Source: Candidatus Eremiobacteraceae bacterium (GTDB lineage: Bacteria > Vulcanimicrobiota > Vulcanimicrobiia > Eremiobacterales > Eremiobacteraceae). From it: a DNA stretch of 64,000 bases. Location of the stretch: assembly GCA_035710745.1 (NCBI GenBank), contig DASTCX010000003.1, positions 62,001 to 126,000 on the forward strand, read 5' to 3'. Both the position numbers and the translations under genes were made by a program. Shown in pieces: positions 1 through 64,000 of the stretch. Each line of letters starts with the position of its first letter. Positions within the stretch are counted from its first letter, which is position 1. Below the pieces are notes generated by a model. The model saw only the letters and a program-made list of their open reading frames with translations, was not told the origin of the DNA and made no database searches.

Positions 1-412
1 CGATGAATCCGATGATGCCGAGCGCGGCGGCGCCATGCCACACGACCCAGAACCATCTCGACGCCGCCGGTCCGAACGGCCACCACTCAGGCGCGACGCC
101 CGGATACGTCACGGTGTACGCGCCGATCGCGATGCCGCAGATGATGTACGCGGCGGCCAGCAAGACGAGCGCTGGCGAGCGGCTGATGACTAGGCGGTTC
201 GACAGCAAGAATGCCGTCGCGAGATACGCGACGGCCGTTACGGCTCCGATCGCCGAAACGAACGCACCGGATGCCGGATACGACGAAGTCCAGGCTGAGA
301 GCGCGAGAATGGCGGCGATCGCCATGACGGTGAAGCCGCCCCAGACCCCGGCCCACCCCAGCGTCGCGGAATCCGTTTCGGGCGCGAGCGGTGGCGCCGT
401 TGCCTGATCCAT
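1..412 (-). CDS. MASE4-type membrane sensor protein, N-terminal fragment (runs off window)
   Basis: The frame is open from an ATG at 412 leftward to the window edge (137 codons, no stop). The translation is hydrophobic, with about four membrane segments. It carries the pattern of the MASE4 membrane sensor domain: a helix near residues 25-45, a second ending in AFLLSN, then AAAYIICGIAIG, a TYPG turn and a Trp-rich loop ending RWFWVVWHG. MASE4 normally sits at the N terminus of diguanylate cyclases, histidine kinases or other signalling proteins, so an output domain is expected outside the window. The gene is divergent from the oxidoreductase operon at 508. The output domain and total length cannot be seen here. 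Confidence 0.7.
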   Translation of the reverse strand, partial: MDQATAPPLAPETDSATLGWAGVWGGFTVMAIAAILALSAWTSSYPASGAFVSAIGAVTAVAYLATAFLLSNRLVISRSPALVLLAAAYIICGIAIGAYTVTYPGVAPEWWPFGPAASRWFWVVWHGAAALGIIGFI

Positions 413-464
413 ACCTAGTAGTAATTCCCTTCCTGGAAACCGCCTAGACCCGCCTCGCAGGCAG

Positions 465-484
465 CCGTCCGAAGGGTCGGACGG
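465..484 (+). other. 8-bp hairpin in divergent intergenic region
   Basis: CCGTCCGA at 465-472 pairs with TCGGACGG at 477-484 around an AGGG loop, 23 bases upstream of the ATG at 508. It lies in the only gap between the divergent MASE4 gene and the oxidoreductase operon. It could be a leader structure or an operator half-site pair. No poly-T follows it, so it is not a typical terminator. Confidence 0.35.
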
Positions 485-507
485 AGGGCGTCCGCAACCG
501 TCACAGG

Positions 508-1395
508 ATGGAACGTATAGGCCTCATCGGCGTCGGCGCGATGGGCGAACCGATGGGTGCATCGCTGCTGCGCGCGGGCTTCCCGCTGTGCGTCAGCGCA
601 CACCGTTCGCGGGAGCGGGTTGAACGTCTTGTGAAAGCCGGCGCGGCTGAGGCGCCGGATCCGGCGGCAGTCGCCGAGCGCTCGGATGTCGTCATCACGA
701 TGGTGCCCGACTCGCCACAAGTCGAAGACGCCTTGTTCGGCGAGCGCGGCGCGGCGACGACGATGAACAAAGGTACCCTCGCGATCGACATGTCGACGAT
801 CTCGCCGCTCGCTACGCGCGCATTCCACGCGCGCCTCGCGAAGCAAGGCGTCCAGCTCGTCGACGCGCCGGTCTCAGGCGGCCCGAGCCGTGCGACGACC
901 GGCGAGCTGACCATCATGGCCGGCGGCGATCAGGCCGCGTTCGACAAGTGCGAGCACATCTTGCGCGCGATGGGAACACCGACGTACCTCGGCGGACCTG
1001 GGATGGGCGAGACGGTCAAGCTCGTCAACCAGATCATCATCGCGACGATCATGATCGCCAATGTCGAGGGTCTCGTCTTCGCGAAGAAGGCCGGCGCGGA
1101 TATCGCCGACGTCCGCTCGGTGCTCGCGACGGCCACGGCGAACAACTATCTGCTCGAGAAGTGGCTGCCGCAGACGTGGTTCGCGGGCAAGCGCGACGGC
1201 GGCTTTGCGCTCGATCTTCTCCGCAAGGATCTGAACGCCGCTCTCGACGCCGCCAGGCAGATGGGCCTCGGCCTGCCGTCGTCGGGCCTGACGTACCAGC
1301 TCTTCACCGCCGCGAGCGGCGCGGGTCACGGCCGCGAAGACTACAGTGCCGTGTCGGCGCTCTACGAAGAACTCGCACAAGTCAAGGTCAGCTGA
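508..1395 (+). CDS. NAD(P)-dependent beta-hydroxyacid dehydrogenase (3-hydroxyisobutyrate dehydrogenase family)
   Basis: This 295-residue protein is full length for the family. It has an N-terminal Rossmann motif GVGAMG at residues 8-13, the substrate signature DAPVSGG near residues 118-124, and the catalytic lysine of the KLVNQ motif at about residue 171. Family members oxidise 3-hydroxy acids such as 3-hydroxyisobutyrate, tartronate semialdehyde or glyoxylate derivatives with NAD(P). The exact substrate is not readable from sequence. It is the first gene of a five-gene operon with a carboxymuconolactone decarboxylase-like protein, two zinc dehydrogenases and a cupin, which suggests catabolism of a hydroxylated carbon source. 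The start is the first ATG, placed just after the divergent intergenic region. Confidence 0.88.
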   Translation: MERIGLIGVGAMGEPMGASLLRAGFPLCVSAHRSRERVERLVKAGAAEAPDPAAVAERSDVVITMVPDSPQVEDALFGERGAATTMNKGTLAIDMSTISPLATRAFHARLAKQGVQLVDAPVSGGPSRATTGELTIMAGGDQAAFDKCEHILRAMGTPTYLGGPGMGETVKLVNQIIIATIMIANVEGLVFAKKAGADIADVRSVLATATANNYLLEKWLPQTWFAGKRDGGFALDLLRKDLNAALDAARQMGLGLPSSGLTYQLFTAASGAGHGREDYSAVSALYEELAQVKVS

Positions 1396-1412
1396 GGTCG
1401 ACGATTCCACCC

Positions 1413-1757
1413 ATGCCGCCGAACATCGAAGAATTCAACGCCTATCGCCGCAAGATGAACGAGAAGATCCTCGCGTGCGGGCATCTCGGCATCAGCCGCT
1501 TCTTCAACCTCGACACACGCGCGTACGAAGACGGCGCGCTACCGGGCAAGACGAAGGAGCTGCTCGGGCTCGTCGCATCGCTCGTGTTGCGTTGCGACGA
1601 CTGCATCACGTATCACATCGGACAGTGCGTCGCCCAAGGCGTCACCGACGAAGAGTTCTACGACACGTTCAACGTCGGCCTCGTCGTCGGCGGCTCGATC
1701 GTCATCCCGCACATGCGCCGCGCGTTCGACACGCTCGAGCAGCTGCGAGGAGCGTGA
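1413..1757 (+). CDS. carboxymuconolactone decarboxylase (AhpD-like) family protein
   Basis: This 114-residue all-helical protein has the CxxCxxxH signature (CDDCITYH, residues about 61-68) of the AhpD/CMD family. Those proteins are gamma-carboxymuconolactone decarboxylases or peroxidatic disulfide reductases. With the CxxC pair present, a redox role is as likely as a decarboxylase role. The ATG at 1413 is 15 bases after the previous stop. Its own stop overlaps the GTG of the next gene (GTGA at 1754-1757), so the two are translationally coupled. A longer reading back to 948 would overlap the dehydrogenase gene almost entirely and is not credible. Confidence 0.85.
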   Translation: MPPNIEEFNAYRRKMNEKILACGHLGISRFFNLDTRAYEDGALPGKTKELLGLVASLVLRCDDCITYHIGQCVAQGVTDEEFYDTFNVGLVVGGSIVIPHMRRAFDTLEQLRGA

Positions 1758-2803
1758 GTTTGCGTCAAGCCCATCTCACGGCGCCCCGGACGATCGAGTG
1801 GCGTGAGTCGAACGCGCCGAAACCCGGACGTGGCGAACTGCTCGTGCGCATCCGAGCCGCGCTCACGTGCGGCACGGATCTCAAGACGTATCGCCGAGGT
1901 CATCCGAAACTCGCCTATGGGCCGTTCGGCCACGAGGCATCGGGCGACGTCATCGCGGTCGGCAAAGACGTCGATCGATTCGCCGTCGGCGATCCGGTCA
2001 TGTGGGTCCAGACCGCGCCGTGCGGCGCGTGCGAGAAGTGCGCGCGCGGCTTCGAGAACCTGTGCGAGCATCTCTTCGACGACATCGCGCTCGGCGCGTA
2101 TGGCGACGAGCTGCTGCTGCCGGCGAAAGTCGTCAGACAGAACGTCTACAGAAAACCCGAAAAGCTTTCGTACATAGAAGCGGCGTTCTTAGAGCCGTTT
2201 TCGTGCGTCGTGCACGGCTGGAACGTGCTACGGCGCGCCGATGCCCGGCGTCCGCTGCCGCCCGACGTCACGATCATCGGCGCGGGAACGATCGGCTTGC
2301 TCCATCTCATCTACGCCGTTCGAGCCGGCGTCAACGCGACCGTGATCGCTCGGGGCGCGCAGCGGAGCGAGCTCGCGGCATCGCTGGGAGCGAAGACCGT
2401 CATCGAGGCGGAAGACACGAAAACCGTCGACGCGCTCGCCGGCAGCGCCGGCGCAGTGTTCGAGTGCGCGGGTACGCAGTCGACATGGACCCTCGCCGCC
2501 GCGCTCGCACGCCCGGGCGGTCGCGTCGTTCTCTTCAGCGGCTTGCCGTCGGGTGCCGTCGCGCAGTTCGATGCGGCGAAGATCCATTACGGCGAGATCG
2601 CTTTGCTCGGAGCCTTCCACTTCACACCGGCCGATGTCCGCGAGGCATACGAGCTCCTCGGGCGCGGCGGCATCGATGTCAAGCCGCTCGTATCCGGCGT
2701 CGAGAAAATGGATGATATCATCGACGTCTTCGAGCGGCTCGACCGTCGCGAAGGCCACAAGTTCGCGCTCGTGCCTGACGGCGAGGACCCTCGATGGACG
2801 TGA
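1754..2803 (+). CDS. zinc-dependent medium-chain alcohol/polyol dehydrogenase, copy 1
   Basis: This is a 349-residue MDR-superfamily dehydrogenase starting at the GTG that overlaps the preceding stop. Catalytic zinc ligands are visible as C39 (TCGTD) and H60-E61 (GHE). The structural zinc site is the four-cysteine cluster in PCGACEKCARGFENLC, about residues 90-104. The Rossmann motif is GAGTIG. Family members oxidise alcohols, polyols or sugar acids with NAD(P). Its last 10 bases overlap the second MDR gene, which is a diverged paralogue. Two adjacent MDR enzymes plus a beta-hydroxyacid dehydrogenase fit stepwise oxidation of a polyol or sugar derivative. The substrate is inferred only in general terms. 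Confidence 0.85.
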   Translation: MSLRQAHLTAPRTIEWRESNAPKPGRGELLVRIRAALTCGTDLKTYRRGHPKLAYGPFGHEASGDVIAVGKDVDRFAVGDPVMWVQTAPCGACEKCARGFENLCEHLFDDIALGAYGDELLLPAKVVRQNVYRKPEKLSYIEAAFLEPFSCVVHGWNVLRRADARRPLPPDVTIIGAGTIGLLHLIYAVRAGVNATVIARGAQRSELAASLGAKTVIEAEDTKTVDALAGSAGAVFECAGTQSTWTLAAALARPGGRVVLFSGLPSGAVAQFDAAKIHYGEIALLGAFHFTPADVREAYELLGRGGIDVKPLVSGVEKMDDIIDVFERLDRREGHKFALVPDGEDPRWT

Positions 2804-3822
2804 CCCGCGCCGCGATGTACGACCGCGACGGGTCGATCTCGATCCGCGAAATCGAACTGCCGCAGATGAACGACGGCGAAGCGCTCGTCCGCATCACCGC
2901 GTGCGGCATCTGTCCGGGCGAAGCGATGGATTGGTACGTCGCCCGCAAAGCGCCGTTCGTCCTCGGACACGAGCCGGTCGGTATCGTCGAGGCGATCGGA
3001 GCGGGCGTCGATCGACTGAGAAAAGGCGACCGCGTCTTCATCCACCATCATGCGCCGTGCATGACATGTAAGTGGTGCGAGCGCGGCGACTACGTTCAGT
3101 GCGAGACGTGGCGACCGGCGCGGCTCGTTCCCGGGGGCATGTCCGAGCGAGCGGTCGTCCAAGCGCAAAGCGTCGCCGTGGACATGCTCACGTTGCCCGA
3201 CGCGGTCGATGACGACGTCGCCACGTTCGTCGAGCCGCTTGCGACCGTCGTCAAGTCGCTCGATCGAGCCGGCGACGTCCGAGGCCGTTCGGTGCTCGTC
3301 ATCGGGCTCGGCGTCATGGGCTTGCTTCACGTCATGCTCGCAGGGCGACGCGACGCGGCGCTCATCATCGGCGTCGACGGCGTCGACATCCGTCGCGCAA
3401 AGGCGCTTTCGATCGGTGCGCATGCCGTGTTCGCGCCCAGCGAGGCAGTTGCTCGCGTCAAGGAAGCGACCGGCGGCGGCGCGGACGTCGTCGTCGTCGG
3501 CCCGGGTTCGACGGCAGCGATGGATGCCGCAGCCGCCTCGGTCGCGCCCGGCGGCACGATCGTCTTGTTCACGCCGCTTCCGCCAGGCGAGCGCTGGGGT
3601 ATCCCGGTCAACGACTTGTTCTTCAAAGACGTGCGCATCACGCATTCGTACAGCGCAGGTCCTGGCGATACGCGCAAAGCGTTGGAATTGCTCGAAAACG
3701 GCCTACCGGTTGCCGATCTCATCACGCACCGGCTGCCGCTGACGGATGTGCGAAACGCATACGATCTGGTCCGCGACGCGGGTGAAGCGCTGAAGGTCAT
3801 CGTATATCCACAGCGATCGTGA
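2794..3822 (+). CDS. zinc-dependent medium-chain alcohol/polyol dehydrogenase, copy 2
   Basis: This 342-residue MDR enzyme has catalytic zinc motifs ACGICPG and GHEP. Its structural zinc cluster is PCMTCKWCERGDYVQC and its cofactor-binding motif is GLGVMG. It is related to the preceding gene but clearly diverged, so the two probably act on different substrates or form different steps of one pathway. The ATG at 2794 lies 10 bases inside the previous gene. Its stop overlaps the GTG of the cupin gene (GTGA at 3819-3822). The overlaps mark this as the fourth gene of a single transcript. Confidence 0.85.
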   Translation: MDVTRAAMYDRDGSISIREIELPQMNDGEALVRITACGICPGEAMDWYVARKAPFVLGHEPVGIVEAIGAGVDRLRKGDRVFIHHHAPCMTCKWCERGDYVQCETWRPARLVPGGMSERAVVQAQSVAVDMLTLPDAVDDDVATFVEPLATVVKSLDRAGDVRGRSVLVIGLGVMGLLHVMLAGRRDAALIIGVDGVDIRRAKALSIGAHAVFAPSEAVARVKEATGGGADVVVVGPGSTAAMDAAAASVAPGGTIVLFTPLPPGERWGIPVNDLFFKDVRITHSYSAGPGDTRKALELLENGLPVADLITHRLPLTDVRNAYDLVRDAGEALKVIVYPQRS

Positions 3823-4277
3823 AGAACGCCTTCAGTCCCGATGCGAACAGCTGGTCAGGCATCGAGCCCGTCGGCTATCGGGCGGGCCGTCGAGACGAAC
3901 CGGGTCAAGGCTATCGGGGCGTCACCAAGCACGTCATCTCCGGCGACCGCGGCGAGCCATCATCTTTCGAGGTCCGTTATTTTGAGATCGAGCCAGGCGG
4001 CTACACGCGGCTCGAAAAGCATCGCCACGTGCACTCGGTGACCATCATCCGCGGACGGGGCTACGCCGTCGTCGGCGCCGACATCCATCCGCTCGGGACG
4101 TTCGACCACATCTACGTCGGACCGATGACGATGCACCAGTTCGTCAACGACGCGGCCGAGCCGCTCGGCTTCATCTGCGTCGTCGACGCCGAACGCGACA
4201 AACCGCAGCCGGCGACCGACGACGAATTCGCCGATCTGTCGCGCTCCCGCGCGCTCGCGGGGAAGATCCACCGGTAG
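3819..4277 (+). CDS. cupin-domain protein
   Basis: This 152-residue single-domain cupin starts at a GTG overlapping the previous stop. Cupin motif 1 is visible as HRHVHSVTIIRGRG (histidine metal ligands). The second motif region follows a predicted turn (GTFDHIYVGPMTMHQF), with the final histidine in HQF. The fold usually binds a divalent metal and either isomerises or cleaves a small substrate, or senses it. As the last gene of the oxidoreductase operon it may act on an intermediate or remove a product. The stop is followed at once by palindromic repeats, which probably end the transcript. Confidence 0.78.
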   Translation: MKNAFSPDANSWSGIEPVGYRAGRRDEPGQGYRGVTKHVISGDRGEPSSFEVRYFEIEPGGYTRLEKHRHVHSVTIIRGRGYAVVGADIHPLGTFDHIYVGPMTMHQFVNDAAEPLGFICVVDAERDKPQPATDDEFADLSRSRALAGKIHR

Positions 4278-4374
4278 TAGTAGGCCGACCGAAGGTCGGC
4301 ATGCCGAGCTTCGCTCGGCCTACTACAATCTTGCAACTGGAGAGGCCGCGGCGGTCGAGATAAATCTCGACCGC
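4278..4374. repeat. two palindromic intergenic repeats (families B and A) between convergent genes
   Basis: Family B occupies 4278-4325 as two oppositely oriented copies of TAGTAGGCCGAnCGAAgnTCGGC, each of which is itself a hairpin. Family A is a 24-bp palindrome at 4351-4374 with arms GCGGTCGAG and CTCGACCGC around ATAAAT. The repeats lie between the convergent ends of the cupin and helicase genes, a position suited to bidirectional termination. Confidence 0.85.
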
Positions 4375-4384
4375 TCCCTATTTA

Positions 4385-7300
4385 TTAGTTGGGCAGTAAA
4401 GAGATCTGTTGAGGAGCAGGGGCGGCGAAGTCCATGCACGGTGCCGCGCGATACGGACACGTCGCGCACTGCGGTCCGGCCTTAGCGGTGAGGTCAGCGT
4501 TGCGGATCCCGGCCGCGACGGCCTCGACCTCTGCGCGCACCGTATCATCGTCCGGCAGATCGACGCGCTCGAGGCTCACGCCGCCCGCGCCGATCCGCAG
4601 GATGGCGCACGATGCGATGTCTTCGCCGTACGCCCTCGATGCAGCGATGCGATAGAGCGCCAGTTGAAGAGCGTAGTGCTCTATCGCGGTGATGCCGGTT
4701 TTATAATCGATGATGAGGCGCCCGCCGGTTGGATCGTCCGCGATGAGATCGATGAAGCCGGTCACCTCGACGCCGCCGACGTCGAGTGTGAACGGCGCCT
4801 CGACGCGCACCGGCTTCCAACCCGCGAGCGCGGCCATGACCGCCTCGACGCTTGCCGTGGCGCGATCGCGCTCGGCGCGCGACGGTTCGAGCGCGAGATC
4901 GCGGATCGCAGCGTCGATGTACGCGGCCGGCGATCGACCTTGCGCGCGGCCCCAGGTCTCAAGCGCCCGGTGGACGAGATCGCCGTACGTGCCGGCAGAA
5001 AGCAGCGAATCGCGCGACCGTTCCGAGGCGTCCAGCTCCTGCGGATCGGCATCGTCAGCTGTCGAAGCCGAACGGCCAAATCCGGGCAGACCGTACGCGA
5101 GCCGGTACGTCACCGAACGCGGGCATTGCTCGAACTGCGAGATCGATGAGAACGAGAGCGCCGGTACTTCGACCTGAGGCCGAATGGCGCGTTCGAGCAC
5201 GAAATCGCCGACCGGCAATGGCGCAGCGGACACGGCCGGCGATGAGCGGACGAAACGCGCGCCGGTGCGAGCCGGTTCGTCGAGCGTCTTCCAGCCTCGC
5301 CGCTTGATCCACGAGAGCGCGTGCTCCAAGAACTCATGGACTTTGCCATCGGGGTTCTTGCCGGACGCTGGTCGTCGAAAGCCGCTGACGAATAGCTCGT
5401 CGCGCGCTCGCGTAAGGGCGACGTAGAACAGCCGACGTTCCTCGCGCTCGCGCTCGAGGTCGCGCTCCCGCTCGCCCGACGTCAAACCGCCCGCATCCGC
5501 GGCAAGGTCGACGTACGTCGTGTGGAACGGCCGTTTGAGGTCCGGCCCCTCGCCGGCGAGCAGCGCCCCGCTCCTCGGATCGAGGCGTACGGCGGCGTAA
5601 TCCGGCGGCATCTGCGGCCAGACGTCGATGACGAACACGACCGGCCATTCGAGCCCTTTCGCCGCGTGAATGGTCATGACATTGATCGCATCGGCGGATG
5701 GCGGATCCGCTTCTTGATCGTCGGCCTCGGCCAAACTCAGCTCGCGAACGTATTGGTCAAAGTCCGCAGCGCGCGAGCCGGGATTGCGTTCGGCGAACGA
5801 GCGCACCATCGCGGACAGCTTTTCGACGTTCGCGCGCGCCTGATCGCTGCGGTGGCCCGACCGTGTGTCGGCGGTCAGCAGCAGGCTGGCGCGATCGACG
5901 ACCGCTTCCCAGGCGATGACGAGCGGTGCGCCGCCGAACTCCTCGAGCGCATCGATCGTGCGGCGGAACCGGTCGAGCCGGTTACGTGCATCGGCATCGA
6001 ACGAGTCGGGAAGGTCTTCGACGACGGCTCTGCTCGAGAGGTGCGAACCCTCGATGCGCATGTCGCCGCACAGCGCGGCGATCGAGGCATCGGAGAGGCC
6101 GACCGACGGTGAGGAGAGGACGCGAGCGGCGGCCGCATCGTCGAGCGGATCGGTCACGAGCCGCAGCCACGCGAGTGCGTCGAGCACCTCCGGCGCCTCG
6201 TAGAAACCTGCGCCGCCGTACTGGCGGAACGGCACGTCGCACGCGTTGAGCGCCTCGATGAGCGGCTGGAGCTTCGTCTTGCGCCGGCTCAAGATCGCGA
6301 TGTGGCGCGGCGCGAGCGGTTCGAACTCGCCGGGCCGGTCTTGGCGTTCGACGCTCCGTCCGCTCGCCAACAGCTCGACGATCTTCGCCCCGACCCATTG
6401 CGCCTCGAGCTCGCGCGTCCGCGCGGCGTTCGGCGGCTCGCCGCCGACCAACCCCCAATGGCTTGCGGCATGGACGACCGGAGTATCCGCTTCACCGCGC
6501 GTCGCCTGGAGCGGCTCGCGATCCTCGAAATGCGATCCGATGACCGAGTGCGCGAGATCGAGGATCTCTTGCCGCGAGCGTCTGTTCTCGGTGAGCGCGA
6601 ACGTGACGCAGGCCGGCTTTCGGCCGAAGAGAGCGAGATTGAGCGGATCGATCCCGCGGAATCCGTAGATCGTCTGACGAGGGTCGCCGACGACCATCAC
6701 GCGTTCGCAGCCCTCGCCGAACATCGCCTCGAGCAGACGGATCTGGCGCGGGTCCGTGTCTTGATACTCGTCGACGATGCAATGGCGGAAGCGGCCGCGC
6801 AGCGATCGTCCGATGTCCGGCCGCTTCACGATCATGTCGTGCGCGATGTTGAGCAAGTCGGCATACGTGAGCGCGTTGCGATCGCGCAGGCGTTCATCGT
6901 AGCGCGCGAACAGGCCGGCCGCGGCTTCGACGCGAGCCCGCTCCTCACCGAGCTCGCGCTCGAACGCGCGATCGCCGATCTCGGCGATCAACTGTCGCGT
7001 CTTGCCGACCTTGAAGATCTTGCGACACGGGTTCGCGCCGAACGCGTCGGCGGCGGCGAGCGCGCGGTCGCGAAACGCGGCGATCGACTCGCCGCGATCG
7101 CGCAGCCGCTGGCAGATGTCGAAGAGCGCCGTCCGGACCTGATCGACGACGAAGAACCGGAGCGCAAACGATGCCGCATCGCCGCGCACCGCGCCGCGGA
7201 TCATATCGTCGAAAGCATGCCAGAACTCGACCCGCGCGTCGATCTCGTTGATGAGCGTGCTATCGGGCGAAAGATCGAGTTCGAAGCCATGCTCTTTGAG

Positions 7301-7609
7301 CAGCGACAACGCGAAGGCGTGGAAGGTGGCGCATTCGGGCGGCTCGACCCCCGGCCCCAACCGGTTCATGATCCGCCCACGCAGCTCGGCCGCCGCCTTC
7401 TTCGAGAACGTCAGAAGCAGGATCGACGAGGCGGGGCAGCCGGCGGAAGGATCATCATTCAGCTGCGCCACGCGCTCGACGATCGTGAACGTCTTCCCCG
7501 TGCCCGCGCCGGCATCGACGAGCGCCGGGGCGGTGAGCGGGTGTCCCATGACCGATCGTTGTTGCGCGGAGGCGGTCGCGTGTTTATCCGGCGCGATCAT
7601 CACGTTCAC
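4385..7609 (-). CDS. UvrD-type helicase with RecB-type Fe-S nuclease domain (AdnA/AdnB/AddA-like)
   Basis: This is a 1074-residue superfamily 1 helicase-nuclease. The Walker A motif DAGAGTGKT (K39) is intact, as is the DExx box IVDEYQDTD. Helicase motif V/VI regions include TIHAAKGLEWP and LFYVALTRARDEL. The C-terminal domain carries the PD-(D/E)XK core: an Asp in GFIDLI, then IIDYKTG and a Gln in LQLALYR. A four-cysteine iron-sulfur staple is formed by one Cys in FEQCPRS and the CATCPYRAAPC motif near the end. Such enzymes resect double-strand breaks for recombination and degrade foreign DNA. The start lies 26 bases inside the neighbouring helicase gene, so the two are co-transcribed and probably form a heterodimer. 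Confidence 0.88.
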   Translation of the reverse strand: MNVMIAPDKHATASAQQRSVMGHPLTAPALVDAGAGTGKTFTIVERVAQLNDDPSAGCPASSILLLTFSKKAAAELRGRIMNRLGPGVEPPECATFHAFALSLLKEHGFELDLSPDSTLINEIDARVEFWHAFDDMIRGAVRGDAASFALRFFVVDQVRTALFDICQRLRDRGESIAAFRDRALAAADAFGANPCRKIFKVGKTRQLIAEIGDRAFERELGEERARVEAAAGLFARYDERLRDRNALTYADLLNIAHDMIVKRPDIGRSLRGRFRHCIVDEYQDTDPRQIRLLEAMFGEGCERVMVVGDPRQTIYGFRGIDPLNLALFGRKPACVTFALTENRRSRQEILDLAHSVIGSHFEDREPLQATRGEADTPVVHAASHWGLVGGEPPNAARTRELEAQWVGAKIVELLASGRSVERQDRPGEFEPLAPRHIAILSRRKTKLQPLIEALNACDVPFRQYGGAGFYEAPEVLDALAWLRLVTDPLDDAAAARVLSSPSVGLSDASIAALCGDMRIEGSHLSSRAVVEDLPDSFDADARNRLDRFRRTIDALEEFGGAPLVIAWEAVVDRASLLLTADTRSGHRSDQARANVEKLSAMVRSFAERNPGSRAADFDQYVRELSLAEADDQEADPPSADAINVMTIHAAKGLEWPVVFVIDVWPQMPPDYAAVRLDPRSGALLAGEGPDLKRPFHTTYVDLAADAGGLTSGERERDLEREREERRLFYVALTRARDELFVSGFRRPASGKNPDGKVHEFLEHALSWIKRRGWKTLDEPARTGARFVRSSPAVSAAPLPVGDFVLERAIRPQVEVPALSFSSISQFEQCPRSVTYRLAYGLPGFGRSASTADDADPQELDASERSRDSLLSAGTYGDLVHRALETWGRAQGRSPAAYIDAAIRDLALEPSRAERDRATASVEAVMAALAGWKPVRVEAPFTLDVGGVEVTGFIDLIADDPTGGRLIIDYKTGITAIEHYALQLALYRIAASRAYGEDIASCAILRIGAGGVSLERVDLPDDDTVRAEVEAVAAGIRNADLTAKAGPQCATCPYRAAPCMDFAAPAPQQISLLPN

Positions 7610-10600
7610 CGTACGCGATCGAGCCGGCGCCCGGGCAGATCGATTTGTAGCCGCACCACTTGCACGTCACTTCGTCGGCGGCGGTGACGAACGCGGTGAT
7701 GCCACCGCTCGAGACCTCTCGGACGACGCCGGCGGCGATGATGTCGTAGATCTCGTCGAGTTGCGCCCGGGGCAGCGCATCGCGCTTGCCGTCGCCGAAC
7801 ACCGTCGCATCGGCGTGGATCTCGCCTTTGTCCTTGTCGTTGCCGCCGAGGTAGAGATATTCGACCCGCGATACATGCGCACCAAACGCAGCCTCGACAG
7901 CGCGAACGTAAAGGTAGGTCTGAAGCTTGAGACCGTCCGGGGCGCTCCCGAACAACCCGATACCAGGAGACGCTACATCGAGCTGGCCGATGACCTCCGC
8001 AGCGTATTCCGCGCTCCCTTTTACCGTGCGCATTTTGCCGCTCTTATAGTCGCGCACGACGAGCGTTCCGTCTTCGAGACGGTCGATGCGATCGACATAG
8101 CCGACGAGCTTCGCGCCGCCGACCTGGATCTCGATGCGGCGCTCGCACGCGAGGACGGTGAACGGGTTGTCGCGTGCTTCATCGACGAGCCAGCGAGCGT
8201 AGGCGCCGAGCTGTCGCATGATGCGAGCCAGCTCGTAACGGAAGAGCGGAGCGTCTGGCGTGATTCCGCTCTCGACCGCGGCGCGAACCGCTTCTTCGCG
8301 TGCGATCGGTGCAAGCGCGTCGACGATGTCGCCCGCGACGAGTACCGGCGCTGCGGCGCGAGAGAAGTCCGTCGCCTCGAGATGGTAACGCTCGAGCACC
8401 CGATGGACGAAGCGCCCCATCCGAGTCGAGTCGTCATCATCGGTGGACAACTGCATCGGATATTTGTAGAACCAACGGCGCGGGCACGCGACGTAATCCT
8501 CGATCGCAGACGGCGAAAGGCGGTCGAGCGGCCATGCGAGCGCGCGAGCCGGCTCGTCGACGAGCGTGCGAGCGTCGATGTATGCGCCGAGCACCGGGCG
8601 TGACGCGAGATAACGCTGCACCTGCGGCAACGCGCGCTCGCTCGCTCCGGCGGCCGCATACGCCGCCGCGAAGCCGTCGTAGTCGGTGCGATCGGCGGTC
8701 ACGGGCGCGGGTGAGCGCTCCGCGATCAGCTGAGCGAACGTCGAGAGCGGTTGTTCCGCCGCATCGTCGCCGAGCCGCGCCGCCGTCGCGATGACGTCGA
8801 GGCGAGCTCTCGTGAGGGCGACGTACCAAAGGGAGGCCTCTTCGAGCTTGCCGTCGTCGGAACTGCGGACGTACGGCAACGGCCTGTTACCGAGAAGAGG
8901 ATCGGGTCGCGGACGAGCCGGCAGCACGCCGTCGACGAGTTGCGGCACGACGACCATGTCGAACTCGAGCCCCTTCGCGGCATGGATCGACATGACGGGG
9001 ACGCCGGCGCTTTCCGCCCGCGGCTCTTGATATGGATCGCCGAGAAGGGAGACGAGCGGATTCAGTTTCGCGACGAAACCTGCCGCATCGAGACGTTCAC
9101 CTTCGCTCGCGGCGATGTCGGCGACGTCGCGAGCGGCCTGCACGAGCGTCGCGAGCCGGGCCGGCGACGCCGTCGCGTCGAATCCCGGCACGTCGCGTTC
9201 CGCTCGCATCGGCCACAATAGGTCGAGTTCGCGGACGATCGTCTGGATTAGGAACGCGGGATCGAAGCGGTACCTGGGCTTGACGGCATTGCGGCACGCG
9301 TCGAGCCGAGCGGCAAAGCGCGACCACTCCTCGCGGCCGCGCGGCGGCGTGGCATCGAAGGCGCGTCTCGGCGCTTGAAAAAGATCGGGGTTCGCGCCGA
9401 GCGCGATGCTGACGGTCAGTGGACGAAAGCCGACGAGCGGATTTGTTAGCAACCGGCGCCACGCGTCTGCATCACCGTCGCCGGTGAGCACGTCGATCGT
9501 CGATAGGACGGCTGCTACGAGCGAATCGTCGTGAAAGCCCGCGGTCGATTGGGCGGCGACGGGGATGCCCCGCGCTTGGAGTTCGCGCGCGATCGCGCCG
9601 CGATACGGTTCGACGACGCGCAGCAGAACCGCGACCTCGCTCGGCTTCGTGCCGGCGCGCACCCGTTCGGCCACCGCGTCGGCTATCGCGTTCACCTCGT
9701 CGTGCGTCGTCTCGACTTGCATGAGGCGCACCGAACCGGAACCTTTGTTGTGCGGGTCGGCGGTCGTCAGCGACTCAGGTCGAAGACGAGGCGTCTGATT
9801 CGCGACGTCGAGGATCGCCTTCACGGAGCGGCGGTTGAGGCGCAGCGTCAGCTGATCGCAGTCGAACAGCGTTATCGCCTTCTCGACGTTCTCGGGAGCC
9901 GCGCCGCGGAAGCGGTAGATCGATTGGTTGAAGTCGCCGACGAAGCACATCGCCGGCGTCGGCGGCTTCGCGTGCGCGGAAGCGCCGCCGAAGACCTCGA
10001 GCAATCGCAGCTGCATCGGATCGCTGTCTTGGAACTCGTCGACGAGGACGTGCTCGAACGGAAGCCGCGCGCGAAGCCACACGTTTGCCTGCGACTTCGG
10101 ATCTTCGAGCGCGCGCACGGCATCGACGACAAGATCGCGGAAATCCGCCAGTCCGAGCCGCGTGCGCTCTGCGTCCATCATCGTATAGAGCCGCGCGAGG
10201 TCGGCGAGCCGGGCGTCGCCGTGCGCCTGTTCGGCGAACGCGTCGGTCGTCACGCCATCGCCTTTCAGTCGTGCGATGAGATTGAGCGCAGCCGTCGCGA
10301 ACGCAGCACTGTGAACGACGTCGTCGTCGAATGTCTCGAGCTTGACGTCCTTGATGAGGCGATCCCAGATGAGACGCTCTTTGACCGGTGTCAGGAGGTC
10401 GCGGCCGGCACCTCGCGGTGCGTCGCCGTCGAGCAGCCGCTTGCAGAAGCCGTGAAACGTGTAGACGTGGAGCTCGGGGACGGCGATCGATCCGCCGGAA
10501 CGCTCGCGCATACGCTGGACGATGCGACGCCGCATGCCCGCCGCCGCACGCCGGGAAAACGTGAGCACGAGGATCGCTTCCGGGGAGATGCGATCGTCGT

Positions 10601-10730
10601 GGACGATCGCGGCGAACCTGCGCGCGAGCGTCTCAGTCTTGCCGGTGCCCGGCCCCGCGAAAACGATGAGATGATTGCCGCGGTGCTCGATGACGAGCCG
10701 TTGCTCAGCGGTGGGCTCGAAAAGCTGCAT
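7584..10730 (-). CDS. UvrD-type helicase with RecB-type Fe-S nuclease domain, partner subunit
   Basis: This 1048-residue protein has the same plan as its downstream neighbour: Walker A AGPGTGKT (K31), DExx box LVDEFQDSD, motif SIHAAKGLEFD, and motif VI in LWYVALTRARLD. The C-terminal nuclease has GYVDRI, VVRDYKSG and a Cys cluster made of VACPRR plus CKWCGYKSICPG. Both partners therefore keep a complete motor and a complete nuclease. This matches actinobacterial AdnAB (both subunits with motor and nuclease) better than AddAB (one motor) or RecBCD (one nuclease). The sizes are also close to those of AdnA and AdnB. It is the promoter-proximal gene of the pair. Confidence 0.87.
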   Translation of the reverse strand: MQLFEPTAEQRLVIEHRGNHLIVFAGPGTGKTETLARRFAAIVHDDRISPEAILVLTFSRRAAAGMRRRIVQRMRERSGGSIAVPELHVYTFHGFCKRLLDGDAPRGAGRDLLTPVKERLIWDRLIKDVKLETFDDDVVHSAAFATAALNLIARLKGDGVTTDAFAEQAHGDARLADLARLYTMMDAERTRLGLADFRDLVVDAVRALEDPKSQANVWLRARLPFEHVLVDEFQDSDPMQLRLLEVFGGASAHAKPPTPAMCFVGDFNQSIYRFRGAAPENVEKAITLFDCDQLTLRLNRRSVKAILDVANQTPRLRPESLTTADPHNKGSGSVRLMQVETTHDEVNAIADAVAERVRAGTKPSEVAVLLRVVEPYRGAIARELQARGIPVAAQSTAGFHDDSLVAAVLSTIDVLTGDGDADAWRRLLTNPLVGFRPLTVSIALGANPDLFQAPRRAFDATPPRGREEWSRFAARLDACRNAVKPRYRFDPAFLIQTIVRELDLLWPMRAERDVPGFDATASPARLATLVQAARDVADIAASEGERLDAAGFVAKLNPLVSLLGDPYQEPRAESAGVPVMSIHAAKGLEFDMVVVPQLVDGVLPARPRPDPLLGNRPLPYVRSSDDGKLEEASLWYVALTRARLDVIATAARLGDDAAEQPLSTFAQLIAERSPAPVTADRTDYDGFAAAYAAAGASERALPQVQRYLASRPVLGAYIDARTLVDEPARALAWPLDRLSPSAIEDYVACPRRWFYKYPMQLSTDDDDSTRMGRFVHRVLERYHLEATDFSRAAAPVLVAGDIVDALAPIAREEAVRAAVESGITPDAPLFRYELARIMRQLGAYARWLVDEARDNPFTVLACERRIEIQVGGAKLVGYVDRIDRLEDGTLVVRDYKSGKMRTVKGSAEYAAEVIGQLDVASPGIGLFGSAPDGLKLQTYLYVRAVEAAFGAHVSRVEYLYLGGNDKDKGEIHADATVFGDGKRDALPRAQLDEIYDIIAAGVVREVSSGGITAFVTAADEVTCKWCGYKSICPGAGSIAYGERDDRAG

Positions 10731-10864
10731 CGCTGCAGTTTTCTGCGAATCTCCGTTCCGACCTATGCTGCGGCAAGCATCGGCTTATGGCAGGCTATCA
10801 CTCGGGGCCGCTGCGAACTAGTGATGGCTATGACCGTGTCAACTTTTTCGGCCTCTGCCGCGTT

Positions 10865-11698
10865 ATGAAGGGTATGATCCGCTCGCTTGCGTTCGTCTTC
10901 GCCATCGCGCTCGCGATGTTCGCGTCGGCTGCTGTCATCGCCGACCCCGCGCCGACGCCCGACGCGCTGACGATCCTACGTAATGCGGAGGCCGCTGCTC
11001 GAGCAAATCCCGATCCGCCCTACACGGTCTACGACATGCACGAGATCTTCATCCATCATGGGCACCAGTTCACGTACGACTACCACGTGTGGTATCGCGC
11101 GGACGGGAAAGCGCTCATGCAGAACGTCGTCACCGATCGAGCCGGTCATCACGAGCAGCATTTCGGCTACCCGTTCCCGTTCGCACCCGACATCAATATC
11201 TTGTTGTACTCGACGCCGCCGCCGACTGCAACTCCGGCCCCCGTGGCGTCGCGGAATCCCGGGGTGTCAGGTACCGCCCCCCCAATAGTCTCTGTGCAGG
11301 TCATCACAGCCAACCGCTACTACTCCGTTACGTTGGTCGGGGTCGAGGACTATCAGGGCCACAGCGTCTATCATCTCGCCCTGACGCCCGCACCGAACGT
11401 CGACCAAAAGGCGCATCCGTGGCGAGATCTTTGGGTGGATACGCAGACCTACGAGGTGTGGAAGGCGCACGCCCTTGGGTGCTGTTCGATCGGCCTGGCG
11501 ACCGGAACCATTGAAGGGACCGCGGAGTTCGAACCCGTCGGCCAGTACTGGCTGCTCGCTCATGCCAGTGGTTACGGCCAAGGCCACATCGCCTTTATCA
11601 GCGACAGCGGCCAGTACGAATACTACTTCTCAGGGTTCGACTTCCCCGATTCGCTGCCCGACTGGTACTTCGACCCGAACCTGTTCCGCCACCACTAG
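10865..11698 (+). CDS. exported protein of unknown function
   Basis: This 277-residue protein begins with a clear Sec signal peptide (basic MKGMIRS, hydrophobic stretch, cleavage near SAAVIADP). The mature part is rich in Tyr, His and Pro. A Pro/Thr-rich linker near residues 115-135 joins two halves, and there is a CC pair near HALGCCSIG. It resembles other exported proteins in this window (17799-18500 and 60410-61129), which also look like LolA/outer-membrane-lipoprotein-sorting folds. No catalytic motif is recognised. I chose the ATG at 10865 because the sequence before it is not signal-peptide-like. The function is unknown. Confidence 0.75.
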   Translation: MKGMIRSLAFVFAIALAMFASAAVIADPAPTPDALTILRNAEAAARANPDPPYTVYDMHEIFIHHGHQFTYDYHVWYRADGKALMQNVVTDRAGHHEQHFGYPFPFAPDINILLYSTPPPTATPAPVASRNPGVSGTAPPIVSVQVITANRYYSVTLVGVEDYQGHSVYHLALTPAPNVDQKAHPWRDLWVDTQTYEVWKAHALGCCSIGLATGTIEGTAEFEPVGQYWLLAHASGYGQGHIAFISDSGQYEYYFSGFDFPDSLPDWYFDPNLFRHH

Positions 11699-11726
11699 TC
11701 GCCGTTTTCGATTCGAAAAAAGGGAG

Positions 11727-11849
11727 CGGTCGAGATTTATCTCGACCGCCTGTCAAAGCGGCGAAAAGGGAGCGGTCGAGATTTATCTCGACCGCAGACG
11801 ACCTTGCGATTGAAAGACCGCCGCGGTCGACCTTGAAGCTCGACCGCTC
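11727..11849. repeat. three palindromic repeats, family A
   Basis: There are perfect palindromes at 11727-11750 and 11772-11795 (arms GCGGTCGAG/CTCGACCGC, core ATTTAT). A third variant at about 11821-11849 has CTTGAAG as its core. All three sit between the convergent ends of the exported-protein gene and the TPR gene. Confidence 0.88.
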
Positions 11850-11871
11850 CATTTTAATTTATCGTGACCCG

Positions 11872-12639
11872 CTAGGCGCCGATTTGGGCGATGATCTGCG
11901 CGCACAAGGACTTGAGCACCGGGTCAGACGCGAGACGCTCAGCCGATTCGAACTGCTGGCGTGCGCCGTCGCCGTCGCCCTGACGGAGCCGGATCGCGCC
12001 GCGCAGGAAGTACGCCTTCGCGTACGACGAGTTGAGCTTGAGCGCTTCGGCCGCTTCCTTGTCGGCCGCGACGAGGTTGCCCGTGCGATACTCCGCCAGC
12101 GCTTTATCGTAATGCGCCTGCGTGTACTGCGGATGGAGAAGCGCCGCCACCGCGAACGCCCGCGCCGCCGCGTCGACGTGACCCGAGACGTACTGCGTCA
12201 GGCCGAGGTCGAAGTTCGCGCGCATCGACGTGGGATGGCCGGCGAGGATGTCCGTGAAGATCGACTTGGCGCTGTCCGTGTTGTTCAACGCGAGGTCTGT
12301 GACGCCGAGGTTGAACTGCGCCGGCACGAGGTCGGGCTGCTGCTTCAAGCACGTGTTGAACTCGCCCGCGGCGTCCGTATACCGCGCGAGCGCGTAGAGC
12401 GCCAGACCGCGATCGTAGTGCGCTTGGACGTCGTTCGGTGAAAGCGCGATCGCCGAATCGAGGCGGTCGAGCGACCCCGAGAAATCGCCCTTGTGATAGA
12501 GATCGATCGCCTGGCCGACGAGCGACTCGACCTTCAGCTGGCTGAAGAAGTTCTGTGCGTACGCCGCGGTCGCGGTCGCGCCGACGATGCCGGCGAAAAC
12601 GATCGTCGCAGCTAGGGCTTTGCGAATCGAAGCGTTCAT
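11872..12639 (-). CDS. exported tetratricopeptide-repeat protein
   Basis: This 255-residue protein has a Sec signal peptide (MNASIRKALAATIVFAG, cleavage after AYAQ). About six TPR units follow, recognisable by repeated patterns such as AHYDRGLALYALARY and ANFDLGLTQYVSG. TPR arrays act as protein-protein scaffolds in the periplasm. Its start overlaps the stop of the upstream small exported protein by four bases. Both lie downstream of the histidine kinase, so all four genes form one operon, and the array may serve the same envelope-stress or signalling function. The partner is unknown. Confidence 0.85.
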   Translation of the reverse strand: MNASIRKALAATIVFAGIVGATATAAYAQNFFSQLKVESLVGQAIDLYHKGDFSGSLDRLDSAIALSPNDVQAHYDRGLALYALARYTDAAGEFNTCLKQQPDLVPAQFNLGVTDLALNNTDSAKSIFTDILAGHPTSMRANFDLGLTQYVSGHVDAAARAFAVAALLHPQYTQAHYDKALAEYRTGNLVAADKEAAEALKLNSSYAKAYFLRGAIRLRQGDGDGARQQFESAERLASDPVLKSLCAQIIAQIGA

Positions 12640-13022
12640 CGCTCACCTCCGCCGGTCGAAGAACCGCCACCCGGCTGATACGGATGGCCGGTCTGCGGCG
12701 GCCCAGGCTGCGGTGCGAACGGATCGCGATAGGACCGCCAAGCGGTGTACTTGCCGCCTTGCAGCGTCGATGCGAACACTTCGTCTGCGGCCTCGGTCGT
12801 CTTCACGCCGCCGGGTCCGATCGGATCGATGAGCGCGTAGTCGCCTTCGTCGTCGGGTCCCGACACGGTCGAAAGGCCGTGATCGGCGAGTTCGAGCGCG
12901 GATGGCACCGAGGCGCCGGCCGGCGTCGCTCCGGCGTGCCGAAGCCCGCCGCTCGATCCGAACGCGACGAGCGCAGTCATCACGACCGCCGCGGTCACGA
13001 GCCCCATGAACTTCTTGAGCAT
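12636..13022 (-). CDS. small exported protein, Gly/Pro-rich C terminus
   Basis: This 128-residue protein starts at the ATG at 13022 (MLKKFMGLVTAAVVM), giving a typical signal peptide. The frame stays open upstream but the extra residues are unlike a leader. The mature region is acidic, and the tail is rich in Gly, Pro and Ser. It starts 17 bases after the histidine kinase stop and overlaps the TPR gene by four bases (ATGA). It could be a periplasmic sensor partner, but no family is recognised. Confidence 0.65.
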   Translation of the reverse strand: MLKKFMGLVTAAVVMTALVAFGSSGGLRHAGATPAGASVPSALELADHGLSTVSGPDDEGDYALIDPIGPGGVKTTEAADEVFASTLQGGKYTAWRSYRDPFAPQPGPPQTGHPYQPGGGSSTGGGER

Positions 13023-13039
13023 GTCTGTCTCCGATCCGT

Positions 13040-14026
13040 TCAGACGATTGCCGGCAGCCGAACGGTAAAGGTGCTGCCGATGCCCTCGTGGCTTTCGACC
13101 GAGACCTCGCCTCCATGCGCCCGCGCGATCCAACGACAGAGCGGCAGCCCGAGCCCGTGGCCAGAGCGTCCGTTGACGCCGGTTCTGTCGGCGCGATGGA
13201 AGCGAAGAAAGATCCGCTCGGTTTCCGCCGGCGGGATCCCCATGCCCTGATCGGTCACGGTCAAGAATGCCGCATCGCGGTTTTGCCAGACCGCGACGTC
13301 GACCGCCGTGCGGTCGGGGCTGTACTTGATCGCGTTGTCGACGAGATTGCCGACCATTTGAGATAGCTTCAATTCGTCGCCGAGCACGACGGCGCTTTCG
13401 CTGCGCGCCACGCGCACGTCGATGTTCTTCGCTTCGGCGAGCGGTTTCAGGTCGCGGACGACGCCGTTGACGACCGCCGAAAGATCCGCCGGCTCGCGGT
13501 TGAGCGCGCTATCGGCATCGACGTGCGATAGCGTCAGCAGCTGATCGATGAGCCGCTCCATGCGTTTTGCCTGCTCGTCGATGATCTCGAGCCGCTGCGC
13601 CGCCTCGCTTGAGAGCGGCGCCCCGTTGCCGAGCGCCGCCGATGTCTCGGTCCTGATGACGGCGAGCGGCGTGCGCAGATCGTGCGAGGCGTCGTTCGTG
13701 AACTGCTGCTGGAGCGCGATCGCCTGCTCGAGCGGGCGCAACGTCACCTTCGCCAGCAAGAATGCGGCGCCGGCCGCGAGGAAGAGCCCCGCGACGTTTG
13801 CGATGGCGAGCCGCCACGCATAGCTCTCGAGCATGCGCTGACCCGCAGCTACGATGCTCGGATCGTCGCGGAAAGGCTCGACGTCTTGCCACACGAGCAT
13901 CGAGAGCAGTGCGAAGACGACGAACGAGAACGCGACGAGCAGAAGCACGAGGATGCCGGCGTATGCGAGCGTCAGCCGCAGTCGAGGCGACCCGACGTTA
14001 TCGAGAGCGAGCCGCACCGGTTTCAT
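13040..14026 (-). CDS. membrane sensor histidine kinase
   Basis: This 328-residue protein has two transmembrane helices (about residues 20-46 and 73-93) flanking a short periplasmic loop, then a DHp domain with the phospho-acceptor H115 in NDASHDLRTP. The HATPase domain has an N box (GNLVDNAIKYSPD), G1 (DQGMGIP), F box (FLRFHRAD) and G2 (GHGLGLPLC). It resembles EnvZ/BaeS/TctE-type kinases without a PAS or obvious HAMP module. Its ATG overlaps the stop of the response regulator (ATGA). It should phosphorylate that regulator, and the stimulus is unknown. Confidence 0.92.
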   Translation of the reverse strand: MKPVRLALDNVGSPRLRLTLAYAGILVLLLVAFSFVVFALLSMLVWQDVEPFRDDPSIVAAGQRMLESYAWRLAIANVAGLFLAAGAAFLLAKVTLRPLEQAIALQQQFTNDASHDLRTPLAVIRTETSAALGNGAPLSSEAAQRLEIIDEQAKRMERLIDQLLTLSHVDADSALNREPADLSAVVNGVVRDLKPLAEAKNIDVRVARSESAVVLGDELKLSQMVGNLVDNAIKYSPDRTAVDVAVWQNRDAAFLTVTDQGMGIPPAETERIFLRFHRADRTGVNGRSGHGLGLPLCRWIARAHGGEVSVESHEGIGSTFTVRLPAIV

Positions 14027-14697
14027 GGTTTGTCGATGGTGTACCCCACTCCACGCACGGTCCGGATCCACGTGCCGCCCGAGCCGTCGTCGAGTTTGCG
14101 TCGCAGCATCTTGACGTAGACTTCGAGGATGTTGCTGTTTCCCCCGTGGTCGGCGCCCCAGAGGCGGTCGATCATGGAGTCTTTCGTAAGGACGATGCCG
14201 GCATTCTCCATCAAGTAGAGGAGAAGCCGGTACTCGGTCTTCGTCAGCTGGAGCGGCTTGCCGCCTTTCGTCGCCTGATGGCGCAGCACGTCGATCGACA
14301 GATCGCCGACCGAGATGACGCGCGGCCGAAGGTCGTTGTGCGGCCGGCGAAGCAGCGCGTGCACGCGAGCGAGCAGCTCGGGGAACGCGAACGGCTTCGG
14401 GAGATAGTCGTCGGCGCCGCTGTTGAGCCCGGCGACTCGATCGTTGACCGAATCGCGCGCGGTGAGCATCAGGATCGGCGTCGTGATGCCCTGTTTGCGC
14501 GCTTCGGTGCACAGCGAGAAGCCGTCGCGTCGCGGCAGCAAGACATCGAGGATCGCGAGCTGATAATCGTTGCCGCACAGCTCCGACAATCCCGAGTCTC
14601 CGTCGGCGACCGCGGTCACGGCGAATTTCTGTCCTTCGAGCGCTCGGCGAAGCGATGCGCTGAGGCTTGGGTCGTCTTCGACAAGAAGTAGGCGCAT
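14023..14697 (-). CDS. OmpR/PhoB-family response regulator
   Basis: This 224-residue regulator has a receiver domain with the acidic pair ED (residues 7-8), phospho-acceptor D51 (ILDVLLPRRDG), and the conserved Thr and Lys (LMLTARD, YLPKPF). The C-terminal winged-helix DNA-binding domain includes LTKTEYRLLLYLMENAG and RGVGYTI. It is the first gene of an operon RR - histidine kinase - small exported protein - TPR protein. That arrangement suggests the system controls or senses an envelope function carried out by the two exported proteins. Confidence 0.93.
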   Translation of the reverse strand: MRLLLVEDDPSLSASLRRALEGQKFAVTAVADGDSGLSELCGNDYQLAILDVLLPRRDGFSLCTEARKQGITTPILMLTARDSVNDRVAGLNSGADDYLPKPFAFPELLARVHALLRRPHNDLRPRVISVGDLSIDVLRHQATKGGKPLQLTKTEYRLLLYLMENAGIVLTKDSMIDRLWGADHGGNSNILEVYVKMLRRKLDDGSGGTWIRTVRGVGYTIDKP

Positions 14698-14768
14698 ACA
14701 GTGTAGTTCGCCGTCATCGAAAATGTGCGCCTGCGTTGGGCGCGATTGTGTTTCAGGGAGTTTTCAGG

Positions 14769-14957
14769 CTATCCGTCGCTCGCCGGCTCCAACTCGCCGT
14801 CTTGGAATGCGAACGTGCCCTCCTCGAAGCGGACGAGAAACGGCATGTACGGGCTGTTCGTGACGCTTTCGAGCACGCCGATCGCGCCGCGCCCGATCTT
14901 GCCGTCGCTGCCGAGATCGAGGGCTTTCAACGTCCGGACCCGGTCGCCGACTTCCAT
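14769..14957 (-). CDS. small conserved-looking protein (62 aa), SH3/KOW-like
   Basis: This 62-residue ORF starts MEVGDRVRTLKALDLG, contains GAIGVLESVTNSPYMPFLV, and ends in an acidic tail. It alternates hydrophobic and polar residues with Gly turns, as in a small beta-barrel (SH3 or KOW type). It reads in the same direction as the response regulator, about 70 bases upstream of it. It opposes the NamZ-like gene beginning at 15034. The longer open frame upstream is Ser/Arg-rich and looks non-coding. Support is compositional only and the function is unknown. Confidence 0.5.
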   Translation of the reverse strand: MEVGDRVRTLKALDLGSDGKIGRGAIGVLESVTNSPYMPFLVRFEEGTFAFQDGELEPASDG

Positions 14958-15033
14958 CGGCTCCACGCTTCGCGCCGCGCCCGGACGAGTCCTCAAAAGG
15001 GCGCAGGAGCGCTTCGGAGCAATCGGGCGGCAT

Positions 15034-16236
15034 ATGGCATTTACGCCCCGATCCGAACAATCGTATGAAGCCGAGCTTCGCGGAGAAGACGGGGCCGTCG
15101 AGGCGCCGCCGCCCGTACGCAACGGCATCGACGTGCTCGAAGACGACGATTTCCGCGTGCTGCGCAACCAACGCGTCGCTCTCGTGACGAACCAGAGCGG
15201 CGTGACGCTCGATGGCCGTCGTTCGATCGACGCGCTCGCCGCGAACGAAGACGTCTTCCTCGCCGCGATCTTCACGCCCGAACACGGCCTGCTCGGCGCC
15301 GATGCCGATGGAGCCGCCGTCCGTGATAGCGTCGACGCGACGACCGGCTTGCCCGTCTTCTCGCTCTTCGGCGATCGCGACCGGCCGGAATCCGATCAAC
15401 TGCACGGCATCGACGCCGTGCTCTACGATATCCAAGACGTCGGCTGCCGCTTTTACACGTATATCGCGACGCTCGGCTATCTTCTGGAGGCTTGTGCCGA
15501 GAACGGCGTGCGTATCTACGTGCTCGACCGGCCGAACCCGCTCGGCGGCAACGAGATCGAGGGGCCGTCGAGCGATCCGTCTTTCGAGTCGATGACGAAC
15601 TACCACGCGCTCCCGCTGCGCTACGGCATGACGATCGGCGAGCTCGCGCGCCTGCTCAACGTCGAGCGCGAGATCGGTGCGAATCTGCGAATCGCGACTT
15701 TGGCCGGCTGGCAGCGCGACTACTGGCAAGACCAGACCGGCCAGACGTGGATCGACCCGTCCCCGAACATCCGCGATCTCGACGCAGCGGCGCTCTACCC
15801 TGCCATCGGCCTGCTCGAGCAGACGAACGTTTCGGTCGGCCGCGGCACGGAGTCGCCCTTTCACGTCGTCGGTGCGCCGTGGATCGACGGCGCCGCTCTC
15901 GCCGCGCGGCTCGAGAAGGCGGCGTTGCCGGCGGTCAAATTCGAGGCAGTGACGTTCGTGCCGAACGACAAGCGCTATCCGCACGCAGGCGTGACGTGCA
16001 ACGGCGTGCGATTCGTCATCGCGGAGCGTGCCGATTTCGTGCCGACCGCGCTGGGCGTCGAGCTGATCCGCTCCCTGCGCTCCGATTATCGGCAGTGGGA
16101 GTTCCATAAACTCGAAGGTCTGCTCGCCCGCCCGGACCTGATCGAAGCGATCGAGGACAACGCCCCCGAACTCGAAGACCTTTGGCAGCCCGATCCCGAC
16201 TTCTTCGAGATACGTGCCAAGTATCTGCTGTACTAG
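15034..16236 (+). CDS. DUF1343 protein, NamZ-like exo-beta-N-acetylmuramidase family
   Basis: This 400-residue protein matches the DUF1343 (YbbC/NamZ) pattern: RVALVTNQSGV, FTPEHGLLGADADG, VLYDIQDVGCRFYTYIATLGY, LDRPNPLGG and PLRYGMTIGE. Characterised NamZ proteins release terminal N-acetylmuramic acid from peptidoglycan fragments during cell-wall recycling. The ATG at 15034 follows a GGGCGG purine run. An in-frame extension to 14725 would overlap the small gene at 14769-14957 and lacks coding character. No signal peptide is visible, so a cytoplasmic location is likely. No other muropeptide-recycling genes are adjacent. Confidence 0.85.
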   Translation: MAFTPRSEQSYEAELRGEDGAVEAPPPVRNGIDVLEDDDFRVLRNQRVALVTNQSGVTLDGRRSIDALAANEDVFLAAIFTPEHGLLGADADGAAVRDSVDATTGLPVFSLFGDRDRPESDQLHGIDAVLYDIQDVGCRFYTYIATLGYLLEACAENGVRIYVLDRPNPLGGNEIEGPSSDPSFESMTNYHALPLRYGMTIGELARLLNVEREIGANLRIATLAGWQRDYWQDQTGQTWIDPSPNIRDLDAAALYPAIGLLEQTNVSVGRGTESPFHVVGAPWIDGAALAARLEKAALPAVKFEAVTFVPNDKRYPHAGVTCNGVRFVIAERADFVPTALGVELIRSLRSDYRQWEFHKLEGLLARPDLIEAIEDNAPELEDLWQPDPDFFEIRAKYLLY

Positions 16237-16250
16237 GACTCGTCAGGGTG

Positions 16251-16307
16251 TAGTAGGCCGAGCGAAGCTCGGCCAAATAGGATGTAGTAGACCGAGCGAA
16301 GCTCGGC
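16251..16307. repeat. two palindromic repeats, family B
   Basis: TAGTAGGCCGAGCGAAGCTC-type hairpins occur at 16251-16273 and 16284-16307, just after the NamZ-like stop. They lie upstream of the SRPBCC gene, whose SD (AGGAG) follows within 20 bases. Confidence 0.85.
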
Positions 16308-16327
16308 AAAGACGCAGGAGCAGTTCG

Positions 16328-16849
16328 ATGAGCGATCGCGAGCAATACGCGCCAGGTCCGGCCAGCGGTGCGCGGGTCGAGAAAGACGGGGAGAAGTGGA
16401 CGCTCGTCCTCGTCAGAGATCTGCACCATCCGCCGGAAAAAGTTTGGCGAGCGCTCATCGATCCGGTGCAGCTGCGCGAGTGGGCGCCGTTTGAGGTCAG
16501 TGGGAACCTGGCGACCGTCGGAAGCACGGTGAAGCTCTCGTGGGTGAGTACGCAAAACGTCTCCGAAGCGTCGGTGAAGCGGGCCGACGCCCCCAAAGTG
16601 CTCGAGTACGGCGAGACCCGGTGGGAACTCGAACCGATCGGCGGAGGAACGCGCTTAACGCTGTGGCACAACATCGATCGCCGCTTCATCGCGATGGGCG
16701 CCGCAGGCTGGCACATCTGTTTCGACGTCCTGGATCATCTTCTGGGTGGAACTCCGATCGGGCGCCTCGCCGGCGGTGACGCGATGAAGTTCGCCGGCTG
16801 GCAGCGGCTCCACGCGGAATACGCCAAGCAGTTCGGGAGCGAGTCCTAG
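16328..16849 (+). CDS. SRPBCC/AHSA1-family protein
   Basis: This 173-residue START-like fold protein begins at an ATG preceded by an AGGAG Shine-Dalgarno sequence 7 bases upstream. The family motif is visible at the start of the domain (LVLVRDLHHPPEKVWRALID, WAPFEVSG), with later strands TRWELEPIGGGTRLTLWHN. The fold forms a hydrophobic ligand cavity. The adjacent ArsR-type regulator and VOC protein make a familiar stress/ligand cluster, in which the regulator usually controls the SRPBCC gene. The ligand is unknown. Confidence 0.85.
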   Translation: MSDREQYAPGPASGARVEKDGEKWTLVLVRDLHHPPEKVWRALIDPVQLREWAPFEVSGNLATVGSTVKLSWVSTQNVSEASVKRADAPKVLEYGETRWELEPIGGGTRLTLWHNIDRRFIAMGAAGWHICFDVLDHLLGGTPIGRLAGGDAMKFAGWQRLHAEYAKQFGSES

Positions 16850-16885
16850 GCGAAGTTTTCGGCATTTCCCAAGCCTTAATATGCC

Positions 16886-16915
16886 TTGACACGCATATAC
16901 CCCGCGTGGTATATT
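16886..16915 (+). promoter_or_regulatory. sigma-70-type promoter of the ArsR gene (leaderless mRNA predicted)
   Basis: A perfect -35 TTGACA at 16886-16891 and -10 TATATT at 16910-16915 are separated by 18 bases. Transcription should begin about 6-7 bases after the -10, at or next to the GTG start codon at 16922. That leaves no room for a ribosome-binding site. The spacer holds an ACGCATATACC/GGTATATT-like imperfect dyad that could be an autoregulatory operator. Confidence 0.75.
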
Positions 16916-16921
16916 AAGCGC

Positions 16922-17305
16922 GTGGAATCTGTATTCGAGATCATTGCGGAGCCGAACCGTCGCGCGATCTTGAGCCTCCTCGTATCGTCGCGACGGTCGG
17001 TCGGAGACATCGAGCGTCAGCTTCGCATGACGCAGCCGACAGTCTCGAAGCACCTGCGCGTGCTTCGAGAGGCCGGCTTCGTGGAATCTACCGTGGACGC
17101 ACAGCGCCGTCTCTATCGCCTGAAGCCCAAACCGCTCCAGGAGTTGGACGCCTGGCTGATCCCGTTCCGCCGGTTCTGGTCCGCCCATGTGGATGCTCTC
17201 GAACGCCACCTCGACCGTATGGATCAACCGACACCGACGAAAAGAAAAAAACGCGAGAAGAAGGCGCGGTCCAAGCCGCGACATCAGAAAGGCGAAGCGA
17301 AATGA
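16922..17305 (+). CDS. ArsR-family winged-helix transcriptional regulator
   Basis: This 127-residue regulator starts at GTG 16922 (VESVFEIIAEPNRRAIL). The winged helix-turn-helix is DIERQLRMTQPTVSKHLRVL, with wing DAQRRLYRLKPKPL. No CxC metal-binding motif is present in the helix, so it is of the SRPBCC-associated class, not a metal sensor. The C terminus is very basic (KRKKREKKARSK), a possible non-specific DNA-binding tail. The stop overlaps the VOC gene (ATGA at 17302-17305). An upstream ATG at 16886 falls inside the -35 box and is rejected. Confidence 0.88.
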   Translation: MESVFEIIAEPNRRAILSLLVSSRRSVGDIERQLRMTQPTVSKHLRVLREAGFVESTVDAQRRLYRLKPKPLQELDAWLIPFRRFWSAHVDALERHLDRMDQPTPTKRKKREKKARSKPRHQKGEAK

Positions 17306-17694
17306 AGATCAAGGTGACGAGCGTCTACGTGGACGATCACGACAAGGCCCTGCGCTTCTATACGGAAGTCCTGGGCTTCGCCAAGAAGGCGGACTTCAGC
17401 AATGGACCTTATCGCTGGCTGACCGTCGCCTCGGCGGAAGAGCCGGACGGCACGCAGCTCCAGCTGGCGCTCAACGACGACGCCGCGGCGAAAACGTATC
17501 AGCAGGCGTTGTTCCAACAGGGCAAACCTGCGGCGATGTTCTTCACCGACGACGTCAAGGGCGACTACGAGCGGATCAAGGCCCGCGGCGCCGAGTTCAC
17601 GATGCCGCCGACCGACGTGACCGGGTCGACTATCGCGATGCTGAAAGACACCTGCGGCAACCTCATCCAACTCACGCAGCTAGCCCACTACTAG
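17302..17694 (+). CDS. VOC-superfamily (glyoxalase/bleomycin-resistance-like) protein
   Basis: This 130-residue protein has the paired beta-alpha-beta-beta-beta VOC layout. Motifs are TSVYVDDHDKALRFYTEVLG at the start and IAMLKDTCGNLIQLTQ at the end. Family members include glyoxalases, dioxygenases and antibiotic-binding proteins. The usual metal ligands are only partly evident (the His in DDHDK and a Gln or Glu near the end). It is coupled to the ArsR gene by a four-base overlap. The substrate is unknown. Confidence 0.88.
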   Translation: MKIKVTSVYVDDHDKALRFYTEVLGFAKKADFSNGPYRWLTVASAEEPDGTQLQLALNDDAAAKTYQQALFQQGKPAAMFFTDDVKGDYERIKARGAEFTMPPTDVTGSTIAMLKDTCGNLIQLTQLAHY

Positions 17695-17707
17695 CCCACT
17701 ACTAATG

Positions 17708-17769
17708 TAGTAGGCCGAGCGAAGCTCGGCGAGGTAAAGACCGCGGCGGTCGAGCTAAAGCTCGACCGC
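17708..17769. repeat. one family B and one family A palindromic repeat
   Basis: A family B hairpin lies at 17708-17730 and a family A palindrome at 17746-17769 (arms GCGGTCGAG/CTCGACCGC, core CTAAAG). They are at the convergent junction of the VOC gene and the exported protein gene. Confidence 0.88.
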
Positions 17770-17798
17770 TACAATTCTTCGCCTAGTCGCGCTTCTAA

Positions 17799-18500
17799 TT
17801 AGTTGTCGCAGGAGTGGAGCGGATCGCTCGGGGTCGGGGTCGGCGTCGGCACCGGCACGTTGAACTCGAAGTTGTCGAAATTGCCGTCGCCCTCGGCGCG
17901 GATGTGATGGAGCTGGATCGTCGACTTCTGGATCGTCACGACTTTGTAGCCGTTGACGATGGCGTAGTACTGATCGAGCGCGACGTGGTCGCCCTCATTC
18001 CAGTAGTACCAATCGATATGGTGGATCGTGCCGTCGTGCCGGTCGACGACGACGTCCATCTCTCTGACTTCACCGCGGATCTTCGGGTGCATCGTCAGGT
18101 TATAGGCGTCGTTGTTGGCCGCCGCGGTGATGTTGTAGCAGTGCATCCAGCGGCTCGCGAGACCCACCGCACCTTCGACCTTCGTGATGCCCTTGAGATA
18201 CGCCGGCGTGTGCGGGAAATCGTACGTCGTAAAGCCCGGCTTGCTGAAGAACTGCGATCCGTCGAGGATCGGATGGAGCCACGGGAAGTTGACTTGGCGG
18301 ACGTCGAGGTGCGCGTGCGCCTTGTACGAGTCGAGCCCCGGATTGTCGTTCAGGATCAGATCGATGACGCCTTGCGGTGTCACGGCGGACGGGGACGGCG
18401 CGGGCGTGGTCTGGCCCGCCGCGCCCACCGCCATCGCGGTGGTCAGCACAATCGCGGCGATCGCCGCGGGTAGAATCGTCTTGATCTTGCTGTTGGTCAC
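17799..18500 (-). CDS. exported protein of unknown function (LolA-like?)
   Basis: This is a 233-residue protein if started at GTG 18500, which gives a good signal peptide (VTNSKIKTILPAAIAAIVLT, cleavage near AAGQ). A start at 18545 would put 15 non-signal residues in front. The mature protein is rich in His, Asp and Tyr, with motifs such as HHIDWYYWNEGDHVAL. It ends in a Pro-Thr repeat and a short Cys-containing tail (HSCDN). It resembles the exported proteins at 10865-11698 and 60410-61129 in general layout. It is divergent from the multicopper oxidase cluster, sharing a roughly 190-base intergenic region. The function is unknown. Confidence 0.7.
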   Translation of the reverse strand: MTNSKIKTILPAAIAAIVLTTAMAVGAAGQTTPAPSPSAVTPQGVIDLILNDNPGLDSYKAHAHLDVRQVNFPWLHPILDGSQFFSKPGFTTYDFPHTPAYLKGITKVEGAVGLASRWMHCYNITAAANNDAYNLTMHPKIRGEVREMDVVVDRHDGTIHHIDWYYWNEGDHVALDQYYAIVNGYKVVTIQKSTIQLHHIRAEGDGNFDNFEFNVPVPTPTPTPSDPLHSCDN

Positions 18501-18615
18501 GAATAAATACGCCTCTGGTATAGTGAACGGCCGTATACGTCCCAAAGTTCAGCGATTTTGCCCATTTTAGCCTATTCTCACGCTCCAGAGCATCCCTCGC
18601 ACGCGCCGGGTACGT

Positions 18616-18674
18616 CCCTCTGATAGGGTCATGGCAGAAACTGGTTAGCCGACCATTCTGCCGGCTGCCTTTTT
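18616..18674 (+). promoter_or_regulatory. structured 5' leader upstream of multicopper oxidase operon
   Basis: Two hairpins precede the first oxidase gene. CCCT/AGGG lies at 18616-18628. A longer hairpin at 18633-18662 has arms GGCAGAA and TTCTGCC plus an inner TGGT/ACCA pair. GGCTGCC and a run of five T follow at 18670-18674. The second arm can also pair with the later CTGCC, so two alternative structures are possible, as in an attenuator or riboswitch-like leader. The SD (AGGGG at about 18677-18681) lies just beyond. I do not recognise a known riboswitch class. Confidence 0.4.
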
Positions 18675-18689
18675 CCAGGGGTGGATGCC

Positions 18690-19775
18690 ATGAAGAATGT
18701 CTTGGTCTCGTCACTGTGCACCGCATGTGTCGCAGTGTTCCTCGTCACGCTGGCGCGTCCGGCAGACGCGGCCGTGCGGACGTACTACATCGCCGCCGAC
18801 GAGATGGTCTGGAACTACGCGCCGAGCGGGCGCGATCTCATCGACGGCGGTGCGCTCCAACCGCTCGGCCCGAGCCAGCTCGGGTGGTCGTATCGCAAGG
18901 CGCTCTACCGCGAGTACACCGACGCGACGTTCAAACGCCTCAAATCGCGTCCGGCGAACGAGGCGTACCTCGGTCTGCTCGGGCCCGTCCTTCGAGCCGA
19001 GGTCGGCGACACGATCGTCATCCACTTCAAGAACGACACGCCGCTCGCGCTCTCGATGCACCCACACGGCCTGCTCTATGCGAAGACGTCGGAAGGCGCA
19101 CCGTATCGCGACGGCACCTCGACCAACGGCAAGCTGAGCGGCGCGGTCGCGCCGGGCGCGACGTACACGTATGTATGGAAGGTGCCCGAGCGAGCGGGTC
19201 CGGGTCCGATGGACGGCAGCTCCGTCGTCTGGATGTACCACTCGCACACGAATGAGACGCAAGACGTCGACACGGGGCCGATCGGGCCGATCGTCGTCAC
19301 CGCGAAGGGGATGGCGAGACCTGACGGCTCGCCGAAGGACGTCGGCACCGAGATATTCACGCTCTTCGCCGAGTACGTCGAAACGCAGAGCCGCCTTTTC
19401 GGCGCCACGCTCGCCGATCCGAAGCTCAATCCGCACCACCTCACGATGAAATCGCCGGCGCTTGACGATTCGAACTCGATCGTCAGCATCAACGGCTACG
19501 CGTTCGGCAACATGCCGATGATCGACCTGAAGCGCGGCGAGCATGTCCGCTGGTACGTCCTCGCGACGATGAGCGAGTTCGACTTCCACGCGCCCGACTG
19601 GCACGGCGAGACCGTCATGTCGGACGGCAACCGGACGAACGTCATCCAACTCGGGCCGATGGACATGAAAGCGGTCGACATGTGGCCGGACAACCCCGGC
19701 ACCTGGCTGTTCAACTGCGATATCAACGTGCACCGCATGGGCGGCATGACCGCGCGCTATACGGTGACGCCATGA
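18690..19775 (+). CDS. ceruloplasmin-like two-domain multicopper oxidase, copy 1 (domain-2 trinuclear ligands lost)
   Basis: This 361-residue exported protein (signal cleaved near PADA-AVRT) has two cupredoxin domains. Its mature start RTYYIAADEMVWNYAPSG resembles the first domain of ceruloplasmin. Domain 1 trinuclear ligands are present: H124 and H126 (HPHG), H184 and H186 (YHSH). In domain 2 the type-1 site is complete (H300, C343, H348, M353). The trinuclear-centre histidines are changed, with D303 in HAPDWH and N342/D344 in place of the HCH pair. The copy thus has one half of a trinuclear centre. The ATG at 18690 has a good SD 8 bases upstream. Its stop overlaps copy 2 (ATGA). Confidence 0.88.
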   Translation: MKNVLVSSLCTACVAVFLVTLARPADAAVRTYYIAADEMVWNYAPSGRDLIDGGALQPLGPSQLGWSYRKALYREYTDATFKRLKSRPANEAYLGLLGPVLRAEVGDTIVIHFKNDTPLALSMHPHGLLYAKTSEGAPYRDGTSTNGKLSGAVAPGATYTYVWKVPERAGPGPMDGSSVVWMYHSHTNETQDVDTGPIGPIVVTAKGMARPDGSPKDVGTEIFTLFAEYVETQSRLFGATLADPKLNPHHLTMKSPALDDSNSIVSINGYAFGNMPMIDLKRGEHVRWYVLATMSEFDFHAPDWHGETVMSDGNRTNVIQLGPMDMKAVDMWPDNPGTWLFNCDINVHRMGGMTARYTVTP

Positions 19776-20806
19776 AACGCGCATTGCTCGCGCTCGCTGC
19801 GGTCGCAAGCGTCTGCGCCTTTATGGCTCCCGCCGCCGCTCGCGCCGCCGTGCGCACCCATTACATCGCCTCCGACCCCATCGTGTGGAACTACGCTCCG
19901 TCCGGAAGCGACCTCATCACCGGCAAGCCCCTGTCACTGCTCGATCCACAGCAGCTCGGGTGGACATACCACAAGATCGTCTATCGCGAATACACGGACG
20001 CGACGTTCACGCACCTCGTGCCGCGACCGTCGAGCGATGCGTACCTGGGTCTGATCGGCCCCATCATCCACGCCGAGGTCGGCGACACGGTCGACATCGT
20101 CTTCAAGAACGACTCGCCGGTCCCGACGAACATCGCGCTCGCCGGCGGCGCTTCGTCTCGCGTAGCACCGGTGAAACCGCACGCGACCGCGCGCTACGTC
20201 TGGCGGATCACCGACGCGCTCGGTCCAGGCCCGCACGACGGCAGTTCGGTCGCTTGGCGCTACTATTCGACGGTCGACGAGGCGAACGACGAAAGCGTAG
20301 GTATGTTCGGACCGCTCGTCGTCACGCGGCACGGCTCGGCGCGTCCGGACGGATCGCCGGCGGACGTCGATCGCGAAGCGTTCGCCGCTTTCACGCAGCA
20401 GGAAGAGGGCTTTAGCCGACTGCTCGGCACGAACGTCGCCGATCCTGCGATCAACAAGCGGCATCTCAAAGAAGGTCCGCTGTTCTCCGACTTCACGTTC
20501 GCCAACGACTTCTTCACGATCAACGGCTTCGTCTTCGGCAACATGCCGATGCTGATGCTGCGCGAGGGTGAGCGCACGCGCTGGTATGTCATCGTCACCG
20601 GAAGCAGCTTCGACGCGCACACCCCGCACTGGCACGGTCAGACGGTGCTCGACCGCGGCATGCGCACGGACATCATCGACGCGCAGATCAACGAGATACG
20701 CGTCGTCGACATGGTTCCGGACAATCCGGGCGTTTGGCTGTTCCATTGTCACGTTCGGCTGCATCTGGCGGGCGGGATGGAGGCCCGGTTCGCCGTCGTG
20801 CGCTGA
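19772..20806 (+). CDS. ceruloplasmin-like two-domain multicopper oxidase, copy 2 (domain-1 trinuclear ligands lost)
   Basis: This 344-residue exported paralogue has signal cleavage near AARA-AVRT. The domain-1 His pairs are gone: the HxHG position reads IALAGG and the second HxH reads YYSTVDE. Domain 2 is complete, with H283, H286 and H288 (HTPHWH), H325-C326-H327 (HCH), H331 and M336. It therefore keeps the type-1 copper site and the domain-2 half of the trinuclear centre. That is the exact complement of copy 1, to which it is translationally coupled. Alone it should not reduce oxygen by the usual mechanism. Confidence 0.87.
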   Translation: MKRALLALAAVASVCAFMAPAAARAAVRTHYIASDPIVWNYAPSGSDLITGKPLSLLDPQQLGWTYHKIVYREYTDATFTHLVPRPSSDAYLGLIGPIIHAEVGDTVDIVFKNDSPVPTNIALAGGASSRVAPVKPHATARYVWRITDALGPGPHDGSSVAWRYYSTVDEANDESVGMFGPLVVTRHGSARPDGSPADVDREAFAAFTQQEEGFSRLLGTNVADPAINKRHLKEGPLFSDFTFANDFFTINGFVFGNMPMLMLREGERTRWYVIVTGSSFDAHTPHWHGQTVLDRGMRTDIIDAQINEIRVVDMVPDNPGVWLFHCHVRLHLAGGMEARFAVVR

Positions 20807-20869
20807 CCAAGTCGGAGGTCCGGTTGCTGCAGCCACCGTATTAGAGCCTCAGAACGGAGGCTGCTCGAT

Positions 20870-21943
20870 ATGAGGAGAGTCCTACTCTCGCTTTTCGGCG
20901 TTGCATTGCTTTTCGGGGCGTTCGCGCGCCCCGCGCAGGCGGCGGTCCGCACCTACTACATCGCCGCGGACGAAGTCATCTGGAACTACGCGCCGAGCGG
21001 CATGGACGAGATCACCGGCAAGCCGCTGCCGCCGCTTCAACCTAAGCAACTGGGTTGGATGTTCCGCAAAGCCGTGTACCACCAGTACACCGACGCGACG
21101 TTCAAGCACATGACAGTGCGTCCGGCGGACGAGTCGTACATGGGACTGCTCGGGCCGATCATCCACGCGGAGGTCGGCGATACGATAGTGATCCATTTCA
21201 AGAACCAGACCCGCTTCCCGTTGAGCGTACATGCGCATGGCATGCTCTACGATAAGAGCTCGGAAGGCGCGCTCTACCAAGACGGCATGCCGAAGAGCAC
21301 CAAGCTCGGCGACGGCGTGCCGTCCGGTCAGCAGTTCACCTACTCGTGGAAAGTGCCGGACCGGGCCGGCCCCGGACCGGGCGATCCGAGTTCGGTCATG
21401 TGGATGTTCCACTCGCACGTCGACGAGGTGCACGACGTCAACACGGGCCCGGTCGGCGCTATCGTGATCACGCGCAAGGGGATGGCCAAGCCGGACGGTT
21501 CGCCTAAGGACGTCGACCGTGAGATGTTCGTCGTGTTCGCTGAAGAGGACGAGAGCTCGAGCCTTTTCTTCCCCGCGAACGTCGCTGACCCGACGATCAA
21601 CAAGCGACACGTCAAGGCAGCCGGCCCCTACCTCACCGATGACGAGCTGTTCTCCATCAACGGATTCGTGTACGGCAACATGCCGATACCGACGATGCGT
21701 GTAGGTCAACGCGTCCGCTGGTACGTCATGGCCACTATGAGCGACTTCGATTTCCACACGCCGCACTGGCATGGCAACACGCTGTTGATCGACGGCATGC
21801 GCACCGACATCACGGACATCTCACCGATGGAAATGCGGGTCGGGGACATGGTGCCCGACGCCGCAGGTGTCTGGCTCCTGCACTGTCACGTCAACCTCCA
21901 TCTCGACGCGGGCATGGAGGCCCGATACGAGGTGCTGAAGTGA
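20870..21943 (+). CDS. ceruloplasmin-like two-domain multicopper oxidase, copy 3 (all copper ligands present)
   Basis: This 357-residue exported protein (signal cleaved near PAQA-AVRT) has every expected ligand: H121/H123 (HAHG), H181/H183 (HSH), H296/H299/H301 (HTPHWH), H338-C339-H340 (HCH), H344 and M349. Two-domain oxidases with the type-1 site only in domain 2 assemble as head-to-tail trimers, with trinuclear centres between subunits. This copy could do so alone. Possible substrates include Cu(I), Fe(II), Mn(II) or phenolics, and none can be chosen from sequence. It has its own SD (GGAGG, 11 bases upstream of the ATG) after a 63-base gap. Confidence 0.92.
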   Translation: MRRVLLSLFGVALLFGAFARPAQAAVRTYYIAADEVIWNYAPSGMDEITGKPLPPLQPKQLGWMFRKAVYHQYTDATFKHMTVRPADESYMGLLGPIIHAEVGDTIVIHFKNQTRFPLSVHAHGMLYDKSSEGALYQDGMPKSTKLGDGVPSGQQFTYSWKVPDRAGPGPGDPSSVMWMFHSHVDEVHDVNTGPVGAIVITRKGMAKPDGSPKDVDREMFVVFAEEDESSSLFFPANVADPTINKRHVKAAGPYLTDDELFSINGFVYGNMPIPTMRVGQRVRWYVMATMSDFDFHTPHWHGNTLLIDGMRTDITDISPMEMRVGDMVPDAAGVWLLHCHVNLHLDAGMEARYEVLK

Positions 21944-22983
21944 GGCGCGCCGTGCGTCTGGTCGCAGCCGCAGCGGCGCTTGCGACGGCGCTGCTCGCGA
22001 TCGTCGTGCAACCGGCAGCGGCGCGCGAGCGGACGTACTACGTCGCCGCAGACGACGTCGTTTGGAACCCGATCCCCTCCGGTCGCAACCTTGAAGGGTC
22101 GCGTCCGATCGGCCCGATCCCGCCGTCGACGCTCGGCTGGAAGTTCCACCTGCTCGTGTATCGCCAATACACCGACGACACATTCAAGGTGCTTGCGAAG
22201 CGCCCGGATGACCAGCTCTACCTCGGCATCACCGGTCCGCTCATGCGGGCCGAAGTCGGCGATACAATCGTCGTCGTCTTCAAGAACGACACGCGCTTCC
22301 CGGTGAACATGCGGCCGAACGGTTTGAAGTCGACGGGTGGCCTAGCACTCGTCGCACCTGGCTCACGCAAGACGTATCGCTGGAGCGTGCCGGCAAGTTC
22401 GGGCCCGGGCCCGTCAGACGGCAGCTCGATACTCTGGACCTATCAAGCCGACGGTAAGGACCTCGCGGACTCGGGCCTCTACGGACCGATCATCGTGACG
22501 CGCCATGGAATGGCGCGGCCGGACGGTTCGCCGAATGACGTTGACCGCGAGTTTGTGGTGTGGTTCCACGAGATCGAAGATACGGTCTCGCCGACTTGGA
22601 CCGAGAGCCTCGCTGATCCGGCGACGAATCCGCATCACCTCAAGGCGACGTCGTTTCCGCCGCCGGTGCTGTTCAACAACAACATCTTCGTGAATCTCAA
22701 CGGCTTTGCGTACGGCAACATGCCGATGCTGTTCATGCACCGAGGCGAGCGCGTGCGGTGGTACGTGTTCACGTCGAGCTCGAGCTTCGACTTCCACGCG
22801 CCTTCGTGGGAAGGTCAGACGGTGCTTTATCGCGGCACGCGATTGGACGTCATCCCGCTCAACCTCAACCAACCAGCGGCCGTCGACATGATCCCTGACA
22901 ACCCAGGCGTGTGGCAGATCTATTGCAGCGTGAACATCCACTTGGACGGCGGAATGGAGGCGCGGTTCACGGTCCTTCCCTAG
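21940..22983 (+). CDS. ceruloplasmin-like two-domain oxidase homologue, copy 4 (type-1 copper site only)
   Basis: This 347-residue exported paralogue starts at a GTG overlapping the copy 3 stop. Signal cleavage is near PAAA-RERTYY. Both domain-1 His pairs are lost (RPNG, TYQADG). In domain 2 the trinuclear ligands are replaced (S289 and E291 in HAPSWEG, Y328 and S330 flanking C329). The type-1 set H286, C329, H334 and M339 remains. It should bind one blue copper and transfer electrons but not reduce oxygen. This parallels the internal ceruloplasmin domains that hold type-1 copper without a trinuclear centre. The regulator gene follows after 45 bases. Confidence 0.85.
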   Translation: MRRAVRLVAAAAALATALLAIVVQPAAARERTYYVAADDVVWNPIPSGRNLEGSRPIGPIPPSTLGWKFHLLVYRQYTDDTFKVLAKRPDDQLYLGITGPLMRAEVGDTIVVVFKNDTRFPVNMRPNGLKSTGGLALVAPGSRKTYRWSVPASSGPGPSDGSSILWTYQADGKDLADSGLYGPIIVTRHGMARPDGSPNDVDREFVVWFHEIEDTVSPTWTESLADPATNPHHLKATSFPPPVLFNNNIFVNLNGFAYGNMPMLFMHRGERVRWYVFTSSSSFDFHAPSWEGQTVLYRGTRLDVIPLNLNQPAAVDMIPDNPGVWQIYCSVNIHLDGGMEARFTVLP

Positions 22984-23028
22984 CATCGCGCCGGGGAATC
23001 ACCGTCGGCGTCGCGAACTAGGGCGAAG

Positions 23029-23988
23029 ATGTCGTTCAATCCGTCGACGATCGAACCGACCGAGCGTATCGATCTCAGGCCGCTCCCCACGTGGGAGCGG
23101 CAAGATCGCATGGTCGCGGCGTTCGATCGGCTCAATGCCGGTCAGATGGTCGAGTTCACGAACGATCACGAGCCGAAGGCGTTGCGCGCGGCGCTCGACC
23201 TTGCGCGCGAAGGCGTCGCGCTCTGGGATGTCCGCAACGCGGGCGACGGCCGCTGGGTCATCCGCCTCACGAAGCTTCCGGAAGCGTCGACGCTCGGCGA
23301 TACGCCGCGCATCTCATTCCTGCGTCGCTGCACGATGTTCCGCAACGCCCCGAAAGAGATTTTGCGCGAGATCGACCGCGTGTCGAAAGAACGAACGTAC
23401 CACGACCGCATGGTCATCGTCGCTGAGGGCACGAACTGGCCCGACCTCGGCATCGTCCGCCGAGGCGTCGTCGAGGTGACGCGCGCGACCGATGAAGACC
23501 GCGAGATCGTTCTCTACGACGTCTCGCCATATAGCATGTTCAACGAAGCGGCGGTTTTCGACGAAGGTACCGCGGAGGTGACCGTCATCGCGCGCGGCGA
23601 CGTCGACACGGTCGAAGTGCCGGCGCAATTCGTACGCCAGCTCATCGTGCGGAGTCCTGAAGTCGCAGCCGGCGTCGCACGCTACTTCGCGCAACGGCAG
23701 CGGCGGCTGACGGGTGCGGCGGGCAACCTCGCATTCGGCCGCGTGCTCACTCGGATCGCGCGCGTCTTGCTCGACTACGCGTCGCCCGATAACGGTATGG
23801 CGCGGGGCGTGAGCGGCGTCGAGCGGATCACGCAATCGGATCTCGCGGCGCGCGTCGGCACGGTGCGCGACATGGGCAGCCGCGCGCTCTCCCATCTCGA
23901 GTCACTCGGCGCGATCGAACTGCGGCGCGGGCGCGTCATGCGCCTCGATCGGGCAAAACTCGAAGATGTCGTCCGCACCAACAAATAA
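23029..23988 (+). CDS. Crp/Fnr-family regulator with N-terminal DUF2249 domain
   Basis: This 319-residue fusion starts with a DUF2249 module at about residues 14-82 (WERQDRMVAAFDRLNAGQMV, FTNDHEPKALRAAL). A cyclic-nucleotide-binding-type beta roll follows (about 95-210), then a Crp-type helix-turn-helix (about 245-310, ITQSDLAARVGTVRDMGSRA). DUF2249 proteins are commonly found with nitric-oxide and respiratory heme-copper proteins and are thought to bind heme or metal. No N-terminal Fnr-type cysteine cluster is present. The position 45 bases after the fourth oxidase suggests it senses redox, NO or metal state and controls that operon. That role is inferred. Confidence 0.85.
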   Translation: MSFNPSTIEPTERIDLRPLPTWERQDRMVAAFDRLNAGQMVEFTNDHEPKALRAALDLAREGVALWDVRNAGDGRWVIRLTKLPEASTLGDTPRISFLRRCTMFRNAPKEILREIDRVSKERTYHDRMVIVAEGTNWPDLGIVRRGVVEVTRATDEDREIVLYDVSPYSMFNEAAVFDEGTAEVTVIARGDVDTVEVPAQFVRQLIVRSPEVAAGVARYFAQRQRRLTGAAGNLAFGRVLTRIARVLLDYASPDNGMARGVSGVERITQSDLAARVGTVRDMGSRALSHLESLGAIELRRGRVMRLDRAKLEDVVRTNK

Positions 23989-24009
23989 CTAAACGTCTTA
24001 TAACGGGGA

Positions 24010-24234
24010 GCGGTCGAGATTTATCGGCGCTTCAGGCTTTGTGGTGGCTCGGCGTTTGCCTTCATCTTCCTCATGGGTCCCTTGGTGATCATCACCTCGT
24101 CCACGACCAACAGTGCCGAATGCCTATAACCATTGGCCAAAACCGCAATCTCGCTTGTTTCGGCGTAAAATAGAGCGGGTCGGGGATATTCCCCGAGCCA
24201 CCAGAATTCCCGAACACCCGATTTATCTCGACCG
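24010..24234. repeat. family A palindrome split by a 194-bp insertion
   Basis: The left part GCGGTCGAGATTTATC at 24010-24025 and the right part GATTTATCTCGACCGG at 24220-24234 together form one palindromic repeat. The shared GATTTATC is duplicated as an 8-bp target-site duplication around the insert. The intergenic space of 262 bases from 23989 to 24250 otherwise holds only the insert. Confidence 0.9.
24026..24219. mobile_element. MITE (194 bp) with terminal inverted repeats and 8-bp target duplication
   Basis: The element begins GGCGCTTCAGGC and ends in the imperfect complement. The outer 29 bases of both ends match at about 20 positions, including an unbroken 11-base core TGGTGGCTCGG. GATTTATC is duplicated on both sides (24018-24025 and 24220-24227). 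No transposase is encoded. The minus strand has an open frame across the element without a usable start (includes FWWLGEYPRPAL and VVDEVMITKGPMRKMKAN). It may be an internally deleted transposon. The ends differ from those of the IS1595-type transposon at 26247-29591, so a different transposase must move it. Confidence 0.85.
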
Positions 24235-24250
24235 GAGACGAGCGTTCAAG

Positions 24251-24658
24251 TTAGTTTGAGCGCGCCCTAAAAAGCCAGGCGGCGAGCCACGCCGCGATCG
24301 CGCCGCCGAAGAAGCCGCATGCGACATCGATCGCGTTCGACAGCAGCCCTTCGGGCGGCGGGTCGAGGAAGAACTGCAGCACCTCGATGACCGCACTGTA
24401 GCCGGCGACGACCCAGCCGATAGAGGACGCGGTCGCAGAACTGCCGGTCAGCTGTCGAGCGCGTGCGATCGGGAATCCGACGACGGCGAACGCGACGACG
24501 CTGTACAGCTTGCGCAACAGGACATGGTAGGAAAGCGATGTCGGCGACGTCGCCTCGTACACGCCGTTGTCGACCGCAGCGACGAGCAACGCGACGGAGA
24601 ACACCACCGCCATGCCCCACCACGTCGCTGGCTTCGAAAAGAATTCGCGAAGGCTCAC
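24251..24658 (-). CDS. VanZ-like membrane protein
   Basis: This 135-residue protein starts at GTG 24658, overlapping the stop of the MocR-like gene (GTGA). It has four hydrophobic segments. The VanZ-like signature is in the second half: a conserved Glu-Gln pair in AVIEVLQFFLDPPPEG followed by NAIDVACGFFGGAIAAWLA. VanZ-like proteins are small inner-membrane proteins of poorly defined role, one of which raises teicoplanin resistance. The link to the upstream regulator is only co-transcription. Confidence 0.75.
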   Translation of the reverse strand: MSLREFFSKPATWWGMAVVFSVALLVAAVDNGVYEATSPTSLSYHVLLRKLYSVVAFAVVGFPIARARQLTGSSATASSIGWVVAGYSAVIEVLQFFLDPPPEGLLSNAIDVACGFFGGAIAAWLAAWLFRARSN

Positions 24659-26187
24659 GAGACCTTGGCGATGGGCGAACGAACCCTGCTCCGCTGAGCG
24701 TCTGCGATGTATTGCGCGACGGCCGCGCCGAGTCGCTTCACGCCTTCCATGATCTTGGCGGGTGGCATCGTGCCGATCGCGAGCCGGAACGAACGTTCGT
24801 GGCGATCGCTGACCGCGAACGCGCGACCAGGGATGAACGAGATGCCCTTGTCGAGCGCACGGCCGAGGAGTGTCTCTGCAGAGCAGCCCTCGGGCAAGGT
24901 CAGCCAAAGCGCTCCGCCGGCGCGCGGCCGGGTCCACCGGACGGCGTGCGGCATCGAGCGCTCGACCGCGCCGACGAGTGCTGCGAGCTGATCGCCCCAT
25001 TGACGGCGCATCGACTGGTCTTGGCGCGCGATCGAACCTGCTTCGAACAGCCGCTTCAAGACGAGCTGTAAGAACACGTCCGAGCCCCGATCGATGATGT
25101 CTTTCGCATGGACGAGATGTTCGAGGATGCGGCCCGTCGCGACCGTGGCGCCCATGTTCATGAGCAGCCCGCGCGACACCGGCCTTGCGTAGATGACGCG
25201 CCCGTCGCGATCGCCGCAGAAGAGCGGCAGCTGCGGACGGCCGCGATGAGTGAGCGGCGCGAACGGATCGCATTCGAAGATGAGCCAGTTGTGCTTGGCG
25301 GCGAGTTCCATGAGGTGCTGCCGTCGCGGCGCGACGAGCTCGAGGCCGGTCGGGTTCTGAGCGCGCGGCGTCGTGATGACGAGACGGATCTGCTCGCGCG
25401 CTGCGACGCTCTCGAGCAGGTCGGTGCGCATCCCTTTGTCATCCATCGGGATCCCGAGCACCTTGAGCCCGCGCATTCGTGCCGCGTCGATGAGGCAGAA
25501 CTGGTTCGGGTCTTCCATCGCCACGGCATCGCCTTCGTGGCAGAAGCTCAAGAGCGTCAGCACGAGCGACTCTTCGTAGCTGTTCGTGACGAGCACGCGA
25601 TCGGCGCCCGCCTCGATGCCTTCGGCATGGAGATGGTTGGCGATCGCCGCGCGGAGCTCGGGAAGGCCCTGCGTGTCGGTCGGATGGATCCCGCCGATCT
25701 CCGCGTCCAGTGCGATGCGGCGCATCGCGCGCTTCGTGGCGGCGTGGAGCTCGCCGCCGTACGCGGGCACGCTGAAGAACGGGAACTGCGCCTGGCTGCA
25801 CGTCTGCGGCAACCGGTAGATGTAGCCGAGGTTCGTCGGGGGCTTCGGCCGATTGAACGCCTCCTGCCACGCAAGGCTTTGCGCGTCCGGTTGCGGCGCG
25901 TCGAGCGGCCTTGCGGGCGGCTCCGCGACGAACGTGCCGACGCCCGGCCGGCCCGCCAAGAGTCCGCGCTCGCCGAGCACCCGATATGCGTGGTGCGCGG
26001 TGACGATGCTGACGGTCAGCCCTTCGGCGAGATCGCGGACGCGAGGCATCGCCGCGCCGCGCGCGAGCGAACCATCGTCGATGAGGCCGGCGATTGCTTC
26101 GGCCACGCGCAAGTACAAAGGGCCGCTTCCCTTAAGGGGAGCGTTTTTGATTAAGAATAAGGAGGGCTGTGCTTGGTCGACGGCCAT
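24655..26187 (-). CDS. MocR/GntR-type regulator with aminotransferase-like domain lacking the PLP lysine
   Basis: This 510-residue protein has an N-terminal GntR winged helix (residues about 23-90, LYLRVAEAIAGLIDDG and VSIVTAHHAYRVLGERG) and a fold type I aminotransferase-like domain (about 120-490). PLP-site features such as TPRAQNPTG and FECDPF are recognisable. The segment that normally reads SFSK and carries the Schiff-base lysine reads VIYARPVSRGLLMNMG, with no lysine. If correct, the protein cannot form the internal aldimine. The start ATG at 26187 is 60 bases from the transposon end, so the insertion may have changed its promoter. Confidence 0.85.
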   Translation of the reverse strand: MAVDQAQPSLFLIKNAPLKGSGPLYLRVAEAIAGLIDDGSLARGAAMPRVRDLAEGLTVSIVTAHHAYRVLGERGLLAGRPGVGTFVAEPPARPLDAPQPDAQSLAWQEAFNRPKPPTNLGYIYRLPQTCSQAQFPFFSVPAYGGELHAATKRAMRRIALDAEIGGIHPTDTQGLPELRAAIANHLHAEGIEAGADRVLVTNSYEESLVLTLLSFCHEGDAVAMEDPNQFCLIDAARMRGLKVLGIPMDDKGMRTDLLESVAAREQIRLVITTPRAQNPTGLELVAPRRQHLMELAAKHNWLIFECDPFAPLTHRGRPQLPLFCGDRDGRVIYARPVSRGLLMNMGATVATGRILEHLVHAKDIIDRGSDVFLQLVLKRLFEAGSIARQDQSMRRQWGDQLAALVGAVERSMPHAVRWTRPRAGGALWLTLPEGCSAETLLGRALDKGISFIPGRAFAVSDRHERSFRLAIGTMPPAKIMEGVKRLGAAVAQYIADAQRSRVRSPIAKVS

Positions 26188-26268
26188 GATTCTCTCAATA
26201 TATCGGGCCGTAACGACTCAAGTCAAGCATAATTACTCGACTAGAGCACAATGAATCACTAAACTAAA

Positions 26269-26297
26269 GTGCCATGGCTAGGACACCATGGTATAAT
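26269..26297 (+). promoter_or_regulatory. promoter of the transposon passenger gene, overlapping the left inverted repeat
   Basis: A consensus -10 TATAAT at 26292-26297 lies 17 bases after GTGCCA (26269-26274), a 4/6 match to the -35 consensus that includes the inner end of the left inverted repeat. Transcription would start near 26304, reading into the RelA/SpoT-domain gene at 26454. Any start codon upstream of 26304 is therefore unlikely. Confidence 0.6.
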
Positions 26298-26453
26298 CCG
26301 GACCGTGAGAACGAAGAAAACGGAGCTTTCGCCCCTGATTCCGCTCGACCGCCTCAAGACGGTTGTGAAGGGCTTGGTCGCGGTTCCCAAGGCAAAGGTT
26401 GCGCAAACAACGGCGAGGCCATCTGGGAGAAAGAGAAAGAAGAACTAGCCGCG

Positions 26454-27515
26454 ATGCCCTGGGCCGAACCTGCATATTCTCGTACACAGATCAACAAGTC
26501 TGGCAAGGCGCTCATCGACCCGGCAGCAACCGCCGACGAGATTCAATTCGCCGAGGCCGTCATCAACAACTGGCGTTCCGCTCACGGTTTGCCGCTGTTG
26601 TGGCTTAGTATGGACTTACGCAGGTTGGCAGCTAAGGTTGATGATCATCGAATCGTCGCGCAGAGAATCAAACGACTTGCATCCATCAAGTTGAAACTTT
26701 CCACTCAGGGGCACATGGATATGGCGCGGATGCAAGATATTGCGGGTTGCAGAGCCATCGTTAAGTCAACGAAGGACGTAAAAAGGCTGGCGAAGCTTTT
26801 CCAGGGTAGCCGGATGCACCACACGCTCTATGATACGGATGACTATCTTAAGCATCCGAAGCCATCTGGTTATCAAGCTATACATCTAAAATATAAATAC
26901 CAAAGTGAACGATATGTAAAGCATTGTGGTCTCTCGATCGAAGTGCAACTGCGTTCGCAACTTCAGCATACCTGGGCGACGGCTGTAGAAATGGTTGGAC
27001 TGTTCACGGAACAAGCCCTTAAGTCGAGTCTAGGCGATAGCGACTGGCTACGCTTTTTCGCATTGATGGGTGCAGTGACAGCCAAGATGGAGAAAGGCGT
27101 TCCTGTTCCAAATACGCCGACTTCCCTGAAAGACTTGACCGACGAGCTTCGCGCTTATGAAGCAAAACTAAGTGCGCTGACGCTACTGCGAGGCTATGGT
27201 ACGGCAGTACGGCTAACGGTCCCGGCGGCGAAAAAGACGGGTCACCCGTTCTTCCTACTGACGGTCGATGCGAACACAAAGAACCTTACCTGGCAAAGCT
27301 TTGGTAAAGATCAGTCAACCCAAGCTGCAACCGCGTATCTAGCGGCCGAACGCAAGATCGAAGGAAAGCCTGGCATGCAGACCGTTCTGGTCTCTGTCGA
27401 GCGTATCAAGACATTGCAACGCGCTTATCCTAGCTACTTTCTTGATACAACCGCCTTCGATAAGCTCGTCACCGACGCGCTAAATCCGTCTGCCAGGCGG
27501 TTGCGCGCCGGGTAG
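26454..27515 (+). CDS. RelA/SpoT-domain protein (putative alarmone synthetase), transposon passenger
   Basis: This 353-residue protein is started at the ATG at 26454 because MPWAEPAYSRTQINKSG is the usual beginning of this family. The preceding 60 open codons look non-coding and overlap the promoter. The RelA/SpoT nucleotidyltransferase core runs from about residue 68 to 175, with RLASIKLKL, MQDIAGCRAIV (93-103), HPKPSGYQAIH (134-144) and catalytic E163 in EVQLRSQLQHTWA. No HD hydrolase or TGS/ACT domain is present. A C-terminal region of about 150 residues has no recognised fold. Small stand-alone synthetases of this kind include toxins and phage-defence proteins. The activity here is untested. 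Confidence 0.82.
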   Translation: MPWAEPAYSRTQINKSGKALIDPAATADEIQFAEAVINNWRSAHGLPLLWLSMDLRRLAAKVDDHRIVAQRIKRLASIKLKLSTQGHMDMARMQDIAGCRAIVKSTKDVKRLAKLFQGSRMHHTLYDTDDYLKHPKPSGYQAIHLKYKYQSERYVKHCGLSIEVQLRSQLQHTWATAVEMVGLFTEQALKSSLGDSDWLRFFALMGAVTAKMEKGVPVPNTPTSLKDLTDELRAYEAKLSALTLLRGYGTAVRLTVPAAKKTGHPFFLLTVDANTKNLTWQSFGKDQSTQAATAYLAAERKIEGKPGMQTVLVSVERIKTLQRAYPSYFLDTTAFDKLVTDALNPSARRLRAG

Positions 27516-27745
27516 CCGGGTCTACGATAGCTCTAGATGATAGGGGAACAGGCGTTCGAACAAGAAAAATGACACAGGCCCCGCGCAAAGATTGGTGATC
27601 GAGCGCGAAGCCTGATGCCTCAGGATTCAGATTCGGCCGACGGCCGCTACGTTTCCTCTAATCACATAGAGCCTACGCAGACCAAATCCGAACCCCGTGG
27701 CATATGCCAACGGTCACCGTTGCTTTCCGAAAGGGAAGGAAGCGT

Positions 27746-28102
27746 ATGTCAAAACTCAGCGTAACGTGGCACAAGTGTGGCGATGACCATCACTGGTGCT
27801 CATTCGAGAATCTTACCCTCGACAAGATGACCGACAAAGGTGTCTACGTCATTTGGCACCAGGGGAATCCCGGCAAAGTTGTCTACGTCGGTCAGGGTGA
27901 TGTCGCAGATCGCATCACCGCACACAGAAGCGACAAACGAATTACGAAGTACGCCGACCGTGTTCTGCGCGTCACATGGGCAGAACTGTCGGTGTTCCAG
28001 TGGGATGGCGTTGAGCGTTATCTTGCGGATCGTTATTCACCACTAGTCGGAGATGCTCATCCGGATTGTGGTCCGATAGAGGTGAATGGCCCCTGGGATT
28101 AA
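27746..28102 (+). CDS. GIY-YIG nuclease-like protein, transposon passenger
   Basis: This 118-residue protein starts at ATG 27746 with a strong SD (GGAAGG) 6 bases upstream. The GIY-YIG pattern is present as GVYVIW and VVYVGQG about ten residues apart. The conserved Arg (ADRITAHR) and a later Glu (DGVERYLADRYSPLVGD) follow. Compact GIY-YIG proteins act as nucleases or, when degenerate, as binding modules. It lies downstream of the RelA/SpoT-domain gene, separated by 230 bases in which I see no gene. Its 3' end overlaps the opposing small gene at 27972-28259 by 131 bases. Confidence 0.7.
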   Translation: MSKLSVTWHKCGDDHHWCSFENLTLDKMTDKGVYVIWHQGNPGKVVYVGQGDVADRITAHRSDKRITKYADRVLRVTWAELSVFQWDGVERYLADRYSPLVGDAHPDCGPIEVNGPWD

Positions 28103-28259
28103 CCGTGACGGCGGATTGCGATTCAACGATCGCATCCGCCGTTTCCATCAGCTTCATGTACTGATACCAGGCCCACGGGGGTTCCTCGCCGGCCTGTATC
28201 TTTTCTTGCGCCCACTCGCGTAGACGCTTTAGCTCGGCCTGGGCCTCAGCATTAGTCAT
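27972..28259 (-). CDS. small hydrophilic protein in transposon
   Basis: This 95-residue ORF begins MTNAEAQAELKRLREWAQEK, then GEEPPWAWYQYMKLMETADA. The first 50 residues form a predicted amphipathic helical region with coding-like composition. The C-terminal 45 residues are read from the strand opposite the GIY-YIG gene and may be a non-conserved tail. It is upstream of and opposite in direction to the passenger genes, in the same direction as the transposase. It could be a transposition accessory or an antitoxin-like protein. The function is unknown. Confidence 0.5.
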   Translation of the reverse strand: MTNAEAQAELKRLREWAQEKIQAGEEPPWAWYQYMKLMETADAIVESQSAVTVNPRGHSPLSDHNPDEHLRLVVNNDPQDNAQRHPTGTPTVLPM

Positions 28260-28304
28260 GACATAAGCATACCCAGGACAAGATGTTTTGTGCCGTGCGC
28301 TCCG

Positions 28305-29252
28305 TCACCCGCTAGCCTTTCCGATCAGGCTCTTGTACGTCAGCCGCTTGCCGTCAGCGGCCTTCGCCGCTTGTGCGAACCGTGGTCCGTCCTGTTCATC
28401 GCGACGGTTGAACCGAAAGACTAGCTCCTCGACATACCGCTGCAGATGCTCGGGCGCAACGTGAACCTGCGTTCCCCTCAGGTTCCTTTTGAGAAGCGAC
28501 CAAAACGCCTCGATATGATTTGTATGGATATGCCCGTTGACGTATTCCGTCGCATGGTTGACGACATAGCGAACGTAGTCGGCAGATAGCGGACCATAGG
28601 CTCCATCCGCATCCGTGTAGACAACCGCGCCAGGCTCTACGTTCTCGCGAACCTTTTGGACAACGGTCTTACCCGATGCGTCAGGAACGACAAAGGCGCG
28701 GACCTTGCCGGTTTTCTTGCCACGTTGGACAATGCCGAGAACGATCGTCTTTTTGTCCTGCCAGCGTTCGGCCGCTTTTCCCGCAGATCGTCCAATGCTC
28801 GGACGACGGGGCTTGCCACCAACGTAGGTCTCATCTGCTTCAACGGGACCCGCGAGCTTCGTAAAGGCTTTGTCCGTCATCGCCTCGCGGACGCGATGCA
28901 GAATGAACCATGCCGTCTTTTGCGTGACGTGCAAGGCGCGAGACAATTCGTGCGAGGATATGCCGTTACGATTGCTTGCGACCAGCCAGATCGCCGGAAG
29001 CCACTTATCAAGGCCAATGGGCGAATCTTCGAAGATCGTCCCCACCTTGGCCGAGAACTGCTTTTTGCAATCGCGGCAGTACCAGCGGAAATACTTTTCA
29101 AGGTAGGCGACCTCGCCCGATCCGCAGCCGAAACGCGGGCATGCCACGCCATTGGGGAAGCGGATTTGAACGAAGAAGTCGTGCGCAACCTGCGGGTCCG
29201 CAAATTGACGGACCGCATCAAGCATCGACTGTGGAATCGGGTGCTTATCCAT
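28305..29252 (-). CDS. IS1595-family transposase
   Basis: This 315-residue transposase has an N-terminal zinc ribbon (C38, C43, C59, C62) followed by a helix-turn-helix-like region (SHELSRALHVTQKTAWFILH). The ISXO2-like DDE domain has its first acidic residue in VEADETYVGG and the second in VYTDADGAYG. The third motif is HTNHIEAFWSLLKRNLRGT, which carries the Asn/Glu typical of this superfamily. The length is normal and no frameshift is seen, so it is probably active. It encodes the enzyme expected to move the surrounding element. Confidence 0.93.
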   Translation of the reverse strand: MDKHPIPQSMLDAVRQFADPQVAHDFFVQIRFPNGVACPRFGCGSGEVAYLEKYFRWYCRDCKKQFSAKVGTIFEDSPIGLDKWLPAIWLVASNRNGISSHELSRALHVTQKTAWFILHRVREAMTDKAFTKLAGPVEADETYVGGKPRRPSIGRSAGKAAERWQDKKTIVLGIVQRGKKTGKVRAFVVPDASGKTVVQKVRENVEPGAVVYTDADGAYGPLSADYVRYVVNHATEYVNGHIHTNHIEAFWSLLKRNLRGTQVHVAPEHLQRYVEELVFRFNRRDEQDGPRFAQAAKAADGKRLTYKSLIGKASG

Positions 29253-29255
29253 ATC

Positions 29256-29543
29256 CTAAAGACCACCAGCTTCGAGCATCAAAATGTAAACCCCGATGAG
29301 CTGCGCTACAACGACAAACGCCTTCGCGACGATCGGCGTCGAGGCAGGCTTCAACCACCACCAGACTGCACAACCAAGGTACACACCGTAGATGGACGCC
29401 GTGACGAGTACCGATTCAAGCAAGTACGTCTGCCGTGTTTGAAGATACAGAGTGAACGCGGAAGTGAGCGTCGAGCCCTGGAGTACCAAGGGAACAAACA
29501 ACAGCGCGATAGCACCAAGAACCCGAAGAATAACTCGCTTCAC
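29256..29543 (-). CDS. small membrane protein in transposon
   Basis: This 95-residue protein has three hydrophobic segments (residues about 5-25, 42-65 and 72-90). It ends three bases before the transposase start, so the two form one transcript reading from the right inverted repeat. No family is recognised. It could affect transposition or act as a membrane toxin, but nothing in the sequence decides this. Confidence 0.65.
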   Translation of the reverse strand: MKRVILRVLGAIALLFVPLVLQGSTLTSAFTLYLQTRQTYLLESVLVTASIYGVYLGCAVWWWLKPASTPIVAKAFVVVAQLIGVYILMLEAGGL

Positions 29544-29601
29544 GCACCAATTCTAGCAGAGAAGGGCACTTTAGTCAAGTATGTCATTCCGGACTAGAGG
29601 A

Positions 29602-30342
29602 CTACTTGTCCTTGAAAAGGTCCTCTGGACGGTCGATTTTTGAGACGCGCTTCTGCCACTGGCGCATCTTGCGCCTCTGCTGCCAGCGGTCGAAGCGCTC
29701 CTTCATCGATGGCCCCTGATCCCGGCCGCCAAGATTCGGCAACGACACTCGGCGCGTCGTGAAGAAATACGCGTACACGCATGCGACGGCTATCGCCAAG
29801 AGCGCTTGGATCGGACCGCCGTAGATGAAATAGTTTCCGAAGAGCGCGAAAGCGATGATGACTGCCGCCATGATCCGCGCTTGCATCGGGATGAACCAGA
29901 ACATCACCGTCGCGTACGGGTTCATCGAAGCGAACGCGACGGTGATGCCCACAAAGCTGCCGGCCATGCCGATGAATAATGGTGCATTCGGCGCGTACGC
30001 CGTCTGTGGGATTAGCACGAGGCCTGGTAAGATCCCGGACGAGAAGTAGAAGAAGAGGAACTTCCCCGAGCCCCACGCGCGCTCAAGCGACGACCCGAAC
30101 CAGAAAAGCAACAGTCCGTCGAACAATGCCCAGAGGATGCCGCCGGCATGGACGAACGTGAAGGTGAAGGGCCGCCAGTATTGTCCGCTGTGCAGCCACG
30201 TGACGGACGGGGGCCACGCCAGCAGTTGCGTCAGGCTCTGCGAGGTGAAAAAGTCGATGACGAATGCCGCCGCCATGACGGCGATCAGCACGTACGTCGC
30301 GGGGCTATCGTAACGGTGCGCGTAATAGCGCATCTTCCACAT
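29602..30342 (-). CDS. rhomboid-fold membrane protein lacking catalytic residues
   Basis: This 246-residue protein has six hydrophobic segments. Rhomboid-like features are RPFTFTFVHAGGILWALFDG (normally H...N), LFWFGSSLERAWGSGKFL, and the G-x-S-G region, which reads IGMAGSFVG. The catalytic Ser is Ala, and no His is present in the final helix (NYFIYGGPIQALLAIAV). It is therefore a pseudo-protease of the iRhom/Derlin type by sequence. The C-terminal tail is basic and cytoplasmic. The ATG at 30342 overlaps the stop of the M20 peptidase gene (TGATG), so the two are coupled. Confidence 0.78.
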   Translation of the reverse strand: MWKMRYYAHRYDSPATYVLIAVMAAAFVIDFFTSQSLTQLLAWPPSVTWLHSGQYWRPFTFTFVHAGGILWALFDGLLLFWFGSSLERAWGSGKFLFFYFSSGILPGLVLIPQTAYAPNAPLFIGMAGSFVGITVAFASMNPYATVMFWFIPMQARIMAAVIIAFALFGNYFIYGGPIQALLAIAVACVYAYFFTTRRVSLPNLGGRDQGPSMKERFDRWQQRRKMRQWQKRVSKIDRPEDLFKDK

Positions 30343-31502
30343 CAGGCGGCGTTCCGTCTCACACATTCGAGCACGATGCTCGCGCTCGCGTAGAAATCAG
30401 CGAGATCGAGCCACTCGTTGACCGTATGGATGTCGCGCATCCCGGTGCCGAGCACGGCGCTCTCGATGCCGCGACGATTGTAGACGTTCGCGTCGCTGCC
30501 GCCGCCGATCGTCGCCGTCGCGACGCTCCGACTGACCGCTTTCGCCGCCTCGAGCACGAGTTGGACGGTCGGCGACGCGTCATCGAGCGCCATGCTCTCA
30601 TAATCGCGCTCGGTCCGTTCTTCTATCCAGGCGCGATGGAGCTTGCCGGCCGCCATCGCGGTCGCTCGCGAGGCCGCGTCTTGGAAGCAGGCGCGGATCG
30701 CCGTCATTGTCGCGTCGAGCGTCGCATCGTCGAGCGACCGAGCTTCACCGCGCACGACGCAGCGATTCGGCACAACGTTCGTCGGGCCGTTACCGTCGAC
30801 GATGACGACGTTCGATGTCGTCCGCGGGTCGATCCGGCCGAGGGGCATCGCGGCGATCGCTTCCGCCGCGACGCGCACGGCCGATATCCCGGTCTCCGGC
30901 GCCATACCCGCGTGCGCTTCGAGGCCATGGACGACGAATTCAAAATGATCCGACGATGGCGCCCGCGTGAAAAGCTTCGAGGCGTCCGTCGCGTCGAGGA
31001 CGATCGCGCGCCGCGACTTGATGCTCGCCGCGTCGAAGTGCTTGGCGCCCAACAGACCGATCTCTTCACAAATGGAGAAGACGACGTCGACATCGCCGTA
31101 TGGCAGCGACGACTCGCGCAACGTACGGATGATCTCGAGCGCGATCGCGCAGCCGCTCTTGTCGTCACCGCCGAGAATCGTCGTGCCGTCGGTCCGGATC
31201 CGGTCCGCTTCGCGCACCGGCTTGACGCCCTTGCCGGGCGTCACCGTGTCCATATGCGCCGACAGGAGCAGGGGCGCTGCCCCGGCTTTCGTCCCCGGAA
31301 GCCGACCGATGACGTTGCCCGTGTTGCCGCCGACCTTCTCGCCCGCGTCGTCGACCCGGACCTCGCAGCCCGCCTCCCGGAGCGCGCGCCCGAGGTAGTC
31401 GGCGACCTGTTTTTCCTCTTTGCTGTGGCTGTCGATGCGGACGAGGTCGAGGACGGTGTCGGTCATGCGTTCGCGGTTGATCATATAGCGCGGGCTTTTC
31501 AC
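30342..31502 (-). CDS. M20-family metallopeptidase (PepT-like)
   Basis: This 386-residue cytoplasmic peptidase has metal and catalytic motifs in order: SAHMDTV (His ligand and nearby Asp), LGGDDKSG (bridging Asp), CEEIGLLG (catalytic Glu and ligand Glu), VLDATD (Asp ligand) and DIHTVNEW (His ligand). The dimerisation lid is the middle region (about 190-300). It is closest to peptidase T-like di- or tripeptide-releasing enzymes. A short in-frame ATG at 31484 could also be the start. It is co-transcribed with the pseudo-rhomboid, an unusual partner. Confidence 0.88.
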   Translation of the reverse strand: MKSPRYMINRERMTDTVLDLVRIDSHSKEEKQVADYLGRALREAGCEVRVDDAGEKVGGNTGNVIGRLPGTKAGAAPLLLSAHMDTVTPGKGVKPVREADRIRTDGTTILGGDDKSGCAIALEIIRTLRESSLPYGDVDVVFSICEEIGLLGAKHFDAASIKSRRAIVLDATDASKLFTRAPSSDHFEFVVHGLEAHAGMAPETGISAVRVAAEAIAAMPLGRIDPRTTSNVVIVDGNGPTNVVPNRCVVRGEARSLDDATLDATMTAIRACFQDAASRATAMAAGKLHRAWIEERTERDYESMALDDASPTVQLVLEAAKAVSRSVATATIGGGSDANVYNRRGIESAVLGTGMRDIHTVNEWLDLADFYASASIVLECVRRNAA

Positions 31503-31654
31503 GGCTTCAGGCGTGTTCCTCCGGCTCCCGGTACCACGGCGTTTGTGCCGGCAATCACACCGTTTTCTGGGCCAAAGGCCCCGTCACAGACCGACCCGAT
31601 ACTATTACTAATGTGTAGGGTACGAAATCCATTCCGTACGATTCGAGGAACGAC

Positions 31655-32056
31655 ATGCGGGGAGATCTTGTGAGGGGCTTGGGCGTTCAAACGCCGCGCG
31701 CTGCTTTGTTGCAGGCGGCGGCTGTCCAATTTTTCGCGGTCGCCGTTTGCGGCACGATCCTGACGGCGGTCATCGCGCTGTTCGCATACGCGAACGCGCC
31801 GAACCCCGACTCGCACGATCTTCTTTTCTTCACGATCATGATCTCGGGCCTTTGCCTGAGCGTCATCGCCGGCGCACTGGCTGCACGGCGCGCGATCCGA
31901 AGCGAGTCGATCTCGGCCACCGCGAGCGGCGCCGCGTACTCGCTCCTCAAGAAATACCGTCGCGCCGATACGCGTCCGGGCGCCGACGGGCAAGCCGGTC
32001 AGTACAAGATCGGCGAGAGCTACCTGCGACAGCTCCTCGGCCGTCGCGGAGCCTGA
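31655..32056 (+). CDS. small membrane protein of unknown function
   Basis: This 133-residue protein has two transmembrane helices (about residues 21-45 and 56-78) and a basic cytoplasmic tail (LLKKYRRADTR, YLRQLLGRRG). The ATG is preceded by GAGG at a suitable distance, and a GTACG/CGTAC hairpin lies just upstream in the leader. The next gene starts four bases after the stop and encodes another two-helix membrane protein, so both may belong to one small membrane complex. No family is recognised. Confidence 0.65.
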   Translation: MRGDLVRGLGVQTPRAALLQAAAVQFFAVAVCGTILTAVIALFAYANAPNPDSHDLLFFTIMISGLCLSVIAGALAARRAIRSESISATASGAAYSLLKKYRRADTRPGADGQAGQYKIGESYLRQLLGRRGA

Positions 32057-32060
32057 CGGA

Positions 32061-32471
32061 GTGATCGATTTAAAACCTGTTCCGCGTCCGCGCCCCCATC
32101 GACCGCGATCCGTCCACGTACGGCCTGAGGTCTTGTCGGCGCGGCTCGAGCGCTTCTACATCGGGTGCATCGCGTTCGTCGTCGGCGCGGCGGGCACAGC
32201 GGTCGGGTTCACGTTCGGCATCGTGCCGTACTACGGCGCGACCGATGCGTCGACGCATGACCGGTTCTTCGCGATGTGCGTCGTCGTGGGAACCCTGATC
32301 GGTTTCCTCATCGGCCTCGCGAACGGCGTGAAGCTCTCGCGCGCGAGCCGTCCGTCGGCGACGACGCAAAAGCGTCTGCTTTCGTACATCCGCCGGCGCG
32401 CCGATAGCCGGATGCCGCAGCGGACGATCCACCGCATCAACGTCCAGCCCCTCGGTCAACGTCAGGTCTAG
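32061..32471 (+). CDS. small membrane protein of unknown function
   Basis: This 136-residue protein starts at GTG 32061, four bases after the previous gene. An N-terminal Pro/Arg-rich segment is followed by two transmembrane helices (about residues 33-56 and 67-90) and a strongly basic C terminus (KRLLSYIRRRADSR). The architecture matches the preceding gene. No catalytic motif is present and the function is unknown. Confidence 0.6.
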   Translation: MIDLKPVPRPRPHRPRSVHVRPEVLSARLERFYIGCIAFVVGAAGTAVGFTFGIVPYYGATDASTHDRFFAMCVVVGTLIGFLIGLANGVKLSRASRPSATTQKRLLSYIRRRADSRMPQRTIHRINVQPLGQRQV

Positions 32472-32511
32472 TCCCACAAGATTCGGCACCCGCGGCGTCT
32501 AATCGGCGCGG

Positions 32512-33513
32512 ATGGCCAATGGAAAAGGACGCGTGGCCGTTTTGAACCACGCGTCGGATGTATTGCGCGGCAACGCGCTCGGAGACCCGTACGAGCGCGA
32601 GGTCTGGTGCTACCTCCCGCCCGGCTACGACGGCGGCGACGCGCGTTATCCCGTCATCTACTTCTTGTCGGGTTTCACCGGTACGGGCCGCATGCACGTC
32701 AATTTCGATCCGTGGGTCGAGAGCATCGATCGGCGGCTCGACCGGCTCATCAACGCCGGAACGATGCCGCCCGCCATCTGCGTGCTGCCCGACTGCTTCA
32801 CGTCGCTCGGCGGCAGCCAATTCATCAACTCGACAGCGACCGGCCGCTACGAGGATTACCTCATCGGCGAAGTCGTGCCGTTCGTCGATTCGCAACTTCG
32901 AACGCAAGCGTCGCGCGATCACCGCGGCGTCACGGGCAAGTCGAGCGGCGGCTACGGCGCGATGGTGCTCGCGATGCGACACCCGGACGTCTTCGGCGCG
33001 ATGGGTTCGCATGCAGGCGACGCGTATTTCGCCTATTGCTATTTGCCGGATTTCACGAAGTTCGTCCTCGGCATCACGAAGCACGGTGGCGTCGAGAAGT
33101 TCTTCGAGCACTTCAAGTCGCTGCCGAAAAAGACGAAGGAAGCGCTCGATGTCCTCAACATCCTTGCGATGTCGGCGTGCTACTCGCCAAATCCGGCGGC
33201 GACCATGGGCATCGACCTACCGATGGTCCTACCGTCAGGCGAGATCCGCGGCGAAGTCTGGAACCGGTGGGTCGAAAACGACCCGGTTCACATGGCCAAG
33301 GCGCATGCCGATGCGTTGCGGTCGCTCAAGTGCATCTATCTCGATGCCGGACTGCGCGACGAATGGAACCTGCAGATCGGCGCCCGCATCTTCTGTTCCC
33401 GGCTCGACTCGCTCGGCGTGAATTACATCTACGAAGAGTTCGACGACGGGCATCTCGGCATCAACTACCGCTACGACCGCTCGCTGACGGAGCTCGCCCG
33501 CGCGCTAGGCTAG
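32512..33513 (+). CDS. esterase of the esterase D / S-formylglutathione hydrolase-like alpha/beta-hydrolase family
   Basis: This 333-residue enzyme has the nucleophile elbow GKSSGGYGAM (Ser in the G-x-S-x-G position). The YPVIYFLSGFTGTG oxyanion strand lies near the start. An acid and a His occur in the C-terminal part (LDAGLRDEWN, FDDGHLGINYRY). The fold is shared by putative esterases, enterochelin esterases and mycolyltransferases. No signal peptide is seen, so it is cytoplasmic. It reads convergently to the heme-porin gene. Confidence 0.83.
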   Translation: MANGKGRVAVLNHASDVLRGNALGDPYEREVWCYLPPGYDGGDARYPVIYFLSGFTGTGRMHVNFDPWVESIDRRLDRLINAGTMPPAICVLPDCFTSLGGSQFINSTATGRYEDYLIGEVVPFVDSQLRTQASRDHRGVTGKSSGGYGAMVLAMRHPDVFGAMGSHAGDAYFAYCYLPDFTKFVLGITKHGGVEKFFEHFKSLPKKTKEALDVLNILAMSACYSPNPAATMGIDLPMVLPSGEIRGEVWNRWVENDPVHMAKAHADALRSLKCIYLDAGLRDEWNLQIGARIFCSRLDSLGVNYIYEEFDDGHLGINYRYDRSLTELARALG

Positions 33514-33527
33514 CGCCGCGCCGCGAT

Positions 33528-34694
33528 CTACTTCGACGTGTCTTTCTCGAACGGCAGAGCGAAGAGGAGCTGGGCTTGCAACGTCTGCGGGGCGGCGCCG
33601 AAGCCGATCGGCTTGAGCTGCTCGAGCACGAGGCGCGCGTGGATCGTCGGCGCCCACACGGCGTAGAAGTCGTAGTCGCGTTGCGCGAACGGGTTAGCGG
33701 CAGCGTCGTAGCGGACGCCGATATACGAGTTGTGCGTCGGGCGGTACTTCACGGTGAGAAATCCACCGCTGGACAACATCGGCGTTCCGGAACCGTCCGA
33801 GTCGTCGTCTTGTCCCCAGAGCTGTTGGCCCGTCACTTCAAACCTGCGCGACGGAGACGTCCACATCCCTTCGATGCCGTCTCTATAGTAAACGTCGGAA
33901 AAAGTCAAACCCGTCGTCCGTGAGGTAAAGTCGCGCTTGCCATTGAGCCCGATGACGCCGACCGTGAGATCCGGATTGACGGAGACGTTCGCCGTGGCGA
34001 ACAGCTCAGGCCGAGCAAATGATTGCGCGAGGTCGGAAGGCGGCGCGGGGGCTCCATACGCGGCGCCGTGATATTCGTCGAACGACGCCGCAAATTCAAG
34101 ATCCACGGTGTCGGTGCGCTTGCCGAACTCGACGCCGAGACGCGGTGTCGAGAAGTTCGCAAGGCTATGGCCGACCGTGTACGTGTATGCCGACTGTGAT
34201 GTGATCGTGTCGAGCCGCTGCGTCGCGTTCGCGATCGTCTGGAGCGGCAGCAACCCGACGCGCTCGAAGTCGCCGTTGCTCACCGTCACGTGCTGCAAGA
34301 AGCCGTAGTAGAGGCTGCCGGCCGCGCCCTGGCTGCCGAACAGGTAGCGCGCGAAATACGAGTTCGAGTCGTCTGGGCCGAAATTCGCGGTCGAGATCGC
34401 GATCGCCAGCGCGTTGAAGCGCCGGTTCTGCGACGGCAGCAGATCCTTCGTCCACGTGTCCTGCAAACGCAAGGCGATCGGCACGACGTGGTTTTGCGGG
34501 ACGTTCGGGAGACGGTAACCGGCGCGCCGGAAATGTTCGCCGAACGAGTTCAGCTCGGGCACGGCGGTGTGGCACTGCGTGCACTTGAATCCGTAGCGCT
34601 CGGCGAAGATCGGTACCGCGGACGCCCGCGACGGAAGCGCGAGCGCCAGCGCTAATGATGCGACGACCGCGAAGAGCGCGAGGCGTGCGTTCAT
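33528..34694 (-). CDS. Cyc2-like monoheme cytochrome c - outer-membrane porin fusion
   Basis: This 388-residue exported protein has a signal peptide (cleavage near ASA-VPIF) followed at once by a single CxxCH heme c site (C38, C41, H42). The surrounding pattern PIFAERYGFKC...VPELNSFGEHF...AGY is that of Cyc2-type cytochrome-porins. The remaining 320 residues alternate hydrophobic and polar residues with many aromatic and Gly/Asp turns, as in an outer-membrane beta barrel of about 14-16 strands. It ends in a short non-aromatic tail. Cyc2 of iron oxidisers carries electrons across the outer membrane. This protein is shorter and its substrate is not known. Its start overlaps the cupredoxin gene (ATGA). 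Confidence 0.8.
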   Translation of the reverse strand: MNARLALFAVVASLALALALPSRASAVPIFAERYGFKCTQCHTAVPELNSFGEHFRRAGYRLPNVPQNHVVPIALRLQDTWTKDLLPSQNRRFNALAIAISTANFGPDDSNSYFARYLFGSQGAAGSLYYGFLQHVTVSNGDFERVGLLPLQTIANATQRLDTITSQSAYTYTVGHSLANFSTPRLGVEFGKRTDTVDLEFAASFDEYHGAAYGAPAPPSDLAQSFARPELFATANVSVNPDLTVGVIGLNGKRDFTSRTTGLTFSDVYYRDGIEGMWTSPSRRFEVTGQQLWGQDDDSDGSGTPMLSSGGFLTVKYRPTHNSYIGVRYDAAANPFAQRDYDFYAVWAPTIHARLVLEQLKPIGFGAAPQTLQAQLLFALPFEKDTSK

Positions 34695-35161
34695 TGGACG
34701 GTGACGACGCCGCGCATCGGCGTGTTGTAGTGGAAGTAACACCCGTAGTAGTACGTGCCGGGCGTCGACGCTTTGATCGGCTGGGAGTAGGCGTCGGGCA
34801 GGAGATCGCCGCTCGTCCAATTCGTCTGCGACAGATCGCTTCCGGAGCGCGTTCGCGCGTTGAACGACGGTCCGTTCGGCGGGAACCCGCTCGTTCCCAG
34901 CGACGATGCGGTATGCGTGAAGCTATCCTGGTTGTGGAACTGGATGACCGTGCCGACCGGCACTGTGAGATCGGCGTTGTTATATCCGGCCACCGTGCCG
35001 AACTTCGTCTGCTGCGGCTGATACTTGATGAGGCTCACCTGAATCACGACCGCACCTGGAACGAGCGCCTGCGCGCCTCCGGGCGGCGTCGGTGCGCTCG
35101 GCGTGCACCCCATGAGCATCGACATCAGGCACGCGAGAACCAGGCCCCGTGGATTCCTCAT
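34691..35161 (-). CDS. cupredoxin (plastocyanin/rusticyanin-like) lipoprotein
   Basis: This 156-residue lipoprotein has a lipobox ending at C19 (MLMGC). A blue-copper domain follows, with type-1 ligands H83 (DSFTH), C141, H144 and M149 in the spacing C-x2-H-x4-M. The protein should carry one electron in the periplasm, anchored to a membrane. It is immediately upstream of, and translationally coupled to, the heme-porin gene. This pairing recalls rusticyanin with Cyc2. The start at 35161 is chosen because an upstream extension would remove the signal sequence from the N terminus. Confidence 0.85.
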   Translation of the reverse strand: MRNPRGLVLACLMSMLMGCTPSAPTPPGGAQALVPGAVVIQVSLIKYQPQQTKFGTVAGYNNADLTVPVGTVIQFHNQDSFTHTASSLGTSGFPPNGPSFNARTRSGSDLSQTNWTSGDLLPDAYSQPIKASTPGTYYYGCYFHYNTPMRGVVTVQ

Positions 35162-35201
35162 GCGGCGCATCGTAGCCGACGACGCTGAAACGCGAATGAA
35201 A

Positions 35202-36968
35202 TTAGGGCTGCGCCGGACGATGCTCTTGCATGAGTGTCGCAATCGCGCGCGGTTCGACCGACCCCATCGAAAGCAGTCGCGCGTTGAATCCAGCGACGCT
35301 GAACCGGTCCCCGAACGAGCGCATCTCGGCGTTTTTCTCCTGCGTGATCGCATCGAGCCCGACGAAGTATGACGACAGCTGATCGTGCGAAAGCTCGAGC
35401 CGGTGCCATTTCGTCGAGGCCTGCGAGCTGTTTTGGAAAGCCTCTCGTTCGAGGAAGTCGACGCATTGCGCTTGGGTCAGATCTCCCGTGTGATACTCCG
35501 CGTCGATGATCGCGTTCGAGTATTCGCGTAAACGCCACTTGAGCTGGAAGAGCTTGAGGCGCGGATCGTGACCGCCGTAACCCGCGTCCATCATCATCCC
35601 TTCGGTGTAGACGGCCCAACCCTCGACGAACGATCCGTTCGCGAAGACGCGCCGTACGAGCGACGGCACTTGCGAATTGTAGCGGAACTGCACGTAGTGC
35701 CCGGGCACGGCCTCGTGGAGCGACAGTATCTGCATCTCGTAGTCGTTGTGGTCGCGCAGATACGACGTGACTTGATCCTGTGTCAACGACGCCGGAATCC
35801 GATCGACGTAGTAGAACGACGTCGCGAGGGGCGTGAACGGACCTGTCGGGTCAAGACCGGCGCCGGCGAACCCCGCCTTGAACGGCGGCGTCGGCACGAC
35901 TTGCAGAGTGTCGGGCGATGGCAGCACGACGACCGGGTCGTTGCGGAGGAAGTCCATGAGTTTAGCGACGTCGACCTTCGCCGTCGAGAATATCTGATCG
36001 CGCGTCGGATGATTGTCGGCGAGTTTGTCGAGGACTTCACCGACGACGGCGTCGATGAGCGCATTGCCTTTCTCGGCATGCACGCGTCCGGGGAAAAGCT
36101 GCGCGTCGAGCGGCTGCGCGAGGGCGAACATCTGCGCCCGCGTATGTGCGAACGCCGCCTTCGCGCGCGCGACGAGGACGGCGCGCGGCGTGTCAGTGCC
36201 GTCGACGAGCTTGAGATCGCGGTCGAAGACCGCGGCGCCGACGCGCGGGTTGCCGTCGGAGCGCTTGAGCAGCGGACCCGATAGGAAGGCTTGGAGATCC
36301 TTGAGACTGGCGATCGTCGAGGGCATCGCAGCCAGCACGGCTGCACGGGTTGCCGGCGACGCGGAGGCGCTCATATGCGCAACGTCGTTCTGATAGAAGT
36401 CGATGTTGCCGGCGTTCTGGTCGATCGCGAGCTGCGTGAATACGAGCGGCGGCCGCTCGAGGTTCGCTTCTGCGGCTTTGACCAGCGCCGGGATGAGACG
36501 CATGCGGGCGGCGACGTGCTTCATGCGCGCGTCGAGAGGCGCGTATTCGCGGCTCGTCAGTTGGTAGGCGGCGTCGCCGATCGCGCCGACGTAGAGCGTC
36601 GGATCGGTCTGTTCCGGGTGGAGCGTCCCTTCTTCGAAATTCTGGGCGTCGATGCCGTCGAGCAGCGTGCGGCGATCTGCGGCGTCGTCCGGTCCTAAAG
36701 CCGACGGGTCGTACGCCGCAAACCGATCGCGCCACGCGGCGCTCCATTTCGAAGACGCCGCGATTCCCGCGGCGGAGTAGTCTGGCAGCGCGTCGTCGTG
36801 CGTGTGGATGCCGATCGAATCGGCGAAGAGCGGATCGCGCGCTTCGTACTCGCTGAGATACGCGTGAACGTCCTTGGCGAACGACGTCGCGCGCAGATCT
36901 GGCGCGGCCGACCCTGGCGCGGCGAATCCGATGAGCGCGACGATGAGCGCGAACGCGAGTCTACGCAT
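35202..36968 (-). CDS. DUF885-family exported metallopeptidase
   Basis: This 588-residue protein has a Sec signal peptide (MRRLAFALIVALIGFAAPG, cleavage near GSA-APD) and the DUF885 zinc motif HEAVPGH. A distal Glu region (SFVEGWAVYTEGMMM) supplies the third ligand, as in other gluzincin-like DUF885 proteins. These proteins are periplasmic peptidases of uncertain substrate. The start at 36968 gives the signal peptide. A longer frame to 37265 overlaps the divergent HhH gene and is rejected. The next gene on the strand, the cupredoxin, starts 40 bases after its stop and may be co-transcribed. Confidence 0.85.
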   Translation of the reverse strand: MRRLAFALIVALIGFAAPGSAAPDLRATSFAKDVHAYLSEYEARDPLFADSIGIHTHDDALPDYSAAGIAASSKWSAAWRDRFAAYDPSALGPDDAADRRTLLDGIDAQNFEEGTLHPEQTDPTLYVGAIGDAAYQLTSREYAPLDARMKHVAARMRLIPALVKAAEANLERPPLVFTQLAIDQNAGNIDFYQNDVAHMSASASPATRAAVLAAMPSTIASLKDLQAFLSGPLLKRSDGNPRVGAAVFDRDLKLVDGTDTPRAVLVARAKAAFAHTRAQMFALAQPLDAQLFPGRVHAEKGNALIDAVVGEVLDKLADNHPTRDQIFSTAKVDVAKLMDFLRNDPVVVLPSPDTLQVVPTPPFKAGFAGAGLDPTGPFTPLATSFYYVDRIPASLTQDQVTSYLRDHNDYEMQILSLHEAVPGHYVQFRYNSQVPSLVRRVFANGSFVEGWAVYTEGMMMDAGYGGHDPRLKLFQLKWRLREYSNAIIDAEYHTGDLTQAQCVDFLEREAFQNSSQASTKWHRLELSHDQLSSYFVGLDAITQEKNAEMRSFGDRFSVAGFNARLLSMGSVEPRAIATLMQEHRPAQP

Positions 36969-37031
36969 GCGGACGTCCTCCTGCGCGGTGATTTGAAGGG
37001 GACGTCGCGCGGGCCTGCGCAATCCAGCCGC

Positions 37032-37541
37032 ATGCCGAAAGTCGCTTATCCGTTCACGCCGGACGAGCACGCGAACGAGCTGCTCGCGTCGAGCGGCACG
37101 GCGCTCCTCATCGGTCTGTGTTTGGAGCAGCAAGTGCGATCGGCGAAGGCGATGTCGGGGCCCTACGTGCTCAAACAGCGCCTCGGCCATCTCGACGCGG
37201 CGAAGATCGCGAAGATGCCGGACGCGATGATCCAGGCGGTTTTCCGCAAGCCGCCGGCCATCCACCGGTTTCCCGGGATGATGGCGAAACGCGTCAAGTC
37301 GCTGTGCGCGCGGATCGCCGACGACTATGGGAACGACGGCGCTCGCGTGTGGGCGCGCCTGCGCTCGTCGGAAGAAGTGTTTCGGCGTTTGAGAGATCTG
37401 CCCGGGTTCGGCGACGGCAAGGCGGCATCCGGCGTTCGCATCCTCGCGAAGTTCGGCGGACGTCCGCTCGACGGTTGGCGTCGCTATTCGAGCGACGAAG
37501 ATCTGCCGTGGCTCTACAAAGACGGCGAACGCCTCGACTGA
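37032..37541 (+). CDS. HhH-GPD-fold DNA glycosylase-like protein
   Basis: This 169-residue compact member of the HhH-GPD fold has a helix-hairpin-helix motif LPGFGDGKAA at about residues 124-133 and the helical repeat pattern of the fold before it (LCLEQQVRSAKA, KMPDAMIQAVFRKPPAIHRFP). No C-terminal Fe-S cluster is present, and I cannot place the catalytic Asp or Lys with confidence. It may be a base-excision enzyme or a DNA-binding derivative. The ATG at 37032 is divergent from the DUF885 gene. Confidence 0.75.
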   Translation: MPKVAYPFTPDEHANELLASSGTALLIGLCLEQQVRSAKAMSGPYVLKQRLGHLDAAKIAKMPDAMIQAVFRKPPAIHRFPGMMAKRVKSLCARIADDYGNDGARVWARLRSSEEVFRRLRDLPGFGDGKAASGVRILAKFGGRPLDGWRRYSSDEDLPWLYKDGERLD

Positions 37542-37568
37542 TGCCGCCGAATCGCTTTATCAAAGGGA

Positions 37569-37645
37569 GCGGTCGACCTTTACGGTCGACCGCCGCGGCC
37601 TCACCAACTGCAAGGCCGTCTCCGATCGAGCTAAAGCTCGACCGC
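37569..37645. repeat. two palindromic repeats, family A variants
   Basis: A palindrome with arms GCGGTCGACC and GGTCGACCGC lies at 37569-37593. A degenerate copy with CTAAAG core lies at 37624-37645. They occupy the convergent junction of the HhH-GPD and alpha/beta-hydrolase genes. The second copy touches the hydrolase stop codon. Confidence 0.85.
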
Positions 37646-38430
37646 TACATTTTTTGAGCGAGCGCGAGAAGGGCGGCGGTGACTTCGGCGGGCGCTTCGA
37701 CTGGAGAGAGATGGCCGGCGCCGGCGATCGGCACGAACGTCGAACCCTTGATGGCGCTCGCCATCGTCTGACCCTCCGCTAGCGCGACGACCGGGTCGTC
37801 GGTGCCGTGGATCACGGCGACGGGAACGCGGATCGCGCCGAGCACGGGTCGGGAATCTTTTCTGCCCGCCATCGCGCGCTGCGCGACCATGATGCCCGCG
37901 GCCGTCGCGTCTGCCATCATCGACTTGATGAAGGCGACCGCTTCCGGTCGCTGCGACGCCGTTTGCGTGCTCACAGGCGGTGGAGACTCTTGTAGAAAGC
38001 CGGCACCCTCGTGGCGAGCTCGCTCGACCATCTCGTAACGCGCGCGCTTGCCATCCTGCGAGTCGGCGGTAGCCCGCGTGTCGACGAGTGCGAAGGCACC
38101 GGCGAAAGTGGGATGGAGCCGAGCGATCGCCAGTGAGATGTACCCGCCCATCGAGCAGCCCGCGACGAGCGGGCGTTCGACGCCGCCCGACTTGCAATAG
38201 GCGACGATCGCGTTAGCGAGGTCGTCGATCGAGGGGGTCCCATCGGGCAACGGCGCCGAGCCGAATCCAGGCATGTCCGGGACGATGACGCGATGATCGG
38301 CCGCGAAAGCCGCTGCTTGGGCGCGCCACATCCTACCGTCGAGAGGAAAGGCATGGAGCAGCAGGGTCGCCGGGCCCGCACCTGAGTCCGAGTAACAGAT
38401 GCCGAGCGTGGCCGGGGTGACGTCCCTCAC
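37645..38430 (-). CDS. alpha/beta-hydrolase
   Basis: This 261-residue enzyme has oxyanion-hole motif LHAFPLDGRMWRAQ, strand IVPDMPGFG and nucleophile elbow AGCSMGGYIS. The acid lies in VIHGTDDPVVAL and the catalytic His in GAGHLSPVEAP. The family covers carboxylesterases, lactonases and haloperoxidase-like hydrolases, and the substrate is unknown. It starts at a GTG that shares its first base with the stop of the upstream zinc-ribbon gene (TAGTG), so both are co-transcribed. Confidence 0.88.
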   Translation of the reverse strand: MRDVTPATLGICYSDSGAGPATLLLHAFPLDGRMWRAQAAAFAADHRVIVPDMPGFGSAPLPDGTPSIDDLANAIVAYCKSGGVERPLVAGCSMGGYISLAIARLHPTFAGAFALVDTRATADSQDGKRARYEMVERARHEGAGFLQESPPPVSTQTASQRPEAVAFIKSMMADATAAGIMVAQRAMAGRKDSRPVLGAIRVPVAVIHGTDDPVVALAEGQTMASAIKGSTFVPIAGAGHLSPVEAPAEVTAALLALAQKM

Positions 38431-38579
38431 TAGTCGACGCGCTTAAAGGTCGTTCCGCCGCACGCGCAGGGCTCGACCTCGAACGAAAGGGCGTACTCCT
38501 TGGCCTCGCGGCCGCACGCCTGGCACTGGTACGTCCCAGGCCCGGCGAGCTGGCCTACGACAAACGTGACATCGTCCAT
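38430..38579 (-). CDS. small zinc-ribbon protein (49 aa)
   Basis: This 49-residue protein starts at ATG 38579 (MDDVTFVVGQLAGPG). Four cysteines form a zinc ribbon: CQACG, then a CACGG motif about 18 residues later. A longer in-frame reading to 38954 would cover most of the opposite-strand gene and is rejected. It is coupled to the alpha/beta-hydrolase. A nucleic-acid or protein-binding role is likely, though the partner is unknown. Confidence 0.6.
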   Translation of the reverse strand: MDDVTFVVGQLAGPGTYQCQACGREAKEYALSFEVEPCACGGTTFKRVD

Positions 38580-38630
38580 CGGCTGATTTTTTCCCGGGCG
38601 CTGGCACAAAACCGCTTCAAAGTCCATCGT

Positions 38631-38993
38631 ATGTGCATGGACGCCGTAGACCGCCTGCTCGAGAACCTCCTCCAAGGGCAATCCCAGCCCTCGCCCGACG
38701 CATGGAACCGCTTCGGCGAGCATGGCGAGTCGACGTTGCGCTGCCCGCTGTTCAAGACCGAGACGATGTGCTCCGCGTGCTGCGAACACTTCACGCGCGA
38801 TCTCGTCGAAAAGCCGAGAGTCCAAGCCGCCTTCGACGACGCGTACACCCGCTTCCGTCTTACGGCGCGGCGCGAAGTGAGCCGCGAAGTCTTCCGCCAT
38901 CTGGCCGCATACGCATGCCGGCGCTGCCCGAACAATCCGATGCGCGGCGTGCACGCGACGGAAAAGAAAAACGAAAACGGTCGGTCGAGCTAA
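38631..38993 (+). CDS. small cysteine-rich protein of unknown function
   Basis: This 120-residue protein (or 118, using the ATG at 38637) has three Cys groups: LRCPLF, MCSACCEHF and CRRCPNNP. The spacing suggests bound zinc or an iron-sulfur cluster. A predicted helical segment (residues about 57-90, RVQAAFDDAYTRFRLTARRE) lies between the last two groups. It is divergent from the 49-residue zinc-ribbon gene, with 51 bases between them. The family is not recognised. The opposite-strand frame in this region lacks coding character. Confidence 0.5.
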   Translation: MCMDAVDRLLENLLQGQSQPSPDAWNRFGEHGESTLRCPLFKTETMCSACCEHFTRDLVEKPRVQAAFDDAYTRFRLTARREVSREVFRHLAAYACRRCPNNPMRGVHATEKKNENGRSS

Positions 38994-39268
38994 AAGCTCG
39001 ACCGCTACATTTCTAGAGACAGGCCGCGGCGGTCGAGATGAATCTCGACCGCTCCCAATTTCAGCTGGAGACAGGCCGCGGCGGTCGAGATGAATCTCGA
39101 CCGCTCCCTATTTCAGCTGGAGATAGGCCGCGGCGGTCGAGATGAATCTCGACCGCTCCCAATTTCAGCTGGAGATAGGCCGCGGCGGTCGAGATGAATC
39201 TCGACCGCTCCCTATTTCAGTTAGAAACAGGCCGCGGCGGTCGAGATGAATCTCGACCGCTCCCTTTT
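38981..39268. repeat. family A palindrome plus five-unit 52-bp tandem repeat array
   Basis: A first palindrome (core CTAAAAG) lies at about 38983-39006. Five direct units follow at exactly 52-bp spacing, with the GGCCGCGGCGGTCGAG start at 39022, 39074, 39126, 39178 and 39230. Each unit contains the family A palindrome (core ATGAAT) and a linker close to AATTTCAGCTGGAGA. Units differ at only a few linker positions, which points to recent tandem duplication. The 302 bases between 38994 and 39295 contain nothing else. Confidence 0.92.
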
Positions 39269-39295
39269 CTTTCGCGATGCGTTGTCCGCCGTAGG

Positions 39296-39613
39296 CTACT
39301 TGCCCGTGTCGGACTGTTCGGCGAGCAGTAGCTCTTGACGAGCCTGATTGAGCAGGTCGAGCGCCTTCAGGCGGTGGCCGGCGTAATCATGCTGGTCGTG
39401 TTGAAGCTCGTCGATGACGTGTTCGAGATGCTTGCGGATCTCGTGGATGTTATGATTGCTAGCCGCGCCGTTGCGGCGATGCATGCGAGGCTGCATCGTC
39501 GCGGACGGCGTTGGCGTCGATCCAACCGGGACCGGTGCGCCGAGCGCGGCCGATACCGCCGCTATCGACGCGCCGAGACCGGCTGCCGTCGCGAGAAATG
39601 TCTTGCGTTCCAT
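39296..39613 (-). CDS. small exported protein with Tat-like leader, downstream of DUF1501 gene
   Basis: This 105-residue protein has an N terminus MERKTFLATAAGLGAS with an RK pair and a long weakly hydrophobic stretch, similar to a Tat or Sec signal. The mature part is a His-rich helix (HEIRKHLEHVIDELQHDQHD) that could bind metal. It follows the DUF1501 gene by 28 bases on the same strand, so it is probably the third gene of the DUF1800-DUF1501 operon. The function is unknown. Confidence 0.65.
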   Translation of the reverse strand: MERKTFLATAAGLGASIAAVSAALGAPVPVGSTPTPSATMQPRMHRRNGAASNHNIHEIRKHLEHVIDELQHDQHDYAGHRLKALDLLNQARQELLLAEQSDTGK

Positions 39614-39641
39614 CAGTGGTGTAGTCTCCTCTCCCCAGACG

Positions 39642-40865
39642 CTAGATGAAGTTCAACGACGTGAACGAGTCGCCGAGCACCGCGCTCGCAGGCACATCGA
39701 GCCAGCCTTCGAGCACGGTGGCGTAGACCGACCTGAAGTCGGTGTGCCACTTGAGATTGCCGTAGTCAAGGTCGGTGAGGCTCGGGTGGTCGCCGTACAC
39801 CCCGCCTTTCACTCCTCCCCCGACCACGAACATGGGGGCCGCCGTTCCGTGATCGGTGCCCCGGTTCGCGTTCTCCTCGACGCGACGTCCGAACTCGGAG
39901 AACGTCATCGTGAGAACGCGGTCGTCGGCGTTGTGTGCCGCCAAGTCGTCGTAGAACGCTTCCAAGCCGTCCCCGAACTGTTGGAGCAACGCGTCCTGTC
40001 GCGGGCGCTGCGCCGCGTGCGTGTCGAACGATCCGATGCTGACGTAGAAGACTTTCGTGCCGAGATCCGAGTTGACGATCGCGGACACGAGGTTGAGCCC
40101 CTGGGCGAACGGCGTCTTCGGATAGTCGACGGCCGGCTTGTAGCCGGCGACCAAGTGCGGCAGTTTCGAAGACGCGGCACGCGCGTCGCGCTCGACTTCT
40201 TGGACGAGCTGCAAGTACGGGCTGTCGAACGGATAGCGATCGCCGTCGCCCATGAGGATGCGATCGGCCTGCGCCTGCTCGTCGGCGCGTCCGTTGAAGC
40301 GGAAGCCGCGCAGGTCGCCGATCGCCGGCACGTCGGTCTTGTCCGCGACGAGCATCTTCGGCAGCAGCGGTCCGATCGCGACGCCCTTGAACAGGTTATT
40401 CGCCGGCAGCTCCGCTTTGTCAAGGTAGCGGCCGGCCCAGCCGGTAGTATCGTACGAATCGGGCGCAGCGGTTTGCCAGATCTCCGTGCCGCGGAAGTGT
40501 GACAGGACGTAGTTCGGATAGTGAACGCCTTGCAGAACCGCGACGCGATGGCGGTCGTAGAGCGCCTTGAGCGAAGCGAGCTTCGGGTTCATGCCGATCG
40601 AGGAGTCGATCGCGAGCACGTCCGACTGCGCGACGTTGATCGTCGGCCGGACATTGTAGTACGCAGGGTCGCCGTGCGGCACGATCGTGTTGAGGCCGTC
40701 GTTGCCGCCCTGAAGGTTGACGACGACGAGGCAACGGCTTGCAACCGAACCGGCTTTCGTCACCTGCGATGCCGCGCGCGCGGCGCGCGCGAAAATCGAA
40801 TCGACCGCGAGCGCGCCGCCGAACGCCCCGATGCCCTGGACGATGAACTGTCTTCTCGTGCTCAT
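39642..40865 (-). CDS. DUF1501-family Tat-exported protein
   Basis: This 407-residue protein has a Tat signal (STRRQFIVQGIGAFGG) and matches DUF1501: LVVVNLQGGNDGLNTIVPHG near the start, DTHAAQRPRQDALL in the middle and TMTFSEFGRRVEENANRGTDHG towards the end. The fold belongs to the alkaline-phosphatase/sulfatase superfamily. DUF1501 and DUF1800 genes almost always occur as neighbours, as here, and their biochemical role is not established. It starts 13 bases after the DUF1800 stop. Confidence 0.93.
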   Translation of the reverse strand: MSTRRQFIVQGIGAFGGALAVDSIFARAARAASQVTKAGSVASRCLVVVNLQGGNDGLNTIVPHGDPAYYNVRPTINVAQSDVLAIDSSIGMNPKLASLKALYDRHRVAVLQGVHYPNYVLSHFRGTEIWQTAAPDSYDTTGWAGRYLDKAELPANNLFKGVAIGPLLPKMLVADKTDVPAIGDLRGFRFNGRADEQAQADRILMGDGDRYPFDSPYLQLVQEVERDARAASSKLPHLVAGYKPAVDYPKTPFAQGLNLVSAIVNSDLGTKVFYVSIGSFDTHAAQRPRQDALLQQFGDGLEAFYDDLAAHNADDRVLTMTFSEFGRRVEENANRGTDHGTAAPMFVVGGGVKGGVYGDHPSLTDLDYGNLKWHTDFRSVYATVLEGWLDVPASAVLGDSFTSLNFI

Positions 40866-40878
40866 ACCATCGTGCCGT

Positions 40879-42321
40879 TCATTCCAGTTGATATGCTGGA
40901 AGGGCCATCGCGAGACTCATCGCGCCGCGCACCTTCTCATCGATGTTCTCGCCGTTGAGCTCGACCGGATTACCGACGCCGTCCGTCGTGAGGAAGCCGA
41001 CGATCGATTGTCGCTGCTCGTCCGTGGCGTCGTCCTGCACGGTCAGATCGAGCACGCGGGCGGCGACCGCGGCGGCATCGGTCTGCGAGACGCCGGCTAT
41101 CCACGCGACCGGCCCTGCCGCGGCGGGCATCGCTTGCATCTGCTCCGACACCGGCGCGCGGAACGAGACCAACTGATTGAGGAAGTTGAGCCGCGCGAGG
41201 ATCGTGCCTTGGTTGAGCCATTGCGATCCGCCGGGCCAACCGGCGACGTTCGGAGGCCGCATGAGCACTTGGTCCATGGCGTTCATCGCGCCGATGATGC
41301 GCGGCGTCGACGTCGTCACGCCGATCGTGCGAAGCGAACCGACGACGAGGTCGACCGGGCTCTTGACGATGCTCCGGTATGCGCGGTCGGAATAGAAGAC
41401 GTTGGAGCGCAGCAGCGTGTCGAGCAGCGCGGCGACGTCGTACTTCGCGTCGCGAAACCGCCCCGCGGTCGCGTCGACGAGCTCTTGCTCTGGATCGTCG
41501 TAGACGAAGTTGCGCAGGAACTTGCGCGCCATGAACTGCGCCGTCGCCGGCTGACCCATGATGATGTCGATGATGTCGTCGCCCGCGAACGCGCCGGTGT
41601 GCCCGAGGAACGTCTTCGAACCGGCGTCGTGGAAGCGAGCGACAAAGCTCGAGCTCGCGCCGTCGCGCGGCACGATCCAGCCTGTGAACGCGCGCGCACT
41701 TTCGCGGACGTCTTGCTCGGTGTAGTTGCCGACACCCATCGAGAACAGCTCCATGAGCTCGCGCGCGAAGTTCTCGTTCGGATGCTGCTTGCGGTTCTGG
41801 TTGCCGTTCAGGTAGAGGAGCATCGCCGGATCGCGAGCGACCTGGTGCGTCAGGTCGGCGTAGTTCCCGAGCGCATTAGCGCGGAACAACCGGTTTTGCA
41901 CGACCATCATGGCGGGCGTGATGCCGCCTTGCACCCCGCTCGTGAAATGATTGTGCCAGAAGTAGGTCATCCGCTCGATGAGCGGATTCGGCGTCTGGAG
42001 CATACGGTCGAGCCACCATGACGCCGCGCGAAGATACGCGTCGCGCCGCTGCTGCGGCGGCGCCATCGGATCATAGGTGAGATCGCCTTGGGGTGCGGCC
42101 GGCAACGAGTCGGGCCGTGGGTCGAGGAGACCGTCGACTGCGGCGTTCATGCCGGCGTTTGCGGCAGCGTCGGTCTCGGCCGGCGAGCCCCCGAATCCCG
42201 CGCGTCTGAGGAGGTGAGCGGCGAGTCGGGGACTCCACGGCCCGCGATACGGCAGCAGCGCGCTCGATGTGTCGACGCTGCCCCTTGGTCTGAATTTGTC
42301 GTCCTGCGGCTGTGAGATCAT
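40879..42321 (-). CDS. DUF1800-family protein
   Basis: This 480-residue protein has DUF1800 motifs: HLLRRAGFGGSPAE near residue 37, FWHNHFTSG, NENFARELMELFSMGVG, DVRESARAFTGW and RPPNVAGWPGG near the C terminus. It is the promoter-proximal gene of the DUF1800-DUF1501 pair, which is exported in many environmental bacteria. No clear signal peptide is seen at its own N terminus. It may be carried out as part of a complex with the Tat-exported partner. The role is unknown. Confidence 0.92.
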   Translation of the reverse strand: MISQPQDDKFRPRGSVDTSSALLPYRGPWSPRLAAHLLRRAGFGGSPAETDAAANAGMNAAVDGLLDPRPDSLPAAPQGDLTYDPMAPPQQRRDAYLRAASWWLDRMLQTPNPLIERMTYFWHNHFTSGVQGGITPAMMVVQNRLFRANALGNYADLTHQVARDPAMLLYLNGNQNRKQHPNENFARELMELFSMGVGNYTEQDVRESARAFTGWIVPRDGASSSFVARFHDAGSKTFLGHTGAFAGDDIIDIIMGQPATAQFMARKFLRNFVYDDPEQELVDATAGRFRDAKYDVAALLDTLLRSNVFYSDRAYRSIVKSPVDLVVGSLRTIGVTTSTPRIIGAMNAMDQVLMRPPNVAGWPGGSQWLNQGTILARLNFLNQLVSFRAPVSEQMQAMPAAAGPVAWIAGVSQTDAAAVAARVLDLTVQDDATDEQRQSIVGFLTTDGVGNPVELNGENIDEKVRGAMSLAMALPAYQLE

Positions 42322-42525
42322 CGGTAGTCGCGATGATTGTACTGCGGTTGCCGTGAGGGCGACTTGAACCAGGCGTTAGATTTCGGTGAGAAGGGCCTAC
42401 GCGGCGTTATCCCGCCAAAAGGATGCGCGCCGTCACGCTCCTTTTTCCCAATCTCTTCGGTTGAAATGAGCGCTGCGCGCGCGAAGCGAATCGTCGCACG
42501 TTGCGCAATTCTTTGTGAGGGCGTT

Positions 42526-44109
42526 ATGGCTGCACGGTACGACGCGATCGTCATCGGCGGGGGGCACAACGGTCTCGTGACCGCATGCTACCTCGCGCGC
42601 GCGAAATGGAAAGTGCTCGTGCTCGAGCGGCGCTACGTCGTCGGCGGCGCGTGCGTGACCGAAGAGAAGACTTTCCCAGGATTCAAAGTCTCGACCGCCG
42701 CCTACGTCAACAGCCTTTTCCGGCCGGAGATCATCCGCGATCTGCGCCTGCACGATTACGGCTTTGATGTCGTCGAACGGAACCCGTCGTCGTTCTCGCC
42801 GTTCGCCGACGGCCGTTATCTGCTGCTCGGACCCGATGCGGCGATGAACCTGCGCGAGATCGGCAAGTTCAGCGCGCGCGACGCGGACAACTATCCGAGA
42901 TACGAGCGGATGCTCGAACGCGTCGCCTCGGTCGTCGAACCGACTTTGACGATGACGCCGCCCGACATCATGCATCCATCGCTCGGCGACCTCTTCAAGC
43001 TGGCGCCGATGGGCAAGGCGATGCGCAAGCTCGGACCCGCGATGGGCGAAGCGATCGAAGTGCTCACGGGTCCGGCGCGGCCGATCCTCGATCGCTGGTT
43101 CGAATCCGAAGAGCTCAAGGCGACGCTTGCCACCGACGCGATCATCGGCGCGTTCGCGTCGCCATCGATGCCGGGAACGGCGTACGTCCTATTCCATCAC
43201 GTCATGGGCGAGACGAACGGCAAGCGCGGCGTGTGGAGCTACGTGCGCGGCGGCATGGGAGGTCTGACGCAAGCGCTCGCGCGGGCCGCGAAAGATCTCG
43301 GCGTCGAGATCCGCACGGAGGCCGAAGTCGCGAAGATCAAGACGCGCGGCGGAACGGTCACGGGCGTCGCGTTGACAAATGGCGACGAGTTTGACGCCCC
43401 GCGCGTCGCGAGCAACGTCGATTGCCGCCTGACGTTCACGAAGATGCTCGATCCGAAGACGCTCCCCGACGACTTCGCCGCGGCCGTCGACCGCATCGAC
43501 TACTCGAGCGCGTCGGCGAAGATCAACGTCGCCTTGTCGGCGCTGCCGAATTTCACGTCGTGCCCCGGTTCGACGCCCGGACCGCAGCACCGCGGCACGA
43601 TCCACCTGTGCCCGGATCAAGACTTCATCGAGCACGCGTACGACGAGGCGAAGTACGGTGCGATGTCGACCAAGCCGATCGTCGAGTGCACGATCCCGTC
43701 AGCCGTCGACCCGAGCGTCGCGCCCGAAGGCAAGCATCTCATGTCGATGTTCTGCCAATACGCCCCGTACGATCTCAAAGGCGGATGGAACGACGCGAAC
43801 CGGAATGAGTTCGCCGACCGCTGTTTCGCGATCGTCGAGGAACATGCGCCGGGCTTCACGGCATCGGTCATCGACCGGCAGATCCTATCGCCTGTCGACA
43901 TCGAGTCGACGTTCAATCTCGCCGGCGGCAACATATTCCAAGGCTCGATGGGACTGCATCAGCTCTTCGCATTCCGGCCGGTGCCCGGCTTCGCGAACTA
44001 TCGGACGCCCGTGAAGGGTCTCTACCTCTGCGGCGCAGCGGCGCATCCGGGCGGCGGTGTCATGGGTGCGTCGGGATGGAATGCTGCGCGCGAGATGCTC
44101 AAGCGGTGA
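42526..44109 (+). CDS. FAD-dependent oxidoreductase, phytoene-desaturase/PYROXD2-like, copy 1
   Basis: This 527-residue protein has the dinucleotide-binding motif IVIGGGHNGLVTACYLARA at its start and the FAD-binding GG-doublet VVGGACVTEE. The C-terminal motif is GLYLCGAAAHPGGGVMGASG. These are the marks of the CrtI/PYROXD2 group of flavin amine-oxidase-fold proteins. The ATG at 42526 is chosen because the dinucleotide fold must begin within a few residues. The frame extends upstream without coding character. The gene is coupled to a paralogue by GTGA. No carotenoid-synthesis genes are nearby, so a desaturase role is unproven. Confidence 0.88.
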   Translation: MAARYDAIVIGGGHNGLVTACYLARAKWKVLVLERRYVVGGACVTEEKTFPGFKVSTAAYVNSLFRPEIIRDLRLHDYGFDVVERNPSSFSPFADGRYLLLGPDAAMNLREIGKFSARDADNYPRYERMLERVASVVEPTLTMTPPDIMHPSLGDLFKLAPMGKAMRKLGPAMGEAIEVLTGPARPILDRWFESEELKATLATDAIIGAFASPSMPGTAYVLFHHVMGETNGKRGVWSYVRGGMGGLTQALARAAKDLGVEIRTEAEVAKIKTRGGTVTGVALTNGDEFDAPRVASNVDCRLTFTKMLDPKTLPDDFAAAVDRIDYSSASAKINVALSALPNFTSCPGSTPGPQHRGTIHLCPDQDFIEHAYDEAKYGAMSTKPIVECTIPSAVDPSVAPEGKHLMSMFCQYAPYDLKGGWNDANRNEFADRCFAIVEEHAPGFTASVIDRQILSPVDIESTFNLAGGNIFQGSMGLHQLFAFRPVPGFANYRTPVKGLYLCGAAAHPGGGVMGASGWNAAREMLKR

Positions 44110-45632
44110 AGCACGCTCAGCCGTACGACGCGGTCGTCATCGGCGCCGGGCACAACGGCCTCGTCGCGGCCGCGTATCTCGCGCGTGCCGGTCTGCACGT
44201 CTGCGTCGTCGAGCGAAGCGAAGTCATCGGCGGTGCGACGATCAGCGAAGCGGTGTGGCCGGGTTGGACCGTATCGGCCGCCTCGTATGTCTGCAGCCTG
44301 CTCGATCCACGCATCGTCGAAGAACTCGACCTGCCGGCGCACGGCTATTCGGTGTATCGGAAGTCGGCCGCGTCGTTCACGCCGCTCCCCGACGGACGAT
44401 CGTTGCTCCTCACGCGCGACGAGAACGAGAACGCGCGCGAGATCGCCAAGTTCTCGAAGCGCGACGTCGATGGGCACGCGCGCTTCGCCGAAGAGGTCGC
44501 GCGGCTCGGCGCCGCGTTGAACGCCACCTTCGAAGCTGCAGCGCCGTCGCTCGAGGCCTTCGATGCGCGCGCGCGCGCGACGTTCGATGGTTCGGCCGCC
44601 GAACTCGTCGAGCGATACGTCGAAACGCCCGTCCTCCAAGCCGAGATGGTGAACGACGGACTCATCGGCACGTACGCCGGTCCACGGACGCCCGGCACGG
44701 GTTACGTCCTCGTCCACCACAACGCAGGCCAGGCGCTTGGCATCCAAGGCGCGTGGGGCTTCGTGCGCGGCGGCATGGGCGCGGTCGCGCGAGCGATCGC
44801 GGGCGCGGCTCGCGCGGCTGGCGCGACGATCGCGACCGCATCGCCGGTCGCCCAGATCTTATGCGATGGCGGTCGAGCGCGCGGGGTCGTCCTCGCCGAC
44901 GGCACGGAGATCCGGTCGCGCGCGGTCCTCTCGAACGCAGATCCGAAAACGACGTTCCTGCGGCTCGTTCCGGATTCAGAGCTCGGCGACTCGTTCGTCC
45001 AGCGAGTCCGCGACTGGCGCTGCATCGGCGTTTCGCTCAAAGTGAACTTCGCGCTCGGCGAGCTGCCGGACTACACGGCGCGGCCGGGGACGAACGCGCA
45101 GCCGCATCATGGCGCGACGATCCACGTCGCGCCCGACGTCGACTATCTGCAAACCGCGTATGAAGACGCGGTCGCGGGGTCGGTCTCGCGACGGCCGCTC
45201 ATCGAATGCTACATGCAATCGCCGAGCGATCCGTCGATAGCGCCGCCCGGCAAGCACTTGCTCTCGGTGTTCGCGCAGTACTTCCCGTACGATCGTCAGG
45301 ACGGGCCGTGGACCGATGCGATGCGCGAAGCCGCGGCGGACACGATCGTCGCGGAGCTCGCGAAGGTCGCGCCGAATCTCCCGAATGCCATCGAGGCTCG
45401 TCAGATCCTCGCGCCGCCGGATCTCGAGCGCCGTTTTGGTCTGAGCGGCGGGCACATCTTCCACGGCGAGCTGCTGCCGGATCAGATCTTCGAGCATCGT
45501 TTCGCGACGCGGACTCCGCTGCTCGGCTTATACCTCTGCGGCTCCGGTGCGCATCCAGGCGGGTGCGTCACCGGCGTCCCGGGTCTGCGTGCGTCAAGAG
45601 CGGCTCTTGCCGAGCTGGCGACCGCCCGCTGA
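44106..45632 (+). CDS. FAD-dependent oxidoreductase, phytoene-desaturase/PYROXD2-like, copy 2
   Basis: This 508-residue paralogue starts at GTG 44106, overlapping the stop of copy 1. Motifs are VVIGAGHNGLVAAAYLARAG, VIGGATISEA and, at the end, GLYLCGSGAHPGGCVTGVPG. The two copies are clearly diverged over their length and may form a heteromer or handle successive steps. The substrate cannot be read from the sequence. Confidence 0.88.
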   Translation: MKHAQPYDAVVIGAGHNGLVAAAYLARAGLHVCVVERSEVIGGATISEAVWPGWTVSAASYVCSLLDPRIVEELDLPAHGYSVYRKSAASFTPLPDGRSLLLTRDENENAREIAKFSKRDVDGHARFAEEVARLGAALNATFEAAAPSLEAFDARARATFDGSAAELVERYVETPVLQAEMVNDGLIGTYAGPRTPGTGYVLVHHNAGQALGIQGAWGFVRGGMGAVARAIAGAARAAGATIATASPVAQILCDGGRARGVVLADGTEIRSRAVLSNADPKTTFLRLVPDSELGDSFVQRVRDWRCIGVSLKVNFALGELPDYTARPGTNAQPHHGATIHVAPDVDYLQTAYEDAVAGSVSRRPLIECYMQSPSDPSIAPPGKHLLSVFAQYFPYDRQDGPWTDAMREAAADTIVAELAKVAPNLPNAIEARQILAPPDLERRFGLSGGHIFHGELLPDQIFEHRFATRTPLLGLYLCGSGAHPGGCVTGVPGLRASRAALAELATAR

Positions 45633-45667
45633 AACAAAGACCGCCGGTAACGCGTATCATCAGACAC

Positions 45668-45997
45668 ATGAACCCATTGCTCTTGTTCGAAAAATCGAAG
45701 CTGTTGTTCTCGCTGCCGAACTACGGCCGGCTCATCATGCGCCTGTACCGCGATGGCCGCGTTCCCGTTTGGCTGAAGATGGCGGGCATCGCCGCGGCAG
45801 TGCTCGTCGTGTCGCCGCTGGATCCGTTCGCGGACATCCCGTTCCTCAACATGCTCGACGATGCTGCGCTGCTCATGCTCGCGGCGAAGCTGTTCATCAA
45901 CCTCGCACCCGCAGCGGTCGTCGCCGAACATCGCACCGCGCTCGGCATCGCCGGCGCGGTCGCCGGTATGAAGAACGTCACGCCCGGCAAGGCATGA
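45668..45997 (+). CDS. DUF1232-family (YkvA-like) membrane protein
   Basis: This 109-residue protein has the DUF1232 signature VPVWLKMAGIAA, then SPLDPFADIPFLNMLDDAALL. The Pro-Leu-Asp and downstream Asp-Asp residues are typical. It has one or two membrane-associated helices. The family has no agreed biochemical function. The start is the ATG after a 35-base gap from the FAD oxidoreductase gene, with which it may be co-transcribed. Confidence 0.8.
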   Translation: MNPLLLFEKSKLLFSLPNYGRLIMRLYRDGRVPVWLKMAGIAAAVLVVSPLDPFADIPFLNMLDDAALLMLAAKLFINLAPAAVVAEHRTALGIAGAVAGMKNVTPGKA

Positions 45998-46055
45998 CGC
46001 GAACAGGTTTTGCTCGTGGCCGGCCCGATGGAGCCGGCCTTCTTCATTTGCGGCC

Positions 46056-46661
46056 CTAGACGCGCTCGAAGACGAAGACTCGGCGATGCTGATCCGGCGT
46101 GCGATATGACTCGACGAACCGGAACCCGTTGTCTTGGGCGAGGTTGAGCGCCGCTTCGACCTTTGCGGCATTGCTCGAAAGCATCTCGAGCGCCATATAG
46201 CGCGGATCGGTCGTCGGCTCGCTGTTGACCCCAGCGGTGGCGCGCTCGGCTAGGCGGGCTATGCAGGCCAGCAGCGCGGAAGCGATGGGCTCGCCGGCGA
46301 TGAAAAGCTTGCATCCGACGCGTTCGATCGGCATGCGGCCCACCGACGGATCGACGAGATAGAGGCTGCGGCGGTCTTTCGGCCGCACGATCGAAAATTT
46401 GTGCCCTCGATAGACGACGTCGATCGTCTGGCTTCCATCCGGAAGCGCGAGCCGATCCTTTTCGTGTACTTGCGCGTCGTTCGGCAGACCGGCGTTGAGC
46501 TCGTACAGCTCTTCCGCCAGCACGTTCTGCACGATACGCCACGCGCTGTCCGTGCGTTCGACCTCGGATCCCGTCGCTTCGTCGGAATACTCGCGAAGAC
46601 GGTCGCGGATATCCGAACGCAATCGATCGATGATCGGTGCGGGTCGAAATTCTTGTAGCAC
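46056..46661 (-). CDS. protein of unknown function
   Basis: This 201-residue soluble, charged protein begins MLQEFRPAPIIDRLRSDIRD. It has no signal peptide or membrane segment and no catalytic motif I recognise. The N-terminal half is helical and acidic/basic mixed, and the middle has beta-like segments (IDVVYRGHKFSIV, RSLYLVDPSVGRMPIE). The C-terminal part ends in a likely beta hairpin (FRFVESYRTPDQHRRVFVFE). It is convergent with the DUF1232 gene and divergent from the small membrane protein at 46813. Confidence 0.65.
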   Translation of the reverse strand: MLQEFRPAPIIDRLRSDIRDRLREYSDEATGSEVERTDSAWRIVQNVLAEELYELNAGLPNDAQVHEKDRLALPDGSQTIDVVYRGHKFSIVRPKDRRSLYLVDPSVGRMPIERVGCKLFIAGEPIASALLACIARLAERATAGVNSEPTTDPRYMALEMLSSNAAKVEAALNLAQDNGFRFVESYRTPDQHRRVFVFERV

Positions 46662-46812
46662 GATGTCGAGCCTCCGGACGTCGGAGAAGTGAGACGACGT
46701 CGCGGCATTGTACGATGCCGGCGAGAGTGGCGCGTGTTCGCACCAAGCTCGACGATTCTCCTGGTCGCGGCGAAACGAAAGATTTTTTCCATCACCGGGG
46801 AATCACGAGCGC

Positions 46813-47166
46813 ATGCCCGTCGGTCTTTCACCGGTGAGCGTCGCACGTTTCGCAGCCGGGATCCTCACCGCTCTCTGGGCGATGGCGGCGCTAGCGACTG
46901 AATATGTGACGCTCGCTGCCGTCGGACCCTCGCCGATGCTCATCATCGCGATCGTCATGAACATCGGCCTCATCGCCGGCGCTTCACTCGCGTTCCTGCA
47001 TGCGGGCGGCTGGCGTACCGTTCTGCTCATCGCGCTTTGCGCGGCGACCATCGACCGCATCGTGAATGCTGCGATTGCGGGAACGCCGCTTCAAATCGTG
47101 AGCGCACTCATCGGCTTCGCCGCGATCACCGCCGTGGCGCTCATCGGTACACGTCGCAAGCCATGA
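46813..47166 (+). CDS. small membrane protein of unknown function
   Basis: This 117-residue hydrophobic protein has four predicted membrane helices (about residues 10-30, 38-62, 66-84 and 92-111) and a short basic end. I start it at ATG 46813 (MPVGLSPVSVARFAAG). The open frame upstream lacks coding character and overlaps the divergent gene's promoter region. No family is recognised. Confidence 0.6.
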   Translation: MPVGLSPVSVARFAAGILTALWAMAALATEYVTLAAVGPSPMLIIAIVMNIGLIAGASLAFLHAGGWRTVLLIALCAATIDRIVNAAIAGTPLQIVSALIGFAAITAVALIGTRRKP

Positions 47167-47173
47167 TCCCGTA

Positions 47174-47197
47174 GCGGTCGAGATTCATCTCGACCGC
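47174..47197. repeat. palindromic repeat, family A
   Basis: The arms are GCGGTCGAG and CTCGACCGC with core ATTCAT. It is at the convergent junction of the small membrane protein and the YyaL-like gene. Confidence 0.9.
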
Positions 47198-47241
47198 CGC
47201 GGTCTAGCATGGAATGTGAACGCAGATACCCGAGTTTTCTA

Positions 47242-49020
47242 CTAGCGCGGACGGGACAGAACAGCGTTGAGCTCTACTGGGTCGCTCGTCTTCGCGAAAC
47301 AGGAGCGTTCGTCGCACAGGTACGCCGTAGCAGCGCGTCCATTCGAGTGCCCGAGCGCTCGCATGCGCGGCGCGTCTCGATCCGGATCAACGACTTCTAT
47401 AGTAAGCGCGGTGGGAGCGACTCGCCGGGCGGTCTCGCGCAGCGCGAGCGTCGCGGAATCGGACGCCGCGCCGACGATACGCACCTCGACTGGCGGTGTG
47501 AACCAGTCGAGCGCCGCCGATCCATACTCCGCAGCGAACATCCCATAGCCGCGGTACGAATCTGCGTTCGCCTCGAGCAACGACCGAGCGCGCTCGCGCC
47601 GCTTGTCATCGCCCGTTAACGCCGCGAGCTTGATGAGCACCCGCGCCATCAGTGCGTTGTCATCGAGTGGAAACGTCTGTTCCGCCATACGGCCGCGTTC
47701 GTCGCTCGAAGGGAGGCGGTCCGCGTAAGCTCCCGCGCCAGCGTCGAAAAGCGGTTCGCTCGTCGCTACGATCGTAGACGCTCGCTCGAGCCACTTCGAG
47801 TCGCCGGTCCCTTCGTATGCCGTGAGTGACGCCCAGCCGGTCCAAGCCTGATCGCCCAGCAAGCCGCGGATGTGGCGTTCACCGTCGTAGTAACGGCAGA
47901 CGAGTCCATCGTCGACCAGCAGGTCCCATAGCGAGCCGAGGACGGCCGTTCCGCGCGCGGTCCACTCCGCTCCGTCGGCTCCGAAGCGTTCCAGCAGCGG
48001 ACCGGCGGAGATAAGCGCCCGCGCGGTCTCGGCGTTCCACGACGCGTAGATCGTCGGATCGACGTACGGCTGCTCGAGCGCAGCCCTTCCTGCGGCGTCC
48101 AGCCCGTAGTACGACTCGTCCGCGTCTTGGCTGCCTCCGTACGCTGCGAACGTCGCGTTCCAAAGCCGCTGATCGAGATACGCACGCACTTCTATCGAGA
48201 CGCGAGCGAGTTCCGCGTCATCGAACATCGCGGCGGAACGCGCGCAGGCGAGCAGCAACCCGCCGAGGTCCTCGAGCATCTTCTCGAAATGCGGTACGCT
48301 GAAGTCTCGCGTCGTCGAGTAGCGATAGAAGCCGCCGTGGACGCGGTCGTACATTCCCCCGCCCGACATCGCGTGAAGCGAGCGAACGACGATCTCGCGC
48401 GAGCGCTCGTCGCGCACGCGCTGCCAGCGGTCGAGCAGGAAATGGAGCGCGGCGGTCATCGGGAACTTCTGGTCGGTGCCGAAGCCGCCGAAACGCTCGT
48501 CGAAGTTCGAATCGAGGAACGAGAACACGCGATCCGCGATGTCGGGTTTGGGGGCGTCCGACGGTTGGGGCTTGGCGTCCTCGCGGAGCGACTTGAGCTC
48601 GGTCATCCGGCGGGCGATCGCCAGGCGGTTCTCCGGTTCGGCGAAGAACGAACCGACTTGCGAAAGCAGACTGAACATCTGGTCGGGCGGGACATAGGTC
48701 GCGCCCTTGAGTATCTCGCCGTCGGGCGTGAGGATCGCCGTCGTCGGCCAGCCGCCCTGATTGTAACGGGCGTTGATGTCAGGACGCTGGTCGTTGTCGA
48801 CGCGGACCGGTACGTATCGCCGGTTGATGAGCTCGATGACGTCGTCGGACGAATACGTCGTTTCGTCCATCACATGGCACCAGTGGCACCAGACGGCTGA
48901 TATAGCGAGGAGTATCGGTTTGTTCTCCTCGCGCGCCTGATCGAACGCGGCATCTTCCCACTCGCGCCATCTGATGTCCGACGCCCGGTTGGGGCGCGGC
49001 GAGAAGTGAAAGCCGCTCAT
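47242..49020 (-). CDS. YyaL-like thioredoxin-domain protein (DUF255) with six-hairpin-type C-terminal domain
   Basis: This 592-residue protein starts at ATG 49020 (MSGFHFSPRPNRASDIRW). The N-terminal thioredoxin-like DUF255 domain has the active-site motif AVWCHWCHVMDETTY and the cis-Pro loop GGWPTTAILTPDGE. The remainder is an (alpha/alpha)6-like domain with FEKMLEDLGGLLLAC and FPLDDNALMARVLIKLAAL. Usual members are about 680 residues, so this one is somewhat short. The family function is uncertain (proposed roles in disulfide or glycan processing). It is divergent from pxpB, 54 bases away. Confidence 0.88.
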   Translation of the reverse strand: MSGFHFSPRPNRASDIRWREWEDAAFDQAREENKPILLAISAVWCHWCHVMDETTYSSDDVIELINRRYVPVRVDNDQRPDINARYNQGGWPTTAILTPDGEILKGATYVPPDQMFSLLSQVGSFFAEPENRLAIARRMTELKSLREDAKPQPSDAPKPDIADRVFSFLDSNFDERFGGFGTDQKFPMTAALHFLLDRWQRVRDERSREIVVRSLHAMSGGGMYDRVHGGFYRYSTTRDFSVPHFEKMLEDLGGLLLACARSAAMFDDAELARVSIEVRAYLDQRLWNATFAAYGGSQDADESYYGLDAAGRAALEQPYVDPTIYASWNAETARALISAGPLLERFGADGAEWTARGTAVLGSLWDLLVDDGLVCRYYDGERHIRGLLGDQAWTGWASLTAYEGTGDSKWLERASTIVATSEPLFDAGAGAYADRLPSSDERGRMAEQTFPLDDNALMARVLIKLAALTGDDKRRERARSLLEANADSYRGYGMFAAEYGSAALDWFTPPVEVRIVGAASDSATLALRETARRVAPTALTIEVVDPDRDAPRMRALGHSNGRAATAYLCDERSCFAKTSDPVELNAVLSRPR

Positions 49021-49074
49021 GCGTCGCTGTTCTACCGGGGCCGCGGCTTGGCCCCCGCGAAGCGGCGACGCGAC

Positions 49075-49773
49075 ATGCTCGAAATCGACATCAAGCCTGT
49101 AGGCGATGCTGCGCTCCAAGTCGTCGTCGGCGACCGCATCGATGGCGAGGTCGTCTCCCGCGTCTGGTCGCTCGCTCGCGCCATCGACGCAGCGGGAGGC
49201 GGCGCGTTTCTCGACATCGTTCCAGCCTACACGTCGGTCCTCGTCCGCTACGACCCGCTGCGCGTCGACCAAGCGATCGCCATGGCGCTCGTGCGAGGCG
49301 CGTCCGAGACAGCGACCGAGTCGTTGAGCGCGAACGCGCGGACCGTCACGATCGGCGTCCTGTTCGGCGGCGAATGGGGCGTCGACTTCGAGACGGCCGC
49401 TCACGAGCTCGGCATGCGCGAGGCGCGCTTCCGAGACGCATTTTGCAAACCGGACTACCGAGTCGCTTTCCTCGGCTTTCTTGCGGGCTTTCCATATCTG
49501 CTCGGCTTGCCTCCCGCGCTCGCCCTGCCGCGACTCGCGACGCCTCGGCCGCGCGTCCCCGCCGGCAGCGTCGGCGTGGCTGCGCTTCAATGCGGGATCT
49601 ACCCGCGGCAATCACCTGGCGGATGGCGATTGCTTGGCCGGACTCTCGCGCCGCTTTTCGATCCGTCGCTTCCGGCGCCGGCGCTGCTCGCACCAGGCGA
49701 CGTCGTGCGATTCGAGCCGGCGGCGAGCATCGAAGAGACGGCGCGCGTCGACATCACGGGCGGAGCGGCGTGA
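49075..49773 (+). CDS. pxpB: 5-oxoprolinase subunit B (PxpB, allophanate-hydrolase subunit 1-like)
   Basis: This 232-residue protein has PxpB motifs: an N-terminal region with GDAALQVVVGDRI and FLDIVPAYTSVLVRYDP, and a C-terminal region with FLGFLAGFPYLLGLP and VAALQCGIYPRQSPGGWRLLGRT. PxpA, B and C together hydrolyse 5-oxoproline (pyroglutamate) to glutamate with ATP. The start is ATG 49075. The stop overlaps the GTG of pxpC (GTGA). Gene order pxpB-pxpC-pxpA is complete. Confidence 0.93.
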   Translation: MLEIDIKPVGDAALQVVVGDRIDGEVVSRVWSLARAIDAAGGGAFLDIVPAYTSVLVRYDPLRVDQAIAMALVRGASETATESLSANARTVTIGVLFGGEWGVDFETAAHELGMREARFRDAFCKPDYRVAFLGFLAGFPYLLGLPPALALPRLATPRPRVPAGSVGVAALQCGIYPRQSPGGWRLLGRTLAPLFDPSLPAPALLAPGDVVRFEPAASIEETARVDITGGAA

Positions 49774-50774
49774 GCGAGACCCGCCGGCTCGTGGTGCGCG
49801 ACTCCGGTCTACTCGCGAGCGTCCAGGATTTTGGCCGGCTCGGCGTCGGTGCGCTGGGCGTCTCGCCGTCCGGGGCGGCGGACTGGTTCTCGGCTCGCGC
49901 TGCGAATCGGCTCGTCGGCAACGCCGACGGTCGCGCGCTCATCGAGACGACGATGAACGGCGCGACGTTCGATGCGATGGATCGCATGACGATCGCGGTG
50001 ACGGGAGCTGATGCGCCGCTGTGGATCGACGGGAAGCGAAAGCATTCGTGGCGGTCGTTGGCAGTAGAAGCAGGCGACCGGATCGCGATCGGACCGCCTG
50101 CGAGCGGCTTGCGATCGTACCTCGCGATCGCCGGCGGGATCGAGATATCCGACGTTCTCGGAAGCGCCGCCACCGACGTCGGCGGAGGATTCGGCGGACG
50201 TCGACTCGCGGCGGGCGACACGCTCAGCGTGGGAGTCGCTTCGTCCGAGCCCGTTGCGGAATCCGCGTATGAGTCTGGCGCGATCCTAGCGCTTCGTCCG
50301 CCGTTACGGCTTCGCGCGCTCGCCGGTCCCGATGCGTCGCGGGTCGGGGCCGCTGTCATCGACGAGCTCTTCGCAAGTGCTTTCCGTGGAAGCGCGCGCT
50401 CGAGCAGGCAGGGGCTGCGGCTCGAGGGCTTGGCGATCGCCGGCGGCGCAAGCGACTCGATCTCGGCCGGAGTGTGTGCGGGCTGCGTGCAATTGCCGGG
50501 CGACGGTTCGCCGATCGTGCTGCTCGCAGAACACCAGTCGACCGGCGGTTACCCGGTCGCCCTATGCGTCATCACGGCGGACATCCCGCTCGCGGCGCAA
50601 GTGCGCCCAGGAGATGAAGTCCGGTTCGAGCGCGTCGACCGGACCGGCGCACGAGATGCGCTTGCCGCCGCGGCAGTGAGTCTACGTGCCATCCGACCGG
50701 CCGCAAATGCGACAACGAAGGACCCGGATACCGCACACCTCGGACGCGGTTTTGCCGAAGGAGCATCGTCGTGA
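49770..50774 (+). CDS. pxpC: 5-oxoprolinase subunit C (PxpC, biotin-dependent carboxyltransferase-like)
   Basis: This 334-residue protein starts at GTG 49770. Motifs include SGLLASVQDFGRLGVGALGV near the start, AANRLVGNADGRALIE and, towards the end, LAEHQSTGGYPVALCVI with the following PGDEVRF segment. This is the PxpC/allophanate-hydrolase subunit 2 pattern without a biotin site. It is coupled to both neighbours by four-base overlaps. Confidence 0.93.
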   Translation: MSETRRLVVRDSGLLASVQDFGRLGVGALGVSPSGAADWFSARAANRLVGNADGRALIETTMNGATFDAMDRMTIAVTGADAPLWIDGKRKHSWRSLAVEAGDRIAIGPPASGLRSYLAIAGGIEISDVLGSAATDVGGGFGGRRLAAGDTLSVGVASSEPVAESAYESGAILALRPPLRLRALAGPDASRVGAAVIDELFASAFRGSARSSRQGLRLEGLAIAGGASDSISAGVCAGCVQLPGDGSPIVLLAEHQSTGGYPVALCVITADIPLAAQVRPGDEVRFERVDRTGARDALAAAAVSLRAIRPAANATTKDPDTAHLGRGFAEGASS

Positions 50775-51529
50775 ACGCCGCGCTTCGCATCGACCTCAAC
50801 TGCGACGCGGGCGAGTCGCTCGGTGACGACGACGCGATGTTCGATGTCGTCACGTCGGCGAACATCGCTTGCGGGTTTCACGCGGGCGACGAGTCGACGA
50901 TGGAGTCGACCGTCCGATCGGCGGTCCGGCACGGCGTCGCCGTCGGCGCGCATCCCTCGTATCCCGACGTTCAAGGTTTCGGACGCCGCACGATGCGCGT
51001 CTCACCCGCCGAGGCCGAGGCGTTCGTGTTCGAGCAGATCGAAGTGCTCCGAACGATCGCCAAGGCGAACGGCTCGCGCGTGACGCACGTGAAACCGCAC
51101 GGTGCGCTGTACAACGATGCTGCGCGCGACCGATCCCTTGCCGATGCGATCGCGGCAGCGGTGCGTCGATCCGGCGATCTGCGGCTCGTCGGTTTGGCGG
51201 GTTCGGCGTTCGCGGAAGCGGCGAGATCAGCCGATGTGGCTTTCATCGCGGAAGGCTTTTGCGATCGTGCATACGGCGAAGACGGCCATCTCGTCTCGCG
51301 CTCTGTCGCCGGATCGCTTATCACCGATCCTCAGGCCGCCGCCCGCCAAGCCGTCGATATCGCCGTCCGCGGCCGCGTGCGCAGCTCATCGGGCAACGAA
51401 ATCGCAGTCGTCGCGCAGACGCTTTGCATCCATGGAGACACGCCCGGCGCGGTCGACATCGCCCGAGCGGTACGCGCGGCGCTCGAAGGTGCCGGAGTTC
51501 GCGTTGCGCGGTTCGAGGCGGCTCCTTAG
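50771..51529 (+). CDS. pxpA: 5-oxoprolinase subunit A (PxpA, LamB/YcsF family)
   Basis: This 252-residue protein starts at GTG 50771, overlapping pxpC. The LamB/YcsF pattern is clear: LNCDAGESLGDDDAMF, SANIACGFHAGDESTM, GAHPSYPDVQGFGRR and VKPHGALYNDAARD, with a C-terminal LCIHGDTPGAV. It completes the 5-oxoprolinase set. rimP begins one base after its stop, so rimP is likely read from the same transcript. Confidence 0.94.
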   Translation: MNAALRIDLNCDAGESLGDDDAMFDVVTSANIACGFHAGDESTMESTVRSAVRHGVAVGAHPSYPDVQGFGRRTMRVSPAEAEAFVFEQIEVLRTIAKANGSRVTHVKPHGALYNDAARDRSLADAIAAAVRRSGDLRLVGLAGSAFAEAARSADVAFIAEGFCDRAYGEDGHLVSRSVAGSLITDPQAAARQAVDIAVRGRVRSSSGNEIAVVAQTLCIHGDTPGAVDIARAVRAALEGAGVRVARFEAAP

Positions 51530-52006
51530 ATGCGCGCGCAACTCGAGGAGATCGCGGCTTCGGTTCCCGGCGCGTTCGGCGGCGTTGAGGTCTTGCGGAC
51601 GCAGCTGGGTCGCGAAGGGCGCACACAAATCCTAAGCCTCATCGTCGACCGGGAAGGCGGCATGGACACCGATTCGTGCGGACGGATCAGCCGCTACATC
51701 CGCAACCGGATCGATGCGCTCGACCCGCCGATCGAAGACTATCGCATCGAGGTGGCGTCAGCCGGTCTCGAGCGCCCGTTGCTCACCGCGGAGCACTATC
51801 GCCGCTTCCGCGGCCGGCCGGCGAAAGTCATAACGTCGCTTCACATCGGCAATCGCGTCGAGTTCAGCGGTCCGATCGACGCCGTGACCGACGAGGCGGT
51901 GACCATCCGCGATCCGCACGCGGGTCCGACGCCGATCCCGTTCGCAGCGATCAAACGCGCGCACCTGATCTACGATCCCTCGACCGATCTAAAGAAGAAG
52001 CGCTGA
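51530..52006 (+). CDS. rimP: ribosome maturation factor RimP
   Basis: This 158-residue protein has the RimP family motifs VEVLRTQLGREGR, VASAGLERPLLTAEHYRRF and GRPAKVITS. It helps assemble the 30S subunit. It begins with no gap after pxpA, lacking its own leader. In most bacteria rimP directly precedes nusA. Here nusA is 7 kb away, separated by genes on both strands, so the usual operon has been broken. The start at 51530 has no obvious upstream SD apart from sequence inside pxpA. Confidence 0.92.
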   Translation: MRAQLEEIAASVPGAFGGVEVLRTQLGREGRTQILSLIVDREGGMDTDSCGRISRYIRNRIDALDPPIEDYRIEVASAGLERPLLTAEHYRRFRGRPAKVITSLHIGNRVEFSGPIDAVTDEAVTIRDPHAGPTPIPFAAIKRAHLIYDPSTDLKKKR

Positions 52007-52023
52007 CAACGGTCAGAGGGGGA

Positions 52024-52152
52024 GCGGTCGAGATTCATCTCGACCGCCGCGGTCTTGCTTATCGGCAATAAAATGGAGCGGTCGACCTTCACAGTCGACC
52101 GCGAACGACCTCGATGTGAACGACCGTAGCGGTCGAGCTAAAGCTCGACCGC
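52024..52152. repeat. three palindromic repeats, family A and variants
   Basis: Repeats lie at 52024-52047 (core ATTCAT), 52078-52102 (arms GCGGTCGACC/GGTCGACCGC) and 52129-52152 (core CTAAAG). They fill the 183-base convergent gap between rimP and the threonine-dehydratase-like gene. No gene is seen here. Confidence 0.9.
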
Positions 52153-52189
52153 TACGAGACCTTTTAGCGAGACCGCTCCCTTATCGAGA

Positions 52190-53161
52190 CTACACAGCGC
52201 CGATCAGTTCTGCGAATTTGGCGAGATCGATATTGCCGCCCGACACGACTGCGACGATCGGGCCCGTACCCGCCTTGCCGGAAAGTGCTGCGGCGACCGG
52301 AAGCGCGCCGGCTCCCTCGGCGACGACGCGCGAGCGCTCGGCTAGGATTCGCATCGCGCGCTTCACATCATCGAGCGTCACGACGATCGAGCCGTCGACG
52401 ACGTCCTTCATGCGATCCCACATGCGCGGGAAGATGCTCTTGCCGCCGGCCCCGTCGACGAACGTCGCCTGCCAGCGTCCGAACTTCGTCGGCGCTTTCG
52501 CCGCGAACGATGCGGCGCCGGGTGCGGCCGTTTCGGGTTCGGCTCCGAGCACTCGGACGCGTTTCGATCGCGCCTTGATGCCCGAAGCGATGCCGGCGAT
52601 GAGTCCGCCGCCGCCGATCGCAGCGACGACGGCGGAGACGTCGGGAAGGTCTTCCATGATCTCCAAACCGATCGTCGCGTTGCCCGCGACGAAGTCGTCG
52701 TCGTCGAACGGATGGATGAACGCACCGCGGACGCCCGGGAACTCGCGCTTCTCCATCGCTTCCCAGCATGCGTCGAACGACGCTTTGACGAGCCGAGCGC
52801 CGAGCGCTTGCATGCGCTCGACCTTCGTGGCGGGCGCGGTGTCGATCGTGACGACAGTGCACGGCACGCGCGCCTGACGCGCCGCGTAGGCGACGCCTTG
52901 ACCGGCGTTGCCGGCGCTGATCGTCCAAACGCCTTCCGCGCGGCGATCGGCCGGGAGCATCGCAACCGCATTCGCCGCGCCGCGAAGCTTGAACGAGTTG
53001 GTCGGCTGGAGATTCTCAAGCTTCAGATAGATCTCAGGCTTAGGAACGCCGTGGTCGAGCCGGATGAGCGGGGTGCGGATGACGGTGCCCTTGATCCGCT
53101 CGCGGGCCGCCTCGATCGCTTCGATAGATATAGGATGAATTTCAGGAAGCACGTGCTGCAT
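52190..53161 (-). CDS. threonine dehydratase-like PLP enzyme (serine/threonine ammonia-lyase family)
   Basis: This 323-residue fold type II PLP enzyme starts at ATG 53161 (MQHVLPEIHPISIEAI). The PLP lysine is in NSFKLRGA, the phosphate loop is AIGGGGLIAGIA, and the PLP-nitrogen region is VVSGGNIDLAKF at the end. The absence of the C-terminal ACT regulatory domain points to a catabolic enzyme or a serine racemase/threo-hydroxyaspartate-type activity, not feedback-regulated IlvA. No isoleucine genes are nearby. The upstream redoxin gene ends 11 bases before its start. Confidence 0.87.
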   Translation of the reverse strand: MQHVLPEIHPISIEAIEAARERIKGTVIRTPLIRLDHGVPKPEIYLKLENLQPTNSFKLRGAANAVAMLPADRRAEGVWTISAGNAGQGVAYAARQARVPCTVVTIDTAPATKVERMQALGARLVKASFDACWEAMEKREFPGVRGAFIHPFDDDDFVAGNATIGLEIMEDLPDVSAVVAAIGGGGLIAGIASGIKARSKRVRVLGAEPETAAPGAASFAAKAPTKFGRWQATFVDGAGGKSIFPRMWDRMKDVVDGSIVVTLDDVKRAMRILAERSRVVAEGAGALPVAAALSGKAGTGPIVAVVSGGNIDLAKFAELIGAV

Positions 53162-53172
53162 AACGGCGCCTA

Positions 53173-53643
53173 CTACGCTCCAGAAGAAGATGATGCCTTG
53201 ACGGTGAGACGGTCGAGCAACGCGCCGACGCTCGCCAGGGCGTTGTTGCCCATCTGTCGATGGCGGAGCTTCCCGTCGCGGTCGAAGACGAAGTAGCCGG
53301 GCGAGAAAGGGCATTCGAAAATCGCGCGCAGCTCGCCGCGCCGATCGATGGCGCAGGGATGGTTCATCTGCATCAGCTCGAGCGCGTCGCGCTGAACAGC
53401 GGCGACGTCGACCGACGTCGACTCAGGACGCGGCGAAAATACGGCGATCATGTCGAGCACCTCGACGCCGAGCTTAGCTCGCCACTCGTTGACGAGCTCG
53501 GCGCCGTCGTGGCACAACGGGCAACCGTGAGACCAGAAGTGGACGAGCAGCGGCAGGCCGATACGCGGCGCAGCCTTGGCTCCATCGAGCCACTCTACGC
53601 GGTCGTCAAATGCGGGTGCACTATCGCCAAGCTTCATTCTCAT
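53173..53643 (-). CDS. thioredoxin-fold protein (TlpA/AhpC-TSA-like)
   Basis: This 156-residue protein has thioredoxin-like active site HFWSHGCPLCHDGAELV (CPLC) and the later PGYFVFDRDGKLRHRQMG strand and turn. The CxxC with Pro-Leu between the cysteines is that of thiol oxidoreductases. No signal peptide is present, so it is cytoplasmic. It is the first gene of a pair with the threonine-dehydratase-like gene. The electron partner is unknown. Confidence 0.82.
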   Translation of the reverse strand: MRMKLGDSAPAFDDRVEWLDGAKAAPRIGLPLLVHFWSHGCPLCHDGAELVNEWRAKLGVEVLDMIAVFSPRPESTSVDVAAVQRDALELMQMNHPCAIDRRGELRAIFECPFSPGYFVFDRDGKLRHRQMGNNALASVGALLDRLTVKASSSSGA

Positions 53644-53655
53644 CGTTCGGCCGCG

Positions 53656-53679
53656 GCGGTCGAGATAAATCTCGACCGC
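53656..53679. repeat. palindromic repeat, family A
   Basis: The arms are GCGGTCGAG and CTCGACCGC with core ATAAAT. It lies between two same-strand (minus) genes, upstream of the redoxin gene and just beyond the terminator hairpin of the zinc-ribbon gene. Confidence 0.9.
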
Positions 53680-53697
53680 TCCCTGAGAAATGCGAAA

Positions 53698-53717
53698 CGG
53701 CCGTCCGGAGACGGCCG
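53698..53717 (-). terminator. likely rho-independent terminator of the zinc-ribbon gene
   Basis: CGGCCGTC (53698-53705) pairs with GACGGCCG (53710-53717) around a CGGA loop. On the minus strand it is followed by TTTCGCATTTC. It lies 30 bases after the stop of the gene at 53748-54089. Confidence 0.65.
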
Positions 53718-53747
53718 CTCACTTTCATCGACGCCCCAGCGGAGAGG

Positions 53748-54089
53748 CTAGTACGAGGACCGGTGACTTTGGAAGCAGTCGCGGCAGTAGACGGGCTTGT
53801 CGCCCCTCGGTTGGAACGGCACTTCTGCCGTGCCGCCGCAGCTGCTGCAGGTCGTGCGGAACATCTCCCGCTGACCGCCACCGCCGCCGCCGCCATTAAA
53901 GCGAGGCCCGCCGCCGCCGCCGCCCTTTTGCGCTTTACGCGCAGCCCGGCAATCCGGGCAACGGCTCGGCTTGTTCTGAAAACCCTTTTGGGCATAGAAC
54001 TCTTGCTCGCCGGCGGTGAAGGTGAACTGTTGTCCACAATCCACGCACGTGATGAGTTGATCTGTATACACCTTGGTTGAAACTCCCAT
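53748..54089 (-). CDS. zinc-ribbon protein with two CxxC-CxxC modules
   Basis: This 113-residue protein has an N-terminal zinc ribbon (CVDCGQQF and CPDCRAAR). A Gly-rich linker with long poly-Gly runs separates it from a second ribbon (TTCSSCGGTAEVPF and VYCRDCFQSH). The second module matches the CxxC_CXXC_SSSS type often seen in small stress or nucleic-acid-associated proteins of environmental bacteria. The linker is encoded by GCC/CCG repeats and could vary in length. It has its own promoter and about 130 bases of untranslated leader. Confidence 0.82.
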   Translation of the reverse strand: MGVSTKVYTDQLITCVDCGQQFTFTAGEQEFYAQKGFQNKPSRCPDCRAARKAQKGGGGGGPRFNGGGGGGGQREMFRTTCSSCGGTAEVPFQPRGDKPVYCRDCFQSHRSSY

Positions 54090-54550
54090 TGCGCACCGTT
54101 TTACGCAACAGCGCGCTGCACAGTGATTCGTTTCGGACGAGCGACGTTTTGAATGGGAGACCCTGGGGCTTCCGCTGTTCGGCGTCTTTGGGGCGCGAGC
54201 GCCTTGCCTCTACCAAAACCTTCCAGATAGTAACATTAATCCTCCCGAGAGGCAAGCGTCATAGGCCGCACTTGGTGGCCGTCCCGACAAGTGGCCCGCG
54301 TATTGGTCGCTTTTCGAGCGACCGCCGAGCTTCGATCGGCCTACTACATCTATCGTACACATCGCGTGCGACGAACGGGCGCGATCAATTTTGAGGCGGT
54401 GGTCCTAGTGCGCGCGACCCGAACGCGGCATGATGCCACGCGACGATGGTGAACCGAGACGTTCACGACGCGGTGCGCCCATTTCGCTCGTGCGGGTTGG
54501 GCGGACTCGACTTCGCCTATCGTCGCGATTCTTGAGGAGGATCCGCCCCG
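54090..54550. other. 461-bp intergenic region without a gene
   Basis: The region holds the zinc-ribbon leader and promoter (54090-54255), a family B palindromic repeat at about 54324-54347 and the upstream region of the S53-like peptidase gene. An AGGAGG Shine-Dalgarno sequence lies near 54535-54541. Open frames in this stretch have no coding character or known motif. Confidence 0.7.
54227..54255 (-). promoter_or_regulatory. promoter of the zinc-ribbon gene, with a long untranslated leader
   Basis: On the minus strand a -35-like TTGCCT (54255-54250) is followed after 17 bases by TACTAT (54232-54227). Each matches the consensus at 4 of 6 positions. Transcription would begin near 54220, leaving about 130 bases before the ATG at 54089. 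Such long leaders are common in cold-shock-type and other stress genes. No known RNA motif is recognised in it. Confidence 0.45.
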
Positions 54551-55786
54551 ATGAAGTCATTCTTCCCGTCAGCGTTCGCGATCGCGCTCGGCATGGCGCT
54601 CGCGGCCTGCAGCCACACGAACGACGCGGTCACGCCGATCTCCGGCGCGCAATCCGGCTCGTCGATCGCGCACGTGCAATATTTCGGACAATCGTTCGGC
54701 AACGCCGCGCAAGTCTGCGGACCTGTGAAGGTCGGCTATGCGCGCTGCAACGCGTGGGTCCGAACGGACCTCTACGGCGGCATCGGCTCGTCGCCGAACG
54801 TGGTTTCCGGATATCATCCGTCCGATCTCGTGTCGGCATACAACTTGCCGAGCGGCGGCGCGGAGGGGACCGGTCAGACCGTTGCGGTCGTCGATGCGTA
54901 CGACGATCCAAACGCAGAATCCGATCTCGCGGTCTATCGCTCGAACTTCGGCCTGCCGGCGTGTACGACGGCGAACGGCTGCTTCCAGAAAGTCAACCAG
55001 TTCGGCCAGCCGAGCCCGCTGCCGGCGCCGGACTCGACGGGTTGGTCGGTCGAGGAATCGCTCGACGTGGACATGGTGTCGGCGATCTGTCCGAATTGCC
55101 ACATCATCCTCGTCGAGGCGAACACGAACAACGACTTCCCGCTCGGCCTCGGCGTCGATTCGGCGGTGGTCAAGCTCGGTGCAAGCGTCGTCTCGAACAG
55201 CTACGGCGGCGACGAGACCGGTACGCAGCGCCTCGAGCACTACTACCAGCACCGGCATGCGATAATAACGGCGAGCACCGGCGATAGCGGTTACGGTGTC
55301 CAATTCCCCGCGGCATCGACCTTCGTCGTCGCGGTCGGCGGCACGCGCCTGTCTCGCGACGGCAGCGCGCGCGGCTGGAGCGAAGTCGCGTGGCGCGGTG
55401 GCGGGAGCGGGTGCAGCGCGATCTATGCGAAGCCGGCCTGGCAGACGGATCCGCTCTGCTCGAACCGGACGATCGGCGACACGTCGGCTGTCGCGGACCC
55501 CGCGACGGGCGTCGCGGTCTACGATACGTACAAGTTCGCGCACGGATGGATCGTCGAAGGCGGCACGAGTGTCTCGTCACCCCTCATCGCGGGCGTGTAC
55601 GCGCTGAAAGGCAACGGCAAGCAGCTCGATTACGGCCATTCGATCTACAAGGCGCCCTCGAGATTCCTCAACGACATCACGTCGGGCAGCAACGGCAGCT
55701 GCGGCGGCACGTACCTCTGCACCGCAGGTCCGGGGTACGACGGCCCGACCGGCATGGGCACCCCGAACGGAGACAACGCTTACTAG
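54551..55786 (+). CDS. S53-like serine peptidase (sedolisin family), lipoprotein-type signal
   Basis: This 411-residue secreted protein has a lipobox-like signal (GMALAACS, Cys at about residue 20). Sedolisin features: VEESLDVDMVSAICPNCHI gives the catalytic Glu and Asp, and GGTSVSSPLIAGVYAL gives the Ser motif (canonical SGTSA). ASTGDSGYGVQFPAAST supplies the oxyanion-hole Asp region. No large N-terminal pro-domain is visible, unlike most sedolisins. The ATG at 54551 follows a perfect AGGAGG 9 bases upstream. A long-stem terminator follows the stop, so this is a single-gene unit. Confidence 0.85.
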   Translation: MKSFFPSAFAIALGMALAACSHTNDAVTPISGAQSGSSIAHVQYFGQSFGNAAQVCGPVKVGYARCNAWVRTDLYGGIGSSPNVVSGYHPSDLVSAYNLPSGGAEGTGQTVAVVDAYDDPNAESDLAVYRSNFGLPACTTANGCFQKVNQFGQPSPLPAPDSTGWSVEESLDVDMVSAICPNCHIILVEANTNNDFPLGLGVDSAVVKLGASVVSNSYGGDETGTQRLEHYYQHRHAIITASTGDSGYGVQFPAASTFVVAVGGTRLSRDGSARGWSEVAWRGGGSGCSAIYAKPAWQTDPLCSNRTIGDTSAVADPATGVAVYDTYKFAHGWIVEGGTSVSSPLIAGVYALKGNGKQLDYGHSIYKAPSRFLNDITSGSNGSCGGTYLCTAGPGYDGPTGMGTPNGDNAY

Positions 55787-55805
55787 CGCTCGACCGTCGA
55801 CGCAC

Positions 55806-55840
55806 GGAAGAGGCGGCTGTTCGAGCCGCCTCTTCCTTTA
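55806..55840 (+). terminator. rho-independent terminator after the S53-like gene
   Basis: GGAAGAGGCGGCT (55806-55818) pairs perfectly with AGCCGCCTCTTCC (55824-55836) around GTTCG, and TTTA follows. The 13-bp stem also serves the convergent gene ending at 55873, since the stem is symmetric. Confidence 0.85.
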
Positions 55841-55872
55841 TATCTGAATCGCAGATGCCGCCTCGAGTTCGC

Positions 55873-57597
55873 CTATAGATCGGCGATGAGCGATCGAGCT
55901 CTGGCCCGCGCCTGATCCGCGTCGAGCGCGCCTTCGGCGAGCTGACGTACGAGCAGGCCGAACTCGCGAGCACGCAACCCTTCGAGGGCCGACGAGACGC
56001 GCGCCGCGAGCGAGCGGATCGCGCTGCGCTCGTCCGGATCGTACGGCTCTTCCGAGCGCCGATCGCCGCAGACAAGTGCGCCCATGAGTCGTCCGTGGGC
56101 GGCGAGCGGGAAGATGCAGCCCGAGCGGCCGAGGACGCTGTCGACGTCGGTGAGATCGATATCGCGCAGATAGGTCCGCAAACGCACGAAAGCCGGATCG
56201 TCGATGGGGACGTTCGGAGCGAGGTCTTCGCCGGAAGCGGACCAGCGTCGATACGAGCCGTCCGCGTCTGCGAGGTAGACAGCCGATGCGCAAGCACCGA
56301 GCTCGGAGCGGACGATATCGGCGGCGCGATCGAGCAATATCTGGGCGCGAGTCACGAACGGCGCTTCGTCCGCGGCTCTCGCGAGTTCGGCCTGCGCGCG
56401 GTGCTTGCGCCGGAAGAAGATGCGGTCGATCGCGGTCTCGACGCGCTTCTGAAGGGCATTGAACGACAAGGCGAGCGCAAGCGCGACCGCGACCTGCAGG
56501 GCGAGGCCGGTGCTCGACCCGACCGCCGCGCGTTCGATGACGCCCGAGAGCAACGCGAAGACGATGACGACGACCGTCGTGATCGCGGTGAACACGATCG
56601 CGCGGTTGATCGCGAAGCCGACGTCGATGACGCGATGCCGCAGGATCGCGTACGAGTAGCCGACGGGGATCGCGATCATCGTGATGTTCATGATCGGATA
56701 CGAGGTGATCGGCCGCCCGATGATCTGCGCGCCGAGGTAGATGAGGACGCCGGAGAATCCGACGATCGTGGACGCGGAGATCCATTTGAGCCGCTGACGC
56801 GCCGTCCCCGACGACGCGAAATATGCCGCCGATAGCACGGCAAGCGTGGCGACGAGGACGACCATGAACGGGATCGTCACTATCGCCGCCAGCGCGGACG
56901 ACGCACAGACACCGCCGGCGACGTCGCGCACGTAGAAGACGGTGCTTATCGCGTCGGTCGCGAGCCCACCGACGACCGCCGTCCGCGCGACCGCAAGCCA
57001 TCCGCGCGAGAGCGCTTGGCCCGACAGCCGCTCGACCATGAGATATAGGAAGAACGCCGCCACGTCCGCCGACAATCGCGCGACGATCGTATACCAGACT
57101 TGCATATCCGGCTGGAGCCACGAGCTCGGCTCTGGGTGCACGGCGACGGCGATCGCGAGACTCGAGATGCCGAAGAAGAACGCAGCGAGGTCGCGACCGC
57201 GCCACAAGACGAGCGCGCCGACGCCGTAGACGATCACTTTCGACAGGATCGCGAAGAACCAGAACGACCATGACGGCTGCGGCGACGTCGCGAGCTGCAC
57301 GACCGAACTGCGCCCATCGCGCACGATGGGCAAGGCGATCGGCCCGCCCGCGCGCACGCTGCCGCTCGCCAGAAAGATCCGTGCAGCGCTCGGCAATGCG
57401 CTCTGGTCGACGGCATCGCCCGACCGGATCGCAGGAACGCCGGAGCCGGAGACGATCTCGCCGAGCGTGAGCGAGCACGCACCGTGCGGCGCGAACGAAG
57501 GAAGCACGCCGCTGTCGACGGTCATCGACGCGAACTGAACCCCCAACAATACCAACGACACGACCGTGATTGCAGTCGCGGCTATCGTCCGTACCAT
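55873..57597 (-). CDS. multi-pass membrane sensor with C-terminal GAF-like domain
   Basis: This 574-residue protein has an N-terminal membrane helix, an extracytoplasmic domain of about 80 residues with a PDZ-like core (CSLTLGEIVSGSG, IRSGDAVD), and about eight membrane helices (residues 110-380). The helix region contains ILRHRVIDVGFAINRAIVF, common in multi-helix sensors. A GAF-like cytoplasmic domain follows (about 410-550) with ARAADEAPFVTRAQILLDRAAD and GRLMGALVCGDRRSEEP. No histidine kinase, GGDEF or other output domain follows. It may be a regulator that acts through another protein. The next upstream gene on the same strand is the GGDEF protein. Confidence 0.75.
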   Translation of the reverse strand: MVRTIAATAITVVSLVLLGVQFASMTVDSGVLPSFAPHGACSLTLGEIVSGSGVPAIRSGDAVDQSALPSAARIFLASGSVRAGGPIALPIVRDGRSSVVQLATSPQPSWSFWFFAILSKVIVYGVGALVLWRGRDLAAFFFGISSLAIAVAVHPEPSSWLQPDMQVWYTIVARLSADVAAFFLYLMVERLSGQALSRGWLAVARTAVVGGLATDAISTVFYVRDVAGGVCASSALAAIVTIPFMVVLVATLAVLSAAYFASSGTARQRLKWISASTIVGFSGVLIYLGAQIIGRPITSYPIMNITMIAIPVGYSYAILRHRVIDVGFAINRAIVFTAITTVVVIVFALLSGVIERAAVGSSTGLALQVAVALALALSFNALQKRVETAIDRIFFRRKHRAQAELARAADEAPFVTRAQILLDRAADIVRSELGACASAVYLADADGSYRRWSASGEDLAPNVPIDDPAFVRLRTYLRDIDLTDVDSVLGRSGCIFPLAAHGRLMGALVCGDRRSEEPYDPDERSAIRSLAARVSSALEGLRAREFGLLVRQLAEGALDADQARARARSLIADL

Positions 57598-57652
57598 CTC
57601 GTGCCTCAGATTCGCTCGCGCAGCGTTATCGCCTTGAGGTCCCGCGTCGTGA

Positions 57653-57770
57653 CGCGAGGGGATGTCGCTCTAAGCGGGTGTTCTGAGGCGATGAAAATCG
57701 CCGAGGACAGCGGCGGTAGGTTAGTATATCCCGATTCGCCGCGTGCCCGCGAGAGCGACATCCCCTCGCG
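57653..57770. repeat. 19-bp perfect inverted repeat with 80-bp spacer
   Basis: CGCGAGGGGATGTCGCTCT at 57653-57671 and its exact complement at 57752-57770 flank 80 bases with no coding potential. The pair lies in the gap between the minus-strand GAF protein (57597) and GGDEF protein (57851) genes. The arms differ from the family A and B palindromes. It could be a long hairpin, a deleted mobile element, or a protein-binding dyad. Confidence 0.8.
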
Positions 57771-57812
57771 GAACGATGGCGGAGTGGACAACGGCGATTC
57801 CGCGAGGCCGCG

Positions 57813-57836
57813 GCGGTCGAGCTAAAGCTCGACCGC
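57813..57836. repeat. palindromic repeat, family A
   Basis: The arms are GCGGTCGAG and CTCGACCGC with core CTAAAG. It lies just after the stop of the GGDEF gene and would end that transcript. Confidence 0.9.
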
Positions 57837-57850
57837 TACAGGAATAAGTG

Positions 57851-58888
57851 TTACATAGTGACGCGGTTGCGGCCGCCTTGTTTGGCGGCATAAAGCTGTT
57901 CATCCGCACGATCGATGAGCGACGATCGTCGTGTCGCCGACTCGCGCGCGACTGCGATGCCGACACTTGCGGTGAGCCGGACGGGCGGCATGTCGCGCCT
58001 GTGACGGAAAAGCGTCGTCTCGATCGCGACGCGGACTCGATCGGCGACGACGGCTGCGGTTTCGGCGTCGGTCTTCGGAAGTACGAGCGTGAATTCGTCG
58101 CCGCCGGAACGCGCGAGGAGGTCGCCTTGACGGATCGCGCCTTCGATCGCGCGGACGGCTTGGATGAGGATGTTGTCGCCGGCGGGATGGCCGAACGTGT
58201 CGTTGACGCCTTTGAAGCCGTCGAGATCGATGACGGCAAGCGCGATCGGGAACGCGCGTTGCTTATAGAGATCGTCAAGCCGAAAATCGGCGTAGTCGCG
58301 CGTGAACGCGCCGGTGAGATCGTCGCGCAAGCTCGCGCGGCGATCGCGGTAGGCGACGGCGGTCCAGAATGTGAGGCCGGCGCCGATCGCGACGGCATAG
58401 ACGGCTTCGTACCAATGAGCAAGCCCGGCGCATATGAGGATGAGGAGCGCGTAGGCGGCTGCGACCGGCACCGCGAGCCGGGGTGGATTGCGGAGCACAC
58501 CCGATGCCAAACCGAAAAACGCGAGCGAGACGAAGGCGCTTTGCGACCCACCGCTCGCGACGATCCACGCCGACACGAAGGCGAGATCGAGAACGGTCGA
58601 AGCCCACGGCCAGCGCGAGACGATGTCGGACGGCCCGTAGACGAGCACGAGATCGAAGATGGCGAGAGCCGCCGCGACGATCAGCACGATATTTGCGGCG
58701 AGCGCGAACGACGACGGCGGATGGACGGAGATCGTCCACGCGATCGCGGTCGCCGCGATGACGAAAATGCGGAGCGGCGAAACGGTGCGCTCCATCCGCA
58801 GCTGCGCGCGCCATCGCCACGTGGCTTCGCCGGGGAAGCGCCGCAGCGGCTTCGCCGTGAAGGTCGTCCGCTTCGACTTCTTGCGCAC
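57851..58888 (-). CDS. membrane-bound diguanylate cyclase (GGDEF)
   Basis: This 345-residue protein has an N-terminal basic segment and about six membrane helices (residues 35-175), then a GGDEF domain with the active motif RSGGDEFTLVLP and the preceding DDLTGAFTRDYADFRL and LIDLDGFKGVNDTFGH motifs. It should convert two GTP into cyclic di-GMP. No RxxD inhibitory site is evident upstream of the GGDEF motif (the residues before it are GDLLA). No named sensor domain is recognised in the membrane region. Confidence 0.9.
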   Translation of the reverse strand: MRKKSKRTTFTAKPLRRFPGEATWRWRAQLRMERTVSPLRIFVIAATAIAWTISVHPPSSFALAANIVLIVAAALAIFDLVLVYGPSDIVSRWPWASTVLDLAFVSAWIVASGGSQSAFVSLAFFGLASGVLRNPPRLAVPVAAAYALLILICAGLAHWYEAVYAVAIGAGLTFWTAVAYRDRRASLRDDLTGAFTRDYADFRLDDLYKQRAFPIALAVIDLDGFKGVNDTFGHPAGDNILIQAVRAIEGAIRQGDLLARSGGDEFTLVLPKTDAETAAVVADRVRVAIETTLFRHRRDMPPVRLTASVGIAVARESATRRSSLIDRADEQLYAAKQGGRNRVTM

Positions 58889-58966
58889 TGAAATTCCTCG
58901 CCGTCCTTAGCTGGGCGCGCATCGCAAACGCACCCGTTCCGCGGGTTATCGGCGGCTCCTCGGGGG

Positions 58967-58995
58967 TTGTAAACCACCCCTATTCGTGATACAAT
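58967..58995 (+). promoter_or_regulatory. promoter of the nusA-infB operon
   Basis: -35 TTGTAA (58967-58972) and -10 TACAAT (58990-58995) are spaced 17 bases apart, matching consensus at 4 and 5 of 6 positions. The predicted start is near 59002, giving a leader of about 60 bases. Confidence 0.7.
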
Positions 58996-59013
58996 ACCGC
59001 TGGTTAACCAAGA

Positions 59014-59038
59014 GGAGTGGGTTTGAACCCGCTCCTTT
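59014..59038 (+). promoter_or_regulatory. hairpin in the nusA leader (possible attenuator)
   Basis: GGAGTGGGT at 59014-59022 pairs with ACCCGCTCC at 59027-59035 (one G-T wobble) around TTGA, followed by TTTG. It is in the predicted untranslated leader, between promoter and nusA. The shape fits an attenuator or weak terminator, possibly for autoregulation of nusA by NusA. Confidence 0.5.
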
Positions 59039-59061
59039 GCTAGTCTAGGCTTCAGGAACCG

Positions 59062-60423
59062 ATGAGTCCACGCAAGACAGTGAAAAAGGCGGCGAGCGGC
59101 TCGCAGGCAGCGGCCGTCACGGGACCGACCACGCCCAATCAAGAGCTCATCAACGCGCTGCGCGAGCTCGAGCGCGATCGCGGGCTTTCGTTCGAAGTGC
59201 TCATCGAGGCGCTCGAAGCTGCACTCGTCTCCGCGTACAAGCGCAACTTCGTCAAAGAGGCTGAAGCGGCGGGCAATCCCGTCGTCGTCGTCGACCGGCA
59301 AGACGGCTCGTACCGCGTGTTCGCGCGGCGCACCGTCGTCGAGGAAGTCACCGATCCGGTCATGGAGATCTCGAAGGCCGACGCGGGCGACAAATACGAG
59401 ATCGGATCGAACTTCGACATCGAGGTGACGCCGAAAGAGTTCGGGCGCATCGCCGCTCAGACGGCGAAGCAGGTCATCGTCCAGCGCATCCGCGAGGCCG
59501 AGCGCGACATGGTGTTCGACGAGTTCAACGACAAAGTCGACACGCTGACGAACGGCAACGTCCTGCGCTACGAACAACGCAATATGCTCATCGACCTCGA
59601 CAAGAAGGCCGAAGCGATACTCCCGCTTTCCGAACAAGTGCCGCGCGAGTCGTTCCGCATCGGCGCTCGCGTCCGCGTTTACGTCATGGAAGTGCGCAAG
59701 ACGAACCGCGGTCCGCAGATCATCGTGTCGCGCAGCCACCCGCAGCTCGTCGCCGAACTTTTCAAGCAAGAAGTTCCGGAAGTCAATCAAGGTCTCGTCC
59801 AGATCAAAGGCGTCGCTCGCGAGGCAGGCTCGCGCTCGAAGGTCGCGGTGTACACCGAGGCCGACGACATCGACGCCGTCGGCGCGTGCCTCGGCCCGCG
59901 CAGCTCGCGCGTCAACAATATCAGCGACGAGCTCCACGGCGAAAAGATCGACGTCATCCAATGGTCGGCCGACCCGAAAGCGTACGTCGCGAACGCGCTG
60001 CAGCCTGCGAAAGTCATCGAAGTGCACCTCGACGAGCGCGAACATCTCGCCGAGGTCGTCGTGCCGGACTACCAGCTATCGCTGGCGATCGGCAAAGAAG
60101 GTCAGAACGTCCGGCTCGCCGCGCGCCTTACGGGATGGAAGATCGACATCCACAACGAGGAGCAGTGGGCCGAGGTCGTCGCGCAGCGCGTCGAAGAAGA
60201 CCAAGAGCGCGAAGAACTCGCCGCGATGGCCGAAGTCGCTGCCGAGCAGACCGGCGTCGAGCTGACGCCCGAGATGCTCGCACAAGATGAGGAACTGATC
60301 CGCAAGCTCCAAGAGCTTCAGCGCATGACGCTCGGCGGCGACGAAGAGACCGCCGCTGAAGAGACCACGGGCGAACAGACCGCAGCCGAAGAGACGCCGG
60401 AAGGTGCGGGTGAACGCAGCTAG
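59062..60423 (+). CDS. nusA: transcription termination/antitermination protein NusA
   Basis: This 453-residue NusA has a short Ala/Lys-rich extension (about 20 residues) before the conserved start (NQELINALRELERDRGLSFE). The N-terminal RNA-polymerase-binding domain is followed by an S1 domain (about 130-200, RIGARVRVYVMEVRKTNRG) and two KH domains. KH1 is around VGACLGPRSSRVNNI and KH2 around LAIGKEGQNVRLAARLTGW. The acidic C terminus has Glu-Thr repeats and no second regulatory repeats. It pauses and terminates RNA polymerase and supports antitermination. It is the first gene of the operon. Confidence 0.97.
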   Translation: MSPRKTVKKAASGSQAAAVTGPTTPNQELINALRELERDRGLSFEVLIEALEAALVSAYKRNFVKEAEAAGNPVVVVDRQDGSYRVFARRTVVEEVTDPVMEISKADAGDKYEIGSNFDIEVTPKEFGRIAAQTAKQVIVQRIREAERDMVFDEFNDKVDTLTNGNVLRYEQRNMLIDLDKKAEAILPLSEQVPRESFRIGARVRVYVMEVRKTNRGPQIIVSRSHPQLVAELFKQEVPEVNQGLVQIKGVAREAGSRSKVAVYTEADDIDAVGACLGPRSSRVNNISDELHGEKIDVIQWSADPKAYVANALQPAKVIEVHLDEREHLAEVVVPDYQLSLAIGKEGQNVRLAARLTGWKIDIHNEEQWAEVVAQRVEEDQEREELAAMAEVAAEQTGVELTPEMLAQDEELIRKLQELQRMTLGGDEETAAEETTGEQTAAEETPEGAGERS

Positions 60424-61129
60424 GTTAGGCGCCGCTGCAGCCGTGATCTGCGTCATCGCGTTCGCGCCGGGGGCGTCGCGCGCAGCGGCCTCCGTGCCCG
60501 ACATCAAGGATCTCGTTCGTCGCTACGGCCTCGCGATGCACTACGACAAGATCGCGAACCTGCGATCGGTGACGCGCACCTCGAGCGGTTTCATGGGTAA
60601 CCGGGTCGTGACGTACACGACGATGGCGAAAGCACCCGACAAGATGCTCGAGATCATAACGGTCGATGGGGCGGACGCGCGGATATCGATCGGTTTCGAC
60701 GGCACGACGGCGTGGGCGCAAGGGCCGAGCGGCGCGGTCGCGGTCTTGGACGGCGCGGCGAGCCGATTTGTCGAAGGCATGGCGTTCGGCCTCGTGGGCG
60801 ATCCACGAACCATGAACGCGACCGCCGGCGCGACGACTATTCACGGCGTCGACTTCTACGTCATCAGCGTCCGCGACGCCTCAGGGTTCGGGCGCGACAT
60901 CATGGTCGACGAGAAGACCTACCTGCCGATATATTGGCGAGTCGTCGTGGGGAATTGGTCACATCTCTTCGATGTCGGGCCTCTTGACGAAGGGCCGCTC
61001 GGCGAGTTATATCCGCGCACCATCCAGACGATCAATTCGGATGGGTCGATCGGCACGCCGGCGTCGGTGACGTCGGTCGACGACAACATCTCGCTGCCGG
61101 ATTCCATGTTCGCACCGCCGGGGCAGTAG
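60410..61129 (+). CDS. exported LolA-like protein of unknown function, embedded in the nusA-infB operon
   Basis: This 239-residue protein is started at GTG 60410 (VNAARLGAAAAVICVI) because GGAAGG at 60399-60404 gives a proper SD. GTG 60404 is an alternative. It has a signal peptide (cleavage near SRAAASV). The mature part has beta-rich stretches such as GFMGNRVVTYTTMAKAPDKM and ISIGFDGTTAW, which resemble the outer-membrane lipoprotein carrier (LolA/MucA-like) fold. It overlaps nusA by 14 bases. An exported protein in this translation operon is unusual, and its role is unknown. Confidence 0.75.
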   Translation: MNAARLGAAAAVICVIAFAPGASRAAASVPDIKDLVRRYGLAMHYDKIANLRSVTRTSSGFMGNRVVTYTTMAKAPDKMLEIITVDGADARISIGFDGTTAWAQGPSGAVAVLDGAASRFVEGMAFGLVGDPRTMNATAGATTIHGVDFYVISVRDASGFGRDIMVDEKTYLPIYWRVVVGNWSHLFDVGPLDEGPLGELYPRTIQTINSDGSIGTPASVTSVDDNISLPDSMFAPPGQ

Positions 61130-61137
61130 GGCAAGAC

Positions 61138-61425
61138 ATCACGGACGCCACGGCGAACCATTCGAAGACACTTGAGACTGCCGGACACACCGGCGTCCAC
61201 GTCCCGATCCGGCAGTGCGTCGGCTGCCGGACGCGCGCGGCGAAGAGAATCCTCATGCGCTTCGTCCGCATCCCCGACTCGGGCTGGCGGGCCGACCCCG
61301 CTGCCCGGTTAGCGGGGCGTGGCGCCTATCTGTGCTCGAAAACGTGCAAGGAAAAACTGGGGAAGAACAAGAGATACCGAGGTTTGGTTGAAGTTGGCTG
61401 GCCGGAGGAACCGTTAGGCCGCTAA
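61138..61425 (+). CDS. ylxR: YlxR-family RNA-binding protein, with no canonical start codon
   Basis: The conserved YlxR (DUF448) core is present: VPIRQCVGCRTRAAKRILMR, then RGAYLCSKTCKEKLGKNKRY (residues from 22). The frame is open from 60988 to 61425 but contains no ATG, GTG, TTG or CTG before the core. The best start is ATC at 61138, preceded by AGTAGGG at a normal spacing, giving 95 residues as in the family. The only in-frame ATG, in LMRF, would cut off CVGC. Near-cognate starts are used by infC and a few others to link expression to initiation factors. Confidence 0.7.
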   Translation: MTDATANHSKTLETAGHTGVHVPIRQCVGCRTRAAKRILMRFVRIPDSGWRADPAARLAGRGAYLCSKTCKEKLGKNKRYRGLVEVGWPEEPLGR

Positions 61426-61442
61426 GAAGCGCGGCCGAAATC

Positions 61443-63949
<2,507 letters not shown>

Positions 63950-63950
<1 letters not shown>

Positions 63951-63999
63951 CGGTCGAGCTTTAGACTCGACTGGAGCGGTCGACCTTAACGGTCGACCG
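63950..63999. repeat. two palindromic repeats after infB (one imperfect)
   Basis: An imperfect family A copy starts at 63950 (GCGGTCGAG, core CTTTAG, right arm ACTCGACT degenerate). A clean variant with arms GCGGTCGACC and GGTCGACCG lies at 63976-63999. They follow the infB stop directly, inside the gap before the expected next gene outside the window. Confidence 0.85.
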
Positions 64000-64000
64000 A

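Follow-up and report, generated by a model that had tools for sequence, protein, structure and literature searches.

Ceruloplasmin and hephaestin, the six-domain multicopper ferroxidases of animals, are built from units of two cupredoxin domains, with a type-1 (T1) copper in each second domain. In ceruloplasmin unit 1 contributes to the trinuclear centre (TNC) through its first domain and unit 3 through its last, and by the usual account a two-domain oxidase was tripled, after which two of the three TNCs were lost. Type B two-domain multicopper oxidases, such as SLAC and CjMCO, likewise have two domains, with the T1 copper in domain 2. Their TNC is formed by domain 1 (D1) of one subunit and domain 2 (D2) of its neighbour (PMC13151041, PMC3192119), and, with the TNCs at these interfaces, the two-domain oxidases known so far need to form trimers to be active (PMC3738974, PMC13151041). 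The known type B enzymes are homotrimers with three TNCs, whereas half or all of the TNC ligands are missing from three of the four tandem oxidase genes described here (c1, c2 and c4).

The window analysed here is a stretch of 64,000 nucleotides from a 2.97 Mb, 98% complete genome of the phylum Eremiobacterota, from a group of soil bacteria. It contains four adjacent plus-strand genes, c1 to c4, encoding proteins of 361, 344, 357 and 347 residues with 47-58% pairwise identity, and they lie where the initial annotation had placed four open reading frames, within 18690-22983 (Table 1). Each chain has two cupredoxin domains, as judged from Pfam and from two-domain models of c2 and c4; Cu-oxidase_2 is found in all four proteins, and Cu-oxidase_3 in c1 and c3. 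A hydrophobic N-terminal stretch on all four suggests that they are exported. We refer to genes of the c1 type as class A, of the c2 type as class C, complete genes such as c3 as class F and blank genes such as c4 as class B', and to the middle gene of the three-gene operons described below as class B.

Table 1. Features of the oxidase cluster and its surroundings (positions in the window)
Feature	Position	Strand	Remarks
c1 (class A)	18690..19775	+	two-domain ceruloplasmin-like oxidase; T1 site and domain-1 TNC half; 3/4 domain-2 TNC His gone
ATGA stop-start overlap c1/c2	19772..19775	+	translational coupling
c2 (class C)	19772..20806	+	T1 site and domain-2 TNC half; domain-1 TNC His and adjoining loop gone
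Spacer between c1-c2 module and c3-c4 module	20807..20869	+	63 bases
GGAGG ribosome-binding site, in c2/c3 spacer before c3	20856-20860	+	
c3 (class F)	20870..21943	+	complete two-domain oxidase; 12/12 copper ligands
GTGA stop-start overlap c3/c4	21940..21943	+	translational coupling
c4 (class B')	21940..22983	+	T1 site only; 0/8 TNC ligands
DUF2249 + cNMP-binding + Crp-type HTH regulator	23029..23988	+	kept beside cluster in G001, 97% identical

The T1 ligands His-Cys-His-Met are present in all four proteins, in domain 2 only, and the T1 residue numbers assigned to each copy in the initial annotation are all correct. The TNC positions differ from copy to copy: c1 has HHHH in D1 and D-H-N-D in D2, c2 has A-A-Y-T and HHHH, c3 has HHHH in both domains, and c4 has R-N-Q-D and S-E-Y-S. 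The division proposed at the outset, with the D1 half in c1, the D2 half in c2, both halves in c3 and neither in c4, is what we find, except that c1 still retains one of the four D2 histidines, H305. Only c3 carries all eight TNC histidines within one chain, which sets it apart from c1, c2 and c4, and by its ligands it fits the type B definition. In sequence it resembles laccases far less than it resembles ceruloplasmin. The losses have close counterparts in rat and human ceruloplasmin, where three of the four D2 TNC ligands are missing from unit 1, just those that c1 lacks, and the D1 loop absent from c2 is absent from unit 3 too.

By sequence (c3) and by fold (c4), the closest solved structures are those of ceruloplasmin and its units. 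In phmmer searches c3 matched rat ceruloplasmin with E=5.7e-183, with each of the three units matched once per chain. For two-domain laccases of streptomycetes E was only ~1e-12, so that the early comparison with ceruloplasmin was well chosen. AlphaFold2 single-chain models of c4 and c2 are confident two-domain folds (pLDDT 90.6 and 90.9), and the best PDB match of the c4 model is human ceruloplasmin (TMq 0.85, compared with 0.57 for two-domain laccases). The iron site is a point of difference. In ceruloplasmin, roles in the Fe(II) site are assigned to E272, E935, H940 and D1025 (PMC3738974). The position of H940 is not His in any of c1-c4, and that of the iron ligand D1025 is hydrophobic (L, V or I) in all four, while in the 'full, other' class it is Asp or Glu in 80 of 86 copies. 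With L, V or I at this position, Fe(II) is not an obvious substrate. The neighbouring genes, which are the DUF2249-Crp regulator in the window and elsewhere a BTAD-AAA-TPR regulator, name no substrate; the DUF2249-Crp gene is a possible regulator of the oxidase cluster.

Relatives were sought in 149 genomes of the phylum and in a wider scan of 79 loci, made with flanks of up to 8 kb and two peptide patterns, which divergent sets could escape. In the 79-locus scan the oxidase family is widespread, and in Acidobacteriota, Chloroflexota, Actinomycetota, Verrucomicrobiota, Pseudomonadota and archaea it is mostly represented by one complete gene. The aligned full-length homologues that lie outside the family f1 clusters keep the 12 ligands, except for a T3 His that is aligned as Gln in L089 and L110. 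The degenerate classes are restricted to family f1 in both searches. Among the fetched loci there was no multi-unit open reading frame of this subfamily, and c1-c4 are likewise separate frames of 344-361 residues. The nearest publicly titled relative is the metagenome-assembled genome CRAIB_MAG119 (Candidatus Eremiobacteria; L036).

Within genus g1, which comprises the window's species and G001, the gene order is A-C-F-B'. Comparing the order in related genomes had been suggested as a check, and G001, a second species of the genus, has the same four genes in the same order with identical ligand residues. Two other genera, represented by G006 and G008, have a three-gene operon, A-B-C, in which the T1 site is complete in all three genes. 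Here A has HHHH in D1 and THDS in D2; B is degraded, with HYYH/THDD or YGYH/THND; and C has AAHP/HHHH or AAYP/HHHH. Both the order and the ligand pattern match units 1-2-3 of ceruloplasmin. The orthologues of c1 and c2 in these genera are 57-63% identical to those of the window and keep the same TNC halves: in G001, G006 and G008 alike, A has HHHH in D1 and has lost the D2 half, and C has lost the D1 half and has HHHH in D2. The halves of the ceruloplasmin plan, D1 in one protein and D2 in another, all with a T1 site, are thus present in c1/c2 as well as in the A-B-C operons, and their conservation across three genera speaks against the random loss that had been named as the alternative to complementarity. 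Among the 149 phylum genomes, A and C occur in the same four (G000, G001, G006 and G008) and never apart; the lineages are few (genus g1 and G006/G008), so this co-occurrence does not represent many independent events. Pairs of the c3-c4 type, complete plus blank, occur in G003 and G012 (two loci each), G010 and G008. In G003, G012 and G010 they are found without c1/c2-type genes, and in G008 at a locus separate from the A-B-C triple. A BTAD-AAA-TPR regulator of ~1190 residues adjoins both triples and three of the F-B' loci.

All four genes are under purifying selection (dN/dS between the window and G001 of 0.15 for c1, 0.18 for c2, 0.07 for c3 and 0.11 for c4). To locate changes that characterize whole classes, we used 53 columns that are at least 95% conserved among 93 full copies, given here in c3 numbering. 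Class A is changed throughout at H299, H338 and H340, all TNC ligands, and at D313. Class C is changed at the TNC ligands H121, H123 and H183 and in the adjoining Y127/E132/G133 loop. The changes of c4 are all eight TNC ligands, the Y-E-G loop and one Lys, and in B' as a class the eight TNC ligands and the loop are likewise all changed, together with one other residue. No class has a class-wide change at a T1 column. With most class-wide changes at TNC ligands or in the loop beside them, and none at T1, the alignment indicates that chance does not explain the split. Conservation outside the ligands points the same way in some comparisons. Between the window and G006, D1 and D2 are 69% and 49% conserved in A and 53% and 59% in C (bootstrap fraction 0.0008); between the window and G008 the values are 70% and 53% in A and 55% and 57% in C (0.012). 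The contrast is not significant for A versus F (0.21), for F versus C (0.06) or within the close pair G006-G008 (0.14). Better conservation of the ligand-keeping half is what should be seen if the half-site of each protein is under selection.

Trees and AU tests were computed with the 12 ligand columns masked. A+B (94/90), C (100/94), F (100/99) and B' (100/100) form separate clades, and C, B' and c4 together form a clade with support 99/96. The stem of c4 is long (0.86 changes per site), and AU rejects none of three placements (c4+B', AU p 0.41; c4+C, 0.11; c4+A/B, 0.10). An A clade without B is rejected (AU p=0.005), and the trees indicate that B, the middle gene of the triples, arose by duplication in the c1 (A) lineage and not from c4. 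The ceruloplasmin units form a clade of their own elsewhere (100/98), on long branches that leave the exact sister uncertain. A YYST motif and a loop deletion common to c2 and ceruloplasmin domain 5 prompted a test of shared ancestry. A shared origin of ceruloplasmin unit 1 and A was rejected (AU p=1.9e-6), as was one of unit 3 and C (AU p=5.1e-7). By these rejections, obtained with the ligand columns masked, the motif and loop deletion are convergent. Together, the trees and AU tests reject shared descent of the units, which indicates that the plan is convergent and arose twice, the Eremiobacterota case lying outside ceruloplasmin's own history.

The gene junctions bear on which proteins belong together. 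All 14 within-module junctions in the window and related clusters (A>C, A>B>C and F>B') are 4-base NTGA overlaps. The sole gap in the four-gene cluster, 63 bases between c2 and c3, has its own GGAGG, and a consensus scan of this spacer for promoters and terminators found nothing between the modules and no terminator-like site. The overlaps within the pairs and the gap between them argue for two coupled units, one made up of c1-c2 and the other of c3-c4. In the window, c1+c2 is the unit with support, together with c3+c4.

We put a probability of about two in three on the following reading: the cluster would encode two exported modules, of which c1 and c2 would form an obligate mixed trimer and c3 and c4 a second oxidase. 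Ligand patterns with their conservation, the gene overlaps, selection and phylogeny are observed; assembly, stoichiometry, electron flow and catalysis are what we infer here. Both modules would descend from a single ancestor, a two-domain multicopper oxidase of the ceruloplasmin type that formed homotrimers. In the first, neither subunit could act alone: c1 would give the D1 half and c2 the D2 half of a single TNC at the c2-to-c1 interface. Every subunit would hold a T1 copper, at which electrons from the substrate would enter, and O2 would be reduced to water at the single TNC. A His-Cys-His path connects T1 to TNC (PMC3738974), and the T1 of c2 would be the only one wired to the TNC through an intact path, comparable to the domain-6 T1 of ceruloplasmin; those of the other subunits may be remote sites of electron entry or storage, as in ceruloplasmin. 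The remaining seat of the ring could go to another c1 (or c2), or to c4. The second module might consist of a homotrimer of c3 partnered by c4, or else of a trimer of composition c3(2):c4(1), which would have one complete TNC and three T1 sites. It counts against the reading as a whole that c1 or c2 might obtain TNCs in differently composed rings that include c3.

In a ring in which each D2 meets the next D1, any trimer of A and C has one TNC, so that c1(2):c2(1) or c1(1):c2(2) would already have exactly one; a ring of three different subunits has one only in the order A-B-C. An A/C trimer is therefore a plausible first step. The second could have been A-B-C, in which B would have arisen by duplication of A and the D1 half would afterwards have gone from B. 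With slightly less confidence, we think it probable that c1/c2 and A-B-C represent a heteromeric ceruloplasmin, in which separate two-domain subunits have lost different TNC halves and form an obligate mixed ring, a second invention made without fusion. As judged from the ligand patterns, this idea finds its cleanest form in G006 and G008, not in the window.

The initial annotation had proposed a heterotrimer of c1, c4 and c2. On this model c4 would be the blank unit in the middle, and c3 would form a homotrimer of its own. Such a ring would have one TNC and three T1 sites, the ligand pattern of c4 is as expected for a middle unit, the G006/G008 triples do carry a degraded middle gene, and the long c4 stem would fit a changed role. 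Yet c4 is coupled to c3 through GTGA, pairs of the c3-c4 type exist alone in three genomes, and the middle gene of the triples comes from the c1 lineage; in addition, the order c1-c4-c2 would have to be enforced, whereas a c1/c2 ring needs no such order. We regard this composition as unlikely, and the two coupled units count against it as the default reading. The wider claim, a ceruloplasmin plan of one TNC and three T1 sites encoded by separate genes, has gained support beyond what the window's own letters could give, from the halves that c1 and c2 keep in three genera and from the G006/G008 triples.

It is less likely still that c1, c2 and c4 are T1-only blue copper homotrimers, serving as electron carriers or copper stores, with the half-sites as remnants. 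The T1 ligands are intact across the classes, save for one B' gene with Leu in place of the Met, and the c4/B' genes show that T1-only forms persist; what this would leave unexplained is that in three genera it is precisely the D1 half that A has kept and the D2 half that C has kept, and that the ligand-keeping half is better conserved. Random decay of redundant duplicates, leaving c3 as the sole functional copy, is very improbable, even though tandem duplicates often decay and two copies of the oxidase family in G101 and G014, from another family of bacteria, are damaged by a frameshift or stop with the ligands otherwise present. Pseudogene decay is rejected by the dN/dS of 0.11-0.18 for c1, c2 and c4, and largely refuted: reading frames and T1 sites are intact, the ligand patterns are kept across about one change per site, and G006 has A-B-C without any complete copy of this type.

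We found no report of a heteromeric two-domain oxidase in the open-access literature searched. If the mixed trimer of c1 and c2 is real, it would be a natural mixed-ring oxidase, useful for the study of electron transfer between T1 sites. Possible intermediates stand side by side in these bacteria (complete singles, complete-plus-blank pairs, half-plus-half pairs, and half-degraded-half triples in ceruloplasmin order), so that one can test whether, in a ring of paralogues, complementary loss may come first. Other multi-unit proteins offer partial parallels. Coagulation factors V and VIII share the fold and the six-domain ancestry, and their copper ligands are partly gone in paralogous units (PMC3600357), but they are clotting cofactors on fused or processed chains, whereas c1-c4 keep all their T1 sites under purifying selection. 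The six-domain proteins of the prokaryotic MnxG type and the Fox type of green algae are multicopper proteins too, with several units but one trinuclear site (PMC3600357); we liken them by description only, and they differ in being fused chains, whose TNC the same source places between domains 2 and 3. In ceruloplasmin, too, the six domains lie in one chain, whereas the Eremiobacterota oxidases are separate genes: the same loss pattern is seen here with the subunits still separate, and from an independent starting point, which suggests that reduction to one TNC needs no gene fusion.

Residues at the ceruloplasmin Fe(II) site were compared at the columns of positions 256, 261, 292 and 343 of c3, the complete copy of the tandem cluster, across family members in loci L041-L138. 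These residues are retained by many single-copy relatives from other phyla: the position of ceruloplasmin D1025 is Asp or Glu in 80 of 86, and that of E272 is Glu or Asp in 61. The tandem clade of f1, the family that holds the degenerate classes, instead carries Leu, Val or Ile at the D1025 position. This pattern suggests that the single-copy members include ferroxidase-type prokaryotic relatives and that the substrate of the f1 tandem clade has changed.

A regulator of ~1190 aa with BTAD, AAA_16 and TPR domains adjoins both A-B-C operons and three F-B' pairs, each of a complete (F) and a blank (B') gene (five loci). In the window, a DUF2249-Crp regulator gene lies immediately 3' of c4, the last tandem copy, and is kept in G001, a second species of the genus. 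Close to the G001 oxidase cluster there is also a homologue (81%) of the window's IS1595-family transposase. Elsewhere in the window are adjacent DUF1501 and DUF1800 proteins and an AddAB-like pair of UvrD-type helicases, which overlap and both carry a PD-(D/E)XK nuclease domain.

Coordinates of oxidase family members, regulators and other window genes
Feature	Location	Strand
Remoter oxidase (L005, L006)	G000:C3:185905-186570	
BTAD-AAA_16-TPR regulator	L124:11954-15535	-
BTAD-AAA_16-TPR regulator	L123:11341-14931	-
BTAD-AAA_16-TPR regulator	L118:11011-14520	+
BTAD-AAA_16-TPR regulator	L120:5180-8689	-
BTAD-AAA_16-TPR regulator, partial (contig end)	L121:11062-11676	+
DUF2249 fused to Crp-type cNMP-binding/HTH regulator	window 23029-23988	
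Damaged family members, G014 and G101	L137:8049-9380; L171:3886-5432	
B' gene of G008	L122:4972-6060	-
UvrD-type helicase pair	window 4385-7609 and 7584-10730	-
DUF1501 and DUF1800 proteins	window 39642-42321	-
IS1595-family transposase	window 28305-29252	-

The source genome (G000) encodes a remoter oxidase away from the cluster, a 635-codon open frame with 35-38% identity. Two copies of the oxidase in genomes outside f1 are damaged, that of G014 by an in-frame TAA and that of G101 by a coding sequence divided between two frames, with the copper ligands otherwise there in both. In G008, a genome from another f1 genus, the ligand alignment shows the type-1 Met of the B' gene replaced by Leu, as is also the case at the type-1 site of ceruloplasmin domain 2.
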